Positions 1-64,000 of a stretch of 64,000 nt of DNA are shown in pieces (the stretch's first letter is position 1; every line of letters begins with the position of its first letter). Source of the DNA: Billgrantia ethanolica. Lineage in GTDB: Bacteria > Pseudomonadota > Gammaproteobacteria > Pseudomonadales > Halomonadaceae. A program made the position numbers and the translations under genes. A model generated the notes under the pieces. The model was given only the letters and a program-made list of their open reading frames with translations. It did no database searches and was not told where the DNA came from. The stretch lies in NCBI RefSeq assembly GCF_021404305.1, contig NZ_JABFTX010000001.1, forward strand, positions 1,550,001 through 1,614,000, written 5' to 3'.

Positions 1-622
1 GATGCGTGGTGCGCTCGGAGATCTCGCCAGAAATGAAGGCATCGGCCCCGGCTTCCCAGGCCTGGGTGATCATGTCCTGCGCGCCGCCGGTGCACCAGGC
101 CACACGCCGAATCGCATGCCCCCCGGGGGCCTCGATGAGCAGCGGCTCGCGCCCCAACCGCTCGCCGATCTGGCGCGCCAGCGCAGCCGGCGTCGCGGCT
201 TGCGGCAAACCGCCAAGCCACACCAAACCTTGCCCCAGCTCACCGTCGGCGCAGCCGTCCACCTGAAAGCCGAGCAGCCGGCCCAGCTCGGCGTTGTTAC
301 CCAGTTCGGCATGGGCATCGAGCGGCAGGTGATAAGCCAGCAGGTTGATGTCGTTGAGCAGCAGGGTACGGATGCGCTGCTGCTTGATCCCGGTGATCGG
401 CACCGGTTCGTTCTTCCAGAAATAGCCGTGATGCACCAGCAGCAGATCGGCACCCCACGCCACCGCCTCGTCGAGCAGCGCCTGACAGGCCGTGACGCCA
501 CTCATCACACGCCGCACCTCGTCACGCCCCTCCACCTGGAGTCCGTTGACGGTGTAATCCTTGAAGGCGGCTGCTGCGAGCAAGGTATCGCAGGCCCGCA
601 CCAGGTCGTTACGCAAAATCAT
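1..622 (-). CDS. Nif3-like dinuclear metal-centre protein (YbgI family), 3' end outside window
   Basis: Start ATG is at 622-620, preceded by a GGGAGG-type ribosome site; about 206 codons are visible and the frame runs off the left edge without a stop, so the C-terminus is missing. The visible protein has the Nif3/YbgI pattern: an N-terminal YTVNGLQVEG segment, a metal-ligand motif LLLVHHGYFW, and a second ligand region AYHLPLDAHAELGNN. Family members form toroidal hexamers with two metal ions per subunit; the physiological reaction is unsettled, although the name GTP cyclohydrolase I type 2 is often attached. It diverges from the algW-like protease gene across a 98-bp gap that holds a perfect inverted repeat. 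Family assignment is firm, function is not. Confidence 0.88.
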   Translation of the reverse strand, partial: MILRNDLVRACDTLLAAAAFKDYTVNGLQVEGRDEVRRVMSGVTACQALLDEAVAWGADLLLVHHGYFWKNEPVPITGIKQQRIRTLLLNDINLLAYHLPLDAHAELGNNAELGRLLGFQVDGCADGELGQGLVWLGGLPQAATPAALARQIGERLGREPLLIEAPGGHAIRRVAWCTGGAQDMITQAWEAGADAFISGEISERTTH

Positions 623-653
623 CGTGCCTCCCGGACAGCGCTTCGAAGTCGAT

Positions 654-675
654 GTTACAATTGCGTCATTGTAAC
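654..675. promoter_or_regulatory. Perfect 8-bp inverted repeat in the nif3/algW divergent promoter region
   Basis: GTTACAAT, a 6-base spacer (TGCGTC), then ATTGTAAC. Each arm contains TACAAT, a good sigma-70 -10 hexamer, one reading right toward algW and the other reading left toward the Nif3-like gene. It could be two face-to-face -10 boxes, an operator, or both. No convincing -35 hexamer was identified for either direction. Confidence 0.4.
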
Positions 676-720
676 GACTGAGCGGGGCACCATCGACCAC
701 CGCCGACCAGGAAACGCCGC

Positions 721-1929
721 ATGCGACGTTCTCTCATTACCTACGCTCTACCCGTTCTCATCGGTGTGCTGCTGGCCATCGTGCTGCTGAACACCTTTCC
801 CCAGCTGCTCCAAGGCCCCTCGACACCGCAAACGCCTACCCGGCAGAGCCAGCCCGCGGTAGTTCAACCGCAGACACGTCCGGCTCCCGAGCTGCAGCAA
901 GCCGCCCCACTGTCGCGCCAGCAGGGGCCGGTGAGCTATTCCGCTGCCGTGGAGAAGGCGGCCCCGGCCGTGGTCAACGTCTACTCTTCAAGAGTCGTGG
1001 CGCGGGAGGAGCATCCACTGATGTCGGACCCGTTCTTCCGCCAGTTCTTCGGCGACGACCTGCCCACCCAGCAGCGGCTGCTGTCGAGCCTCGGTTCGGG
1101 CGTCATCGTCAGCGAGGACGGCTACGTGCTGACCAATCATCATGTCATCGACGGCGCCGACGAAATTCAGGTGGCCCTGCGCGACGGCAGGGAAACCCTG
1201 GCGGAGGTGATCGGCACCGACCCCGAGAGCGACCTGGCGGTGCTGCGCATCGGGCTGGACAACCTGCCGGTGATCGAGATCTCGGATACCAACGACGTCG
1301 CGGTGGGCGACATCGCCATGGCCATCGGCAACCCCTTCGGCGTGGGCCAGACGGTGACCATGGGCATCATCAGCGCCACGGGGCGCAGTCACCTCGGCTT
1401 GAGCGCCTACGAGGACTTCATTCAGACCGATGCCGCCATCAACCCGGGCAACTCGGGCGGGGCGCTGGTCAATGCCGAAGGCGCGCTGGTCGGTATCAAC
1501 ACCGCCATCTTCTCGCGCACGGGCGGCTCCCAAGGGGTTGGCTTCGCCATCCCCATGCGGCTGGCCAGCACCATCCTGGACGACCTGGTGACACAGGGGC
1601 GGGTCATTCGCGGCTGGCTCGGCGTCGAAGCCCAGGAGATGACCCAGGATCTGGCCGCCTCCTTCGGCCTGGTGGCGCCGCGCGGCGTGGTCATCTCGGG
1701 CGTCGTTCCCGAGGGGCCCGCCGCGGCGGCTGGCCTGCGGCCGGGCGACGTCCTGCTCGAGGTCGATGGGCGCCCCATCCTCGACGCGCGTGCCGCCATG
1801 AGCGATATCGCCGCCATCCAGCCAGGCGCCACCCTGCCGCTGACGCTGGTGCGCAGCGGCGAGACCTTCACCGTCGATCTGGAGGTGGGCGAGCGCCCGC
1901 TCCCGCCGGGCCGACGCCCCGAGCGCTGA
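721..1929 (+). CDS. algW: Membrane-anchored periplasmic serine protease, DegS/AlgW type
   Basis: 402 residues. One N-terminal membrane anchor (about residues 5-24), a Pro/Gln-rich linker to about 70, a trypsin-like protease domain with catalytic triad His141 (NHHVID), Asp171 (SDLAVL) and Ser245 (GNSGGA), and a single PDZ domain from about 285 to 385. One PDZ domain plus an uncleaved anchor fits DegS/AlgW rather than DegP, which is secreted and has two PDZ domains. Known role: it senses unfolded outer-membrane protein C-termini through the PDZ domain and makes the first cut in the anti-sigma factor RseA/MucA, releasing the envelope-stress sigma factor. It is convergent with hisD, with 59 bp between stop codons. 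Neither the sigma factor nor its anti-sigma gene is in the window. Confidence 0.93.
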   Translation: MRRSLITYALPVLIGVLLAIVLLNTFPQLLQGPSTPQTPTRQSQPAVVQPQTRPAPELQQAAPLSRQQGPVSYSAAVEKAAPAVVNVYSSRVVAREEHPLMSDPFFRQFFGDDLPTQQRLLSSLGSGVIVSEDGYVLTNHHVIDGADEIQVALRDGRETLAEVIGTDPESDLAVLRIGLDNLPVIEISDTNDVAVGDIAMAIGNPFGVGQTVTMGIISATGRSHLGLSAYEDFIQTDAAINPGNSGGALVNAEGALVGINTAIFSRTGGSQGVGFAIPMRLASTILDDLVTQGRVIRGWLGVEAQEMTQDLAASFGLVAPRGVVISGVVPEGPAAAAGLRPGDVLLEVDGRPILDARAAMSDIAAIQPGATLPLTLVRSGETFTVDLEVGERPLPPGRRPER

Positions 1930-1988
1930 GGGGCCGCGCTTGACGCGATGCCCCAGCGACCTCGGACTGGGACGCGCCAGGCTCCTTG

Positions 1989-3314
1989 CTAGCGACCCTT
2001 GATGCGATACTCGGCAGAGCGTGCATGGGCCGTCAGCGACTCGCCCCGCGCCAGCACCGACGCCACGCGACCCAGCGTCGACGCCCCGGCCTCCGAGCAG
2101 TGGATGATCGAAGAACGCTTCTGGAAGTCGTAGACCCCCAGCGGCGAGGAGAAGCGCGCCGTACCGGAGGTCGGCAGCACGTGGTTGGGGCCGGCACAGT
2201 AGTCGCCCAGCGCCTCGGCCGTGTAGCGCCCCATGAAGATGGCGCCGGCGTGGCGCACCTGCGGCAGCATTGCCTCGGGGCCGGCCAGGGAAAGCTCCAG
2301 GTGCTCCGGGGCGATGCGATTGATCAGCTGCACGGCCTCGTCGCGGTCGCGGCAGTGAATCAACGCGCCACGCCGCGCTAGCGATTCGCGCACGATCGCC
2401 TCGCGCTCCAGGGTCGGCAGCAGGCGCGCGATGGCCGCCTCGACCTGATCCAGATGGGACGCGTCCCAGCTCACCAGCAGCGCCTGGGCGTCCTCGTCGT
2501 GCTCGGCCTGGGAGAACAGGTCCATGGCCAACCAGTCGGGGTCGGTGCCACCGTCGGAGACGACCAGGATCTCCGACGGCCCGGCGATCATGTCGATACC
2601 CACCTGGCCGAACACTGCCCGCTTGGCGGTAGCCACGTAGATGTTGCCCGGCCCCACGATCTTGTCGACCCGCGGCACGCTCTCGGTGCCGTAAGCCAGT
2701 GCCGCCACCGCCTGGGCGCCGCCGATGGTGAATACGTGATCGACGCCGGCGAGATGGGCCGCCGCCAGCACCAGCTCATTGAGCACGCCGTCGGGGGTCG
2801 GCACCACCATGACGATCTCGCGCACACCCGCCACATGGGCCGGGATGGCGTTCATCAATACCGAAGAGGGATAGGCCGCCTTGCCTCCGGGCACATAGAT
2901 GCCGGCCCGGTCGAGGGGCGTCACCTGCTGACCCAGCACGCTGCCGTCGGCCTCGGTATATGACCATGATTCAGGCTTCTGACGCTCGTGATAGAGGCGA
3001 ATGCGTTCGGCAGCCTGGGCCAGGGCGTCACGCTGCTGCTCGGGCAGGCCGCGATAGGCCTGCTCCAGCCTGCCGGCGCCCAAGGTAAGCTCGGCCATGC
3101 TGCCCACCGACAGGCGATCGAAGCGCTGGGTGTAATCCACCAACGCCGCATCGCCACGCTCCTTCACCGCGGCGATGATCTCTGCCACCCGCCCCTGAAC
3201 CTCGGCATCGGACACGCCCTCCCAGGCCAGCAGCGCGTCGAGACGGGCCTCGAAGTCGCCGTCGCGGGTGGAAAGGCGGGCCAGGTCGACGGATCCTGCC
3301 AGGGTTTCGCTCAT
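1989..3314 (-). CDS. hisD: Histidinol dehydrogenase
   Basis: 441 residues, the normal length. Catalyses the last two NAD-dependent oxidations of histidine synthesis, L-histidinol to L-histidine. Characteristic segments are visible: the [19 protein letters not shown] stretch, [12 protein letters not shown], the IAGPSEILV motif, and the active-site APEHLEL near the C-terminus, with a zinc-binding [11 protein letters not shown] segment. It follows hisG by 43 bp in the order murA-hisG-hisD. The expected hisC (histidinol-phosphate aminotransferase) does not follow; the next gene is the convergent algW. Confidence 0.97.
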
Positions 3315-3357
3315 GTTCGCATTCGCCTCCTAGAAGAGATGTGGTCTTGTGCGCGGC

Positions 3358-4020
3358 TCAGCCGGCGGGAAGCTCTGCCGCCGGACGGCGCCGTTCCACC
3401 GCCTGGGAGAGGCGTGCAAGCAACGGCTTGAGGCGTTCGTGCTTCATGGTCATGGCGGCCTTGTTGACGACCAGCCGCGTGCTGATCGGCGCGATCAGCT
3501 CGCGCGGCGACATGCCGTTGGCGCGCAGGGTATTGCCGGTATCGACGATGTCGACGATCTCATCGGCCAGATTCATCAGCGGCGCCAGCTCCATCGCCCC
3601 GTAGAGCTTGATGACCTCCGCCTGAATGCCCTGCTCGGCGTAGTAGCGGCGCGCCACGTTGACGAACTTGGTCGCCACCCGCCGCCGCACCCGGGCCGGC
3701 TTGGCACCGTCGATGCCGGCGGTCATCAGCTTGCACTTGGCGATTTCCAGATCGAGCGGCTCATATAGCCCTTCGGCACCGTGCTCGAGCAGCACGTCCT
3801 TGCCCGCCACGCCGAGATCGGCGGCCCCCATCTGCACGTAGGTCGGCACGTCGGTGGCGCGGATGATCACCAGCTTGACATCGTCGAGGTTGGTGTCGAA
3901 CAGCAGCTTGCGGCTCTTGCTCAGGTCCTCGGCCGGCACGATGCCGGCATCCGCCAGCAGCGGCAGGGTCTCGTCGAGAATACGGCCCTTCGACAGGGCC
4001 AGAATCAGTTGCTTGCTCAT
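3358..4020 (-). CDS. hisG: ATP phosphoribosyltransferase, short (HisZ-dependent) form
   Basis: The start is taken at 4020 ([15 protein letters not shown]), the family N-terminus, giving 220 residues; an upstream in-frame Met at 4119 lies inside murA and adds 33 unrelated residues. Catalyses the first committed step of histidine synthesis, joining ATP and PRPP. The PRPP-binding segment is [13 protein letters not shown]. At 220 residues it lacks the C-terminal ACT-like regulatory domain of the roughly 300-residue long form. Short HisG proteins work as hetero-octamers with HisZ, so a hisZ gene is expected elsewhere. It lies 41 bp downstream of murA and 43 bp upstream of hisD, probably in one transcript. 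Confidence 0.96.
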
Positions 4021-4061
4021 GCTCTCGCCTATGGTCAACGCTGGTCGAATCGCCTGCCCGC

Positions 4062-5336
<1,275 letters not shown>

Positions 5337-5606
5337 TTAGGCACCCTGACCGGGTGAAGCCACGTTCTCAGGCGCGTCAGCCCACTGCGCCGGCGTATAG
5401 GTCTTGATGCTCACGGCGTGTACGGCACCGGAGGCGATCTCTTCGGAGAGCGCTCCATAGATCAGCTGCTGGCGCTTGACCGGGGACAGACCACCGAAGA
5501 CGTCACCCACGGCAATGACCTGGAAATTGCAGCCTTCGCCCTGGATGTAAAAGTCGCAATCCTCGAGGCGCGCCTCGAGCAGCGCCTTGATGTCACTGGG
5601 TTGCAT
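5337..5606 (-). CDS. ibaG: BolA-family protein IbaG
   Basis: Start chosen at 5606 (MQPSDIKALLEARL), preceded by AGGAG at good spacing; the frame extends further upstream but that part is not conserved. 89 residues. BolA fold with the FGGLSPVKRQQLIY core and the conserved C-terminal HAVSIKTYTP segment. IbaG partners monothiol glutaredoxins around iron-sulfur clusters and is linked to acid stress. Next to murA as in other gammaproteobacteria. The gene sits downstream of the terminator that ends the mla operon, so it should have its own promoter between about 5607 and 5690. Confidence 0.93.
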   Translation of the reverse strand: MQPSDIKALLEARLEDCDFYIQGEGCNFQVIAVGDVFGGLSPVKRQQLIYGALSEEIASGAVHAVSIKTYTPAQWADAPENVASPGQGA

Positions 5607-5690
5607 GAAAAACGGAACTCCTGTGGGACGAATGGAGCGGCACGCGAACCCTCGCGGGGCCACGGCCAGGAACAAGAATTCCTATATGGT

Positions 5691-5717
5691 AAAGAAAAGC
5701 ATCGCACTTGGCGATGC
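5691..5717 (-). terminator. Intrinsic terminator of the mlaFEDCB operon
   Basis: Read on the minus strand: stem GCATCGC, loop CAAGT, stem GCGATGC, followed by TTTTCTTT. A perfect 7-bp stem with a U-rich tail, 26 bp past the mlaB stop and upstream of ibaG. Confidence 0.85.
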
Positions 5718-5742
5718 CGGGTACGGGCTCAGCAGACCGGGT

Positions 5743-6075
5743 TCAACCTCCGGCGGGCAACGGCAGGAGTTCGTCGAGCCCCGCCACCCGGGTGAGCCGG
5801 GCCAGCGGAGCAGAAAGTCGAACCTCGCGAATCTTTACGCCGGCCCGGCGAGACTGGCGCGTCCACTCGAGCAGCACGCTTACGGCCGCGCTGCTCACCC
5901 GCTCCACGCCGCTCAGGTCGAGCGTTATGCGCGTTCCTGCGGGTTGCGCGGCGATCCAGGCGGTGCCGGCCTCGGCCAGCGGCGCAGCGATGTCGAAATC
6001 GACGTCGCCGCTTACGGCCAGCCCTTCCGGGCCGGCCTCGAGCTCAATGCCGCCACGCTCGAGCAGGAGGCTCAT
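5743..6075 (-). CDS. mlaB: STAS-domain protein MlaB, phospholipid transport
   Basis: 110 residues, a single STAS domain with the LDLSGVERVSSAAVSVLLEW core. MlaB is the small cytoplasmic subunit that binds the MlaF ATPase and is needed for assembly and activity of the MlaFEDB complex, which moves phospholipids between inner and outer membranes. Its ATG overlaps the mlaC stop by 4 bases (ATGA), so the two are translationally coupled. It is the last gene of mlaFEDCB, followed by a strong terminator. Confidence 0.93.
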   Translation of the reverse strand: MSLLLERGGIELEAGPEGLAVSGDVDFDIAAPLAEAGTAWIAAQPAGTRITLDLSGVERVSSAAVSVLLEWTRQSRRAGVKIREVRLSAPLARLTRVAGLDELLPLPAGG

Positions 6076-6734
6076 GCATCACCACCCTGCTCCAGCTCCT
6101 CGGTGGCGATTTCCGGCGACCAGGAGGTGATCACCGCATCGTAATCGCGACCGTGATCACGCATGGCCTGGTCGAACTGATTGCGGAAGGTCAGGCCCAG
6201 ATTGATGCCATTGACGATGACGTTGACCACCTTCCACTGGCCGTCGGTCAGGCGCAGCGTGTAGCTGACCGGATAGACGCTGCCGTCCATCGCCACCACT
6301 TCCATGGAAACCGACGCCTGGTCCTCGTGGCGCGGCGGACGCTGGCTGTCGAGTACACGCAGCTCACGATAGTCGAAGGTCACAAGACCCTTGGTGTAGG
6401 TATCGATCAACGTCTGACGAAAGACCTGGGCGAAACGCGAACGCTGCTGGGGCGTGGCATTCTGGAAGTAGCGACCCATCACGCTGGCGCCGATGTAGCG
6501 AAAATCGGCAATCTCGTCGAGGTTCTCGTCCACCAGTGCCTTCAGCTCGTTCATGTTGTCGGCGTAGTAGTCCCTGCGTCCTTCGATCTGCCCCATCAGC
6601 TCGTCGACGCTGTAGCGAATGACCTGCTCGGGGCTGCGCTCGGGCGCCGCCGCAGCGGCCAGGCTGGTGAGCATCAGGCACAGGCCCAGCAATACGCGGT
6701 TCAGCAGAGTGATGGGGGATGTCATCTGAGTCAT
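6072..6734 (-). CDS. mlaC: Periplasmic phospholipid-binding protein MlaC
   Basis: 220 residues with a classical signal peptide (hydrophobic LLGLCLMLTSLAAAAA, cleavage near residue 31) and the mature MlaC/Ttg2D fold: SPEQVIRYSVDELMGQI, then YFQNATPQQRSRFAQVF and the VNVIVNGINLGLTFRNQF C-terminal part. It shuttles phospholipids across the periplasm between the outer-membrane MlaA complex and inner-membrane MlaFEDB. A second in-frame Met three codons downstream is an alternative start. Gap to mlaD is 22 bp; overlap with mlaB is 4 bp. Confidence 0.96.
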   Translation of the reverse strand: MTQMTSPITLLNRVLLGLCLMLTSLAAAAAPERSPEQVIRYSVDELMGQIEGRRDYYADNMNELKALVDENLDEIADFRYIGASVMGRYFQNATPQQRSRFAQVFRQTLIDTYTKGLVTFDYRELRVLDSQRPPRHEDQASVSMEVVAMDGSVYPVSYTLRLTDGQWKVVNVIVNGINLGLTFRNQFDQAMRDHGRDYDAVITSWSPEIATEELEQGGDA

Positions 6735-6756
6735 GGCTGGACCTCATCAAATAATA

Positions 6757-7221
6757 TCAATCGCTGACCATATTGGACACAAACTGCTGAATCAGTTCCT
6801 CCAGCACCAGCGCCGATTGCGTGTCACGGATGGTATCGCCATCGACGAGCATCTCCGGGTCGCCGCCGACGGTGAGTCCGATATACTGCTCGCCCAGCAG
6901 GCCCGCCGTCAGAATGGCGGCCGTGGTATCCCGCGCCAGTTTTCCTTCAAGCTCGGCGTCGAGCTCGAGAATGACACGGGCATCGTACCAGTCGCGGTCG
7001 AGTTCGATGGCAGTGACCCGCCCTACCGTTACCCCCGACATGGTGACTCGTGCACGCGGCTTGAGGCTGCCGATGTTGGCGAAGTTGGCCTCCAGCCGGA
7101 AGGTGTCGCCCGGCACGTTGAAGGTCAGCCCGCTGACCCTCAACCCCAGGAACAGCAACCCCAGGATACCGGCCAGCATGAACAGGCCGACCCCCAGCTC
7201 CATTGTCTTGCTGCGCTTCAT
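6757..7221 (-). CDS. mlaD: MCE-domain protein MlaD, inner-membrane phospholipid transport
   Basis: 154 residues: one N-terminal transmembrane helix (about 8-28, FMLAGILGLLFLGLRVSG) followed by an MCE domain (about 38-118) with LKPRARVTMSGVTVGRV and GLLGEQYIGLTVGG. MlaD forms the periplasmic hexameric ring on top of MlaE through which lipids pass and which docks MlaC. Length and architecture match the family (about 150-185 residues). Confidence 0.96.
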   Translation of the reverse strand: MKRSKTMELGVGLFMLAGILGLLFLGLRVSGLTFNVPGDTFRLEANFANIGSLKPRARVTMSGVTVGRVTAIELDRDWYDARVILELDAELEGKLARDTTAAILTAGLLGEQYIGLTVGGDPEMLVDGDTIRDTQSALVLEELIQQFVSNMVSD

Positions 7222-7258
7222 CCTGCCTCTCCATCGCGCGATAGACGCCGCTCAACCA

Positions 7259-8041
7259 TCAGGAAAACCCTCCGAACATCACCGCCGTAAGAACGAAATC
7301 GAGGCCCAGTACGGCCAGGGACGAGTAGACTACCGTGCGCGTCGTGGCGCGGGATATGCCCTCTGCGGTGGGCACCAGGTCATAGCCCTGGAATACCGCA
7401 ATCCAGGTCACCACCAAGGCAAACACCATGCTCTTGATCATGCCGTTGCCGACATCGTCGATGAAGGCGACGCTGGACTGCATGCCGCCCCAGTAGGAGC
7501 CCTCGAACACGCCCAGCCACTCGACTCCGACCAGATAGCCGCCGTAGATGCCGACCACGCTGAAACCGATGGTCAACAGCGGCAGGGCCACGAAGCCGGC
7601 CCACAGCCGGGGGGCCACTACCCGACGCAGCGGATCGACGCCGATCATCTCCATGCTGCTGAGCTGCTCGGTGGCTTTCATCAGACCGATCTCGGCAGTC
7701 AGCGCCGAGCCGGCACGCCCGGCGAACAGCAGCGCCGCCACCACCGGCGACAGCTCGCGCAGCAGCGACAGCGCCACCATCTGCCCCAGCGCCTGCTCGG
7801 CGCCGAAGTCGACCAGAATGGTATAGCCCTGCAGTGCCAGCACCATGCCGATGAACAGCCCGGAAACCAGCACGATGGCGATCGACAATACTCCGACGAA
7901 GTGCATCTGGCGCAGCCAGAGATACCAGCCCTCGCGGGAAGGTACGCCGACCGCCGACTGAGCCAGGAACAGGCCCGAGCGACCCAGCGCCTCGAGCACG
8001 TCGCAGCCGCGACGCCCCAGATTCAAGATGTGTGCGATCAC
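7259..8041 (-). CDS. mlaE: Permease MlaE of the phospholipid ABC transporter
   Basis: 260 residues, MlaE/Ttg2B family, with about five to six hydrophobic segments and family motifs such as [21 protein letters not shown] and [20 protein letters not shown]. The start is GTG at 8041, overlapping the mlaF stop by 4 bases (GTGA), so translation is coupled to the ATPase subunit. MlaE is the membrane core of MlaFEDB. Confidence 0.96.
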
Positions 8042-8850
8042 GGCCGCCCCTCCAGATCGAGGATATCGCGGAAGAACTCGGGCGCCGGATAGTGGAAGGC
8101 CACGGGGCCATCCGGCTCGCCATGCACGAACTGGCTGACCCTCCGGTCCTCGTCCACGTCCAGGCTGGCGGGCGTACCCTGCGCCATCACCTGACCGTCA
8201 GCGATGACATAGACGTAATCGGCGATGGAGAGTGCCTCGGGAATATCGTGGGATACCACCACGGAGGTCAGCCCCAGCGCGTCGTTGAGGGTCTTGATCA
8301 ACTGCACCAGCACCCCTTTGGAGATCGGGTCCTGCCCGACGAAAGGCTCATCGTAAAGCACCAGGTCGGGGTCCAGTGCAATGGCGCGGGCCAGGGCGAC
8401 ACGTCGGGCCATGCCGCCCGAGAGCTCGGCGGGCATCAGTTCGCGGGCGCCGCGCAGCCCGACGGCCTGCAGCTTCATCAACACCAGGTCGCGGATCATC
8501 GCCTCCGGCAGCTCGGTGTGCACGCGCAGCGGAAATGCCACGTTCTCGAAAACGCTGAGGTCGGAGAACAGCGCACCGCTCTGAAACAGCATTCCCATGC
8601 GGCGACGCAGGGTGAACAGCGCCTTGCGCGACAACCCATGCACGTCCTGTCCGTCGATCAGGACGCGACCGACATCGGGGGCGAGCTGGCCGCCGATCAG
8701 CTTGAGCAGCGTGGTCTTGCCGGTGCCGCTGGGCCCCATGATGGCGGTGATCCTGCCGCGAGGAATCTGCAGCTCGAGGCCGCTGAAGATGGTCTTTTCA
8801 CCGCGGGAAAAGTGCAGGCCCTTCACCTCCACGAGGGGGGATTCGATCAT
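8038..8850 (-). CDS. mlaF: ATP-binding subunit MlaF of the phospholipid ABC transporter
   Basis: 270 residues. Walker [10 protein letters not shown], signature [16 protein letters not shown], Walker B DLVLYDEP and the switch His in [12 protein letters not shown]. It energises MlaE-dependent lipid movement in the inner membrane. First gene of mlaFEDCB. It diverges from the antiporter gene across 141 bp, which must hold both promoters; no confident -35/-10 pair was found there, but a 10-bp direct repeat TCGTATCCTA occurs at 8882 and 8966. Confidence 0.97.
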
Positions 8851-8991
8851 GCTGCAAGGTCCAAGAAAGAATTATCGAACATCGTATCCTAATCATGCCT
8901 CCCGGCGCCAGCCCGCACGCCCTGTCGCTTGCACCGGAGCCACCGAAGACGTCTAATGTGCCACCTCGTATCCTAGCTGCGACCCTTCATC

Positions 8992-9939
8992 ATGCTGCTG
9001 CCTGCCATCGCGATCGCCCTGGGCCTTGCCGTACTCGTGTGGAGCGCCGACCGCTTCGTCAATGCCGCTGCCGCCACGGCCAGCCGTACCGGACTGAGCG
9101 CCATGCTGATCGGCATGACCGTGGTGGCGCTGGGCACTTCGGCCCCCGAGATGGTGGTGGCGGTGTTTGCCGCCCTGGATGGCCTGCCCGACCTGGCCAC
9201 GGGCAATGCCCTGGGCTCCAACATCGCCAACATCGGCCTGGTACTGGGCATGACCGCCCTGATTCGCCCAATCCCGATTCGCTTTTCCATGGTCCGGCGT
9301 GAATTGCCCCTGCTGCTGGGTGCCACCGGCCTGGCCGGCTATGCCCTGGCCAACGGCATCCTGGGGCGCTTCGATGCGCTGTTTCTGGGCCTGCTGCTGA
9401 TCTTCAGCCTGTGGTGGCTGCTGCGTGCCGATACCCCCGACGCTCCGACGGGCGACGCCATACCCGAAATGACGCTCAGGCGCGCCCTGCTGTGGCTGGC
9501 TTTCACTCTCATCCTGCTGGCACTCAGCTCGCGCTCCCTGGTGTGGGGCGCCAGCGAGCTGGCTCGCGGCCTGGGAGTCAGCGAGTTGATTATCGGCCTC
9601 ACCATCGTGGCAATAGGTACCAGCCTGCCCGAGCTCGCCGCCTGCATCGCCAGCGCCATCAAGCGCCATCACGACCTGGCCATCGGCAATGTGATCGGCT
9701 CCAACCTGTTCAACCTGCTGGCCGTGCTACCGATACCCGGCCTGCTGGCGCCCGGCCCGATCGACCCCGCCGCCGCCGCCCGGGATTTTCCGATCATGCT
9801 GCTGCTGACTCTCGGCATGGGCATGCTCCTGCTGTGGTTCCGCCACGGCCGGCTCGGGAGGCTACCCGGCATGCTCTTCCTGGGCATCTATCTGGTCTAT
9901 TTGAGCTGGCTGGCCGCAGCAGCCAGCGGTGCCACTTGA
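8992..9939 (+). CDS. yrbG: Calcium/sodium antiporter, YrbG/CaCA family
   Basis: 315 residues, very hydrophobic, with the two inverted alpha-repeats of cation/Ca2+ exchangers: GTSAPEMVVAVFAALDG with GNALGSNIANIGLVLG in the first half, and GTSLPELAACIASAIK with GNVIGSNLFNLLAV in the second. The acidic residues in both GTS-P-E motifs coordinate the transported cation. Inner-membrane exchanger; exact ions not shown by sequence. Conserved first neighbour of kdsD, as in E. coli yrbG-kdsD-kdsC-lptCAB. Confidence 0.92.
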   Translation: MLLPAIAIALGLAVLVWSADRFVNAAAATASRTGLSAMLIGMTVVALGTSAPEMVVAVFAALDGLPDLATGNALGSNIANIGLVLGMTALIRPIPIRFSMVRRELPLLLGATGLAGYALANGILGRFDALFLGLLLIFSLWWLLRADTPDAPTGDAIPEMTLRRALLWLAFTLILLALSSRSLVWGASELARGLGVSELIIGLTIVAIGTSLPELAACIASAIKRHHDLAIGNVIGSNLFNLLAVLPIPGLLAPGPIDPAAAARDFPIMLLLTLGMGMLLLWFRHGRLGRLPGMLFLGIYLVYLSWLAAAASGAT

Positions 9940-9970
9940 GCGATTCCCCGCAAAGGACAACAATCAGCGC

Positions 9971-10987
9971 ATGACCAACGACACCTCAACGCCGACAGAT
10001 CAGAACGCCCCCGCGGAAGGGGACTCGCCCATGCGGGCCAGCGCCCGTCGTACCCTGCGGATCGAGGAGCAGGCCATCGCCGCGCTGGCCGGACGGCTCG
10101 ACAGCCACTTCGACCGCGCCTGCGAGCTACTGCTCGCCTGCCAGGGCCGTGTCGTGGTAACCGGCATGGGCAAGTCCGGCCATATTGCCGGCAAGATCGC
10201 CGCCACCCTGGCCAGCACCGGCACCCCCGCCTTCTTCGTGCACCCCGGCGAGGCCAGCCACGGCGACCTCGGCATGATCACACCCGGCGACGTGGTGCTG
10301 GCCCTGTCGAACTCCGGCGAGACGGCGGAAGTCACCGCCCTGCTGCCGCTGCTCAAACGCATTGGCACGCCGCTGGTCAGCATGACGGGCCGCCCCGACT
10401 CGACCCTGGCCCGCCACGCCGACGCCCATCTCGATGCCGGCGTTGAACGCGAGGCGTGTCCTCTCGATCTGGCACCGACCGCCTCCACCACCGCCGCCCT
10501 GGCACTGGGCGATGCGCTGGCAGTAGCACTGCTCGAGGCACGCGGCTTCACCGCCGAGGACTTCGCCCTCTCTCATCCCGGCGGCAGCCTGGGCAAGCGC
10601 CTGCTGCTGCGGGTCGGCGATCTGATGCACCAGGGCGAGCGGCTGCCCCGCGTGCCGCTGGGCAGCCCGCTGCGCGACGCCCTGCTCGAGATCACCCGCC
10701 AGGGGCTCGGCTTTACCTGCGTCGTCGATGAGCAGAATCGTCTGATCGGTGTCTATACCGACGGCGACCTGCGCCGCACCCTCGACCAGCACCAGGATCT
10801 CAGCCGGCTGAAGGTGGATGACGTCATGACCTGCCCCGGCAAACGCATCGGCGCCGAGGTGCTCGCGGCCGAAGCGGTGCGCGTGATGGAAGACAACCGA
10901 ATCACGGCACTGGCTGTGATCGATGACGAAGGCCACCCCATCGGTGCCCTGCACATGCACGACCTGCTGCGAAGCGGCGTGATCTGA
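9971..10987 (+). CDS. kdsD: D-arabinose 5-phosphate isomerase
   Basis: Interconverts ribulose 5-phosphate and arabinose 5-phosphate, the first step of Kdo synthesis for lipopolysaccharide. N-terminal SIS domain (VVVTGMGKSGHIAGKIAATL, FFVHPGEASHGDLGMI, LSNSGETAEVTALLP) followed by two CBS domains (GVYTDGDLRRTLDQ and the C-terminal ALHMHDLLRSGVI). The start is uncertain: 9971 gives 338 residues. An internal ATG at 10031 has a better ribosome site (GGAAGGGGA, 7-8 bases away) and gives 318 residues, closer to the E. coli 328; a GTG at 9929 would overlap the antiporter gene. The function does not depend on the choice. Confidence 0.95.
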   Translation: MTNDTSTPTDQNAPAEGDSPMRASARRTLRIEEQAIAALAGRLDSHFDRACELLLACQGRVVVTGMGKSGHIAGKIAATLASTGTPAFFVHPGEASHGDLGMITPGDVVLALSNSGETAEVTALLPLLKRIGTPLVSMTGRPDSTLARHADAHLDAGVEREACPLDLAPTASTTAALALGDALAVALLEARGFTAEDFALSHPGGSLGKRLLLRVGDLMHQGERLPRVPLGSPLRDALLEITRQGLGFTCVVDEQNRLIGVYTDGDLRRTLDQHQDLSRLKVDDVMTCPGKRIGAEVLAAEAVRVMEDNRITALAVIDDEGHPIGALHMHDLLRSGVI

Positions 10988-11010
10988 CTTCATTCTGACC
11001 AGGAGAACCC

Positions 11011-11568
11011 ATGGCGCTCGCCACCTCTACCCTCGACCCGCGTCTGCTCGACCGCCTGCGCAAGATCCGCCTGCTCGCCCTGGACGTGGATGGTGTGCTC
11101 ACCGACGGCCGGCTTTACTTCCAGGCCGACGGCGTGGAGATCAAGGCGTTCCATACCCAGGACGGCCTGGGCATCAAGCTGCTGCGCCGCGCCGGACTGC
11201 AGGTCGCCTTCATCACCGGCAGGGAGTCACCCATGGTCAGTCACCGCGCCGCCGCCCTGGGGGTCGATCACGTCTTTCAGGGCTGCGAGGACAAGCTCGC
11301 CACTCTCCGCGAGCTGTGCAACCGCAAAGGCATCGAGCTCGAGCAGGTCGCCTTCTGCGGCGACGACCTGCCCGACCTGGCGCCCATCCAGCGCGCCGGT
11401 CTCGGCATCACCGTGCCCGGCGCCCCGCCCTATATTCGCGCCCTGGCCGACCACGTGACCGAGCGTAGCGGCGGCCATGGCGCAGTGCGCGAGATCTGCG
11501 ACCTGCTGCTCGAGGCACAGGGGCACCGCGATGCCCTGATCGACACCTACCTGCACGGCAAGCGCTGA
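11011..11568 (+). CDS. kdsC: 3-deoxy-D-manno-octulosonate 8-phosphate phosphatase
   Basis: 185 residues, HAD superfamily type C0 without a cap domain. Nucleophile motif LLALDVDGVLTDGRL (first Asp is the nucleophile), motif II FITGRES and motif IV CGDDLPDL. Removes the phosphate from Kdo 8-phosphate. It follows kdsD by 23 bp with an AGGAG ribosome site, and is followed by lptC after 12 bp. Confidence 0.97.
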   Translation: MALATSTLDPRLLDRLRKIRLLALDVDGVLTDGRLYFQADGVEIKAFHTQDGLGIKLLRRAGLQVAFITGRESPMVSHRAAALGVDHVFQGCEDKLATLRELCNRKGIELEQVAFCGDDLPDLAPIQRAGLGITVPGAPPYIRALADHVTERSGGHGAVREICDLLLEAQGHRDALIDTYLHGKR

Positions 11569-11580
11569 GGTCGCCCGCCG

Positions 11581-12201
11581 ATGCTGCGTCGTCTTCCGCG
11601 CCCCTCGTTTCGTCTCTGGCTGTTTCTGCTGCTGCTGGCCCTGGGTGGTCTGATCACGTGGCTGGACCCATGGCAGCCCCCACCCCCCGGCCCAGTACCC
11701 ACCGACGAAGCCGGCGAGCCCGACTACTTCCTCGAGCAGGCCCGCCTGACGCGCTTCGATTTCGAGGGGCGTGCTCACCAGCGCCTGGAGAGCCCTCGCC
11801 TAGTGCATACCCCCCACGACGACGTGACACGTGCCGTCACGCCGTTGGCGCACCTGATCGATCGCGAAGGACGACTATGGGTGGCCAATAGCCAGGAGGG
11901 GCGGCTCGGCCCGGGCGGCAACCCGCTGACCCTGACTGGCGACGCACGGCTCTTCGCCCCCGAGGAGCGCTGGCAGCTCGACACCGAGGTGCTGCACTAC
12001 GACGCCAATGTCGGACACGCCTGGAGCGATACGCCGGCGCTGCTACAGCAACCGCCACAGCACATGCGCGGCGAACGTTTCGACGCCTGGATCCATGACA
12101 ACCGGGCACGATTGACCGACAATGTGCGCGGCTATCACCCCCCGGAAGGCGCTCAGCCGGGACAGGCCGACCCCGTCACCCTGGAGGAACTCACGCCATG
12201 A
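11581..12201 (+). CDS. lptC: LPS export protein LptC
   Basis: 206 residues. One N-terminal transmembrane helix (about residues 9-28, FRLWLFLLLLALGGLITWL) and a periplasmic beta-jellyroll beginning PDYFLEQARLTRFDFEG. LptC sits on LptB2FG in the inner membrane and hands LPS to LptA. Its TGA overlaps the lptA ATG (ATGA), giving translational coupling. Low sequence conservation is normal for LptC; identity rests on topology and position. Confidence 0.93.
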   Translation: MLRRLPRPSFRLWLFLLLLALGGLITWLDPWQPPPPGPVPTDEAGEPDYFLEQARLTRFDFEGRAHQRLESPRLVHTPHDDVTRAVTPLAHLIDREGRLWVANSQEGRLGPGGNPLTLTGDARLFAPEERWQLDTEVLHYDANVGHAWSDTPALLQQPPQHMRGERFDAWIHDNRARLTDNVRGYHPPEGAQPGQADPVTLEELTP

Positions 12202-12725
12202 AGCGATGCAAGCTTCCAACGCCACGCATGCTGCTGACCCTGGCATTGATCGGCCTGGCATGGAGCCCTGCCGCGAGCATGGCCCAGCAGCGCGACGCAG
12301 ATCAGCCCATCCATATCGAGGCCGACCGGCTAGATCTCGACGATGCTGCCGGCACGGCGGTCTATACCGGCGACGTGGATATCCGCCAGGGCACCATGCG
12401 CATCACCGGCGACCGCGTCGAACTCCAGCGCAACGCGGCCGGCGAGCTGTCACGCGCCACGGCCCGCGGCGAGCGCGCCTACCTCGAACAGCAGCCCGAC
12501 CCCGATCAGCCCGTGGTCCGCGGCTGGGGGCGCACCGTCATCTATCACGCGGCCGAGCGCCGCGTCGAACTGATCGACCGCGCCGAGCTGCACCAGGCCG
12601 GCGACACCTTCGATGGCGGCTATCTCGAGTATTTCCTCGACCGTCGCGTGGTTCAGGCCCGCGCCGAGAGCGAAGGCGTCGAAGGACGTCAGCGCATCCG
12701 CATGACCCTGCAACCGGAGCGCTGA
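12198..12725 (+). CDS. lptA: Periplasmic LPS-bridge protein LptA
   Basis: 175 residues with a signal peptide (cleavage near residue 29 after SPAASMA). The mature OstA/LptA domain has the typical [25 protein letters not shown] start and a [13 protein letters not shown] strand. Subunits stack to form the periplasmic bridge that carries LPS from LptC to LptD. Ends 1 base before the lptB start. Confidence 0.96.
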
Positions 12726-12726
12726 G

Positions 12727-13458
12727 ATGGCGATGAAGACCCTGCACGCCCGCCACCTGGCGAAGAGCTACAAGCGCCGGCGCGTGGTGCAAGACATCAG
12801 CCTCTCCATCCAACAGGGCAGCGTGGTGGGGCTGCTCGGCCCCAACGGAGCCGGCAAGACCACCTCGTTCTACATGATCGTGGGCCTGGTCAAGGCCGAT
12901 GCCGGCAACGTCTGCATCGACGACCTCGACCTCTCGAAGAGCGCCATGCACGAACGGGCCAAGGCGGGCATCGGCTACCTGCCGCAGGAGGCTTCGATCT
13001 TCCGCAAGCTCTCGGTGGCCGACAACATCATGGCCATCCTGGAGACCCGCAAGGATCTGGATCGCCAAGGGCGTCATCAGCGCCTGGAGCAGCTGCTGCA
13101 GGACTTTCACGTCACGCACATCCGCGACAACCTCGGCATGAGCCTGTCGGGCGGCGAGCGGCGGCGCGTGGAGATCGCCCGCGCGCTGGCCACCGAACCG
13201 GCCTTCATTCTGCTGGACGAGCCCTTTGCCGGCGTCGATCCGATCTCGGTGGGCGAGATCAAAGGCATCATCCGCCAACTCAAGGCCCGCGACATCGGCG
13301 TGCTGATCACCGATCACAACGTACGCGAGACGCTGGACATCTGCGATTCGGCCTATATCGTCGGCGACGGCCAGATCATCGCGGAAGGCGATGCCGAGGC
13401 CATTCTGGCCAATCGTCGGGTAAGGGAAGTCTATCTCGGCGAAGACTTCCGTCTATAG
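12727..13458 (+). CDS. lptB: LPS export ABC transporter ATPase LptB
   Basis: 243 residues. Walker [17 protein letters not shown], signature [16 protein letters not shown], Walker [15 protein letters not shown] and the [15 protein letters not shown] switch region, all typical of LptB. It powers LPS extraction with LptF and LptG, which are not in this window. The 177-bp gap that follows carries two sigma-54-like promoter cores ahead of rpoN. Confidence 0.97.
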
Positions 13459-13527
13459 CGGCACCCCTGCCCATAGCGCATTCCGACCCAACAAGCAAGA
13501 GCATGATCTTACATTAAAATTCCCTAA

Positions 13528-13562
13528 CGGGCATGGATATTGCCGATGGCATGCTTATTGCA
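13528..13562 (+). promoter_or_regulatory. Two tandem sigma-54 (-24/-12) promoter-like cores upstream of rpoN
   Basis: First core GGGCATGGATATTGCC (13529-13544) and second core TGGCATGCTTATTGCA (13547-13562). Both have the invariant GG-N10-GC spacing, with GG at 13530-13531 and 13548-13549 and GC at 13542-13543 and 13560-13561, and both keep TTGC at -12. The second matches the consensus TGGCAYR-N4-TTGCW fully. The two are offset by 18 bp and end about 80 bp before rpoN. Confidence 0.6.
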
Positions 13563-13641
13563 GCCCTGCACTCTTGCAAGTGATCGTCGGCCAGTCTAGG
13601 GTAGAGTCTTTCCGGCAGATGAGCCCATTATTCTCATGGCC

Positions 13642-15057
13642 ATGAAAGCATCCTTGCAACTGCGAGTCGGCACTCAGCTGACCATGACCCCACAGCTGCA
13701 GCAGGCCATCGCGCTGCTGCAGCTCTCCACCCTGGACCTGCGCCAGGAGATCCAGCAGGCCCTCGAGTCCAATCCCATGCTCGAGCTCGACGACGGCTTC
13801 GGCGAACAAGCCGTCAGCGAGCCCCAGAGCGACGACTGGGCCAGCGAAATTCCCGGCGAGCTCTCCACCGACAGCGACTGGACGGATACCTATCCGGATC
13901 ATGGCAGCGGCGCCGGCGGCGCCACCGGCGAAGGCCCCGATTTCGAACGCCAGGCCGCGGGACAGACGCTGGCCGGCCACCTGATGTGGCAACTGGCGAT
14001 GATCGACGTGAACGAGCGTCAGCGGCAGATCGCCGAAAGCCTGATCGATGCCGTCGACGGCACCGGCTACCTGACCCAGCCGCTGGAAGAGATCCGCGAC
14101 GGCCTGCGTCGCCAGGGCCTCGAGGGGCTGCCTACCCGTGAGGTCGAGCAGGTGCTGCTGCGCCTGCAGCAGTTCGAACCCACCGGCGTGTTCGCCAGGG
14201 ACCTGCGCGAATGCCTGATGCTGCAGCTCGCCACCCTGCCCGACGATACGCCCCTGCTGCCCCAGGCACGCCGCCTGGTGCGCCAGTTCCTCGAAGCCCT
14301 GGCCGCCGACGACCGTCGCCTGCTCAAGCGGCGCCTGAGCCTGGACGACGAGGCCCTCGACGACGCCATTGCCCTGGTGCGCTCGCTGAACCCGCGCCCT
14401 GGCAGCGCCTATGCCGAGGTCGGCAGCAACTACATCACCCCCGACCTGGTCGCCTATCACGACGAGTCCGGCTGGCGCGTGGAGCTCAATGCCGAAGCGC
14501 TGCCACGCCTGCGCATCCAGCCCGACTACGTCGCCCTGGTGCGCCGCGCCGACAAGAGTCAGGACAACCAGTTCCTCAAGGATCACCTGCAGGAAGCCCG
14601 CTGGTTGATGAAGAGCCTGGCCAGCCGTAACGACACCCTGCTGCGAGTGGGGCGCGAAATCATGGCCCGCCAGATCGACTTCCTGGAGCAGGGCGAGGAG
14701 GCGATGAAGCCGCTGGTACTGGCCGACATCGCCCAGGCCGTGGAGATGCACGAATCGACCATCTCACGGGTCACGACGCAGAAGTTCATCCACACGCCGC
14801 GCGGCGTGTTCGAGCTGAAGTATTTCTTCTCCAGCCACGTTGGCGGCAACGGCGAGGGGGATGCTCACTCCAGCACCGCGATTCGCGCCCGCATTCGCAA
14901 GCTGATCGCCGACGAGCCACCGCGCAAACCGCTCTCCGACAGTCGTCTGGTGGAGCTGCTGGCCGACGACGGCATTCAGGTGGCGCGCCGCACCGTGGCC
15001 AAGTATCGTGAAGCGCTGGGAATACCTTCCTCGAGCGAACGCAAGCGCTTTCGTTGA
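13642..15057 (+). CDS. rpoN: RNA polymerase sigma-54 factor
   Basis: Start taken at 13642 (MKASLQLRVGTQLTM), which aligns with the N-terminus of family members; an ATG two codons upstream at 13636 is also possible. 471 residues. Region I is the Gln/Leu-rich MTPQLQQAIALLQLSTLDL that binds activators, region II is short and acidic, and region III has the core-binding and helix-turn-helix parts with ESTISRVTTQKFIHTPRG. The RpoN box ARRTVAKYRE lies near the C-terminus. It directs nitrogen, flagellar and carbon genes through AAA+ activators. Followed by hpf, ptsN, rapZ and ptsO, the usual rpoN cluster. Confidence 0.97.
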   Translation: MKASLQLRVGTQLTMTPQLQQAIALLQLSTLDLRQEIQQALESNPMLELDDGFGEQAVSEPQSDDWASEIPGELSTDSDWTDTYPDHGSGAGGATGEGPDFERQAAGQTLAGHLMWQLAMIDVNERQRQIAESLIDAVDGTGYLTQPLEEIRDGLRRQGLEGLPTREVEQVLLRLQQFEPTGVFARDLRECLMLQLATLPDDTPLLPQARRLVRQFLEALAADDRRLLKRRLSLDDEALDDAIALVRSLNPRPGSAYAEVGSNYITPDLVAYHDESGWRVELNAEALPRLRIQPDYVALVRRADKSQDNQFLKDHLQEARWLMKSLASRNDTLLRVGREIMARQIDFLEQGEEAMKPLVLADIAQAVEMHESTISRVTTQKFIHTPRGVFELKYFFSSHVGGNGEGDAHSSTAIRARIRKLIADEPPRKPLSDSRLVELLADDGIQVARRTVAKYREALGIPSSSERKRFR

Positions 15058-15104
15058 ACTCGGCGCGCAGCGTTGACGCCGGACAAGAGCGTCGCTCGGA
15101 GGGG

Positions 15105-15132
15105 TTTGCAAGGAGGCAAAAAGGGTTACAAT
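15105..15132 (+). promoter_or_regulatory. Candidate sigma-70 promoter for hpf
   Basis: -35 TTTGCA (15105-15110), 16-bp spacer, -10 TACAAT (15127-15132), 33 bp before the hpf ATG. The -10 is a 5/6 match. Separate transcription of hpf from rpoN would fit its stationary-phase role, but this is inference. Confidence 0.45.
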
Positions 15133-15165
15133 CAAACCACCACTCGAAGGACGAAGGAGCTCGTC

Positions 15166-15474
15166 ATGCAAGTCAACATTACCGGCCATCATGTTGAACT
15201 GACCGATTCCCTGCGTGACTACGTGAGCGAAAAGCTCAACCGCGTCCAACGGCACTACGACAACATCACCAACGTGCAGGTCACCCTCTCGATCGAGAAG
15301 GAGCGCCAGCAGGCCGCTTGCACGCTACATGCCGCCGGTGCCGATCTGCATGCCGAAGCCTCCGACCCGGACATGTACGCTGCCATCGATGCGCTGACCG
15401 ACAAGCTCGATCGTCAACTGGTCAAGCACAAGGAAAAGGCCCAGGCCCGCGCCCAGGGCGCCGGCATTCGCTGA
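15166..15474 (+). CDS. hpf: Ribosome hibernation promoting factor, short form
   Basis: Start at 15166 (MQVNITGHHVELTDSLRDYV) with AAGGAG a few bases upstream; the frame is open further 5' but that part is not conserved. 102 residues, the short HPF/YfiA type with the sigma-54-modulation fold and no C-terminal dimerisation domain. It binds the 30S decoding centre and, with RMF, helps form inactive 100S ribosomes. ptsN starts 6 bp downstream. Confidence 0.95.
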   Translation: MQVNITGHHVELTDSLRDYVSEKLNRVQRHYDNITNVQVTLSIEKERQQAACTLHAAGADLHAEASDPDMYAAIDALTDKLDRQLVKHKEKAQARAQGAGIR

Positions 15475-15480
15475 GTTGCC

Positions 15481-15951
15481 ATGACACTGGAAAACATACT
15501 GCCCCCTGAGCGCGCGCTGTTCGACGTTCCCGGGGGCAGCAAGAAGAGGGTGCTGGAGTTCTTCAGCACCTTCATTGCGCAGAACACCCCGAGCCTCGAC
15601 AGCCAGGAGGTCTTCGGCCGATTGATCGGCCGTGAGCGGCTGGGCAGTACCGGCATCGGCAACGGCGTCGCCATCCCGCACGCACGAAGCCCGCACTGCC
15701 ACAGCCCGGTCGCCGCCTTCCTCAAGCTGGCCGAGCCCATCGATTTCGACGCCATCGACGGCGAGCCGGTCGACCTGGTCTTCGTGCTGCTGGTACCCGA
15801 GGAGGCCGACGACACGCATCTGTCGCTGCTGAGCCAGGTCGCCAGAGTAATGAACGATGCCGAGACCCGTTCGCAACTGCGCAAGTGCGAAAGCCAGCGC
15901 GAACTTCACGAGCGTCTCATCGGCGCCATCCGACGACAGTCCTCGGCCTGA
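15481..15951 (+). CDS. ptsN: Nitrogen PTS enzyme IIA (EIIA-Ntr)
   Basis: 156 residues, PTS EIIA type-2 fold. The phosphorylated residue is His67 in GVAIPHARS. It receives phosphate from NPr (ptsO, 1 kb downstream) in the PtsP-NPr-EIIA-Ntr relay and regulates potassium transport, carbon-nitrogen balance and other processes; it is not a sugar transporter component. Upstream it abuts hpf, downstream rapZ begins 46 bp later. Confidence 0.96.
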   Translation: MTLENILPPERALFDVPGGSKKRVLEFFSTFIAQNTPSLDSQEVFGRLIGRERLGSTGIGNGVAIPHARSPHCHSPVAAFLKLAEPIDFDAIDGEPVDLVFVLLVPEEADDTHLSLLSQVARVMNDAETRSQLRKCESQRELHERLIGAIRRQSSA

Positions 15952-15997
15952 CCGCCATCCCCAGCCGCTCGGCCAGCCCCTGATCAGGAGAAACGTA

Positions 15998-16918
15998 ATG
16001 CAGCTTGTGATCATCAGCGGCCGCTCAGGCTCCGGCAAGTCGATCGCACTGCAGGCGCTCGAAGACATCGGCTACTACGCCATCGACAACCTGCCGGCGA
16101 TGCTGCTCGGCTCCCTGGTCGACGAACTGCGCGGCTCACCCACGGTACAGCAGTGCATCGCCGTAAGCATCGATGCGCGCAACCTTCCTCATGCGTTGGA
16201 ACGGTTCCCCAGGTTGCTGGAGGAGCTGCGTGCCAAGCAGGTCGACTGTCAGATCGTCTATCTCACCACCGATGCGCGAATCCTGATCGAGCGCTACTCC
16301 GCCACCCGGCGCCGGCACCCGCTGACCCGCGACCGGGACATGACCCTGAGCGAGGCGATCGAGACCGAAGACACGACGCTGAGCGAGATTCGCAACCTGG
16401 CCGACCTGATCATCGATACCTCGCGGCTTTCGGTCCACGACCTGCGCGGACGCATCACCGAACAGGTGGCCAGCCATCGCGCCGACCAACTGACCCTCAC
16501 GGTGGAGTCGTTCGGTTTCAAGGGCGGCGTACCGCTGGACGCCGATATCGTGTTCGACGCGCGCTGCCTGCCCAATCCCTACTGGGACCCGCGCCTGCGC
16601 GCGGCGACCGGCCGCGAAGCGAGCATCGTGGAGTTTCTCGAACAGTACCCACTGGTCCACCAGATGCACGAGGACATCGTCACCTGGGTCGAGCGCTGGC
16701 TGCCGGCCTATCGCGACAGCCATCGCAGCTATCTCACGGTCGCCATCGGCTGCACCGGCGGCCAGCATCGCTCGGTGTACCTGGCCGAGCGCCTCGCCCG
16801 CCACCTCGCCCAACAGCAGCCCGACGTGCGTCTGCGCCACCGCGAGCTCGGCATCCATATACCGGTCTCTACCACGCAGGAGATGACCGCAGCGCCATCC
16901 GACCGCAAGGAAACCTGA
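15998..16918 (+). CDS. rapZ: RNase adapter protein RapZ
   Basis: Start at 15998 (MQLVIISGRSGSGKS), preceded by CAGGAG; 306 residues. N-terminal P-loop GRSGSGKS at residues 8-15, a Walker B-like YLTTDARILIERY region, and the C-terminal RNA-binding and regulatory domain containing VAIGCTGGQHRSVYLAERLA. In E. coli RapZ binds glucosamine-6-phosphate and presents the sRNA GlmZ to RNase E; in Pseudomonas relatives its target is less clear. It ends 2 bases before the ptsO start. Confidence 0.95.
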   Translation: MQLVIISGRSGSGKSIALQALEDIGYYAIDNLPAMLLGSLVDELRGSPTVQQCIAVSIDARNLPHALERFPRLLEELRAKQVDCQIVYLTTDARILIERYSATRRRHPLTRDRDMTLSEAIETEDTTLSEIRNLADLIIDTSRLSVHDLRGRITEQVASHRADQLTLTVESFGFKGGVPLDADIVFDARCLPNPYWDPRLRAATGREASIVEFLEQYPLVHQMHEDIVTWVERWLPAYRDSHRSYLTVAIGCTGGQHRSVYLAERLARHLAQQQPDVRLRHRELGIHIPVSTTQEMTAAPSDRKET

Positions 16919-16920
16919 GC

Positions 16921-17190
16921 GTGCCCAGCCGCAAGCTGACTCTGACCAACAAACGCGGCCTCCATGCACGCGCTGCCACCAAGCTGGTTCAGTGCTGCCA
17001 GCCTTTCGATGCACGCGTGTTCGTCTGCCGAGGCGCCCAGCAGGCCGAGGCCACCAACATCATGGCCCTGCTGATGCTCGGCGCCCCGTGCGGCACCGAA
17101 CTCGACATCAACGCCGAGGGTGCGGATGCGGAAGCGGTTCTCGAGGCCATCGAGGCTCTCTTCGAGGCCCGCTTCGATGAGGATCTTTAG
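16921..17190 (+). CDS. ptsO: HPr-like phosphocarrier protein NPr
   Basis: Starts with GTG at 16921, two bases after the rapZ stop; 89 residues. The active-site His15 lies in NKRGLHARAATKLVQ, and the second conserved helix starts NIMALLMLGAPCGTEL. No Ser46-type regulatory site of Gram-positive HPr is seen. It passes phosphate from PtsP to EIIA-Ntr. Last gene of the rpoN cluster, followed by a terminator-like hairpin. Confidence 0.95.
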   Translation: MPSRKLTLTNKRGLHARAATKLVQCCQPFDARVFVCRGAQQAEATNIMALLMLGAPCGTELDINAEGADAEAVLEAIEALFEARFDEDL

Positions 17191-17265
17191 GAATGGCTGC
17201 GCTCGGCCATGTGGCGTCGAAGCCCTCTTCGCAGTGCTCATCGGGCTTCGCCTGGTCTGACCATC

Positions 17266-17287
17266 GCTCGCTCATCCGCGAGCTTTT
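17266..17287 (+). terminator. Weak intrinsic terminator after ptsO
   Basis: Stem GCTCGC, loop TCATCC, stem GCGAGC, then TTTTG. A perfect 6-bp stem with a short U tract, 75 bp after the ptsO stop and just before the convergent pmbA 3' end. A looser inverted repeat (17218-17249, CGAAGCCC/GGGCTTCG) precedes it. Confidence 0.55.
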
Positions 17288-17309
17288 GCGGTAAGGCCCA
17301 ATATACGAT

Positions 17310-18650
17310 TCAGCTGCCTGCCACGGTCATCTCGTCGATCAGCCAGCTGCCGGTGTGGATGCTGCCGCGGGTGTCGATGTCGCTGCCCACGGCCTGCAGG
17401 CCCTTGAACATCGTCTCGAGATTGCCGGCGATGGTGAACTCCTCGACCGGATACTGGATCTCGCCGTTCTCGACCCAGAAGCCAGCCGCTCCGCGGGAGT
17501 AGTCGCCGGTCACGCCGTTCACCCCCTGGCCCATCAGCTCGGTCACCAGCACCCCACGCCCCATGCGGGCCAACAGCTCTTCGCGCGCCGCCAGCGGTGC
17601 CGCGATCCGCAGGTTGCGGGCGCCGCCGGCGTTGCCCGTGGTCTGCAGGCCCAGGCGGCGTGCGCTGTAGGCCGACAGCATGTAGCTGGCCAGACGCCCC
17701 TCTTCGATGAAAACGTTGTCACGGGTCTGCACGCCGTCGTTGTCGAACGGGGAGCTGGCCATGGCGCCGCGCTCCATGGGCCGCTCGCCGAGCGTGAACC
17801 AGTCGGGAAACAGCCTCTCTCCCAGCCGATCGCACAGGAACGAGGCCTGACGATAGAGCGAACCGCCGGCGATGGCACTCATCAGGTGACCGACGAGACC
17901 GCTGGCGACGGTGGCATCGAACATCACCGGCAGGCGCCCGGTGGCGGGCCGACGCGCCCCCAGCCGCTGCAGGGTGCGCTCGGCCGCCTTGCGGCCGACC
18001 GACTCGGCGTCGCGCAGTTCACGCGGGTTACGTGCACTGGTGTAGTCGTAATCGCGCTGCATGCCGCTCGCATCCTCGGCGATCAGCATGCAGGAGAGCG
18101 AGTGGCGGCTGCCGCGCTGGCTGCCGAGAAAGCCATGGCTGTTGGCGTAGACCCTCACCCCTTCGCCACTGGAGAGCGAGGCGCCCTCCGACTGACGTAT
18201 GCCCGCCTCGGCGCGGCCTGCCGCTTCACAGGCCAGCGCCAGCTCGATGGCCTGCTCGGTGCTGAGCGGCCAGGGGTGGTGCACGTCGAGGTCGGGCAGC
18301 TCGGTGGCCATCAGCTCGGCGTCGGCCAGACCCGCGGCGGGATCTTCACCGGTGTAGAGCGCAATGGCCATGGCCTTCTCCACGACCTCGCGGATCGACG
18401 CCTCACCGGCATCGGTGGAGGAGGCGCTGCCCTTGTGGCCACGCAGGTAGACGGTCACGGCAATACCCTGATCGCGGGAAAGCTCGACGGATTCCACCTC
18501 GCCTTCCCGCACGCTGATGCCGATACCCTGGTCGACGCTGGCCCCCACCTCACAGGCATCGGCTCCCAGGTGTCGCGCCAGCGCCAGCGCCTGCTCGGCA
18601 CGCGACTCCAGCAGCGCCTGCTGGGCAGCGGCATCGAAAGCCTTGCTCAT
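17310..18650 (-). CDS. pmbA: Metalloprotease-complex protein PmbA/TldE
   Basis: Start taken at 18650 (MSKAFDAAAQQALLESR) because GGGAG lies 6 bases upstream; in-frame ATGs at 18656 and 18665 are alternatives. 446 residues, U62 peptidase family. Features include GISVREGEVESVEL, KGSASSTDAGEASI, the ITGDYSRGAAGFWVENGE segment and a C-terminal IAGNLETMF. PmbA forms a heterodimer with TldD. TldD carries the zinc HEXXXH motif and PmbA lacks it, which is true here. Together they process modified peptides such as microcin B17 and help degrade unfolded CcdA. It diverges from darP. Confidence 0.95.
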   Translation of the reverse strand: MSKAFDAAAQQALLESRAEQALALARHLGADACEVGASVDQGIGISVREGEVESVELSRDQGIAVTVYLRGHKGSASSTDAGEASIREVVEKAMAIALYTGEDPAAGLADAELMATELPDLDVHHPWPLSTEQAIELALACEAAGRAEAGIRQSEGASLSSGEGVRVYANSHGFLGSQRGSRHSLSCMLIAEDASGMQRDYDYTSARNPRELRDAESVGRKAAERTLQRLGARRPATGRLPVMFDATVASGLVGHLMSAIAGGSLYRQASFLCDRLGERLFPDWFTLGERPMERGAMASSPFDNDGVQTRDNVFIEEGRLASYMLSAYSARRLGLQTTGNAGGARNLRIAAPLAAREELLARMGRGVLVTELMGQGVNGVTGDYSRGAAGFWVENGEIQYPVEEFTIAGNLETMFKGLQAVGSDIDTRGSIHTGSWLIDEMTVAGS

Positions 18651-18798
18651 GTTCATCTCCCTCATCCACCGGCAGCGCCGGTATCCGTTCGTGTCTGTTC
18701 CCGCCGCGGCGCGACGGACTGATATACTGCGGTCATTCGACCCTATTCATCACCCGATGGCCAGCCCGAAGCCGGCCCTCTCATCACTTGGATGCGGC

Positions 18799-19317
18799 AT
18801 GACCCAGGACATTCCCACTTTCTCCGACGAAAGCTCCGACGAACGGCCCAGCAAGTCCCAGCTCAAGCGCGAAATGCACGCGCTGCAGGCCTTGGGCGAA
18901 CAGATCATCGCCATGACGCCGACCGAGCGCGCCCGCTTCCCGTTGTCCGAGGACATGCTCGCCGCCGTCGAGGAAACCTCCCGCATCCGCTCTCATGAAG
19001 GGCGCCGTCGCCACATGCAGTACGTCGGCAAGCTGATGCGGCGCGAGGATCTCGAAGCGATCCAGGCGGTGTTCGACGAGGTCGAGCAGGAGAAACGTCA
19101 TCGCGACTTGGCCTTCCATCGCCTCGAGAAGTGGCGCGACCGCCTCATCGAGGAGGGCGACGATGCCGTCGAAGCCTTCATCGAGGAGCATCCCGACGTC
19201 GACCGTCAGGCCCTGCGCCAGCTGATCCGCAACGCCAAGAACGAGCGTGAGCGGGGCAAGCCCCCGGCCAATGCGCGCAAGCTGTTCCGACTCATCCGCG
19301 AGACGGCGGGGCTTTAA
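18799..19317 (+). CDS. darP: Ribosome biogenesis factor DarP (YjgA family)
   Basis: Start at 18799 (MTQDIPTFSDESSDE); an in-frame ATG at 18757 would add 14 residues. 172 residues, highly charged, with the family's PSKSQLKREMHALQALGEQI opening, LRQLIRNAKNERERGKPP and C-terminal KLFRLIRE. DarP (DUF615) binds pre-50S particles and assists late large-subunit maturation. Divergent from pmbA and convergent with tldD, 43 bp apart; the pmbA-yjgA neighbourhood is conserved in gammaproteobacteria. Confidence 0.93.
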   Translation: MTQDIPTFSDESSDERPSKSQLKREMHALQALGEQIIAMTPTERARFPLSEDMLAAVEETSRIRSHEGRRRHMQYVGKLMRREDLEAIQAVFDEVEQEKRHRDLAFHRLEKWRDRLIEEGDDAVEAFIEEHPDVDRQALRQLIRNAKNERERGKPPANARKLFRLIRETAGL

Positions 19318-19360
19318 ACCACTCGCCGCTCGGGACTGGTCAGGCGGCAGGCACGTTCAC

Positions 19361-20815
19361 TCATGAAGCGGTGCCGCCGACGGTGAGCTCATCAAGCTTC
19401 AAGGTGGGCTGGCCCACGCCCACCGGCACGCCCTGCCCCTCCTTGCCGCATACGCCGATGCCGGTGTCGAGCTCCAGATCGTGGCCGATCATCGATACCC
19501 GTCCCATCGCCTCCGGCCCGTTACCGATCAGCGTCGCCCCCTTGACCGGCGCGGTGATCCTGCCGTCCTCGATCAGGTAGGCCTCGCTTGCCGAGAACAC
19601 GAACTTGCCCGAGGTGATGTCCACCTGGCCACCGCCGAAGCTGACCGCATAGATGCCGCGGCGAACACTCGAGATGATCTCCGCCGGGTCGTCCTGACCG
19701 GCCAGCATGTAGGTGTTGGTCATGCGCGGCATCGGCATGTGGGCGAACGACTCGCGACGGGCGTTGCCGGTGGGCTGCATGCCCATCAGCCGGGCGTTGA
19801 GCTTGTCCTGCATGTAGCCGGTGAGAATGCCGTCCTCGATCAGCGGGGTGTACTGGCCCGGCGTGCCTTCGTCGTCCACGCTCATGGAGCCGCGGCGGTC
19901 GGCAAGAGTGGCATCGTCCACCACCGTGACCCCGGGAGCCGCCACCCGCTGACCCAGGCGCCCGGCAAAGGCCGAGCTGCCCTTGCGATTGAAGTCGCCC
20001 TCAAGGCCGTGCCCCACCGCTTCGTGCAGCAGGATGCCGGGCCAGCCGGGCGCGAGCACCACCGGCATCTGTCCGGCGGGGGCGTCCACCGCCTCCAGAT
20101 TGACCAGAGCCTGGCGTACCGCTTCCTTGGCAAAGCGTTCGGCGGCGTTGTCGTCACGCAGGCGGGACATGGCGTAGCGCCCACCGCCACCGGCGCTGCC
20201 GCGCTCGCGACGGCCGTTCTTCACCGCGATGACGCTGACGTTGAAGCGCACCAGCGGGCGCACGTCCGCTGCCAGGGTGCCGTCACTGGCACGTACCAGC
20301 ACGACCTCATGAACGCCGGTCAGGGAAGCGCTGACCTGGGTGATGGCGGGATCGGCGGCGCGCGCCACGCGATCGGCCTGTTTGAGCAACGCGATCTTCT
20401 CCTCGGCCGATAGACCCGACAGCGGGTCGACCGTGGCGTAGCGCAGCTCTGCGCCGGTCGCGATGCGTGGCGCAACCGACAGGCTGGCACCGCTGCGCAC
20501 GATGCCGGACGCCGTGCGGCCGGTTTCCGCCAGGGCATCGGCGGTAATCTGGTTGGAATAGGCGAAGCCGGTCTTCTCGCCGGCCATGGCACGCACGCCC
20601 ACACCGCCGTCGATGTTGTAGCTCGCTTCCTTGACTTCACCATCCTCGAGTACCCAGCTTTCGTGCCAGCTGCGCTGAAAGTAGAGATCGGCATAGTCGA
20701 CGCCCGGGGTCAGCACATGGCCAAGACCTGCGTCGAGCGCCTCGACGTCCAGTCCGCCGGGGTGCAACAGAATCTCCGCGGCGGTATCGAGCAGAGCGGA
20801 TGAGGATGTCGTCAT
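19361..20815 (-). CDS. tldD: Metalloprotease TldD
   Basis: Start at 20815 ([17 protein letters not shown]), overlapping the yhdP stop by 4 bases (ATGA). 484 residues. The zinc motif [11 protein letters not shown], in [19 protein letters not shown], is intact. Other family segments are [33 protein letters not shown] and a C-terminal [16 protein letters not shown]. Partner of PmbA, whose gene lies about 2 kb away on the same strand beyond darP. Coupling to yhdP matches the E. coli rng-yhdP-tldD order. Confidence 0.96.
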
Positions 20816-23800
20816 TCTGCGGTTTCCAAGGTGATGTCGGGCGAGGTCCAGGGACCGCGCACGCGATAGTGAATTCGGGTGACTCGGTCGATGGCGCTGC
20901 CGAAGAGTCGATCGGCGATGAACAGCGCGCCACCTACCACCGGCGCACCGGCAATCACCGCCGCAAGCGGCAAACTGCTGCTGACGGGTACTGTGACGCC
21001 CAGTCGCTGGTCCAGTTCCCGACGCGAGAGGTCGACGGTGCCCTCCAGCGTGAAGGACGTGGCCGGGCCGTCGATCCTGATGGGGCCGGTCGTCTCCAGT
21101 ACGCCTCCATACAGGGTAGCAGCCCCGATAACATGATCGAAGGCCGTACCCTGGCCGGTCACGTCGGAAAAGTCCATGCGCAGCCGTCGTACCAGGTTGT
21201 CGACGTTGAGCAGACCCACCACTCGCGCCGTGGGAGACTCCAGGTTGACGAAGCGTCCATTGCGCAGCTCCGCCTCGACGCTGCCACGCGAGCGGGCCAG
21301 GGCGAACTGCCAGGGCGGCCCCGGCCAGGCCAGCTGGCTGCGTACGCGTGTCTCGTTGCTGCGAATCGAGACCGGCTGACCGAGCCGCTCCAGCGCCGTA
21401 CCCAGGTCGCGCCCATCGAGGTCGAGCCGTGAGCGGGTCAGGCTGTCGCCCGGACCGGCGGACTCCCAGATCACTTCTCCCCGCGCCGAGATCTGTCCCA
21501 GGGTGAGCCCCAGTGGCGCCACTCTGAGCCGCTGCGGCGAGCCCTCCCAGTGGGCCGTGAGCGGGCCGATCACCCGGCCCTGATACAGGATCTCCGCCAG
21601 TCGCAGCCGGCCGTTGGGTACCTCGCCGACCCAGCCGGGCAACGGCGTCGGGTCCGGCGGCACATCCAGCTCCGCGAGAAGATTGCCGGTGTCTTGCGTC
21701 TCGGCGGGCAGCAGGCCGTCCAGCGTCAAACGGTCTAGCGCGATGTCCAGCGGCTCGGCAAGCGTGGGGCGATAATCGAGATAGCCCTCGAGCAGATCCC
21801 CCCGCAGGCCGACACGCCAACCGCCCCCGGTGTGCGGACGTGCATCGGCGGTCATCACGCCCAGGCAATCCTCCGGGCCGACGAGACAGGCGGTGTCCAC
21901 CCGCAGGTAACGCAGCGCCCCGGGGCCATCACCCCCCGGCGCTCCTCCATCAAGCATCGGTGCCAGCGCCGCGCCCCACTCCACCAGGTCGAGGCGGGAT
22001 TGATATATCGTGCCCGACCAGCCCTCCTGCTCGGGCCAACTGGGTGCTTCCGGCAGCCGCCCCAGCCAGAACTGGCCCTGGCCTATATCCGACCACGGCA
22101 GGCCGCGCCAGCGCAGGCGGGCATCGCCGCCCATTTCCGCTTCCACTCGCTGCTGATCGAGATCGGCCTCGACCCACAGCGGACGACTCTCGCCGGCCGA
22201 CTTGCCCAGCGGCGACGGCAGGTCGATGGCGACACCCTGCAGGTTGCTGTCGAAGCGGAACGTATTGCGCGTTTCACCAAGCGTGAAGCGCGCCCGCCAG
22301 GGCAGACGCCCCGACACCCCACCGGCCAGGGCGGTGGCATCGAAGCGCTGCAGTATCCGCGCCACCTCGGCAGCGCCATCCAGTTCGACACGCCCGGCCA
22401 GGGTATCGATGTCGGCATTGACCGGCCCGCCGAACAGGCGCCCTTCCAGGCGCCCCTCGAGCCCGCCGTCGTCATCGCGCTGACGCCAGGCGAGCGGCCC
22501 CTTCACATCACTGAGGGGCACTTCCAGCGGCAGGTAGACGAGCCGCTGCATGTCGACGTCGGTCTCGAGGTCGAGCCGAAAGCCGTCGTCCTCTCCCAGC
22601 AGGGTGCTGAGCTCGATCCTGCCGCTGGCGCTCCCCTCCCCGCGCCAATCGTCGACCTGCTCCATGCCGTCGACGGGGATGGCGCGCAGGTAGCGGCGTA
22701 TCCCATCGGCATCGGACGCGAGGTCGCCGATCACGTGCAGCACGTCATCCTCGATGGTGACCCGCCCGTTGCGGCCCAGGACGCCAAGGCTCTCGGCGTG
22801 ATAGACCTCGGCATCGAGAGTGCCGATACCCGCGGTGAGTCGCCCCTCGAGACCTTCGATCACCGGCCAGCGAGGGTCGAAGGGAAGCCTGCCCTCCTCG
22901 ATCTCGAGGTCCAGTTGCAGTCGCGGCTCGATGCCGCTGCCGCCACGTCGGAGCGGCAGATGCAGCTTCAGCTCGCCATACGGCACACGGCCGGCCACAC
23001 CGGCCGCGAGCCAGGCATCGAGTTCCTCACCCAACACGTCGGCAGGTAGCCAGTCCACCAGCGGACGCTCCAGGGCATCGGCGTTGCGGAAGCGCAAGTC
23101 GAGCCCCAGGCCGCCATGCACGCCACCGCCGATCGCCAGGCCGAAACCGCCCTCCACTTCAGCCCCCTGCCAGCCGGCCATGAGATTTCGTCCACTGACG
23201 AAGGTGCGCGGCCCCTCGTAGGTCCAGCGCACCTCGCCGCTGGCATGGGAAAGTTCCATCGGCGCCGGATAGAGCTCTGGCACCTTGAACGCGGGGTCAC
23301 CGACACCGACGAACTCGATTCGCCCCGAGAGATCCCGCGCTTCGACCCAGGCATCGAGAGGTCCACCGCCCGGCACTTCGTCCCACGGCTCCACCTCGAC
23401 CCGATGCAGCGCGGCCTGAGCCAGCCAGTGGCCGTTGCGCCGGCCCACGCCCAGTCCGGAGATCAGCCCGCGAGGCTCCAGGGCGTCGATGGTGCGCACC
23501 AAACCTTCGGGAAGCAAAATGCGTTCGCGCCAGGCCGCCAGCGACGCCAGCTCGAACTGGCTGGTGGTCAGCCACCAGCCCTCGTCGTCGTCGTAGCGCA
23601 TGTGCCAGAAGTGCGGCAGCGCCGGCTGTCGCTCGTCTGCGAGCTCATGCGGCTCCGCCCAGTCGGCAGCCGCAGCGTCACCCTGCAGCCACGCCTCCCA
23701 GCCTTCGTCGTTGCGCAGCCACTGACCGCGGGCTCTGAGCGGCTCCAGCACGATGGGTTCGTCGTCACGCCGCAGCACCAGCCGCGGCACGTCGATATCC

Positions 23801-24642
23801 AGCCGCGCATCGGCCAGCGCTCCACGATGCCAGCGACCCCAGAGGGTGACGTCACCGCTGGCGTCCTCCAGGCGCAGGGGGTCGTCGAGGGTGAACACCT
23901 CGACCAGATCGATCAGCGTGTCGAGCTTCATGTCGGCCTGGAGGGCGGCGCTGAAATCGCGGAATCCGGTGGGTCCGGGGAACACTTCCAGCACGGCCTG
24001 CAGCGTGGCCTCTTCCTGCCCCTCGAGATGCACTTCGCCCTCGAGATGGGCTCGCCGCTCGTCGCCGGTGAGCAGCAGGCGCGGCGCGAGCATGTCGACC
24101 CGCCGCTCGCGCCCGTGCAGCACCAGCCTCACGTCCTCCACCCAGGCGCGCTGTCGCAGCAACAGCCCGACCCAGAAGTCGAGCCGCTCGAGATCGAAAT
24201 CGCCTTCGAGAAGCTCAGGCGGAATCCTGGCCGGATCCGGCCAGTGCCAGCCGCCCTGCTCGTCCTGATAGAGGTGAAGCGTGAGCCCGCTGAGACGCGC
24301 ATCCGCGACCACGGGCACACCGGTGCGCAGGCTGGCTGCGGTATCCAGCCGCAGTTGCGCATGCTCGACTTCCAGCAGCGGCAGGCCGGCTTCCCCCGGC
24401 AGCGTGCTCATGGTGAGCCCGCCACCCGTCATCACGGGGTCGAGCCGGGCCAGTCCGGCGTCGAATTCACGCAGCTCTACCGTTGCCCCCGTACGCGCCT
24501 CCAGCAACCGCTCGACGCGCGGCGCCAACTGGTCGACCTGGGTGAGCGCCAGCCGCAGCGCCACCAGCAGCACCGCGACCAGGGCCAGCAGCACGGCCAG
24601 CAGGGTGAGACTCCAGCGGCCTACCTGACGCAAAGGATGCAT
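20812..24642 (-). CDS. yhdP: AsmA-like lipid transport protein YhdP
   Basis: 1276 residues, close to E. coli YhdP (1266). One N-terminal transmembrane helix (about residues 11-33, [20 protein letters not shown]), then a very long periplasmic beta-rich region typical of AsmA-like bridge proteins (DUF3971), ending in the conserved [17 protein letters not shown] segment. YhdP, TamB and YdbH together carry phospholipids from inner to outer membrane. It starts 7 bp after rng and overlaps tldD by 4 bp. Confidence 0.93.
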
Positions 24643-24649
24643 CGGCCGC

Positions 24650-26113
24650 TCACATCAGCACGATGTCGTACTGCTCCTGGGAATAGTGCGCCTCGACCTG
24701 GAAACGAATCGTCTTGCCTATGAAGGCCTCCAGATCGGCGACCGCAGCCGATTCCTCATCGAGCAGCCGATCCACCACCGGCTGGGATGCCAGCACCATG
24801 TAGGTTTCGGCGTTGTAGGCACGCTCCTCGCGCAGGATCTCGCGAAAGATCTCGTAGCACACCGTCTCGGCGGTTTTCAGGGTGCCCCGCCCACCGCAGG
24901 TGGGACACGACTCGCACAGGGTCTGCTCGAGGCTCTCGCGGGTGCGCTTGCGGGTCAGCTGCACCAGCCCCAGCTCGGTGACCCCGGTACACTTGGTCTT
25001 GGCATGATCGCGCTCCAGCGCCTTCTCGAGCACCCGCAGTACCTGGCGCTGATGCTCCGGGTCCTCCATGTCGATGAAGTCGATGATGATGATGCCGCCC
25101 AGGTTGCGCAGCCGCAGCTGTCGGGCGATGGCGTTGGCCGCTTCGAGATTGGTCTTGAAGATGGTCTCTTCGAGGTTGCGGTGCCCCACGTAGCCGCCGG
25201 TGTTGACGTCGATGGTGGTCATCGCCTCGGTCGGGTCGATCACCAGATAGCCGCCCGACTTGAGCTGCACCTTGCGCCCGAGCGCCTTCTGGATCTCGTC
25301 CTCGACGCTGTAGAGATCGAAGATGGGCCGCTCCCCGGGGTAGTACTCGATGCGTGCCGAGGAGTCGGGCATGAACTCCTCGGCGAATTCCAGCAGCTTG
25401 ACGTAATTTTCCCGCGAATCGATGCGCACCTTTTCGATCTCGTCGCGCATCAGGTCGCGCAGGGTACGGATGAACAGCGGCAGATCGTCGTAGATCACGC
25501 TGGGTGCCGGCGCGGTCACCTTGCGCTCGCTGACCTTGCGCCACAGCCGCAGCAGGAAGTGCATGTCGGAGAAGAGCTCCTCCTTGCCCACGTTCTCCGC
25601 CGCCGTACGCACGATGAAGCCGCCGGTGATCTCGATCTCCTGCTCCTGCTGGCAGAGTTCGAGCAGCTCGCGCAGGCGCTCTCGCTCACGCTCGTCCTCG
25701 ATGCGCTGCGACACGCCGTGGTGCGGGGAGTCAGGCATGTAGACCAGGTAGCGTGAAGGTACCGACAGATGGGTGGTGAGGCGTGCGCCCTTGGAGCCGA
25801 TGGGATCCTTGGTGACCTGAACCACCAGTGCCTGGCCCTCGTGGAGCAGTTGACCGATGGTGGCCTGCTCCTCGGGCGGGGTGCCGGGCGGCATCACTTC
25901 ATGGGCATGGATGAAGGCCGCACGGTCGAGACCAATGTCGACGAAGGCCGCCTGCATGCCGGGGAGGACCCGCACCACGCGACCCTTGTAGATGTTGCCG
26001 ACGATGCCACGTCGGCGCGTACGCTCGATCAGCGCCTCCTGCAGCACGCCGTTTTCCACTACCGCCACGCGGGTTTCCATCGGCGTCAGGTTGATCAGTA
26101 CTTCGCCGCTCAT
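24650..26113 (-). CDS. rng: Ribonuclease G
   Basis: Start at 26113 (MSGEVLINLTPMETRVAVV); 487 residues. Order: S1 RNA-binding domain (about 35-125, GNIYKGRVVRVLPGMQAAFVDIG), catalytic DNase I-like domain with the metal-binding aspartates in TTIDVNTGGYVG and IIIIDFIDMED, and the zinc-link CPTCGG. It lacks the long C-terminal degradosome scaffold of RNase E, which separates the two. It matures the 5' end of 16S rRNA and takes part in mRNA decay. Placed between maf and yhdP as in E. coli. Confidence 0.96.
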   Translation of the reverse strand: MSGEVLINLTPMETRVAVVENGVLQEALIERTRRRGIVGNIYKGRVVRVLPGMQAAFVDIGLDRAAFIHAHEVMPPGTPPEEQATIGQLLHEGQALVVQVTKDPIGSKGARLTTHLSVPSRYLVYMPDSPHHGVSQRIEDERERERLRELLELCQQEQEIEITGGFIVRTAAENVGKEELFSDMHFLLRLWRKVSERKVTAPAPSVIYDDLPLFIRTLRDLMRDEIEKVRIDSRENYVKLLEFAEEFMPDSSARIEYYPGERPIFDLYSVEDEIQKALGRKVQLKSGGYLVIDPTEAMTTIDVNTGGYVGHRNLEETIFKTNLEAANAIARQLRLRNLGGIIIIDFIDMEDPEHQRQVLRVLEKALERDHAKTKCTGVTELGLVQLTRKRTRESLEQTLCESCPTCGGRGTLKTAETVCYEIFREILREERAYNAETYMVLASQPVVDRLLDEESAAVADLEAFIGKTIRFQVEAHYSQEQYDIVLM

Positions 26114-26163
26114 GCGGAAATCCTTGTCCAGTTCAATAGCCGCATTATGACATAGTGGTACGC

Positions 26164-26769
26164 CTAGGCAGCACCACACCAAAGCGGCACATTCTGTCGC
26201 ACCAGCAACTGCGCCGTTTCGTACAGGGGTAGCCCGACCACCGCCGAGTGACTGCCCTCGATACGCTCGACGAAAATCGACGCCAAGCCTTGGATGGCAT
26301 AGCCGCCCGCCTTGTCGGCAGGTTCGCCGGTCGCCCAGTAGACCGCCATCTCGCTCTCGCTGATCTCGCGCATGAAAACCCGCGTCGCCACACAAACCTC
26401 GAGCAACCCGGCCGGCCCCGTCACGGCCACGGCGGTGAGCACCTGGTGAGCGCGACCCGACAGCAGGCGCAGCATGGCTATCGCCTCGTCCCGATCGGCC
26501 GGCTTGCCAAGTATCCGCCCGTCGCAGACCACGGCGGTATCCGAGCCCAGCGTCGGCAGTCGCGACCGGCACCCGCCCGCCAACGCCTTCTCTCGGGCCA
26601 GGCGTAGCACATAGGCTTCGGGCAGCTCGTCAGGCAGCGGCGTCTCATCGATGTCCACCGGCCGCACCTCGACGCCGACACCGATGCTGGCCAGCAGCTC
26701 GCGGCGGCGCGGCGAGGCCGATGCCAGGCACAGCACGCCCTCGCGCCCTTCGGCCCGCTCCTCAGTCAT
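26164..26769 (-). CDS. maf: Maf-type nucleotide pyrophosphatase (dTTP/UTP type likely)
   Basis: 201 residues. Family motifs: [16 protein letters not shown] at the N-terminus, [22 protein letters not shown] and the C-terminal [26 protein letters not shown]. Maf proteins hydrolyse non-canonical or modified nucleoside triphosphates to monophosphates. Location directly after mreD matches YhdE, the dTTP/UTP/m5-UTP enzyme, rather than YceF; substrate choice is inference from position. Overlaps mreD by 8 bases. Confidence 0.94.
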
Positions 26770-27253
26770 GCCTGGCCAACCGGCGCTCGAAGGCCTGGAA
26801 CATGGTGACGAGCCACGGCCACAGCGCCGCTCCGATCAGCGATGGGAGCAGAAAGGCAAGGTGCATCGAGAAGGGACCGAACAGGGTACGCAGCCACTGT
26901 TCGACCAGTTGCACGAGCCCCAGCAGCACCAGGATCAGCAGCGCCTGCTGCACCAGGGAGTAGGTACGGAAGCGTGGATAGACCAGAGCGGCGAGGAAGG
27001 CCAGCAGCGACAGGGTCAGGGCATTCTGCCCCAGCGGAGCGCCCTCGATGAGATCGAGCAGGATGCCGAGCACGAAGCCGTGGAAGACTCCGACTCGGGC
27101 AGGGGCGGCCATGCACCAATAGATCAGCATCAGCCCCAGCCAGTCCGGCCGCCAGATCTGCCAACCCTCGGCCAACGGCATCACCTGAAGGCACAGCGCC
27201 AGCAGCAGGGTGAGCCAAATCCAGGGCAGCGCCGTGGTCGATCCGCTCGCCAT
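26762..27253 (-). CDS. mreD: Rod-shape determining protein MreD
   Basis: 163 residues with about five hydrophobic segments (for example [52 protein letters not shown]). Inner-membrane partner of MreC, MreB, RodA and PBP2 in lateral wall synthesis. Its ATG overlaps the last base of the mreC stop codon, so the two are coupled. Confidence 0.94.
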
Positions 27254-28158
27254 CAGTTCGACTCCTCCAGCGTGGCTTCGTCATCCAGCTCATCCGGCAG
27301 CTCCAGATCCCACACTTCGTCGTCAGGCACCGGCGCCGGATCGGGCGGAAACACCAGCAGGAAGTGGCGGGAGCGCTGCAGGCGCGCGACGGGTTCGGCC
27401 GTTACCCGGGCAAAGGGCTGGCCCGGGTCATGGACCACCTCGGTGACCCTGGCCACGGGATAACCCGGCGGGAAACGCCCCGCCAGCCCGGAGGTCACCA
27501 GCAGGTCGCCTTCGCGAATGTCGGCCGTATCCGGCACATGAATCACTCTCAGGGCATCGTACTGACCGCTGCCCTGCAGCACGAAGCGCAGGCCGTTACG
27601 GTTGATCTGAATCGGCAGCGCATGACTGGCGTCGGCCACCATCAGCACCCGGCTGGAATAGGCCGACACCGCCGTCACCTGGCCCACCAGCCCCGAGGCA
27701 TCCAATACCGGCTGCCCCACGTAGACCCCGTTGCGACGCCCGCGGTCGATCACCATCTGATGGGTGAACGGATCGGAGTCGAGGGAGAGCAGTTCGGCGG
27801 TGATGTAGGGAGCCTCCAGGCGAGCGGCAGCACCAAGCAGTTCGCGCAGACGCACGTTCTCGGCGGTAAGACTCGACATGTGCTGGACCCGGTGGGACAG
27901 ATGCAGGATCTGCTCGCGCAGGCGGCGGTTCTCCTCCACCAGCGCACGCTGCTCGGAGAGCGCCAGCGAGCCCCATGTGAGCACGTCGCTGGGCAGCGCG
28001 ACGAGCCACTGGATCGGCGCCACGACGGTGGTGAGCTGAGCGCGCACCTCTTCCATGCGGGTGAAACGATGATCGACGAACATCAAGGCAGACGCAGCTA
28101 CCACACACAGCAGCATGCGGTAGCCAGGCACATGACCGTGCGAGAACAGCGGTTTAAT
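27253..28158 (-). CDS. mreC: Rod-shape determining protein MreC (probable ATT start)
   Basis: Periplasmic, membrane-anchored scaffold of the rod complex: transmembrane helix near residues 14-31, coiled coil from about 68 to 110 (LVEENRRLREQILHLSHRV), then the beta-rich MreC domain with GQPVLDASGLVGQVTAV and GLAGRFPPGYPVARVTEVVHDP. The start proposed is ATT at 28158-28156, giving a 301-residue protein whose N-terminus (fMet)KPLFSHG matches E. coli MKPIFSRG. A GGGGGGA ribosome site lies 6 bases upstream. The first in-frame canonical codon is GTG at 28131; it has no ribosome site and would cut off nine residues that match the family. Only the start is uncertain. Confidence 0.93.
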   Translation of the reverse strand: MKPLFSHGHVPGYRMLLCVVAASALMFVDHRFTRMEEVRAQLTTVVAPIQWLVALPSDVLTWGSLALSEQRALVEENRRLREQILHLSHRVQHMSSLTAENVRLRELLGAAARLEAPYITAELLSLDSDPFTHQMVIDRGRRNGVYVGQPVLDASGLVGQVTAVSAYSSRVLMVADASHALPIQINRNGLRFVLQGSGQYDALRVIHVPDTADIREGDLLVTSGLAGRFPPGYPVARVTEVVHDPGQPFARVTAEPVARLQRSRHFLLVFPPDPAPVPDDEVWDLELPDELDDEATLEESN

Positions 28159-28241
28159 AGACGTTCCCCCCGCACCGGGCGCGGCACGTCCGGCCGCACC
28201 TGTTCATACGTCGATTCGCACTGGAAAACGGCCTTGCGGCG

Positions 28242-29291
<1,050 letters not shown>

Positions 29292-29456
29292 CTAGTGCAG
29301 ACCGGGACCAGTGCGGATGCAAACGGTATCATCGCCGCCTCAGTGCAGCAAGCGACATAGGCCGCTCCAGATGCGAGAAGAGTGCCCGCCATGGCTCGAA
29401 TATGGTACCTTTTCCCGCTGTTCATAACACTCCATCCGTGCGAGGACACTCAGCTC

Positions 29457-29744
29457 ATGGCGCTTGAACACGCAGACGTGCAGCGGGCCGCTCATCTGGC
29501 CCGGCTCGGCCTGACCGACGACGAGGCCGCCCGCTACGTGGACGACCTAGGCCGTATTCTCGAGATGGTCGACATGCTCCAGGCACTCGACACCGAAGGG
29601 GTCGCCCCGCTGGCTCACCCCCTCGACGTGACCCAGCGCCTGCGCGCCGACGAAGTCACCGAGCGCGACCAGCGCAGCCGCTTCCAGCAGTGCGCTCCGG
29701 CCGTGGAAAACGGGCTCTACCTGGTTCCTCGCGTCGTCGAGTGA
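29457..29744 (+). CDS. gatC: Glu-tRNA(Gln)/Asp-tRNA(Asn) amidotransferase subunit C
   Basis: Start at 29457 (MALEHADVQRAAHLARLGL); 95 residues, the standard GatC size. Contains LGRILEMVDMLQALDTEGVA, the segment that wraps around GatA and GatB, and ends ENGLYLVPRVVE. It stabilises the amidotransferase. The frame is open upstream to 29382 but the extra residues are not family-like. Confidence 0.96.
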   Translation: MALEHADVQRAAHLARLGLTDDEAARYVDDLGRILEMVDMLQALDTEGVAPLAHPLDVTQRLRADEVTERDQRSRFQQCAPAVENGLYLVPRVVE

Positions 29745-29825
29745 GCCCAGCCGCCATTCGGGTAGCGCCAACCAGCTCAGGATTCACCTCTCTTTCAACG
29801 GCACGCTTTCATGGAGCCATGCCGC

Positions 29826-31286
29826 ATGCATGACAAGACCCTTGCCGAACTGACCCGTTCGCTCGATGCCGGCGACTTTTCCAGCCGCGAACTGACCCAG
29901 CACCTGCTCGGCCGCATCGACCGTCTCGACGGCCAGCTGAACAGCTTCATTACCGTCACCCACGAGCAGGCCCTGGCCGCCGCCGATGCCGCCGACGCCG
30001 CCCGCGCCGCGGGCAAGGCCGGCGCGCTAACCGGTCTGCCGCTGGCGCTGAAGGACATCTTCTGCACCCAGGACGTGAAGACCACCGCCGGCTCGCGGAT
30101 GCTCGACAGCTTCATCGCCCCCTATGACGCCACGGTGGTCGAGAAGCTCAAGGCCGCCGGCACCGTCAGCCTGGGCAAGACCAACATGGACGAGTTCGCC
30201 ATGGGCTCCTCCAATGAGAACAGCCACTACGGCCCGGTGAAGAACCCCTGGGACTTCACCGCCGTTCCGGGCGGCTCGTCCGGCGGCAGCGCCGCGGCGG
30301 TGGCGGCGGGCTTCGTGCCGGCGGCGATCGGCACCGACACCGGCGGCTCGATTCGCCAGCCCGCAGCCTTCTGCGGCATCACCGGGCTCAAACCCACTTA
30401 CGGCCGGGTGTCGCGCTACGGCATGATCGCCTACGCCTCGAGCCTCGACCAGGCCGGCCCCATGGCCCGCAGCGCCGAGGACTGCGCCCTGCTGCTCAAC
30501 GCCATGGCCGGCCACGACCTGCGCGACTCCACCTGCGTGCAGCGCGGCGTGCCCGACTACACCGAAGAGCTCGGTACCGCACTCTCCGGCCTCAAGATCG
30601 GCCTGCCCAGCGAGTACTTCGGCGACGGTCTCGACCCGCAGGTGGAAGCCGCCGTGCGCGAAGCGATCAAGGTCTTCGAATCGCTCGGCGCGAGCGTGCG
30701 TGAGGTGAGCCTGCCGCACACCCACTACGCGATACCGGCCTACTACGTCATCGCCCCGGCGGAAGCCTCGTCGAACCTGTCGCGCTACGACGGCGTACGC
30801 TTCGGCCACCGCTGCGCCGACCCCGTGGATCTGATCGACCTGTACAAGCGCAGCCGCGCCGAGGGCTTCGGCGACGAGGTCAAGCGCCGCATTCTGATCG
30901 GCACCCACACCCTCTCCGAGGGTTTCTTCGACGCCTACTACAAGAAGGCCCAGCAGGTGCGCCGGCTGATCCGCCAGGACTTCCTCGACGCCTTCGAGGA
31001 AGTCGACGTCCTGATGGGCCCGGCCGCTCCCACCCCGGCCTTCGATCTTGGCGCCAACAAGGACCCGGTGTCGATGTATCTGCAGGACATCTACACCATC
31101 GCCATCAACCTCGCCGGCATCCCCGGCATGAGCGTGCCAGTCGGCTTCGCCGGCAAGCGCCCGGTGGGGCTACAGATCCTGGGCAGCCACTTCAACGAGT
31201 CGCGGCTGCTCAACGTTGCCCACCAGTTCCAACTGGCCACCGACTGGCACCGTCAATGCCCCGCGCTCGCCGAGGAGAACGCCTGA
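29826..31286 (+). CDS. gatA: Glu-tRNA(Gln)/Asp-tRNA(Asn) amidotransferase subunit A
   Basis: Start taken at 29826 ([11 protein letters not shown]), 9 bases after a GGAG; ATG at 29811 has no ribosome site. 486 residues, amidase-signature family. The Ser-cisSer-Lys triad lies in the [14 protein letters not shown] lysine region and the [15 protein letters not shown] / [14 protein letters not shown] serine region. It releases ammonia from glutamine for GatB. Overlaps gatB by one base (TGATG). Confidence 0.97.
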
Positions 31287-32740
31287 TGCAATGGGAAACC
31301 GTGATCGGGCTGGAGGTTCACGTCCAGCTCGCCACCCGCTCGAAGATCTTTTCCGGCGCCTCCACCGCCTTCGGCGCCGAGCCCAACACCCAGGCCTGCG
31401 CCGTCGACCTGGGCCTGCCGGGCGTGCTGCCGGTGCTCAACGAGGCGGCCGTCGCCATGGCGGTCAAGTTCGGCCTGGCGATCGACGCCGAGATTCCCGA
31501 GGTGTCGGTGTTCGACCGCAAGAATTACTTCTACCCCGACCTGCCCAAGGGCTACCAGACCAGCCAGATGTACCAGCCCATCGTCGGCGCCGGAGTGGTC
31601 GAGATCACTCTCGAGGACGGCACCACCAAGCCGGTTCGCGTGCACCACGCGCACCTGGAAGAGGATGCCGGCAAATCGCTGCACGAGGACTTCCACGGCA
31701 TGACCGGCGTCGATCTCAACCGTGCCGGCACACCGCTGCTGGAGATCGTCTCCGAGCCGGACATGCGTTCGGCGAAGGAGGCCGCCGCCTATCTCAAGGC
31801 GATCCACTCCATCGTCACCTACCTTGGCATCTCCGACGGCAACATGGCCGAGGGCTCGATGCGCTGCGACGTCAACGTCTCGGTTCGGCCCAAGGGCCAG
31901 GAAGCCTTCGGCACCCGCGCCGAGATCAAGAACGTCAACTCGTTCCGCTTCGTCGAGCGCGCCATCGCCTTCGAGGTGGAGCGGCAGATCGAGCTGCTCG
32001 AGGATGGCGGCAAGGTGGTGCAGGAGACACGCCTGTTCGACCCCGAGCGCGACGAGACCCGCAGCATGCGGACCAAGGAGGAGGCCAACGACTATCGCTA
32101 CTTCCCCTGTCCCGACCTGCTGCCGGTAGTGCTCGACAAGGCCTACATCGACCATCTGCGCGACAACCTGCCGGAGCTGCCGGCCGAGAAGCGCGCCCGC
32201 TTCGAGAACGAGCTGGGCCTCTCGGCCTACGATGCCAGCGTGCTCTCCGCCACCCGCGAGATGGCCGACTATTTCGAAGAAGTGAAAGATGTCTGCCAGG
32301 ATGCCAAGCAGGCCGCCAACTGGGTACAGGGTGAGCTGGCAGGTGCCTTGAATCGTGAGAATCTCTCGATCGCCAATAGCCCCGTATCGGCTCGTCAGCT
32401 GGGTGAACTGGTCGCTCGCGTGCTCGACGACACCATCAACGGCAAGGCCGCCAAGCAGGTGTTCCAGGCACTGTGGAACGGCCAGGGCGCCAGCGCCGAT
32501 GACATCATCGAGGCCCAGGGGCTCAAGCAGGTCACCGACACTGGCGCCATCGAGGCGATGATCGATCAGGTGATCGCCGACAGCCCAGCCCAGGTAGCCC
32601 AGTATCGCGACGCCGAGCCGGACAAGCGCGGCAAGATGATCGGCTACTTCGTCGGCCAGGTGATGAAGGCCTCGCGCGGGACCGCCAATCCGCAACAGGT
32701 CAACGAGCTGCTCAAGCAGAAGCTCGACGCCCTCTGCTGA
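31286..32740 (+). CDS. gatB: Glu-tRNA(Gln)/Asp-tRNA(Asn) amidotransferase subunit B
   Basis: Start at 31286 ([20 protein letters not shown]), overlapping the gatA stop; 484 residues. Kinase-like cradle domain with NKLPGLP-type segment replaced here by [17 protein letters not shown], the [12 protein letters not shown] metal/ATP region, [15 protein letters not shown], and a C-terminal YqeY-like tRNA-binding tail with [17 protein letters not shown]. It phosphorylates and amidates misacylated tRNA. The presence of gatCAB implies that Asn-tRNA, Gln-tRNA or both are made by transamidation. Confidence 0.97.
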
Positions 32741-32746
32741 GGCATG

Positions 32747-32772
32747 GCGGGCGGTGCCTGGGCGCCGCCCGC
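32747..32772. terminator. Strong GC hairpin between gatB and the puuR-like gene
   Basis: GCGGGCGGTGCC pairs with GGCGCCGCCCGC: a 12-bp inverted repeat with one G-U wobble and almost no loop. It begins 6 bp after the gatB stop. No U tract follows (GGGATTAGG), so intrinsic termination is doubtful; it could be a Rho-linked 3' structure or block read-through into the regulator. Confidence 0.4.
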
Positions 32773-32789
32773 GGGATTAGGAGATCGGC

Positions 32790-33341
32790 ATGTCGGACGA
32801 CGTCGGCGTACGCCTGCGCGCGCTTCGCACTCTGCGCGGCATTTCCCAGCGTGAACTGGCCAAGCGCTGCGGGGTCACCCATTCCAGCCTGTCGCTGATC
32901 GAACAGGGCAAGGTGAGCCCTTCGGTCAGCTCGCTGAAGAAGATCCTCGATGCCATCCCCATCAGCGTGGGCGATTTCTTCACCATGGACATGGAGAGCC
33001 GCGACCAGGTTTTCTACAGCGCCGAGGAGCTCGCCGACGTGGGCAGCGGCGAGGTCGTCTACAAGCTGGTCGGCGCCAACCGCGCTAGTCGGGCGCTGGC
33101 GTTCATGATCGAGACCTACCCGCCCGGCGCCGATACCGGGCGCGAGATGATCGCCCACCAGGGCGAGGAAGCCGGCGTGGTGCTGGAGGGCACGATAGAG
33201 ATCACCATCGGCCCCGAAACCCGCCTGCTCGGCCCGGGCGAAGCCTATTACTTCGACACCAACGTGCCCCACCGCTTCCGCAATCCCGGCAGCGAGCCCT
33301 GCCGTCTGGTGAGCTGCTGCACACCGGCCTGCGCCTTCTGA
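32790..33341 (+). CDS. puuR: Cupin-domain XRE-family regulator, PuuR/PauR-like
   Basis: 183 residues. N-terminal helix-turn-helix of the XRE type (about 8-62, LRTLRGISQRELAKRCGVTH and SSLSLIEQGKVSPSVSSL), then a C-terminal cupin domain (about 105-178) with HQGEEAGVVLEGTIEIT and the GEAYYFDTNVPHRFRN strand. This architecture is shared by PuuR (E. coli) and PauR (Pseudomonas), repressors of putrescine catabolism relieved by polyamines. The polyamine genes starting about 3.6 kb downstream support that role. The symbol is by homology and context; direct binding is not shown. Confidence 0.8.
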   Translation: MSDDVGVRLRALRTLRGISQRELAKRCGVTHSSLSLIEQGKVSPSVSSLKKILDAIPISVGDFFTMDMESRDQVFYSAEELADVGSGEVVYKLVGANRASRALAFMIETYPPGADTGREMIAHQGEEAGVVLEGTIEITIGPETRLLGPGEAYYFDTNVPHRFRNPGSEPCRLVSCCTPACAF

Positions 33342-33342
33342 A

Positions 33343-33513
33343 TCAACCGCGCTTCAAACGTTCGATCTCCAAGCGCAGGGCCTCGGCCTGCTCCGTCAGC
33401 GCCGCGTTGGCGCGCATGTCACCGTTGCGGGACGCCAGCATCGCTTCCTCGAGCTTGCGCTCATAGGCCTTTTGCAGTCGTTTGGTGGGATCTCGCCGAA
33501 AGATAGCGAACAT
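33343..33513 (-). CDS. Small DUF6435-like protein, 56 residues
   Basis: ATG at 33513-33511, preceded by a strong AAGGAG site at 6-7 bases; stop TGA at 33343, one base from the convergent puuR-like stop. The protein begins MFAIFRRDPTKRLQKAYERK and ends IERLKRG. It is very basic and helical, with a heptad-like Leu/Ala pattern (LEEAMLASRNGDMRANAALTE), and resembles short DUF6435 proteins of marine gammaproteobacteria, which start MFxxFxxDPTKKL. No function is known to me. Confidence 0.8.
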   Translation of the reverse strand: MFAIFRRDPTKRLQKAYERKLEEAMLASRNGDMRANAALTEQAEALRLEIERLKRG

Positions 33514-33536
33514 AGGGTTTCTCCTTCCTCAGGGTT

Positions 33537-33544
33537 TTGTACAA
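33537..33544. promoter_or_regulatory. TTGTACAA palindrome upstream of the DUF6435-like gene
   Basis: A perfect 8-bp palindrome 24 bp upstream of the start codon of the minus-strand small gene. The same TTGTACA half-site recurs twice at 33662-33680 in the same intergenic region, so one regulator might act on both divergent genes. Confidence 0.35.
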
Positions 33545-33661
33545 CTTTTCGCGGCCGAATCGCGACCTCACGCGCCCAAATCCTGCTTTCTACATACCAC
33601 ACCTAGCAGATCGGTAGGTCAAGCAGTGCTTTTTTCGACGGCAGGCTAAAATTAAATTCAT

Positions 33662-33680
33662 TTGTACAGTGATTGTACAA
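33662..33680. promoter_or_regulatory. Inverted repeat TTGTACA-N5-TGTACAA upstream of the chemoreceptor gene
   Basis: Two perfect 7-bp arms separated by GTGAT, about 75 bp before the chemoreceptor start. Size and symmetry are typical of a dimeric repressor operator. The region (33514-33754) is AT-richer than its surroundings. Confidence 0.45.
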
Positions 33681-33754
33681 GTTTTAAGATTCGCGTGTCT
33701 TCCACTCTCGCTTCCACCGGGAGTGGCTCAAAACCAGAATAAGGAATGCATGCC

Positions 33755-35449
33755 ATGGGACTCTCGACCAGCCTCGCCCGCCTGGGAATACGTAGTCGTC
33801 TGTTCGTTGGATTCTCCGCCGTGCTCGCCTTGATCGTACTGCTCACCGCCATCGGCATCGTGCAGGTGAACCGTATCGATCACAGCCTCACCACCATCAA
33901 CGACGTCAATGGCACCAAGCAGCGCCACGCCATCGACTGGCGCGGCAGCGTGCATGACCGCGCGATCCTGCTGCGCGACATGACCCTGGTCGAATCGCCC
34001 GCCGCGCTGGCAACCCTCGAGCGCGACTACCGCATGCTGGCCGACGACTACCAGCGCGCCGCCAGCGGTATGGCGACCGCCATTCAGCTCAGCGTCTCCT
34101 CCCGCGAAAGCGAACTGTTGTCAGCCATCGAGCGCCAGGCCGATACGACGCAACGACTGGCGGCCCAAGTAATGGAGCGTCGCGCACAGGGCGACATTGT
34201 CGGCGCACGGGAAGTTCTTCTGAGCGAGGCCGGCCCGGCCTTCTTTACCTGGCTCGACAGCATCAATGACTTCATCGACCACCAGGAAGCCGAGAGCGCA
34301 GCCGATACCGCACTGGCCCGCGATACCGCCTCCGGCTTCCAGATGCTGATGCTGGCCCTTTGCCTGGCGGCCTTGGCGGCAGGGGGCACCATCGCCTACC
34401 TGCTGGCTCGCCAGCTACTGCGCGAGCTCGGCGCCGAGCCCCACGAGGTGAAAGCCTTCGCCGAGGCGATCGGCCGCGGCGAACTGGCTACCGCCGGGCG
34501 TCTGCGCGATGGCGACCGACACAGCATCATGGCATCGCAGGTGGAAATGGCCCGCCAGCTGCAGGCCATCGTGACCCAGGTGCGCGGCGCTGCCGAAGCC
34601 GTGGCCAGCAACAGCGAGCAGATCGCCGAGGGCAACACCGACCTCGCCTCGCGCACTCAGCAGCAGGCCAGCGCCCTGACCCAGACCGCCTCGGCGATGG
34701 AAGAGTTGAACGGCACCGTGGTGCAGAACAGCGAGAATGCAGGCCAGGCCAGCCGTGAGGCCGAGAATGCCTCGCACACGGCACGCCAGGGTGGCATGGC
34801 GGTAGAGCAGATGACGGCTACCATGAACGAGCTCGACAAGAGCGCCGGAGAGATCGCCAGCATCATCTCGACCATCGACGACATCGCCTTCCAGACCAAC
34901 ATTCTGGCACTCAACGCCTCAGTGGAGGCGGCGCGTGCCGGCGAGCACGGCCGCGGCTTCGCCGTGGTTGCTGCCGAAGTGCGCAAGCTGGCCCAGAAGA
35001 GCGCCGAGGCCGCCAGCGAAATCAATGAACTCATCACCAGCAACGTGGAGCGCGTGAAGAGCGGTAACGCTCGGGCTGCCGAGGCGCGGCAGGCCACCGA
35101 GGAGATCGTCGAGGCCATCGCGCGAGTCAGCCAGTTGATGCGGGAGATCAGCCAGGCCAGCGTCGAACAGAGCGCCGGCGTGCAGGAAGCCGGTACGGCG
35201 GTGGCCGAGATGGACAGGGTCACCCAGCAGAACGCCACCCTGGTGGGAGAGAGCGCCACGGCAGCCGACAATCTGCGCCAGCATGCCCGTCAGCTGATGA
35301 ACGCCATGGCCGCCTTCCAACTGCCGAGCAGCGCTCGCGCCGATGGCCAAAGCGTGCCGCACGGCGAGATGCTTACGGCGCCCCGGCCCATCATGCGCCA
35401 GCTGCAGCTTGCCACCGCGGAGCGCCAGCCGGAGTGGGCCAACTTCTAA
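33755..35449 (+). CDS. Methyl-accepting chemotaxis protein with C-terminal EWANF
   Basis: Start taken at 33755 ([12 protein letters not shown]), 9 bases after AAGGA; an ATG at 33746 directly abuts that site. 564 residues. Transmembrane helix 1 (about 15-37), a periplasmic four-helix-bundle sensor domain of about 155 residues, transmembrane helix 2 (about 195-218), HAMP, and a cytoplasmic signalling domain whose tip contains [20 protein letters not shown]. The last five residues EWANF fit the xWxxF CheR-tethering tail of Tar/Tsr-like receptors. Ligand unknown. Position between a PuuR-like regulator and polyamine genes raises, but does not prove, an amine ligand. The gene reads toward rmuC (convergent, 21 bp apart). 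Confidence 0.93.
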
Positions 35450-35470
35450 GTCCCTTACCTTGGCTGGCCC

Positions 35471-36847
35471 CTAGCCTCGACCGCCCCCGTCCGGCAGCGC
35501 CTGGCGGGGGCTCGCAGTCTCGAGCTCGAGGCCGGCCCGCTCGACCAGCTCGGCCGGCAGCTCCTTCTTCACCGCCACTCCCAGCTCCTGGAACTCGGCG
35601 GCCTGCTTGATCAGGTTGCCGCGCCCGTTGACTAGTTGTCCCATGGCACGGTCGTAGCTGTCGCGGGCGCCGTCGAGCTTCGCCTGCACCTCCTGCATGC
35701 TCTCGAGGAACAGCCGCAGCTTGTTGTAGAACCGCTCGGCACGATTGGCCAGCTCGGCGCTGTGGCGACTCTGGTCCTCGAAGCGCCATAGCTGACGCAC
35801 CACGTTGAGGCTGGTCAGCAGCGTGGTGGGCGTGGCCACCAGCACGTTGTGTTCGATGGCCCGCTGGTAGAGGGTCTCATCGTGCTTGAGCGCCTCGACG
35901 TAGGCTGACTCCACCGGGATGAACATGATCACCACGTCTGGCGAGTTGAGGCCCGGCAGATCGTAGTAGTGCTTGTCGGCCAGCTCGGCTATGCGCTCGC
36001 CCACCGACTTGGCATGAGCCGCCAGAGCCTGCCCTCTCGCCATCTCGTCCTCTGCATTGACGTAGCGCACGTAGGCGGCAAGCGAGGTCTTGGCGTCGAT
36101 CACCAGGTGGCGGCCCTGGGGCAGATAGACCACCGCATCGGGCCGGCGCCGACCCTCCGCCGTGGTAAAGCTCACCTCGCGCTGGTAATCCTTGCCAGGG
36201 CGCAGGCCGGAGCCCTCAAGCACGTTCTCCAGCATCAGCTCGCCCCAGTTGCCCTGCACCTTCTTCTGCCCCTGCAGCGCCTGGGTCAGGCGCTCAGCCT
36301 GATCGGTGATCTCGCGGTTGAGCGCCTGCAAATGGCGCAGTTCAGTGCGAAGCCCGGCGCGCTGCTCGGTGTCGTGGCGATGAATCGTCTCGACCTTCTC
36401 GCGAAAGCCCTTCATCTCGGCCTGGATCGGCTGCAGCAGGCCGCTGATACGCTGCTGGGAAAGCTCGGAGAAAGCGCGCCCCTTGCGCTCGAGGATCTCG
36501 TTGGCCAGGTTCTCGAATTCCTGGCGCAGTTGCTCGCGGCTGTCGCGCAACAGCGCCAACTGGGCCTCGAAGTGCTGCTGCTTCTGCTCCAGCGTGGTGG
36601 CCAGACGCGCCTCACTCACCTGCACCTCGCCGAGCCTGTGCTTTGCGTCATCGAGCTGTTGCTCACGCTCGGCCAGCCGCTCACGCATGTCGGCCAAGGC
36701 GGCTTCGTGCCGTACCGCCTCCACCCGCTGGCGCCGGACGGCGAGCCAGCCGGCCAGGCCGAAGGCAAGCAGGAACGTCAACAGCGACGTGAGCGCCATG
36801 GCGTAGCCAAGGGGCAGCGAGGCCAGCATGGTGGCAAGATCGATCAA
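35471..36847 (-). CDS. rmuC: DNA recombination protein RmuC
   Basis: 458 residues. N-terminal transmembrane helix (about 15-37, YAMALTSLLTFLLAFGLAGWL), a long coiled coil (about 38-190) and the RmuC nuclease-like domain with GNWGELMLENVLEGSGL, RPDAVVYLPQGRHLVIDAKTSL and VVIMFIPVESAYVEAL. RmuC limits inversions at short inverted repeats in E. coli; the catalytic activity is inferred from its PD-(D/E)XK-like fold. It lies at the edge of the polyamine block with no obvious functional link. Confidence 0.93.
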   Translation of the reverse strand: MIDLATMLASLPLGYAMALTSLLTFLLAFGLAGWLAVRRQRVEAVRHEAALADMRERLAEREQQLDDAKHRLGEVQVSEARLATTLEQKQQHFEAQLALLRDSREQLRQEFENLANEILERKGRAFSELSQQRISGLLQPIQAEMKGFREKVETIHRHDTEQRAGLRTELRHLQALNREITDQAERLTQALQGQKKVQGNWGELMLENVLEGSGLRPGKDYQREVSFTTAEGRRRPDAVVYLPQGRHLVIDAKTSLAAYVRYVNAEDEMARGQALAAHAKSVGERIAELADKHYYDLPGLNSPDVVIMFIPVESAYVEALKHDETLYQRAIEHNVLVATPTTLLTSLNVVRQLWRFEDQSRHSAELANRAERFYNKLRLFLESMQEVQAKLDGARDSYDRAMGQLVNGRGNLIKQAAEFQELGVAVKKELPAELVERAGLELETASPRQALPDGGGRG

Positions 36848-36927
36848 GGGAAGTCTCCAGCAGGCGGTCGTGGCGCCAGTATACCTGCCACGGCCGCCGG
36901 CTCATCCCCTGCCGGTTTCTGACAGGA

Positions 36928-38433
36928 TCAACTTGGTTGCAGCGACATCCATACACTCTTGAGCTCGGAGTACTCCTCCAGGCTGTGATGCGACTTGTCT
37001 CGGCCGTTGCCCGACTGCTTGACCCCACCGAAGGGCATGGTCTGGTCGCCCCCGGCCCAGTTGTTGACGAACACCTGGCCCGACTGCAGCCGCCGCGTCA
37101 CGCGCATGATGCGGTCGATGTCCTGGCTCCACAGCCCCGCCGCCAGGCCGTAGGGCGTGTCGTTGGCCATGGCCACCGCCTCCTCTTCCGTGTCGAAGCC
37201 GAACACCGCCAGCACCGGGCCGAAGATCTCCTCGCGACCGATGGTCATCTGCGGCGTGACGCCGTCGAACACCGTGGGCGGGATGAACAACCCCGGGCCG
37301 TCGATGGCCTTGCCGCCGGTGCGCAGCCGCGCGCCCTCTTGCACCCCTTGGCGGATGTAGTCGAGGATGCGACGATGCTGGGCCTCGTCGACGATGGCGC
37401 CCATGAAGCTGTCCGGGTCCAGCGGATCGCCCGGCTGCATGTTCTCGGCGGCCTTGAGTACCCGCTCGACGAAGTCGTCGCGAATCGTGTTCTCGACCAG
37501 CAGCCGGGAGCCGGCGATGCACACTTCGCCCTGGTTGTGGAAGATCGCCGCGGCGGCGTGGCTGGCCACCAGGTCTAGGTCCTTGCAGTCGGCGAAGACG
37601 AGGTTGGGCGACTTGCCGCCGCACTCGAGATAAACCCGCTTGAGGTTGGACTGCCCGGCATACTGCATCAGCTGCTTGCCCACCGCGGTGGAGCCGGTGA
37701 AGGCCAGGCAGTCGACCTCCATGGAGAGCGCCAGGGCCTTGCCCACGGTGTGGCCGAAGCCCGGCAGCACCTGGAACACCCCGCGCGGGATGCCCGCCTC
37801 CCGGGCCAACTGGGCCAGGCGCAGCGCCGACAGCGGCGACTTCTCCGAGGGCTTGAGGATGACGCTGTTGCCGGCGGCCAGCGCCGGGGCGACCTTCCAG
37901 GCGGTCATCATCAGCGGGAAGTTCCACGGCACAATCGCCGCTACCACGCCGATGGGCTCGCGCAGCACCAGGGCCAGGGTTTCCTCGCCGGTGGGGGCCA
38001 CCTCGCCGTAGAGCTTGTCGATGCACTCGGCCTGGTAGCGGATGCAAGCGATGGCACCATTCATGTCGCCCAGCGAACTCGAGATAGGCTTGCCCATGTC
38101 GAGGGTGTCGATCAGCGCCAGCTCGTGCTTGTTGGCTTCCATCAGCTCGGCCAGGCGCAACAGGGTCTTCTTGCGCTTGCCCGGCGCCAGGCGCGACCAG
38201 GCGCCGTCGGCGAAGGCCCGGCGCGCCACCGCCACGGCACGCGCGGCATCGGGCTCGTCGCAACTGGCCACCTGGGCCAGCAGTTCGCCGGTGGCCGGGT
38301 TGCGCGACTCGAAGGTGTCGCCACTCTCGGCAGCGAGGAAGGTGTCGTCGATGAAGGCGCGCGACTCGAACGACAGCTCGGCGGCTCGGGCCTGCCAGTC
38401 GGCCAGGGTGCGAGGGGTTGGCGTACGGCTCAC
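36928..38433 (-). CDS. puuC: Gamma-glutamyl-gamma-aminobutyraldehyde dehydrogenase, PuuC/KauB type
   Basis: Starts with GTG at 38433 after a GAGGAG site; the start overlaps the aminotransferase stop by 4 bases. 501 residues, NAD(P)-dependent aldehyde dehydrogenase family. Catalytic Cys305 in NQGEVCIAGSR, general-base Glu270 in YLECGGKSPN, and Asn171 in VPWNFPLMM. PuuC oxidises gamma-glutamyl-gamma-aminobutyraldehyde; KauB-type relatives also oxidise 4-aminobutyraldehyde. Coupling to a putrescine aminotransferase suggests it may serve both routes. The specific substrate is inferred from context. Confidence 0.9.
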   Translation of the reverse strand: MSRTPTPRTLADWQARAAELSFESRAFIDDTFLAAESGDTFESRNPATGELLAQVASCDEPDAARAVAVARRAFADGAWSRLAPGKRKKTLLRLAELMEANKHELALIDTLDMGKPISSSLGDMNGAIACIRYQAECIDKLYGEVAPTGEETLALVLREPIGVVAAIVPWNFPLMMTAWKVAPALAAGNSVILKPSEKSPLSALRLAQLAREAGIPRGVFQVLPGFGHTVGKALALSMEVDCLAFTGSTAVGKQLMQYAGQSNLKRVYLECGGKSPNLVFADCKDLDLVASHAAAAIFHNQGEVCIAGSRLLVENTIRDDFVERVLKAAENMQPGDPLDPDSFMGAIVDEAQHRRILDYIRQGVQEGARLRTGGKAIDGPGLFIPPTVFDGVTPQMTIGREEIFGPVLAVFGFDTEEEAVAMANDTPYGLAAGLWSQDIDRIMRVTRRLQSGQVFVNNWAGGDQTMPFGGVKQSGNGRDKSHHSLEEYSELKSVWMSLQPS

Positions 38434-39887
38434 GATCGGGACTCCTCTATTGATGGCTGGATCATGATGGCTGGCTCATCCGCCTGTTCGCGTGCGGCCA
38501 GTCGCCTCGCGGTCTCGTCCAGCGCCTCCCAGGCCAGGCGGACCAGCTCATCGATCTCGGCGCGGGTAATGACCAGCGGCGGCGAAATGATCATCGTATC
38601 ACCCACCGAGCGCATCACCAGGCCATGATCGAAGCAGATGTCGCGACACAGGGTGCCGACGCCAAAGCCCTTGGGGAACCGCGCTTTGTCGAAGCGTTCG
38701 CCGGTGTCGGGGTCGATCAGCTCCAGCGCCCCGATCAACCCCAGCGAGCGCACCTCGCTCACCAGGGGGTGATCGGCCAGGGTGGCCCAGCGCTCGGCGA
38801 GATAGGGTCCCACGTCGTCACGCACCCGCTCGACGATGCCCTCGGCCTGCATCAGCTCGAGATTCTTCAGCGCCACGGCGGCGCACACCGGATGCCCCGA
38901 ATAGGTGAAACCGTGGAAGAACTCGCCGCCGCGCTCGATCAGGGTCTCGGCGACGCGGTCGCCCACCAGCACGCCGCCGATCGGCAGGTAGCCGGACGAG
39001 ATCCCCTTGGCGATGGGCATCAGATCGGGTTTCAAATCGTAGTGGATGCTGCCGAACCACTCCCCCAGCCGGCCGAAGCCGCAGATCACCTCGTCCACTA
39101 CCAGCAGGATGTCGTACCTGGCCAGCACCTCCTTGACGGCCGGCCAGTAGCTTTGCGGCGGGATGATGGCGCCACCCGCGCCCTGCACCGGCTCGGCGAT
39201 GAAGGCGGCGACGTTCTCCTCGCCGAGCTCCAGAATCTTCGCCTCCAGGGCTGCGGCGCACTCGCGACCGAACGCTTCCGGGCTGGTATCGCGCCCTTCT
39301 CCAACCCGCCCTTGTGCAACCTTTCCCTCACCAAACCAATAGGGCTGCCGAACATGGGCGATCTTGGGTACCAGAGGACCGCCCTGGGCATGCATCGGCG
39401 CCATGCCGCCAAGGCTCAGGCCGGCCACGGTGGAACCGTGGTAGGCATTCTCGCGGGCGATGATCCATTGCTTGTCGGGCTTGCCTTCCAGGGCCCAGTA
39501 GCGGCGCACCATGCGCAATACCGTGTCGTTGGCCTCGGAGCCCGAGCCGGTGAAGAACACCCGGTTCATGTGCGCCGGCGCCAGCCGGCACAGCATCTCG
39601 GCCAGCTTCACCGCCGGCGGATGGGTACTCTTGAAGAAGTTGTTGTAGTAAGGCAGTTCTCGCAGCTGCGCGGTGGCCGCCGCGACCAGCTCCTCGCGGC
39701 CGTAGCCCAGATTGACGCACCACAGCCCGGCCATGGCGTCGAGGATGCGGTTGCCCTCGCTGTCGTGGATATAGACGCCCTCGGCGTGGGTGACGATACG
39801 GCTGCCCTCCTCGCCCAGCGCCTTGAAGTCGGTGAAGGGGTGCAGGTGGTGGTCCCGATCCAACTTGCGGTAGGTCTCGGTATGCAT
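38430..39887 (-). CDS. spuC: Putrescine-pyruvate-type aminotransferase, SpuC-like
   Basis: Start at 39887 (MHTETYRKLDRDHHLHPF), the family N-terminus. 485 residues, class III PLP-dependent transaminase. PLP lysine is Lys294 in PIAKGISSGYLPIGG; Asp265 in LLVVDEVICGFGR contacts the PLP ring; GSGSEANDT binds phosphate. SpuC moves the amino group of putrescine to pyruvate, giving 4-aminobutyraldehyde. Other omega-amine donors are possible. Odd point: about 10 residues (189-198, KVAQGRVGEG) appear inserted between PYWFGEG and RDTSPEAFG. Downstream of puuD by 11 bp. Confidence 0.9.
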   Translation of the reverse strand: MHTETYRKLDRDHHLHPFTDFKALGEEGSRIVTHAEGVYIHDSEGNRILDAMAGLWCVNLGYGREELVAAATAQLRELPYYNNFFKSTHPPAVKLAEMLCRLAPAHMNRVFFTGSGSEANDTVLRMVRRYWALEGKPDKQWIIARENAYHGSTVAGLSLGGMAPMHAQGGPLVPKIAHVRQPYWFGEGKVAQGRVGEGRDTSPEAFGRECAAALEAKILELGEENVAAFIAEPVQGAGGAIIPPQSYWPAVKEVLARYDILLVVDEVICGFGRLGEWFGSIHYDLKPDLMPIAKGISSGYLPIGGVLVGDRVAETLIERGGEFFHGFTYSGHPVCAAVALKNLELMQAEGIVERVRDDVGPYLAERWATLADHPLVSEVRSLGLIGALELIDPDTGERFDKARFPKGFGVGTLCRDICFDHGLVMRSVGDTMIISPPLVITRAEIDELVRLAWEALDETARRLAAREQADEPAIMIQPSIEESRS

Positions 39888-39898
39888 GGCTCCCCCGA

Positions 39899-40660
39899 TC
39901 AGCTCGTCAAGGCCAGTGAGCGCTCGCCGCAGTGCTCGCGGCAGGCGGCGGCGAAACCCTTGAACAGGGCGTCGTAGAGCGGGTGTTCCCGCGGCTGCCA
40001 TTCGGGGTGCCACTGCACGGCCAGGGCAAACCCCGGCGCCGCGGCCACCGACACCGCTTCGATCAGGCCGTCCGGCGCACGGGCCTCCACGGCAAGCCCG
40101 CCGCCCAGCCGGTCGATGCCCTGCTGATGCAGCGAATTGACCCGCGCGTGGGGCTCGGGATGCAGTGCTGCCAGGCGGCCGCCAGGCACGATCTCGATGT
40201 CATGGGCCGGCGCGTAGCGAGTGTCGTAGTCGGCTTCCGGCTCGCGGTGATCGGCAAGGTCGGGCACGTTCTGCACCGCCTGGTGCAGGGTGCCGCCATA
40301 GGCCACGTTGATCTCCTGAAAACCGCGACAGATGCCCAGCAGCGGCAGGCCCCGCGCCACGGCGGTGGGTATCCAGGCCAGGGCGGCGGCGTCGCGATGC
40401 GGGTCGTCATGCGTGTTTTCCGGTGCCCGCTCGGCGCCATAACGCGCAGGCTCGACGTTCGAGTAGCTGCCGGTGAGCAGCAGGCCATCCAGGTGGCCGA
40501 GCAGATCGCCGTCGGCGGCGTCCTGCCACACCGGCAGCACCACCGGCGCCATGCCGTAGGCGCGCAGAGCGCTCAGATACTTGTCGGTCACCACATGAGC
40601 GGGATGCCCTTCGACTTCGCGACGACAGGCGATGACCCCCACCAAGGGACGGCTCGGCAT
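39899..40660 (-). CDS. puuD: Gamma-glutamyl-gamma-aminobutyrate hydrolase, PuuD/SpuA type
   Basis: 253 residues, class I glutamine-amidotransferase-like hydrolase. Catalytic triad Cys111 (LLGICRGFQEIN), His218 and Glu220 (AVQWHPEW). Releases GABA and glutamate from gamma-glutamyl-GABA, the last step of the glutamylated putrescine route. First gene of puuD-spuC-puuC; it diverges from a puuA-type gene across 238 bp that must carry both promoters. Confidence 0.94.
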   Translation of the reverse strand: MPSRPLVGVIACRREVEGHPAHVVTDKYLSALRAYGMAPVVLPVWQDAADGDLLGHLDGLLLTGSYSNVEPARYGAERAPENTHDDPHRDAAALAWIPTAVARGLPLLGICRGFQEINVAYGGTLHQAVQNVPDLADHREPEADYDTRYAPAHDIEIVPGGRLAALHPEPHARVNSLHQQGIDRLGGGLAVEARAPDGLIEAVSVAAAPGFALAVQWHPEWQPREHPLYDALFKGFAAACREHCGERSLALTS

Positions 40661-40829
40661 GACAGCCTCCTCGAATCAGACGATGAAAAAAAGACGAGTG
40701 TTGATTAAACTTTCCACCAAGCCGGAGAAAAAATCCACCCCGCCGGCGAAATCTTCGGAAGAAACCCAAGCAAAACCTAGCCAAATAGCCGACAACCGTT
40801 ATCTCCAGCCGAACACCAGCGTAAAGGAT

Positions 40830-40858
40830 TTGACAACAACGGTGCAGCATCGAAAGAT
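40830..40858 (+). promoter_or_regulatory. Candidate promoter for the puuA-type gene
   Basis: A perfect -35 hexamer TTGACA (40830-40835) followed after 18 bp by a weak -10 (AAGATA). It lies about 40 bp before the puuA ATG, inside an AT-richer divergent region. Only the -35 is strong, so this is tentative. Confidence 0.35.
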
Positions 40859-40898
40859 AGAGCGGAACCGGACATCTCAACACACAACAGGTGCTGCC

Positions 40899-42275
40899 AT
40901 GCCGTCGCCCAGTGCAGATCAGGCCCGCGAGTTCCTTGACCGTCATCCCGACATCGACAGCATCGATCTGCTGATCAGCGACCTCAACGGCGTGATACGC
41001 GGCAAGCGTATCCCCCGAGAAAATCTCGACAAGGTGTTCCATCAGGGTATCAACCTGCCGGCCTCGTTGTTCGCGCTGGACATCAACGGCCATACCATCG
41101 AGGCCACCGGCCTGGGCCTCGCCATCGGCGACAGCGACCGAGTCTGCCAGCCGCTGGCGGGAACGCTGATGCCGACCCCGTGGCTGCGCGGCGGGCGCCA
41201 GGCGCAGCTGCTTATGACCATGGTCGAGCGCGACGAGAGCCCCTTCTTCGCCGACCCGCGTCAGGTGCTGTCACGCCAGCTGGAGCGGCTGGGCAGGCGT
41301 GGCCTGGTACCGGTGGCCGCCGTGGAAATGGAGTTCTACCTGCTGGACAGGGAGCGCACCGCCGAAGGTCGGATCCAGCCGCCACGCTCGCCTCGCAGCG
41401 GCGAACGCGCCACCCAGAGCCAGCTCTACTCCATCGGGGAACTCGACGAGTACGCCGACTTTCTCGACGACGTGCGCCAGGCCGCCGAGTGTCAGGGGCT
41501 ACCGCTGGACACCACGCTCAAGGAGTGTGCGCCGGGTCAGTTCGAGATCACCCTCGGCCACTGCGACGATGCGCTCAAGGCCTGCGACAGCGCCGTGCTG
41601 CTCAAGCGGCTGATCAAGGGGGTGGCGCTCAATCACGGCTTCGAAGCCACCTTCATGGCCAAGCCCTACGGACTAGAGGCCGGCAACGGCACCCACGTGC
41701 ATCTCAGCCTGCTGGATGCCCATGGGCGCAACGTCTTCGCCGCCGAAAACGGCGACCCGCTGGGCAGTGAAACGCTGCACCGGGCCGTCGCCGGGCTGCT
41801 CGAACTGATGCCGGCCAGCATGGCGATCTGCGCTCCCAACCTCAACTCGTTCCGCCGCTTCCAGCCGGGGCTCTACGTGCCCATGACCCCGACCTGGGGC
41901 TTCGACAACCGCTCGGTGGCCCTGCGCATTCCTTCGGGCTGCAACGACGCCAGGCGCATCGAGCATCGCGTCGCCGGCGCCGACGTCAACCCCTACCTGC
42001 TGATGGCCGTACTGCTGGCCGGCATCGACTATGGCATCGACCGTCAGCTGATGCCGCCCGCCCCGGTGGAAGGCAACGCCTACGAACAGTTCGAGCCCAC
42101 GCTGACCAACAGCTGGCAGCAGGCCCTCGACCTGCTCGAGGCGAGCGAACCGCTCAAGGCCGCCCTCGGCAGCGACTTCGTACATGTTTTCCTGGCCAAT
42201 CGTCGAGCCGAGCGCGAACAGGCCATGCAGGCGGTGAGCCAGTTGGAGTATGCCTGGTACCTGCGTCACGTTTGA
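40899..42275 (+). CDS. puuA: Gamma-glutamylputrescine synthetase, PuuA/SpuB type
   Basis: Start at 40899 (MPSPSADQAREFLDR), with CAGGTG upstream; the frame is open for another 89 codons upstream but that part is lysine-rich and not family-like. 458 residues, glutamine synthetase fold: beta-grasp N-terminal domain (LLISDLNGVIRGKRIP) and catalytic domain with EMEFYLLD, the GNGTHVHLSL segment and NLNSFRRFQPG. PuuA ligates glutamate to putrescine with ATP. The second such gene in the window (48679-50025) is on the other strand. Which amine each prefers is not visible in sequence. Confidence 0.88.
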   Translation: MPSPSADQAREFLDRHPDIDSIDLLISDLNGVIRGKRIPRENLDKVFHQGINLPASLFALDINGHTIEATGLGLAIGDSDRVCQPLAGTLMPTPWLRGGRQAQLLMTMVERDESPFFADPRQVLSRQLERLGRRGLVPVAAVEMEFYLLDRERTAEGRIQPPRSPRSGERATQSQLYSIGELDEYADFLDDVRQAAECQGLPLDTTLKECAPGQFEITLGHCDDALKACDSAVLLKRLIKGVALNHGFEATFMAKPYGLEAGNGTHVHLSLLDAHGRNVFAAENGDPLGSETLHRAVAGLLELMPASMAICAPNLNSFRRFQPGLYVPMTPTWGFDNRSVALRIPSGCNDARRIEHRVAGADVNPYLLMAVLLAGIDYGIDRQLMPPAPVEGNAYEQFEPTLTNSWQQALDLLEASEPLKAALGSDFVHVFLANRRAEREQAMQAVSQLEYAWYLRHV

Positions 42276-42318
42276 CGCAGCGCACCTGATGCAGAGTGAT
42301 GCCAACCAGGCAAGCGGC

Positions 42319-42338
42319 GCCCCGGCCTGAGCCGGGGC
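42319..42338. terminator. GC hairpin downstream of puuA
   Basis: GCCCCGGC, loop CTGA, GCCGGGGC: a perfect 8-bp stem with a tetraloop between convergent puuA and the glycine-zipper gene. There is no T run on either side, so it may be a Rho-assisted or bidirectional end rather than a standard intrinsic terminator. Confidence 0.4.
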
Positions 42339-42372
42339 AATGCAGGACGGGAAAGATAACGAAGGGAAGGAA

Positions 42373-42954
42373 TCAACCGTCCGCGCTGGCCAGCGGCAGG
42401 TCCCAGCGCGGCAGGCCCTCGTCGAGCAGCACGCGGTTGCCCTGGGGCCGGTGATCCAGCCGCGACACCTCGGTCAGTTCACCATGACGCCAGGTCACGT
42501 CGTAACCGACGGTCTCCTCGGAGCTGTCCATGACGGTGTGACACTGACGCTGCGTGGTGGTGTAGGTCTGGGTCTGGTTGGCCTCGATGCGGCCCTGGAT
42601 CTCGCGTCCGGCGTAGCCGCCACCGACCGCACCCGCCACGGTGGCCAGGGTCTTGCCGCTGCCACCGCCGACCTGATTGCCCAGCAGGCCACCCACCACG
42701 GCTCCCGCTGCGGTGCCGGCGATGCGATGCGGATCGCGGCTGGGCGCCTGCGCCTGCTGGTGCACCACCACGTCCTCACACACCTCGCGGGGCGTCTCGA
42801 CGCTGCGCGTCACCGGCTGTATCGCCACGACCTCGGCAAACTGGGGGCCGCGCTCCTGCGGCTCCTGGTCCTGCTGCACCTGCCACGCGCCCAGGGCCAG
42901 ACCACCCAGACCGAGCACGCTCAGCGTGGTACCGATCACGATCGATTTATTCAT
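42373..42954 (-). CDS. Glycine-zipper 2TM-domain envelope protein
   Basis: Start at 42954 (MNKSIVIGTTLSVLGLGG) with AGGAGGAG upstream; 193 residues. N-terminal hydrophobic segment (about 4-22) serves as signal anchor or signal peptide; there is no lipobox cysteine, unlike SlyB-type lipoproteins. A glycine-zipper region follows (about 75-110, GAVVGGLLGNQVGGGSGK and AGAVGGGYAGREIQGR), then a C-terminal domain with YTTTQRQCHTVMDSSEE. Such proteins (Rick_17kDa-like) sit in the envelope; function is unknown. It lies between puuA and puuB but has no obvious pathway role. Confidence 0.82.
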   Translation of the reverse strand: MNKSIVIGTTLSVLGLGGLALGAWQVQQDQEPQERGPQFAEVVAIQPVTRSVETPREVCEDVVVHQQAQAPSRDPHRIAGTAAGAVVGGLLGNQVGGGSGKTLATVAGAVGGGYAGREIQGRIEANQTQTYTTTQRQCHTVMDSSEETVGYDVTWRHGELTEVSRLDHRPQGNRVLLDEGLPRWDLPLASADG

Positions 42955-43146
42955 GACACTCCTCCTGCAGGACGCCACGCGCCCCGGGCTGATAAGGCTC
43001 GGCTCGATACGATGTGGAGGAGAGACGCAGGGCGGCGGTTCCATGCCGCCCGTGGGTTACCCTCAGTATACGGCGTCGAGACAAGGCAATAAGCGTAGCG
43101 CAGCGGCTTTCACTTTTTTTGTCCCGGTGTCAGCCCTTGGCGACAC

Positions 43147-44439
43147 TCACCAGCCAAGCCGGTCCCGCGTCGCGTAGTACCAGGCACCCAGTGCCGACAG
43201 CGGCACCCGCAGCAGCCGCCCGCCGGGGAACGGCAAATGAGGCAGGCCGGCGAAGGCATCGAAGCGCTCGCTCTCGCCGCGCATCACCTCGGCGATCAGC
43301 CGACCCGCCAGATGCGAGCAGGTCACCCCATGGCCCGAGTAGCCTTGGGCGTAGTAGACGTTGTCGTTGAACCGGCCGAACTGAGGCAGGCGATTCAACG
43401 TCATCAGAAAGTTGCCGCTCCAGGCGAAGTCGATGCGCACATCGGCAAGCTGAGGAAAGGTCTTGAGCATCTTGGGCCGGATCACCGCGGCGATGTCCGC
43501 CGGATCCTGCCCGCCGTAGTTGACCCCGCCGCCGTAGAGCAGGCGGCCGTCGGCGGTGAAGCGGTAGTAGTCGAGCAGGTAGTTGCAGTCCTCCACTGCC
43601 ATGTCGTTGGGAATCAGCTCCCGGCGCAGCGCTTCCGGCAACGGCTCGGTGGTGACGATCTGAGTGCCGCAGGGCATCGACTTGCTCTCTAGCTCCGGCA
43701 GCACCCCTTGCAGGTAGGCATTACCGGCCATCACCACGCGCCGGGCGCGCACGCTGCCGCGCGCAGTGGTCAGCGTCACCGTCTCGCCGTGACGCACCCC
43801 GGTTACCGGGGTGCGTTCGTGAATGACGCCGCCCAGCGACTCGAAGGCGGCCGCCTGGCCCAGCACCAGGTTGAGCGGATGCAGGTGGCCGCCGGAGTGG
43901 TCCACCAAGGCACCGGTGTAGCGCTCGCTGCCGACCTCGCGCTTGTAGGCCTCGCCTTCCAGCATCTCGAGCTCGTGGTTGCCGAACCGCTCCCACAGCG
44001 CCTTGTGCTCGCGCAGCCCCTCGAGCTGCTTGCGATTGCAGGCGGCGAACAGATTGCCGTTCTTGAGATCGCAGGCGATGGCGTACTGGCGGATGCGCTC
44101 GCGGATGATGCGGTTGCCCTCGAAGGCCATGTCGCCCAGGGCACGGGCGGTGTCGGTGCCGTACTTGGCCTCGATCACGTCCATGTCGCGGCTGTAGCTG
44201 TTGACGATCTGACCGCCGTTGCGCCCCGAGGCACCGAAGCCGACCCGGGCGGCTTCGAGCACCACCACGTCATGCCCCTGCTCGGCGAGATGCAACGCCG
44301 ACGAGATCCCGGTGAAGCCGGCCCCCACCACGCACACCTCGCACTCGATGTCGCCTTCGAGGGCGGGGCGCTCGGGCGAAGGGTTGGCCGTGGCGGCGTA
44401 GTAGGACGCCACGTGCTCGGCATTGGCACTGCTCGACAT
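43147..44439 (-). CDS. puuB: FAD-dependent gamma-glutamylputrescine oxidoreductase, PuuB type (copy 1)
   Basis: 430 residues, DAO family. Dinucleotide-binding motif VCVVGAGFTGISSALHLAE, then VVLEAARVGFGASGRNGGQ typical of PuuB and glycine-oxidase-like enzymes, and a C-terminal YYAQGYSGHGVTCSHLAG FAD contact. PuuB oxidises gamma-glutamylputrescine to the aldehyde with release of ammonia and peroxide. It lies 25 bp downstream of potI and is probably the last gene of the potFGHI transcript. A second homologue lies at 50063-51358. Substrate by context. Confidence 0.88.
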   Translation of the reverse strand: MSSSANAEHVASYYAATANPSPERPALEGDIECEVCVVGAGFTGISSALHLAEQGHDVVVLEAARVGFGASGRNGGQIVNSYSRDMDVIEAKYGTDTARALGDMAFEGNRIIRERIRQYAIACDLKNGNLFAACNRKQLEGLREHKALWERFGNHELEMLEGEAYKREVGSERYTGALVDHSGGHLHPLNLVLGQAAAFESLGGVIHERTPVTGVRHGETVTLTTARGSVRARRVVMAGNAYLQGVLPELESKSMPCGTQIVTTEPLPEALRRELIPNDMAVEDCNYLLDYYRFTADGRLLYGGGVNYGGQDPADIAAVIRPKMLKTFPQLADVRIDFAWSGNFLMTLNRLPQFGRFNDNVYYAQGYSGHGVTCSHLAGRLIAEVMRGESERFDAFAGLPHLPFPGGRLLRVPLSALGAWYYATRDRLGW

Positions 44440-44464
44440 AACTACCTCACACTCAAGGAAAAGG

Positions 44465-45301
44465 TTATCTACCGGCCGTGATGTCCTGCAGCATCGCCTG
44501 CCTCCGCTTGGCCTCGCTGCGCCGCATAAGGTACCAGGTGATGAAGGTGGCCAAAGACACCGCCAGGATGATCAGCGTGGCCAGGGCGTTGATCTTCGGC
44601 GAGACGCCTAGACGCACCGAGGAGAACACCACCATTGGCAGCGTGGTGGCGCCGGGGCCGGAAACGAAACTGGCGATCACCAGGTCGTCCAGCGACAGGG
44701 TGAAGGCCAGCAGCCACCCCGCCGCCACGGCCGGCGCAATCATCGGCAGCGTAATATGGAAGAAGGTGCGCACCGGCCGCGAGCCGAGGTCCATGGCGGC
44801 CTCCTCGATGGAGAGGTCCAACTCACGCAGGCGCGACGCCACCACCACCGCCACGTAGGCACTGCAGAAGGTGGTGTGGGCGATCCAGATGGTGACCATG
44901 CCGCGATCCGCCGGCCAGCCGATGGTCTGCGCCATGTGCACGAACAACAGCAGCAGCGACAGGCCGGTGATCACCTCGGGCATCACCAGCGGCGCGGTGA
45001 CCATGCTGGAGAGTGCCGTCTTGCCGCGAAAGCGGGCGAAGCGCACCATCACGAAGGCGGCCAGGGTACCCAGACACACCGCCATGGAAGCGGAGAAGAA
45101 GGCGATGCGCAGGCTGGTCCATACCGCCGAGAGGATCTGCTGATCGCGAAACAGCTCCAGGTACCAGCGGGTCGAGAACCCCGCCCACACCGTCACCAGG
45201 CGTGACGCGTTGAACGAGTAGATGACCAGCACGACCATCGGCAGATAGAGAAACAGCAGGCCGACGATCAGCATCACGGTAGTGAAGGAGGGCTTGCGCA
45301 T
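44465..45301 (-). CDS. potI: Putrescine ABC transporter permease PotI
   Basis: Start taken at 45301 (MRKPSFTTVML), 8 bases after AGGAG; an ATG two codons upstream (45307) overlaps the potH stop (TGATG) and is also possible. 278 residues, about six transmembrane helices. The permease EAA loop is ELDLSIEEAAMDLGSRPV, followed by LPMIAPAVAAGWLLAFTLSLDDLVIASF, in which the region is very close to E. coli PotI. Forms the channel with PotH. Confidence 0.95.
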   Translation of the reverse strand: MRKPSFTTVMLIVGLLFLYLPMVVLVIYSFNASRLVTVWAGFSTRWYLELFRDQQILSAVWTSLRIAFFSASMAVCLGTLAAFVMVRFARFRGKTALSSMVTAPLVMPEVITGLSLLLLFVHMAQTIGWPADRGMVTIWIAHTTFCSAYVAVVVASRLRELDLSIEEAAMDLGSRPVRTFFHITLPMIAPAVAAGWLLAFTLSLDDLVIASFVSGPGATTLPMVVFSSVRLGVSPKINALATLIILAVSLATFITWYLMRRSEAKRRQAMLQDITAGR

Positions 45302-45306
45302 GGTCA

Positions 45307-46215
45307 TCACTCCTGAAGCTCTCGGGACTGGTAACGATGGAACAGAGCGATGGGCACGATCAGGATCGCCAGCATCACCATCGCCAGCGCCGAGGCCACC
45401 GGCCAGTCGCGGTTGTGGAAGAACTCTTCCCACAGCACCTTACCGATCATCACCGTATTGGGCCCGCCCAGCAGCTCCGGTATCACGTACTCCCCCACCG
45501 CCGGTATGAACACCAGCATCGAGCCGGCGATGATGCCGCCCTTGGACAGCGGCAGGGTCACCTTGAGGAAGGTATTGATCTTGCGCGAGCCGAGATCGGA
45601 AGCCGCCTCCAGCAGCGAGCCGTCGAGCCGGGTGAGATTGGCATAGAGCGGCAACACCATGAACGGCAGGTAGGCATAGACGATGCCCAATATCACCGCG
45701 AAGTTGGTGTTGAGCATGCGAATCGGCGAGTCAATCAACCCCGCCCAGATCAGCAAGTTGTTGATCAGGCCATTGTTGCTGAGGATGCCCATCCAGGCGT
45801 AGACGCGGATCAGAAACGAGGTCCAGGAGGGCAGCATCACCAGCAGCAGCAGCACCAACTGCCAATGAACCGGTGCCCGGGCCATGGCATAGGCCATGGG
45901 GTAGCCGAGCAGCAAGCACAGTACGGTGGCCAGCAGCGCGATCTTGACCGAGCCCCAGTAGGCCGCCACGTATAGCGTGTCGGTGGCCAGGAAGAGATAG
46001 TTGCTGAAGGTGACGACGACGTTCAGCGTCTCGTTGGCGTAGTCGAAAATGGGACTGAAGGGCGGCACCGCAATGGCCGCCTCGGAGAGGCTGATCTTGA
46101 GCACGATGCCAAACGGCAGCAGAAAGAACAGCGTGAGCCACAGCAACGGCACGGCGATGACCCAGCCGCGACCGGGCTTGAGCCACCGTCGCAGACGAAC
46201 GATACGGTTGGTCAT
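45307..46215 (-). CDS. potH: Putrescine ABC transporter permease PotH
   Basis: 302 residues, about six transmembrane helices; EAA loop GSLLEAASDLGSRKINTF followed by VTLPLSKGGIIAGSMLVF. The C-terminal part has the PotH-like GEYVIPELLGGPNTVMIGK segment. Partner of PotI in the inner-membrane channel. Starts 27 bp after potG. Confidence 0.95.
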   Translation of the reverse strand: MTNRIVRLRRWLKPGRGWVIAVPLLWLTLFFLLPFGIVLKISLSEAAIAVPPFSPIFDYANETLNVVVTFSNYLFLATDTLYVAAYWGSVKIALLATVLCLLLGYPMAYAMARAPVHWQLVLLLLVMLPSWTSFLIRVYAWMGILSNNGLINNLLIWAGLIDSPIRMLNTNFAVILGIVYAYLPFMVLPLYANLTRLDGSLLEAASDLGSRKINTFLKVTLPLSKGGIIAGSMLVFIPAVGEYVIPELLGGPNTVMIGKVLWEEFFHNRDWPVASALAMVMLAILIVPIALFHRYQSRELQE

Positions 46216-46242
46216 GAGTTTTCCCCTGGCTTCGGCGATGGC

Positions 46243-47430
46243 TCAGTCGTGCAGGATGACGGCGCTATGCTCGTCCCAGTGCACGAAGACCGGCTCGTCC
46301 CAGCGCGGCCTGTCGCCGCGACGTTCGGTATTGGCCATGCTGGCCTTGACCAGCTGACCGCTCTCGAGACGCACGAAGTAGACCGACAGGCCGCCCAGGT
46401 AGGCGATGTCCTCGACCACCCCGGCCTCCCAGTTGCTGTCGCCCTGTGGCCGTTCGCGGGTGAGGCCGGTCTTCTCCGGACGCAGCGCGACCCATACCCG
46501 GCGCTCGTCGGCCTGGGTGCTGACCCCATGGCCGATACGGATCGGGCGGCTCAGCGCCGGGCTCTCGATCACGCAGTGATCGACCTCATCGACCACGATG
46601 TCGCCCTCGAACAGGTTCACCGAACCGACGAACTCCGCCACCATGCGGCTGGCCGGGCTCTCGTAGACGTCCATGGGCGTGCCTACCTGGGCGATCCAGC
46701 CATCCGACATGATCGCCACCCGGTCGGCCATGGTCATGGCCTCTTCTTGATCGTGGGTGACCATGATGCAGGTCACGCCGACCCGCTCCAGGATCTGCAC
46801 CACCTCGAGCTGCATCTCGGTACGCAGCTTCTTGTCCAGCGCCCCCATGGGCTCGTCGAGCAGCAGCAGCTTGGGCCGCTTGGCCAGCGAACGTGCCAGC
46901 GCCACGCGCTGACGCTGGCCGCCGGAGAGCTGGTGCGGCTTGCGCCGGGCGTAGGCCTCCATGTGCACCAGCTTGAGCATCTCGGCCACGCGCTCCTCGA
47001 TCTCACGCCGCGGCAACCTGTCCTGCTTGAGACCGAAGGCGATGTTCTGCGCCACCGTCATGTGTGGGAACAGCGCATAGGACTGGAACATCATGTTGAT
47101 CGGCCGCTCATAGGGCGGCATGGTGGTGATGTCCTCGCCGTCGAGCACGATCTGCCCTTCGCTGGGCTTCTCGAAACCGGCCAGCATGCGAAGCAGTGTC
47201 GACTTGCCCGAGCCCGAGCCTCCCAGCAGCGCGAAGATCTCGCCGCGGCGGATCGACAGACTGACGTCGTCCACCGCCAGCACGCCGTCAAAGCGCTTGC
47301 TGACGCGACGAATCTCCATCAGCCCCTCTTCCCTTGCCGGTCGCGGCTTGCCCGGCACGGCAGCGCTTTCGGCCGCTCTCTCCGTGGCTCGCTGCACAGG
47401 CTCCGACGTGTGTGTCTGGGTCTGCGGCAT
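46243..47430 (-). CDS. potG: Putrescine ABC transporter ATPase PotG
   Basis: Start at 47430 (MPQTQTHTSEPVQ), with AGAGGAG 8 bases upstream; 395 residues. Walker A GGSGSGKST, Q-loop MMFQSYALFPHMTV, signature LSGGQRQRVALARSLA, Walker B LLLLDEPMGALD, switch MVTHDQEEAMT, then a C-terminal TOBE-type regulatory domain. Its N-terminal 35 residues before LMEIRRVSKRF are longer than in most PotG and poorly conserved. Separated from potF by 59 bp holding a stable hairpin. Confidence 0.95.
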   Translation of the reverse strand: MPQTQTHTSEPVQRATERAAESAAVPGKPRPAREEGLMEIRRVSKRFDGVLAVDDVSLSIRRGEIFALLGGSGSGKSTLLRMLAGFEKPSEGQIVLDGEDITTMPPYERPINMMFQSYALFPHMTVAQNIAFGLKQDRLPRREIEERVAEMLKLVHMEAYARRKPHQLSGGQRQRVALARSLAKRPKLLLLDEPMGALDKKLRTEMQLEVVQILERVGVTCIMVTHDQEEAMTMADRVAIMSDGWIAQVGTPMDVYESPASRMVAEFVGSVNLFEGDIVVDEVDHCVIESPALSRPIRIGHGVSTQADERRVWVALRPEKTGLTRERPQGDSNWEAGVVEDIAYLGGLSVYFVRLESGQLVKASMANTERRGDRPRWDEPVFVHWDEHSAVILHD

Positions 47431-47461
47431 CGCAGCGTCTCCTCTAGCCAGACAAGAACCC

Positions 47462-47481
47462 GCCGGCCCCGAAGGGCCGGC
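47462..47481 (-). promoter_or_regulatory. UUCG-tetraloop hairpin between potF and potG
   Basis: In the minus-strand transcript: GCCGGCCC, loop UUCG, GGGCCGGC. Eight perfect GC-only pairs closed by the extra-stable C(UUCG)G tetraloop, just 8 bases after the potF stop codon. No U tract follows, so it is more likely a 3' mRNA stabiliser or partial attenuator than a full terminator. Confidence 0.6.
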
Positions 47482-47489
47482 ATGAAGCC

Positions 47490-48593
47490 TCACATGCCGG
47501 ATTTGACCCGGTTCCACACGCGGGTACGTACCCGCTGCACGGCCAGCGGCTTCTCCTCGGCCACGTAGAGGTTGTCCATCACCTCCTGGTCCGGGTAGAT
47601 GGCCGGATCGTTGAGGATATCGGGGTCGAGATACTCGTTGGCGGCGATGTTGGGGTTGGCGTATACCACGTACTCGGTGATCGCAGCGGCGATCTCGGGC
47701 TCGAGGATGAAATTGATGAAGGCATGGGCGTTGTCGGGGTTCGGTGCATCGGCGGGAATCGCCATCATGTCGAACCACAGCGCCGCGCCTTCCTTGGGAA
47801 TGATGTAGTCGATGGTGAAGTCGCGGCCGGCCTCCTCGGCGCGGTCGGCGGCCTGGAAGATGTCTCCGGAGTAGCCGGCCGCCACGCAGATGTCGCCGTT
47901 GGCCAGGTCCGAGATGTAGCGCGAGGAGTGGAAGTAGGTGATGTTGTCGCGCACCGCCGCAATCAGGTCGCCGGCCGCCTCGAGATCGGCCGTCTCTTCG
48001 GAGAGCGGAGAGAGACCGAGATAGGCCATGGCCGGTGAGAGCATCTCGTCGCCCGAGTCGAGCATCGAAATGCCGCAGCCGCCCTGACGCAGCGCCGTGG
48101 TGATCTCGGGGTCGAAGAGCAGTGCCCAGGAGTCGAGCGGCGCGTCATCGCCGAGAATTTCGGTGACCCGCTCGACGTTGTAGCCGATGCCGTTGGTGCC
48201 CCACATGTAAGGAATGGAGTAGCGGCTGCCGGGATCGATGAACTCCAGATCGTCCAACAGCTCCGGGTTGAGGTTGGCCATGTTGGGCAGCTTGTCGTGA
48301 TCGAGCTCCTGGTACACGCCGGCGCTGATCTGGCGGGTCAGATAGTGGTTGGAGGGTACCACCACGTCATAGCCCGAGCGGCCCGCGAGCATCGCCGCGT
48401 CGAGCACCTCGTTGCTGTCATAGACGTCATAGATCACTCGGATGCCGGTGGCCTCGGTGAACTTCTGCAGGGTGTCCGGCGCGATGTAATCCGACCAGTT
48501 GTAGACCCGCACCTCGTTCGCCTGAACGGCCGCAGCGGCCAGGGTCAGGGAGCCCAGCGCAACGGCCAGGGACAGCTTGCGTTGACAGGACAT
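47490..48593 (-). CDS. potF: Putrescine periplasmic binding protein PotF/SpuD type
   Basis: 367 residues with a signal peptide (cleavage near residue 25, AVQA/NE). Mature N-terminus EVRVYNWSDYIAPDTLQKF carries the WSDY motif shared by PotF, PotD, SpuD and SpuE; further ligand-pocket parts are YDVYDSNEVLDAAMLAG and PYMWGTNGIGYN. It delivers a polyamine to PotGHI. Putrescine is likely from the PotF/SpuD resemblance and the catabolic neighbours; spermidine (SpuE-like) cannot be excluded. Confidence 0.93.
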   Translation of the reverse strand: MSCQRKLSLAVALGSLTLAAAAVQANEVRVYNWSDYIAPDTLQKFTEATGIRVIYDVYDSNEVLDAAMLAGRSGYDVVVPSNHYLTRQISAGVYQELDHDKLPNMANLNPELLDDLEFIDPGSRYSIPYMWGTNGIGYNVERVTEILGDDAPLDSWALLFDPEITTALRQGGCGISMLDSGDEMLSPAMAYLGLSPLSEETADLEAAGDLIAAVRDNITYFHSSRYISDLANGDICVAAGYSGDIFQAADRAEEAGRDFTIDYIIPKEGAALWFDMMAIPADAPNPDNAHAFINFILEPEIAAAITEYVVYANPNIAANEYLDPDILNDPAIYPDQEVMDNLYVAEEKPLAVQRVRTRVWNRVKSGM

Positions 48594-48678
48594 GATGGCA
48601 CCTCTTCTTTGCGTTGTTTTAATTGCACTGTATCCATGAGCCCGACCATGTCATCCGCCGGGCACTCTTCCTGCGCCA

Positions 48679-50025
48679 CTAGACGCTCAGCAGCAGAAAC
48701 TCCCTCTCCCACGAGCTGATCACCTTCTTGAAATTCTCGTTCTCCACCCGCTTGACCGCGACGTAGCCGGTCACGAAGCGGTGGCCCATGTACTGCTCCA
48801 GCTCACTGCAGTTCTCCATGCGCTCCAATGCCTGCTCCAGGGTGAACGGCAGGCGCAGGTTGCGCCGCTCGAACGCCCGCCCCTGCACCGGTGCAGAAGG
48901 ATTGAGCTGCTGCACCATGCCCAGGTAGCCGCACAGCAGGCTGGCCGCGATGGCCAGATAGGCGTTGGCATCCGCCCCCGGCAGACGGTTCTCGATGCGT
49001 CGATTCTGCGGCGATGAATCGGGAACGCGCAGGCCGCAGGTGCGATTCTCCACGCCCCACTCCACGTTGACCGGCGCCGACGTGTCGGGCAGGAAGCGAC
49101 GGAAGGAGTTGACGTTGGGCGCCATCAGCGGCAGCGCCTCGGGGATGAAACGCTGCATGCCGCCGATATGATGCAGGAACAGCTGGCTCATGGAGCCATC
49201 CTCGTTGGCGAACACACTCTTGCCGGTGGCCGCATCCAGCACGCTCTGATGAATGTGCATGGCACTGCCGGGCTCGTTGGTGATCGGCTTGGCCATGAAG
49301 GTCGCCACCACGTCGTGCTTGAGCGCGGCCTCGCGCAGGGTGCGCTTGAATACGAACACCTGATCGGCCAGCATCAGGGGGTCGCCGTGACGGAAGTTGA
49401 TCTCCATCTGGGCGGTCCCCTCTTCATGGATCAGGGTATCGATATCGAGCCCCTGGACCTCACACCAGTCGTACATGTCCTCGAACAATGGATCGAACTC
49501 GTTGGCGGCATCGATGGAGAACGACTGCCGCCCGGTCTCCTGGCGCCCGCTGCGCCCGATGGGCGGCAGCAGCGGTAGATCTGGATCCTCGCAGCGCTTG
49601 GTCAGGTAGAACTCCATTTCCGGCGCCACCACCGGCTTCCAGCCCTGCTCCGCGTAGAGCGCCAGCACCTTCTTGAGCTGGTTGCGACAGGAGAGCTCGA
49701 TGGGGTTGCCCATCTTGTCGTAGCAGTCGTGGATCACCTGGGCGGTGGGCTCAAGCGCCCAAGGCACCGGATAGACCGCCGAGCTGTCGGGTCGGCACAG
49801 CATGTCGATATCGGCCGGGTCGAGCAGCGCATAGTAGAGCTCGTCCTCGACGTAGTCGCCGGTGACGGTCTGCAGCAGCACGCTTTCGGGCAGGCGCATG
49901 CCCTTCTCGGCCATGAACTTCGACACGGGGGTGATCTTGCCGCGGGCGATGCCGGTAATGTCGCTGACCAGACACTCCACCTCGGTGATGCGTCGTTCCT
50001 TCAGCCAGCTTTCCAGGTCTTTCAT
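48679..50025 (-). CDS. Gamma-glutamylputrescine synthetase-like protein (second PuuA/SpuI homologue)
   Basis: Start at 50025 (MKDLESWLKERRITEVE); 448 residues, glutamine synthetase fold. N-terminal CLVSDITGIARGKITP, catalytic parts MEFYLTKRCED, GSAMHIHQSVLDA and NVNSFRRFLPD, C-terminal RFVTGYVAVKRVEN. It resembles the Pseudomonas SpuI/PauA group, which ligate glutamate to mono- or diamines. It lies 37 bp downstream of a PuuB-type oxidoreductase gene and 85 bp upstream of potF, so ligase, oxidase and transporter appear co-transcribed. Confidence 0.88.
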   Translation of the reverse strand: MKDLESWLKERRITEVECLVSDITGIARGKITPVSKFMAEKGMRLPESVLLQTVTGDYVEDELYYALLDPADIDMLCRPDSSAVYPVPWALEPTAQVIHDCYDKMGNPIELSCRNQLKKVLALYAEQGWKPVVAPEMEFYLTKRCEDPDLPLLPPIGRSGRQETGRQSFSIDAANEFDPLFEDMYDWCEVQGLDIDTLIHEEGTAQMEINFRHGDPLMLADQVFVFKRTLREAALKHDVVATFMAKPITNEPGSAMHIHQSVLDAATGKSVFANEDGSMSQLFLHHIGGMQRFIPEALPLMAPNVNSFRRFLPDTSAPVNVEWGVENRTCGLRVPDSSPQNRRIENRLPGADANAYLAIAASLLCGYLGMVQQLNPSAPVQGRAFERRNLRLPFTLEQALERMENCSELEQYMGHRFVTGYVAVKRVENENFKKVISSWEREFLLLSV

Positions 50026-50062
50026 GGGAACCTCGTTGCGGTTCTTGCCGAACCTGTCGTCG

Positions 50063-51358
50063 TTATAGTCGGTCACGCAGTTTGTAGAAGGTGGTCGCCA
50101 GCACCAGCAGCGGCGTGCGCAGGCGCTCGCCCCCCGGAAAGCGGCGGTGTGGCATGGCGGCAAAGAGATCGAAGCGCTCGCTCTGACCGGCGATGGCCTC
50201 GGCCAGGAGCTTTCCAGCCAGCCCGGCCAGTGCCATGCCGTGCCCCGAGTAACCCTGGGCATAGTAGACGTTGGCGCCGAGCCGGCCGAAGTCCGGTGCC
50301 CGATTGAGCGTGATGGCCACGTCCCCACCCCAGCGGTAGTCGATGCGAACGCCCTCGAGTATTGGGAAGAGCCGCGCGATCTTGGCATCCATGCGCCGCT
50401 GAAGGCCGCGCGGCTCGCGCCCATCGTAGCTGACCTCTCCACCATAGATCAGTCGCTTGTCGGCCGAGAGACGATAGTAGTCGAGCACGAAGTTGGCATC
50501 GGAAATGGCATCGTTGCGCGGCAGCACCTGGCTGGCCCGCGCCTCGCCCAATGGCTCGGTAGCGACGATGTAGTTGGCCGCACGCATGATGCGCCCGTCC
50601 AGCTCCGGCAGTAACCGGCCCAGGTAGGCATTGGCCCCCACCACCACGAAATCGGCATTGATCTCGCCGTGTTCGGTCACCACGGTGGCCGGCTGGCCGC
50701 GGCGCACGTCCAGGGCCGGGCTATGCTCGTGGATCGTCACCCCCGCCTGCTGGGCAGCACGCGCCAAGCCCAAGGTATAGTTGAGCGGATGCAGGTGACC
50801 GCCTTCGCTTTCGAACAGCGCACCGGGGTAGGCATCGGTGGCAACGCGCTCGCGCAGCGCCTCGCCTTCGAGCCAGGCCAGCGCCTCGTAGCCGTAGTCG
50901 CGCGCCATGCGCTCCTGAAACTGTTGCAGTTCGCGCACGTGACGCGGCTTCACCGCGGCATGCAGGTAGCCCCAGGCAAGATCGCAGGGAATCGCATGGC
51001 GTTCGATCAATGTCGTCGTCAGGCGTACGGCCTCACGGCTCATCTCCCACACCTGACGGGCCCGCTCACGCCCCAGCGCCTGCTCCACGGTGGCAATGTC
51101 GGTACCCAGGCCGGGCAGGATCTGGCCGCCGCTGCGCCCGGAAGCCCCGAACCCGATCTCGTGGGCTTCGAGCAGGACCACCGAGTAGCCGCGTTCGGCC
51201 AGATGCAGTGCTGTGGAGCAGCCGGTGATGCCGCCACCGATCACGCAGACGTCCACGCGCTGGTGCCCGCGCTGTGGCGGGCACGCCTGCTCGAGACGTA
51301 CCGCCACCGAGTCTCGGTAGTAGGAGGCGGGGTTTGCAAAGTGTGCGGCATCGGCCAT
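50063..51358 (-). CDS. FAD-dependent oxidoreductase, PuuB type (copy 2)
   Basis: 431 residues, DAO family with VCVIGGGITGCSTALHLAE and VVLLEAHEIGFGASGRSGGQ at the N-terminus and YYAQGYSGHGMALAGLAG near the C-terminus. Clearly paralogous to the copy at 43147-44439, with the same motif spacing and nearly equal length, but well diverged. First gene of the minus-strand run puuB2-puuA2-potF-potG-potH-potI-puuB1. It is probably the oxidase for the product of the adjacent ligase. Confidence 0.86.
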   Translation of the reverse strand: MADAAHFANPASYYRDSVAVRLEQACPPQRGHQRVDVCVIGGGITGCSTALHLAERGYSVVLLEAHEIGFGASGRSGGQILPGLGTDIATVEQALGRERARQVWEMSREAVRLTTTLIERHAIPCDLAWGYLHAAVKPRHVRELQQFQERMARDYGYEALAWLEGEALRERVATDAYPGALFESEGGHLHPLNYTLGLARAAQQAGVTIHEHSPALDVRRGQPATVVTEHGEINADFVVVGANAYLGRLLPELDGRIMRAANYIVATEPLGEARASQVLPRNDAISDANFVLDYYRLSADKRLIYGGEVSYDGREPRGLQRRMDAKIARLFPILEGVRIDYRWGGDVAITLNRAPDFGRLGANVYYAQGYSGHGMALAGLAGKLLAEAIAGQSERFDLFAAMPHRRFPGGERLRTPLLVLATTFYKLRDRL

Positions 51359-51578
51359 GCAACGATTCCTGGAATGACCCAGCTTGCGGTTGCTTTAGTC
51401 TGGCATCATACCAACGGGGAGTGTCAAGTATCCAACAACGATATTTTCCAAGCGAGCGTCTTAAACCAACCCACAAACCCAAGAAAATTTTGTTAAATCA
51501 ATAAATTAATAAAATAAAATCGTGGCAAAACGTAACCCGACGGTTACTCGCCATGCAAAACCTGTCAAATAATAACCA
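51359..51578. other. AT-rich intergenic region between moeB and the second puuB-type gene
   Basis: 220 bp with no credible gene. It includes a run of A/T-rich sequence (about 51483-51525) that stands out from the GC-rich surroundings and should hold the promoter of the large minus-strand polyamine operon. On the minus strand it contains TTGATTTAAC (51501-51492), close to TTGATTAAAC before puuA at 40701-40710. Confidence 0.5.
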
Positions 51579-52346
51579 TCATCTTGCCTGCTCGGTGCCG
51601 GCACAGACAGGGCAGGCAGGATCTCGTGGAACCTGGAAGTGGCGCCACTGCCCCGTCATGCCATCGAAGGTGGAGAGCCCACGGTGCGGGGTGCCGGCAC
51701 CGCTTAGCAGCTTGATCGCCTCCAGCGCCTGAAAGCAGCCGATCAGCCCCACCAGCGGTGCAACGACGCCATTCTCGGCACAACGCAGCTCTTCGTCACC
51801 GCCCTCTCCCGGCGGGTAGAGGCAGGCATAGCAAGGGGCGGCCGGATCGCGCGGGTCGAATACGGCGAGCTGCCCCGAGAAGCGGATCGCCGCTCCCGAC
51901 ACCAGCGGCACACCGGCTCGGCGGCAAGCGGCGTTGATGGCATAGCGGCTGGAGAAACGGTCGGTGCAGTCGAGGACCAGGTCGACTTCCGCCACCACCG
52001 CGTCGAGGGCGGCCTCGTCGAGATGCGACTCGATCACCCGTATGTCGCAGCCCGGGTTGAGCGCCAGCGCCGAGTCGCGTGCGGAGCACGCCTTGTTACG
52101 CTGGAGGTCGGCCATGCCGTGAGCGATCTGACGCTGCAGATTGGAAAGCTCCACTGCGTCGGCATCGGCCAGGGTCAGGCGACCAACGCCGGCGGCGGCC
52201 AGGTAGAGGGCCACCGGCGAGCCCAGCCCACCGGCGCCTACCACCAATACCCGCGAGGCCAGCAGGCGCTCCTGCCCCTCGATGTCGATCGCGTCCAGCA
52301 TGATCTGCCGGCTATAGCGCAGCAGCGCCTCGTCATTCATGGCCAT
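51579..52346 (-). CDS. moeB: Molybdopterin-synthase adenylyltransferase MoeB (HesA/MoeB/ThiF family)
   Basis: Start at 52346 (MAMNDEALLRYSRQIML), sharing one base with the lrp stop (TAATG). 255 residues. Nucleotide-binding VLVVGAGGLGSPVALYLAAAG, the NLQRQIAHG segment that contacts ATP, adenylation-region LVLDCTDRFSSRYAIN, and two zinc CxxC pairs (CYACLYPPG and CPVCAG). MoeB adenylates the C-terminus of MoaD for molybdopterin synthesis; ThiF-like activity on ThiS is an alternative. In Pseudomonas moeB directly follows prmC, supporting MoeB. Confidence 0.9.
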   Translation of the reverse strand: MAMNDEALLRYSRQIMLDAIDIEGQERLLASRVLVVGAGGLGSPVALYLAAAGVGRLTLADADAVELSNLQRQIAHGMADLQRNKACSARDSALALNPGCDIRVIESHLDEAALDAVVAEVDLVLDCTDRFSSRYAINAACRRAGVPLVSGAAIRFSGQLAVFDPRDPAAPCYACLYPPGEGGDEELRCAENGVVAPLVGLIGCFQALEAIKLLSGAGTPHRGLSTFDGMTGQWRHFQVPRDPACPVCAGTEQAR

Positions 52347-52846
52347 TACTTGCCTTCGAGCTCCTCGATGTCGGGAACGTAGAGCGAGAACTCCTCCTTG
52401 ACCTCCTCCATCACCACGTAGCTCTTCGACTCCTTGACCCCGGGAAGGGTCAACACCACGTCGCCGAGCAATTGACGGTAAGCGGCCATTTCGGGAATTC
52501 GGCACTTGAGAATGTAGTCGAACTGGCCCGAGACCAGGTGACACTCCTGGATCTGCGGCAGACGGGAGACCGCACGACGGAACTCGTCGAACACCGCCGG
52601 CGACTGGGTCTCCAGGCTGATCTCGACGAACACCAGCAGGTTGGCCTTGAGCGAGCGCGGATCGAGCACGGCCTTGTAACCGCGAATGACCCCGGATTTT
52701 TCTAGACGCTTGACGCGTTCCAGGCAAGGCGTGGTGGAAAGACCTACCTGGGCGGCCAGGTCGACATAGGAGATGCGGGCGTTCTCCTGCAGACAGCGCA
52801 GGATCTTGAGGTCGATACGGTCCAGTGAGCGGGTCTTGGTTTTCAT
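52346..52846 (-). CDS. lrp: Leucine-responsive regulator Lrp (AsnC family)
   Basis: Start at 52846 (MKTKTRSLDRIDLKIL); 166 residues. N-terminal AsnC-type helix-turn-helix (about 10-60, LQENARISYVDLAAQVGLS then TTPCLERVKRLEKSGVI) and a C-terminal RAM ligand/oligomer domain with VFVEISLETQSP, CHLVSGQFDYILK and the YVVMEEVKEE end. It is close to E. coli Lrp along its whole length, closer than to AsnC or BkdR. It controls amino-acid and often polyamine-linked genes globally; targets here are unknown. Its TAA overlaps the moeB ATG. Confidence 0.92.
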   Translation of the reverse strand: MKTKTRSLDRIDLKILRCLQENARISYVDLAAQVGLSTTPCLERVKRLEKSGVIRGYKAVLDPRSLKANLLVFVEISLETQSPAVFDEFRRAVSRLPQIQECHLVSGQFDYILKCRIPEMAAYRQLLGDVVLTLPGVKESKSYVVMEEVKEEFSLYVPDIEELEGK

Positions 52847-53032
52847 TGTCGTGTCGAGCGGTGCCGATTCAGAGTGAGTGAAGCGTCGCCATGACAGCAA
52901 ATCAACCTGAAAAAGCGCGGCAATCAGGCACAGTGCTGGTGTTCAGTGTCACAAACATGGCGACATTTGGAATTATTTCCTGAACAGGTGTACCACAGCC
53001 CCCGCTCCCTCTCCAGTACCGCCCCCTCAACG

Positions 53033-53914
53033 CTATGACGACAAGCGTCCGAAGGTGACGCGCTCCCGCCCTCCCAGGTCCTGGCGACTGGCCACTTCGA
53101 CATATCCGCAGCCACGCAGCAGGTCGCGCACGGCGGCCGCCTGGTCGTGGCCATGCTCCAGCGCGACCCAGCCGCCGGGCTCGAGATGACCGACGGCCTG
53201 CTTGACGATATGACGCAGATCCGCCAGCCCCGAGTCGGCCGCCACCAGCGCGCTTCTGGGTTCGAAGCGCACGTCGCCCTGCCCCAGGTGAGGATCGGCG
53301 GGGTCGATATAGGGCGGATTGGCGGCCACCAGGGTGTAGCGCTCCCCGGCCAGGGTGGCAAACCAGTCGCTGACCTGAAACCGGGCGTTGCCGATGGCCA
53401 GACGGTGGGCGTTCGAGGTGGCCAACGCCACGGCCTCGGGCACCCGATCGACGCCAAGCGCCTGCCAGCCGGGGCGCTCGCTGGCGAAGGCCAGCGCAAT
53501 GGCGCCGGTGCCGGTGCCCAGATCGAGCAGCCGCCCCGATGGTTGGGCCGCCAGTTCGAGCAGCACTTCCACCAGGGTTTCGGTATCGGGGCGCGGAATC
53601 AGGGTATGCGGCGAGGTAGCCAGCGGCAGCCCCCAGAACTCGCGCATACCGGTGAGGTAGGCCACCGGGCGCCCCGACGCCCGGGCGGCGACGAGCGCCT
53701 CGTAGCGCGCGCGTTGAAAGGTGGAAACCGGTCTGTCACCCCAGGTGTAGAGCCAGGTGCGATCGACCTCGAGCACATGGCAAAGCAGCGCTTCGGCATC
53801 GAGCCGGGGGCTGGGTGAGCCCGAACGCGCCAGACGCTCGCTCGCCCTGACCAGCAGCGCATCGAGGCGGGCGGCATCTTCACGCACCGCCCCGCCTTGC
53901 CCCTCGGGCGCCAC
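53033..53914 (-). CDS. prmC: Peptide-chain-release-factor N5-glutamine methyltransferase
   Basis: Starts with GTG at 53914, 1 base after the prfA stop; AGGAGG inside the prfA end lies 6 bases upstream. 293 residues. N-terminal helical domain (about 1-85) that binds the release factor, then a SAM-dependent methyltransferase domain with LLDLGTGTGAIALAFASERP and the substrate-Gln motif VAANPPYID. It methylates the GGQ glutamine of RF1 and RF2, and its gene partner here is prfA. Confidence 0.95.
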   Translation of the reverse strand: MAPEGQGGAVREDAARLDALLVRASERLARSGSPSPRLDAEALLCHVLEVDRTWLYTWGDRPVSTFQRARYEALVAARASGRPVAYLTGMREFWGLPLATSPHTLIPRPDTETLVEVLLELAAQPSGRLLDLGTGTGAIALAFASERPGWQALGVDRVPEAVALATSNAHRLAIGNARFQVSDWFATLAGERYTLVAANPPYIDPADPHLGQGDVRFEPRSALVAADSGLADLRHIVKQAVGHLEPGGWVALEHGHDQAAAVRDLLRGCGYVEVASRQDLGGRERVTFGRLSS

Positions 53915-53915
53915 C

Positions 53916-55004
53916 TCAGGCCTCCTGCTGCAGCGCCGCGAGCTGCTCGGCCTGATGCTCGTGCACCAAGGGATCGAGGACCTCGTCGAGTTCGCCGGCC
54001 ATGACTTCGCCCAGCTTGTAGAGAGTGAGGTTGATGCGATGGTCGGTGAGCCGCCCCTGGGGAAAGTTGTAGGTGCGGATTCGCTCGCTGCGATCCCCGG
54101 AGCCCACCAGGCTGCGACGGGTATCGGCCTGCTCGCGCTGACGGCTCTCCATGGCACTCTGCTTGAGGCGGGCGGCCAGCAGCGACATCGCCTTGGCGCG
54201 GTTCTTGTGCTGGCTGCGCTCCTCCTGGCACTCCACCACCACCCCGGTAGGCAGATGGGTGATGCGAATGGCCGAATCGGTGGTGTTGACGTGCTGGCCA
54301 CCGGCGCCGCTGGAGCGGAAGGTGTCCACCCGCAGATCGGCGGGATTGATGTCGACGTCACCGACCTCGTCGGCTTCCGGCATCACCGCCACGGTACAGG
54401 CGGAGGTGTGGATGCGGCCCTGGGACTCCGTGGCCGGCACTCGCTGCACGCGATGCGCGCCCGACTCGAACTTGAGCCTGGCATAGACCCCTTCGCCCTT
54501 CACCCGCGAGATGATCTCCTTGTAGCCGCCCTGCTCGCCGTGACTGGCGCTGATCACCTCGACCTTCCAGCCCTGCTTCTCGGCGTAGCGGGAGTACATG
54601 CGGAACAGATCGCCGGCGAACAGCGCCGCCTCGTCGCCGCCGGTACCGGCACGAACCTCGAGAAAGACGTTGCGGCCGTCGTCGGGGTCGCGCGGCACAA
54701 GCAACTGCTTGAGCCGGACCTCCAGCTGTTCGAGCCGTTCCCGGCCCTCCACCAGCTCCAGTTGGGCCAGCTCGCGCATCTCGGCGTCGCTGTCCTCGGC
54801 CAACTGTGCGGCGTCGTCGAGATCCCCCTCGGTGGCACGGTAGTCGCGCCAAGCCTCGACCAGGGATTCGAGCTCGGCATACTCGCGGGAATAGTCGCGG
54901 AACCGGGGCTGATCGCCGATCACCTCGGGCTCCGCCAGCAGGGCGGCGAGCTCCTCGAAGCGCTCGACGAAGCCATCGAGACGCTGGCGCAGGGTCGCTT
55001 TCAT
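53916..55004 (-). CDS. prfA: Peptide chain release factor 1
   Basis: 362 residues. The peptidyl-tRNA hydrolysis motif GGQ lies in [18 protein letters not shown]; the conserved [19 protein letters not shown] segment follows. N-terminal coiled coil and domain 2 have normal length for RF1, which reads UAA and UAG. It lies 11 bp after hemA and ends one base before prmC, giving hemA-prfA-prmC as in E. coli. Confidence 0.97.
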
Positions 55005-55015
55005 GACGTGTCCTG

Positions 55016-56281
55016 TCAGATTTTCGTGGTTGGGGAGTCCAGCAGCAGCGCCTCGGCAGCGCTGAGCAGGTCGCGCCGCTCGCTCCCGGACGCTTCGCGC
55101 AATGCCACCGTGGGCTGATGCAGCAGCCGGTTGGTGAGCTGATGAGCGAGCAGGCGAATCACCTCTTCGGGATCGTCGCCGCGGGCCAGCCGAGCCAGGG
55201 CCTGGCGCTCCGAGAGTTCCCGCAGTTCGGCCGCCCGGTCGCGATAGCGGCGGATCAGCTCGCCGCCGCCGCGGATGCGCCGCTCATGCAGCCAGACGTG
55301 CACGCCATGCTCGATCAGCGATTCCGCCTGGTCGGCGGCCGCCTGGCGGTGGCGTCGGTTCTCCTGGATCACCTCGTTGAGGTCATCGACCGTGTACAGG
55401 AAGATGTCATCCAGGTCGCCCACCTCGGGCTCGATGTCGCGAGGAACGGCAATATCGACCATGAAGATCGGCCGATGGCGACGCTTCTTCAGCGCCCGCT
55501 CGGCCATGCCCTTGCCCAGGATCGGCAGCGGTGCAGCCGTGGAAGAGATGACGATGTCGGAGCGCGCCAGGGCGTCGGGTATCTCGTTGAGCGAAATCGC
55601 TTCGGCATTGAACTCGCCGGCCAGCACCTCGGCGCGCTCCCGGGTACGATTGGCCACGATCATGTCGCGCACGCCGGCCTCGCGCAGGTGCCGGGCCACC
55701 AGTTCGATGGTCTCGCCGGCACCGATCAACAGCGCCCGGGCGCGGCCGAAGTCCTCGAAGATGCGGCTGGCCAGACTCACAGCGGCATAGGCCACCGACA
55801 CCGGGTTCTGGCCGATGCCGGTGCGTGTACGCACCTGCTTGGCCACCGCAAAGGTGTGCTGGAACAGCAGCTCGAGCTCACCGCCGAGGCCGCTCGCCTG
55901 ACGCGCCGACTGATACGCCTCCTTGAGCTGGCCCAGAATCTGGGGCTCGCCCAGCACCATCGAATCGAGTCCGACGGCAACGCGCATCAGATGGCGCGCG
56001 GCATCGTTGTCCAGATAGTGGTAGGCGCAGGGGGTGAGCTCATCGAGCTGCAACCCATGGAAGTGGCTCAACCAGTCGAGAATGACTCGCTCGCCGCTCG
56101 GCTCGGTGACGCAATAGAGCTCGGTGCGATTACAGGTCGACAGCACAGCCGCTTCGTGCACCTGGGGAATATGGCGCAGCTGGGTCAGCGCCGAGTCCAG
56201 TTGCGCGGGAGTGAAGGCGACCCGCTCGCGCACCGCGACCGTGGCCGTCCTGTGGTTGATTCCAAGGGCAAGAAGCGTCAT
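55016..56281 (-). CDS. hemA: Glutamyl-tRNA reductase
   Basis: 421 residues. Catalytic Cys50 in [16 protein letters not shown]-binding region [18 protein letters not shown]-terminal dimerisation domain. Reduces Glu-tRNA to glutamate-1-semialdehyde, the first step of the C5 route to tetrapyrroles. Family N-terminal regulation by Lys/Leu residues for proteolysis is plausible ([12 protein letters not shown]) but not proven. It diverges from the TPR lipoprotein gene across 234 bp. Confidence 0.97.
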
Positions 56282-56515
56282 GCGTTAAGCGTCTTCGGTG
56301 ATGTCGGCCGGCGGCAGCGTAAATGAAAAAAACGTATCTGCGGCGCTGCATTCTATCACAGCCTTGCGCGCTCGGCGCCAGCCACACCAAGCACGTAATT
56401 GACACACGACAAGGCAAGCCTCATTCATGGCCTGGCCGCCCCGATCGCAGCCATCCCTTTGCCACCGCGCGGCTAGCCGTTATGCTGACAGCTCGGGACA
56501 CCAGATGAGACACGC
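56282..56515. other. Divergent promoter region hemA / TPR lipoprotein
   Basis: 234 bp without a credible gene. It holds a perfect -35-like TTGACA at 56399-56404 reading toward the lipoprotein gene, but the -10 at 17-bp spacing (CATTCA) is poor. No operator-like palindrome was seen. Confidence 0.35.
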
Positions 56516-58270
56516 ATGCCCTCGACGTTGAAGCGCTCTTCGCGCCAAGGATTGGCGGTACTTGGCCTGGCTGCACTGCTGAGCGGCTGCCAAGGCCTGG
56601 CCACCACGCCTTTTGCCACCACCACAGACGACCCCATGGCCACGGCCCCGCCCATCGAGCGCGGCCTGGACGCCGAGGGGTTGGCCACGCTGCTGACGGC
56701 GGAGTTTGCCGGACAGCGCGGCGACTACCGTCGCGCCACCCTGGGTTACCTGGCCATGGCCGAGCGCTACCAGGCGGCACCGCTGGCGGAGCGCGGCACG
56801 CTTGCGGCGCGTTTCAGCAATGACATTCTGCTGCTCGATCAAGCGGTCAGCACCTGGCACGCACTCGCTCCGGATGCCGAAGCGCCACTGCGCCTGCTCT
56901 CCGGATTGGCACTGCAGCGTGGCGACTGGACGACGGCCCTGGAGTGGCGCCTGGCACTGGCACAGCAGGGCCAGCATGCCGAGCTGGCATTGCTCGCCGA
57001 ACTGGCACTGGAGGCCGGCACCGACCCGCTGCCTCTGCGTGAGCGGCTGCGTGCGCATCTCGAACGCCCCGGTACTACCGCGCACCCTCATTATCACGAT
57101 GCCGTGCTGGCCACGGCCATTCTGGAAGCAGCCACGGGGCAGTCGCTGCAGGCCGAGCGGCGGCTGGACCTGCTCGCCCGCGACCACGCCGAACTGCCCG
57201 CCCTGTGGCTGACCCGGGCTCAACTGGCCCTGGAGGCGAACAACCCGCGCCAGGCCCGCGAGGCCGCAAGCCGCGGCCTGGAGATTTCCCCCGGCGACCC
57301 GCGCTTTCTGCTGTTGATGGCGCAAGCCGAGCTGATGCTGGGCAATGTCGCCGCCGCCGAGCGCCACACCTCGACACTGCTCGACGAGCACATCGGCAAC
57401 CAGGAGCTGCGCATCTCGCTCGCCGGGCTTTATCTTGAAGACGGCCATCTGGATGCCGCACGGCGCCTGCTGCTACCTCTGGTGAGCAGTGACGAGCCCC
57501 CACCCGCCGCCTTTTACCTGATGGGCATCATTGCCGAGGAAGAGGACGAGGTGGACAACGCCCTGCTCTACTACCGTCAGGTGGCGCCCGGCGGCGACTT
57601 CCTGCGTGCCCGCCTGCGCGCCGCACGCATGCTGATCGACGACGACCGGCTGCTCGACGCCCGCGCCTTCCTGCGTATTGAGCGCCTGCGCCACGAGGCC
57701 CGCTTCAGCGAGCTGGTGGCGCTGGAAGTGGAGCTGCTCGGCGAAGCCGGCCTGGAAGCGGAAGCCGACGCGCTGCTGAACCGCGAACTCTCGCGCACTC
57801 CCAACGATGAGACCCTGCTTTATCTACGCGGCATGCGCGCCTGGGAGCGTGGCGACATCGAAGCCATGGAGCGCGATCTCGGGCGCATCATCGAAGCCAA
57901 CCCGGACAGCGCCACCGCCCTCAACGCCCTGGGCTACACCCTGGCGGACCTCAACGTCGAGGATCGCCTGGAAGAAGCCCGTGAGCTGATCGAGCGAGCC
58001 CATGAGCTCGAACCCGGCAACCCTGCCATCATGGACAGCCTGGGCTGGGTGTATTACCGCCTGGGCGACCCCGAGCGCGCCCTGCCGTGGCTGGAGCGCG
58101 CCTATGCCGGCATGCCCGATCAGGAGATTGCCGCCCACCTGGCCGAGGTACTATGGGTACTGGAAAGGCACGACGAAGCACGCAAGGTGGTCGAACAGGC
58201 GTTGCAACGCTTCGATGAACGCCCGCTCATCGACGCACTGCTCGAACGCATACCCGAGCTGGCACCCTGA
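56516..58270 (+). CDS. TPR-repeat outer-membrane lipoprotein (PA4667-like)
   Basis: 584 residues. Lipoprotein signal peptide with lipobox LLSGCQ (Cys25); Gln at +2 favours outer-membrane sorting. The rest is alpha-helical with many TPR or TPR-like repeats, clearest near the C-terminus (NPDSATALNALGYTLADLN and NPAIMDSLGWVYYRLGDPE). Its place directly upstream of lolB is conserved in Pseudomonas, where the equivalent gene is an uncharacterised TPR protein. Probably a scaffold; partner unknown. Gap to lolB is 29 bp. Confidence 0.88.
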   Translation: MPSTLKRSSRQGLAVLGLAALLSGCQGLATTPFATTTDDPMATAPPIERGLDAEGLATLLTAEFAGQRGDYRRATLGYLAMAERYQAAPLAERGTLAARFSNDILLLDQAVSTWHALAPDAEAPLRLLSGLALQRGDWTTALEWRLALAQQGQHAELALLAELALEAGTDPLPLRERLRAHLERPGTTAHPHYHDAVLATAILEAATGQSLQAERRLDLLARDHAELPALWLTRAQLALEANNPRQAREAASRGLEISPGDPRFLLLMAQAELMLGNVAAAERHTSTLLDEHIGNQELRISLAGLYLEDGHLDAARRLLLPLVSSDEPPPAAFYLMGIIAEEEDEVDNALLYYRQVAPGGDFLRARLRAARMLIDDDRLLDARAFLRIERLRHEARFSELVALEVELLGEAGLEAEADALLNRELSRTPNDETLLYLRGMRAWERGDIEAMERDLGRIIEANPDSATALNALGYTLADLNVEDRLEEARELIERAHELEPGNPAIMDSLGWVYYRLGDPERALPWLERAYAGMPDQEIAAHLAEVLWVLERHDEARKVVEQALQRFDERPLIDALLERIPELAP

Positions 58271-58299
58271 CCCAACCCACTGGCCCACGAGACGACGTC

Positions 58300-58914
58300 A
58301 TGAAACACCGGATGACCACGATACGATGCCTGGCAGCGGGCCTGACACTTGCCCTGCTGGCCGGCTGCGCCGCCCCGACGACCGCGCCCGACATGCGCAC
58401 CGACCGCTGGGAGGCGCAGCAGGAGCGTCTCGCCGAGCTGGACACCTGGATCCTGGTCGGCAAGGCCGGCCTGCGCACGCCCCAGGAGTCGACCAGCGCC
58501 AATCTCGACTGGAGTCAGCACCCGCACTACTACCGCATGCTGATCAGCGGCCCCTTCGGCAGCGGCCGCAACCTGCTCGAAGGCCGCGAAGGTCGTTTTT
58601 CCCTGACCAACGCCAACGGCCGCTTCGTCGCCGAGACCCCGGAAGCACTGATGCAGCAGCAGCTCGGCTGGTCGCTGCCGGTCAGCTCGCTGGCCGACTG
58701 GATCCGCGGCCTGCCCGCCGACCACAGTCAGTACCAGCTCGAGCACGACGATTCGGGCTTTCCTCAGCGCCTGGAGCAGGACGGCTGGCAGATCGACTAT
58801 CGCGACTGGGTCGAGGTGGAGTCGCTGTGGCTACCGCGTCGCCTGATCATGGAGTACGACGACCTGCGCGTGACCCTGGTGGTCACCGAGTGGCGCCCCG
58901 CTCTCGATGATTGA
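58300..58914 (+). CDS. lolB: Outer-membrane lipoprotein receptor LolB
   Basis: 204 residues. Lipobox LLAGCA with Cys23. Mature protein has LolB features: WEAQQERLAELDTWILVGKAGLR, NLDWSQHPHYYRMLISGPFG and the LADWIRGLP segment, followed by VEVESLWLPRRLIM. LolB accepts lipoproteins from LolA and inserts them in the outer membrane. The stop overlaps the possible ispE start by 8 bases. Confidence 0.95.
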   Translation: MKHRMTTIRCLAAGLTLALLAGCAAPTTAPDMRTDRWEAQQERLAELDTWILVGKAGLRTPQESTSANLDWSQHPHYYRMLISGPFGSGRNLLEGREGRFSLTNANGRFVAETPEALMQQQLGWSLPVSSLADWIRGLPADHSQYQLEHDDSGFPQRLEQDGWQIDYRDWVEVESLWLPRRLIMEYDDLRVTLVVTEWRPALDD

Positions 58915-59809
58915 GTCGATGCGTGAGTCGACGACCGAACCGATGAACGACAGCGCGACTGCAACCGAGCTGACCCTGCCGGCGCCGGCCAAGCTCAACC
59001 GCATGCTGCAGATCGTCGGCCGCCGCGCCGACGGCTATCACGAGTTGCAGACGCTGTTCCAGTTCCTCGATCATGGCGACACGTTGCAACTATGCCTGCG
59101 CGACGATGGCGAAATCCGTCTGACGCCGGCCCTGCCGGGCGTGCCCGACAGCGACAACCTGATCGTACGGGCAGCCCGGCTGCTGCAAGCCGAGAGCGGC
59201 TGTCGACTGGGTGCCGACATCCACCTGACCAAGCGCCTGCCAATGGGCGGCGGCCTGGGCGGCGGCAGCAGCGATGCCGCCACCGCGCTGCTCGGCCTCG
59301 ACCGCCTGTGGCGTCTCGATTTCTCGCTCGAGCGGCTGGCCGAACTCGGCCTGCGCCTCGGCGCCGACGTGCCGGTGTTCGTCCGCGGCCAAGCCGCCTG
59401 GGCAGAAGGAGTAGGCGAAAGGCTTACCCCGGTAGCGCTGGACACCCCCTGGTTCGTGGTCGTGCACCCCGGCATCGAAGTCGCCACCGCCGCGGTGTTC
59501 GGGGCGGCACAATTGACACGTGACACTGCCCCTATTACCATGGCGCGCGCACTGCAGGGGGGAGCGCCCAGCTGGAGCAACGACTGCGAGCCGACGGTCC
59601 GGTCACTCTATCCGCAGGTCGCCGAGGCACTCGACTGGCTAGGCTGCCGGGCACCCGCCATGCTGACGGGAACCGGTGCCTGCGTCTTCGCCCGGCTCGA
59701 CTCGCAGACCAAAGCGCGGCACATCATGGCCGAGCTACCGAGCCACTATACTGCTTTCATGGCTCGCGGCCTGAACCTCTCCCCGCTACATGCTGCTCTT
59801 GGCCGATGA
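58907..59809 (+). CDS. ispE: 4-diphosphocytidyl-2-C-methyl-D-erythritol kinase
   Basis: GHMP kinase of the MEP isoprenoid route. PAKLNRMLQIVGRRADGYHEL N-terminus in two parts, ATP-binding glycine motif LPMGGGLGGGSSDAATALL, and C-terminal MLTGTGACVFARL. The start is uncertain: 58907 (300 residues, overlapping lolB), 58919 and 58943 (MNDSATATELTL, 288 residues, near the E. coli length) are all in frame and none has a strong ribosome site. Confidence 0.95.
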   Translation: MIESMRESTTEPMNDSATATELTLPAPAKLNRMLQIVGRRADGYHELQTLFQFLDHGDTLQLCLRDDGEIRLTPALPGVPDSDNLIVRAARLLQAESGCRLGADIHLTKRLPMGGGLGGGSSDAATALLGLDRLWRLDFSLERLAELGLRLGADVPVFVRGQAAWAEGVGERLTPVALDTPWFVVVHPGIEVATAAVFGAAQLTRDTAPITMARALQGGAPSWSNDCEPTVRSLYPQVAEALDWLGCRAPAMLTGTGACVFARLDSQTKARHIMAELPSHYTAFMARGLNLSPLHAALGR

Positions 59810-59896
59810 ACGCGCTGTCAGCGAGCGCCGAATCGCCGCGCTTGCGGTATCCTGTATCGCCAACTGAGCTCCCCAACACTGCATAGGTGGATGCGC

Positions 59897-60838
59897 GTGT
59901 CAAAATTGATGGTTTTTGCCGGGAATGCCAACCCCGAACTCGCCCAGAAAATCGCCGAGAGTCTCGATACTCGTATGGGGAACGCCACGGTCGGGCAGTT
60001 CAGCGATGGCGAGATCGCGGTCGAGATCAACGAGAACGTTCGCGGCAAGGACGTCTTCATTCTGCAGTCCACCTGCGCACCGACCAACGACAACCTGATG
60101 GAGCTGATCCTGATGGTTGACGCCCTGCGCCGTGCCTCGGCCACCCGCATCACCGCCGTGGTGCCCTACTTCGGCTACGCACGCCAGGACCGCCGGGTAC
60201 GCTCTGCCCGGGTGCCGATCTCGGCCAAGGTGGTGGCCGACATGATGGTCAAGGCCGGCGTCGACCGGGTCATGACCATGGACCTGCATGCCGACCAGAT
60301 TCAGGGCTTCTTCGACGTCCCGGTGGACAACGTCTACGGTTCGCCGATCCTGCTCGACGATATCGAGCGCCAGAACTACGATGACCTGGTGGTGGTATCC
60401 CCCGACGTGGGCGGCGTGGTCCGGGCCCGCGCCATCGCCAAGCAGCTCAATGCCGACCTCGCCATCATCGACAAGCGTCGCCCCCAGGCCAACCAGGCTC
60501 AGGTGATGCACATCATCGGCGAGATCGAGAACCGCACCTGCGTGGTGGTGGACGACATGATCGATACCGCCGGCACCCTGTGCAAGGCCGGCGACGCGCT
60601 GAAGGAACACGGCGCGCGCCGCGTGGTGGCCTACGCCACCCACCCGATCCTCTCCGGGCCGGCAGTGGAGAACATCACCGGTTCGGTACTCGACGAAGTG
60701 GTGGTGACCGACACCATCCCGCTGTCCGACGTCGCCCGTCGCAGCGGCAAGATTCGTCAGCTCAGCGTGGCCGGCCTGATCGCCGAGGCGATCCGCCGCG
60801 TCAGCAACGAAGAATCCGTCAGCGCCATGTTCCACTGA
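59897..60838 (+). CDS. prs: Ribose-phosphate pyrophosphokinase (PRPP synthetase)
   Basis: Start taken at GTG 59897 ((M)[16 protein letters not shown]), 6 bases after AGGTGG and matching the MSKxMVF start of Pseudomonas; an ATG at 59891 directly abuts that site and would add two residues. 313 residues. Motifs: [40 protein letters not shown], and the PRPP loop [14 protein letters not shown]. Supplies PRPP for histidine (hisG above), purines and pyrimidines. No tRNA gene lies between ispE and prs, unlike in Pseudomonas. Confidence 0.97.
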
Positions 60839-60958
60839 GACTCTCGACGACTCTCGGCAAGAACAGGGCAGCGGAGTAGCGCCCCACGGGGCTTTCGGGA
60901 ACGTCGCGATCAGGTCGCGGGTCGCACGTCTCCCTTACATTCAGCAAGAGGCAACAAC

Positions 60959-61597
60959 ATGTCCGATTTCACACTCAATGCCAGCGTTCGTAACGACCTG
61001 GGGAAAGGTGCGAGCCGCCGCCTGCGTCGTGCGAACCTCGAAGTGCCCGCCATCGTCTATGGCGGTGACAAGGCGCCGCAGCCGATCTCCCTCGAGAAGG
61101 CCCCGTTCTACAAGGCCATCGAGGACGAGTCCTTCTTCTCCTCCGTGCTCAATCTGGTCATCGACGGCAAGAAGGAGCAGGTGGTAGTGCGCGATCTGCA
61201 GCGCCACCCGTACAAGCCGCTGGTCACCCACGCCGACTTCATGCGCGTCGACGCCACTCACGCCATCACCATCAACGTGCCGCTGCACGTGGTTGGCGAA
61301 GAGAAGTCCAAGGGCATCAAGGACCAGGGCGGCGAGCTGCACGTGCTGTCCAACGAAGTCCAGATCAGCTGTCTGCCCAAGGACCTGCCGGACTTCCTGG
61401 AAGTCGACATCACCAACGTCGAGCTGGGCACCACCCTGCACCTCTCCGACCTCACGCTGCCGGCTGGCGTGACCCTGGTCGAACTGACCCACGGTGCCGA
61501 CCATGACAACGCCGTACTGAGCATCACCAAGCCCAAGACCCGCGGTGAAGCGGCCGAGGGTGAGGAAGGCGAAGAAGGCGAAGAAGGCGCCGAATAA
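60959..61597 (+). CDS. rplY: Large ribosomal subunit protein bL25, long CTC form
   Basis: 212 residues: bL25 domain (about 1-92) that binds 5S rRNA, starting [19 protein letters not shown] in the usual way, plus the C-terminal CTC/TL5 beta domain (about 95-190), and an acidic tail [12 protein letters not shown]. The tail is encoded by tandem 9-base units. The long form (over 180 residues) differs from E. coli L25 (94 residues) and is normal for Pseudomonas-like bacteria. Confidence 0.96.
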
Positions 61598-61609
61598 GCC
61601 TTGCCGTCG

Positions 61610-61630
61610 GGGGCCGCCTTGGGCGGCCCC
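61610..61630 (+). terminator. First hairpin after rplY
   Basis: GGGGCCGCC, loop TTG, GGCGGCCCC: a perfect 9-bp stem, followed only by TTCCC. Probably acts together with the stronger terminator 14 bases downstream. Confidence 0.5.
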
Positions 61631-61643
61631 TTCCCGTCTCGAC

Positions 61644-61666
61644 CAAGCGCTGCGGCGCTTGTTTTT
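61644..61666 (+). terminator. Intrinsic terminator between rplY and pth
   Basis: CAAGCGC, loop TGCG, GCGCTTG, then TTTTT. A perfect 7-bp stem with five T residues, ending 15 bp before the pth start. It should strongly reduce read-through from rplY into pth. Confidence 0.82.
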
Positions 61667-61681
61667 GTTTGGAGACCCCGC

Positions 61682-62263
61682 ATGCCGCAGATCAAGGCGA
61701 TCATCGGACTGGGCAATCCCGGTGACAACTACGCCGCCACACGCCACAACGCCGGCGCCTGGCTGGTGGAGATCCTGGCTCGCCAGGCCGGCACCGAGCT
61801 GCGTCAGGAGAAGAAGTTCCTCGGCCTGTATGCCAAGGTGCTGCTGGATGGCCAAGAGCTGCATCTGCTCGAACCCACCACCTTCATGAATCGCAGCGGT
61901 GGTGCCGTCGCGGCCCTGTGCCAGTTCTACAAGATCGCCCCCGACGAACTGCTGGTGGCTCACGACGAGCTGGATATTCCGCCCGGGGCTGCCCGTTACA
62001 AGCAGGGCGGCGGCCACGGCGGACACAACGGCCTGCGCGACATCATCAGCGCACTGGGCGAGAAAGGCTTCAACCGTCTGCGTATCGGCATCGGCCACCC
62101 CGGCGATTCACGCCAGGTCACCAACTACGTCCTCGGGCGCCCCGGCAAGGCGGAGCTCGAGGCCATCGGCGCCGCCCTCCACGAGTGCCTGGTCACACTG
62201 CCACTGGCCGTGTCGGGCGACTGGGCCCGCGCCATGAGCCGACTGCACAGCTTCTCGGGCTGA
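61682..62263 (+). CDS. pth: Peptidyl-tRNA hydrolase
   Basis: Start at 61682 (MPQIKAIIGLGNPGDNY), GGAG 7 bases upstream; 193 residues. Catalytic His22 in ATRHNAGAW, Asn12 in GLGNPG, and the DELDIPPGAARYKQGGG then HGGHNGLRDI motifs that bind the tRNA acceptor end. Recycles peptidyl-tRNA released during translation. A terminator lies only 15 bases upstream, so pth must be expressed by read-through or by a promoter inside rplY. Confidence 0.96.
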   Translation: MPQIKAIIGLGNPGDNYAATRHNAGAWLVEILARQAGTELRQEKKFLGLYAKVLLDGQELHLLEPTTFMNRSGGAVAALCQFYKIAPDELLVAHDELDIPPGAARYKQGGGHGGHNGLRDIISALGEKGFNRLRIGIGHPGDSRQVTNYVLGRPGKAELEAIGAALHECLVTLPLAVSGDWARAMSRLHSFSG

Positions 62264-62335
62264 ACCGGCGCCAAGGCTGAGCTAGAATAGCGCCCGTTCG
62301 CGAGCACCACTCGCCATCTCAATCAGGACATCATC

Positions 62336-63427
62336 ATGGGTTTCAACTGCGGTATCGTCGGTCTGCCCAACGTGGGCAAGTCGACCCTCTTCAATGCCCT
62401 GACCAAGTCCGGCATCGATGCCGAGAACTTCCCCTTCTGCACCATCGAGCCCAACGTCGGTATCGTGCCGATGCCCGATCCGCGTCTCGACAAGCTGGCC
62501 GAGATCGTGGGTCCGCAGAAGGTGATTCCCACCACCATGGAGTTCGTCGACATCGCCGGTCTGGTGGCGGGCGCCTCCAAGGGCGAGGGGCTCGGCAACC
62601 AGTTCCTGGCCAACATTCGCGAGACCCAGGCCATCGCCCACGTGGTGCGCTGCTTCGACAACGACAACGTCATCCACGTGGCCAACCAGGTCGATCCGCG
62701 CGCCGACATCGAGACCATCAACCTGGAGCTGGCCCTGGCCGACCTCGACACCGTCGAGCGTGCCATCCAGCGCCTGGTGCGCGTGGCCAAGGGTGGTGAC
62801 AAGGACGCCATCGCCACCAAGGCGATCCTCGAGCGCATCCAGCCGCACCTGGCCGAGGGCCAGCCGCTGCGCAGCTTCGGCCTCGACGACGACGAGAAGC
62901 GCCAGGTCAAGAGCTTCGGCTTCCTCACGCTCAAGCCGACCATGTACATCGCCAACGTCAACGAAGACGGTTTCGAGAACAACCCTTATCTCGACATCGT
63001 CAACGAGATTGCCGCCGAGGAGGGCGCCGTGGTGGTGCCGGTGTGCAACCAGCTCGAAGCCGAGATCGCCGAGCTCGACGACGACGAGCGCGCCATGTTC
63101 CTCAGCGAGATGGGCATGGAAGAGCCCGGTCTCGACCGGGTGATCCGCGCCGGCTACGAGCTGCTGGGGCTGCAGACCTACTTCACCGCCGGGGTCAAGG
63201 AAGTGCGCGCCTGGACGGTCAAGGTCGGCGCCACCGCCCCCGAGGCCGCCGGGGTGATTCACACCGATTTCCAGAAGGGCTTCATCCGCGCCGAAGTGAT
63301 CGGCTACGACGACTTCGTCACCCTGGGCGGCGAACAGGGCGCCAAGGATGCCGGCAAGTGGCGTCTGGAAGGCAAGGAGTACGTGGTCAAGGACGGCGAC
63401 GTGATCCACTTCCGCTTCAATGTATAA
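62336..63427 (+). CDS. ychF: Redox-regulated ATPase YchF (OLA1)
   Basis: 363 residues, OBG-type P-loop. G1 [15 protein letters not shown]3 [11 protein letters not shown]; the G4 base-recognition motif NKxD is replaced by NVNE (YIANVNEDG), which is why YchF prefers ATP to GTP. C-terminal TGS-like domain with [23 protein letters not shown]. It binds ribosomes and damps translation under stress. It follows pth as in most proteobacteria. Confidence 0.97.
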
Positions 63428-63445
63428 CCTTCAGTCTTGACCTGA

Positions 63446-63474
63446 CGGGGGCGAATCCGTAAACTTCGCCCCCG
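63446..63474 (+). terminator. Terminator hairpin after ychF
   Basis: CGGGGGCGAA, loop TCCGTAAAC, TTCGCCCCCG, then TTGAAT. A perfect 10-bp stem between ychF and the tRNA gene, 6 bp ahead of the tRNA. The U tract is poor, so termination may be partial and the tRNA may also be reached from upstream. Confidence 0.6.
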
Positions 63475-63480
63475 TTGAAT

Positions 63481-63557
63481 GGCTACGTAGCTCAGTTGGT
63501 TAGAGCACATCACTCATAATGATGGGGTCCCCTGTTCGAGTCAGGGCGTAGCCACCA
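63481..63557 (+). tRNA. tRNA-Met (anticodon CAT)
   Basis: 77 bases with an encoded CCA. Acceptor GGCTACG/CGTAGCC, D-arm GCTC/GAGC, anticodon stem CATCA/TGATG with loop CTCATAA (anticodon at 63515-63517), T-arm CCCTG/CAGGG with TTCGAGT. Position 1 pairs normally with position 72, so it is an elongator rather than an initiator tRNA. A tRNA-Ile carrying CAT to be modified to lysidine is not ruled out by eye, but the body looks like elongator Met. Confidence 0.93.
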
Positions 63558-63563
63558 GAAATC

Positions 63564-63596
63564 GAAAAAAACCCGGCGCCCTGGCGCCGGGTTTTT
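63564..63596. terminator. Bidirectional intrinsic terminator between tRNA-Met and apeB
   Basis: AAAAAA ahead of ACCCGGCGC, a short loop, GCGCCGGGT and TTTTT after. The A run and T run on either side make it active for the tRNA (plus) and for the aminopeptidase gene (minus) alike. Confidence 0.85.
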
Positions 63597-63632
63597 CGTG
63601 GTGGCATCTCCAGCCGAGTGCGTCGCGTGTGG

Positions 63633-64000
63633 TCAGGCCAGCCGCGGGCGGTTGGCGAAGGCGACCAGCGCTCGAGTCAGGTACTCCACGTCGAGGCTGC
63701 CCGCCGTCTCGCGGATCGAGTGCATGGCCCACTGCGGCACGCCCACGTCCAGCGTCGGCACGCCGAGCTCGGTGGCCGTGATCGGCCCGATGGTGCTGCC
63801 ACAGCCCATGTCGGCACGGGTGACGAAGGTCTGCACCGGGACCTCGGCCTCGCGGCAGAGATCGCGGAACAGCGCGGCCGTGGCGCTGTTGGTGGCGTAG
63901 CGCTGATTGGCGTTGACCTTGATCACCGGGCCGCCGTTTAGCGCGGGTCCATGGGCGGCATCGTGCTTGTCGGTGAAGTTGGGGTGCAGGGCGTGAGCGT
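63633..64000 (-). CDS. apeB: M18-family aspartyl aminopeptidase, C-terminal part only
   Basis: The stop is at 63633 and the frame remains open to the right edge, so only the last 121 codons are seen. The reading contains AHALHPNF with the metal-ligand and substrate histidines of M18 enzymes, [38 protein letters not shown] and the C-terminal [17 protein letters not shown]. All match DNPEP/ApeB enzymes, zinc aminopeptidases that take acidic N-terminal residues. The distant N-terminus is outside the window. Confidence 0.92.

Follow-up and report, generated by a model that had tools for sequence, protein, structure and literature searches.

A sigma-54 core tied to a sigma-70-type promoter upstream of rpoN: a probable autogenous operator in Halomonadaceae

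Why should the gene for sigma-54 itself be preceded by two sites of the kind that sigma-54 polymerase recognizes? The question is raised by a 64,000-nucleotide stretch of the Billgrantia ethanolica genome (hereafter, the window) in which rpoN, encoding sigma-54 (an ORF of 473 aa, 13636 to 15057, plus strand, ATG at 13636), adjoins lptB (12727 to 13458, same strand, recognized from its ORF and translation) on the downstream side. The lptB stop (13458) and the rpoN start codon are separated by 177 bp. Both genes belong to a plus-strand series at 8992 to 17190 that, with names assigned from the ORF translations, we take to comprise a transporter-like gene, kdsD-, kdsC-, lptC-, lptA-, and lptB-like genes, rpoN, and hpf-, ptsN-, rapZ-, and ptsO-like genes. 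A homologue search found rpoN in 61/61 genomes of the genus and 151/151 of the family, and an lptB-like end precedes it in all 110 loci compared (the window's genome counted, some genomes represented twice).

Two sigma-54 cores in the lptB-rpoN gap

The sigma-54 −24/−12 consensus has the form GG-N10-GC with TGGCAYR and TTGC. Two predicted sites of this kind, both on the plus strand and with exact GG-N10-GC spacing, lie in the gap, as an earlier note on this DNA had claimed: an upstream core, GGGCATGGATATTGCC, at 13529 to 13544 (last base C), and a proximal core, TGGCATGCTTATTGCA, at 13547 to 13562, 73 bp before the rpoN ATG, from which a sigma-54 transcript would be expected to start at about 13573. 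Judged against this consensus, both qualify as putative −24/−12 sites by their GG-N10-GC, TGGCAYR, and TTGC sequences. The note had the proximal core fitting the full consensus, and it is indeed the sole match to TGGCAYGNNNNTTGCW without mismatches within the window. The span given there, 13528 to 13562, was correct at its end and one base early at its start, and the distance of 18 bp between the cores holds from start to start, the gap itself being 2 bp. The description of the cores as overlapping is inexact, as the two 16-mers are separated and overlap is expected of the polymerase footprints only; mutual exclusion of polymerases at this 18-bp spacing is plausible, and the switch or dosage sensor that the note derived from it may be regarded as a candidate function.

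A lone match of this type means little, since the window is not enriched in sites with up to two mismatches (14 found versus 20.6 expected) and the whole genome contains 75 matches with at most one mismatch, compared to 53 for a backward control pattern. The 4.57-Mb genome contains three exact copies of TGGCAYGNNNNTTGCW. It has one occurrence of the strict 32-bp tandem pattern, the one at rpoN, and three other places match that pattern with one mismatch.

The gap was compared across Halomonadaceae in 130 rpoN upstream regions (all 61 genomes of the genus and 69 of another 134 from the family), of which 126 were placed (L187, L190, L203, and L208 were left out). Cores were scored with a sigma-54 matrix at a cutoff of at least 14, on the plus strand and within 150 bp of rpoN; only the plus strand was scanned over the 126 regions, and both strands were scanned for the first 110 loci. 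The earlier note had looked to such a comparison for retention of both cores. One core is indeed kept in 122 of the 126 regions, representing 21 of 22 placed genera, but both are present in only 63, the others comprising 59 regions with a single core and 4 with none. Named loci show the same division: the tandem is seen in, for example, Billgrantia zhangzhouensis, Halomonas urumqiensis, and two Litchfieldella loci, and a single core in Salinicola, Chromohalobacter, and most Vreelandella loci. In two coreless genomes, both of genus g5, lptB and rpoN are only about 25 bp apart; gap lengths were used for these two loci only, and some lptB ends among the regions were mis-set (e.g., 35 for L010). 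In L174 and L175 (genus g11), no sigma-54 core was found on the plus strand, which makes them natural tests of life without the proposed operator. Removal of one duplicate reduced the single-core set from 59 to 58, and later counts refer to the resulting 121 regions (63 plus 58).

The second core stands at exactly −18 in 63 regions, where shuffling predicts 0.01; three other offsets occur once each. GG and GC are invariant in both cores of all 63 tandem regions while adjoining positions vary; the upstream GG, unlike the GC, belonged to the criterion by which tandems were called, and in one of the 63, L115, the upstream core is degenerate and was admitted on the strength of these two pairs. Directly following GC, 62 of the 63 proximal cores and 58/58 single cores have A or T; upstream cores have G or C at this position in 63/63 regions.

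The adjoining sigma-70-type promoter and the upstream module

Beside the proximal core lies a predicted sigma-70-type promoter composed of a −35-like TTGCAA (13574 to 13579, plus strand) and, 17 bp after it, a −10-like TAGGGT (13597 to 13602, plus strand), with an expected start at about 13609. It is weak by consensus and was missed by a stock promoter scan, whose one match lay inside lptB. The arrangement is conserved: of the 121 Halomonadaceae regions, 117 have TTGNNN-N16-18-TANNNT at the core or immediately behind it (7.1 expected by shuffling), the four regions without it belonging to genera g3 (three) and g22 (one). In these 117, the putative sigma-54 site overlaps or abuts the predicted sigma-70 promoter of rpoN.

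The distance from core end to −35 element is −5, 1 to 2, 7 to 11, or 17 to 21 bp. At −5, the core's own TTGCA constitutes the −35, an arrangement seen in seven genomes (L135, L137-L140, L142, and L149) from two separate places in the tree, suggesting that the fusion was probably made twice. The distances skip 3 to 6 and 12 to 16 bp and favor 10 and 20 to 21, one helical turn apart; strict helical phasing was considered and rejected, as whole turns fit 10 and 20 to 21 and not −5, 1 to 2, or 7 to 8. The coreless L174 retains a TTGCAC-N17-TAGGGT sigma-70-type promoter.

Upstream of the two cores, a candidate IHF-like site, CAAGAGCATGATC, at 13496 to 13508 (plus strand) matches seven of the nine informative positions of YAANNNNYTGATW, the reverse of the IHF consensus WATCARNNNNTTR (PMC7962754; this and the other papers cited are drawn on from part of their text). 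Predicted sites with at least eight of nine positions occur at a fixed place, about 51 bp (50 to 52) before the proximal core, in 47 of the 63 tandem regions and in none of the 58 single-core regions (shuffled, ~0.5%), only three of the latter reaching eight elsewhere between −100 and −20. An IHF-alpha gene is present in the genome. Since the IHF-like site accompanies the upstream core, the two look like one module.

The history of this module was traced on a midpoint-rooted tree of lptB tails from 120 of the 121 regions (one, without a placed lptB end, was dropped), a shallow tree with 42 of its 116 inner branches open. All 63 tandem regions fall within one clade of 88 (SH-aLRT 94), with 14 changes. 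This pattern fits one gain followed by some 13 losses, although the tree itself cannot tell gain from loss, and losses on that scale would mean that the upstream core is not indispensable. The second core and the IHF-like site look like an add-on module of the Halomonas-containing clade. Early melting begins at −11, directly after the GC (PMC3844500), and the G or C that the upstream core carries there suggests that binding has been kept rather than opening.

Other families and the competing readings

At the order level, 80 of 111 further genomes were fetched and 67 regions located; 13 of the 80 remained unplaced, including L263, where a contig end cuts the region, and L223 (gap of −1) was kept among the 67. 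With both strands scanned, 24 of the 67 have a core with a score of at least 13 (0.3 expected), the other 43 falling below. Two families were sampled by their best 30 matching loci each (of 61 and of 59 genomes). One, f40, is labeled Halieaceae-like because the named Haliea, Pseudohaliea, and Halieaceae loci are arranged alike and L295 reads like L106. In 28 of its 30 best-matching loci a core scores at least 12, in all 28 on the minus strand (the two loci scoring below 12 are left out of the 28), and a plus-strand core of at least 11 was found in none of the 30. The minus-strand core is followed by TTGNNN-N16-18-TA[CA]ACT in 28/28 of the loci so scored among the best 30 (0.2 expected), at 3 to 6 bp in 27 and at 17 bp in one. 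Pointing away from rpoN, this core cannot transcribe rpoN there. As the inversion belongs to another family, its bearing on the window is something we infer.

The other family, f21 (L322-L351), which appears to be Pseudomonadaceae-like, has a plus-strand core in all 30 of its best-matching loci, about 72 to 93 bp before rpoN, and in 25 of these 30 the core is one and the same sequence, AGGCATATAATTTGCT. Its unconstrained N positions read TATAAT. This embedded TATAAT was dropped as a sigma-70 promoter, its −35 averaging 2.2 of 6 matches versus 2.4 in shuffled sequence. A downstream sigma-70-type site was present in only 3 of the 30 best-matching loci, so the geometry is not universal and f21 provides nothing in favor of occlusion.

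Tied to a sigma-70-type promoter, shifting its place with the tie kept, and inverted in f40, the core is best read as an operator. It probably lets RpoN polymerase block the sigma-70 promoter of rpoN, an autogenous operator exerting negative feedback. Most rpoN transcripts would be made by sigma-70 polymerase at the promoter predicted at 13574 to 13602, and sigma-54 holoenzyme would bind the proximal core as a closed complex that needs no activator. Since a sigma-54 transcript would be expected to start at about 13573, right next to the −35 element at 13574, the two polymerases could not both occupy the site. More free sigma-54 holoenzyme would then mean more occlusion and less rpoN transcription. 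The upstream core would most likely load or hold sigma-54 polymerase beside the operator, stabilized by IHF. The earlier note's suggestion of an action of RpoN on its own gene is well supported by the conservation. Of the two modes it allowed, repression is favored over self-transcription in view of the sigma-70-type promoter in 117 of 121 regions, the lack of a detected conserved activator site in about 78 codons at the lptB end, and the inverted f40 core. The repression it envisaged was of transcription arriving from lptB; the more likely target is rpoN's own sigma-70-type promoter, which the note had missed.

Some observations count against the operator reading, among them the weakness of the sigma-70-type promoter and the differing geometry in f21. 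The 122 Halomonadaceae cores are directed toward rpoN and tandem regions contain an IHF-like site, both of which an activated promoter would lead one to expect, and 43 of the 67 order-level regions have no core scoring at least 13. Constitutive expression of rpoN is reported in P. aeruginosa (PMC4362757), and sigma-54 promoters predicted before rpoN, in classes including gamma-Proteobacteria, have been read as sigma-54 transcription (PMC12316311).

The proximal core might instead be fired by an enhancer-binding protein with the help of IHF bending, giving positive feedback in the inducing condition with the sigma-70 promoter as the basal source, a reading that we consider unlikely. In its favor, all 122 Halomonadaceae cores point to rpoN (within the strand coverage given above), the proximal core is near consensus and has A or T behind its GC in 62/63 tandem regions, an IHF-like site stands at a fixed upstream place, the genome has 15 strong Sigma54_activat profile matches (187 to 250 bits) plus 3 weak ones, and rpoN autoregulation has been inferred from predicted sigma-54 promoters (PMC12316311). 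Against it, the IHF-like site is missing at that place in 58/58 single-core regions, all of which retain the core, and the core is inverted in the Halieaceae-like family. In addition, the approximately 78 codons at the lptB end, compared in 67 genomes, contain isolated conserved codons only and no clustered synonymous conservation of the kind an activator site, expected 100 to 200 bp upstream, would leave, a comparison to which codon bias gives little power. A more intricate scheme, and a somewhat more doubtful one, makes the pair a two-register sensor of free sigma-54 polymerase with a single origin within the Halomonas-containing clade. Holoenzyme bound at the proximal site would again occlude the rpoN sigma-70 promoter, while IHF-aided holoenzyme on the upstream core, unable to open with G or C at −11, would exclude the proximal register and leave sigma-70 polymerase free. 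The IHF level would set the partition, and rpoN would in this way read its own holoenzyme pool together with growth phase.

Holoenzyme on the cores could also act as a roadblock that halts polymerases coming from lptB and thereby links rpoN with the lpt operon. Read-through is possible, since a stock scan detected no terminator-like site in 13300 to 13800, and the lptB-rpoN order is kept in 110/110 loci. We nevertheless regard a roadblock as very improbable: it leaves the tie between the core and the sigma-70-type promoter unexplained, and E. coli RNA-seq effectively rules out roadblocks by intragenic sigma-54 sites, which were without effect on the overlapping gene (PMC4591121). That the cores are chance or vestigial matches, as the lack of enrichment in the window at two mismatches and the roughly 13 apparent losses of the upstream core might suggest, is refuted by the conservation in 122 of 126 regions, by the 63 second cores at −18 versus three elsewhere, and by the GG and GC that stay invariant in 63/63 upstream and proximal cores amid variable flanks.

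Relation to known systems

Sigma-54 commonly passes for a constitutive factor whose regulation rests with its activators. If the operator reading is right, sigma-54 dosage is itself under selection and feedback-controlled, as would be suggested by a self-binding site that is tied to the sigma-70-type promoter of rpoN across many genera, apparently re-created in different positions, and even inverted. The inverted form and the upstream core, which perhaps binds and melts poorly, constitute natural tests of sigma-54 as a repressor versus an initiator.

The sites predicted in PMC12316311 are of the same kind and precede the same gene as those described here; its main text makes no mention of tandem, overlapping, Halomonas, or lptB. 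Autoregulation of rpoN by sigma-54 found no match in the available text of PMC3162934, PMC4362757, PMC3616915, PMC7657599, and PMC3247240. A literature search returned nothing on a sigma-54 promoter of Halomonas rpoN, and neither the tandem 18-bp pair nor its associated IHF-like site nor the inverted arrangement turned up in the literature covered, mostly non-subscription papers represented by parts of their main text. With rpoN autoregulation already known or predicted, the proposed operator is not a new kind of control.

Activated sigma-54 promoters assisted by IHF include Pu and nifH. The rpoN region resembles these in having a −24/−12 core with an IHF-like site upstream and differs from them in its two cores 18 bp apart and in the lack of a detected conserved activator site at the lptB end. 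The rpoN gene of P. putida is negatively autoregulated. So is rpoN1 of R. etli (PMC3916325), and in both cases sigma-54 limits its own gene as in the proposed operator. More generally, sigma-54 acts as a repressor at promoters that its site overlaps, and RNA-seq data are consistent with competition at intergenic sites (PMC4591121). In Salmonella, glmZ, whose sigma-70 and sigma-54 promoters overlap, is up in an rpoN mutant (PMC3844500). The glmY/glmZ system is thus similar in that two holoenzymes compete for one promoter region, as would be the case here; there, however, the target is an sRNA and both promoters are productive, whereas here the target would be rpoN itself and productivity is not required of the sigma-54 site.
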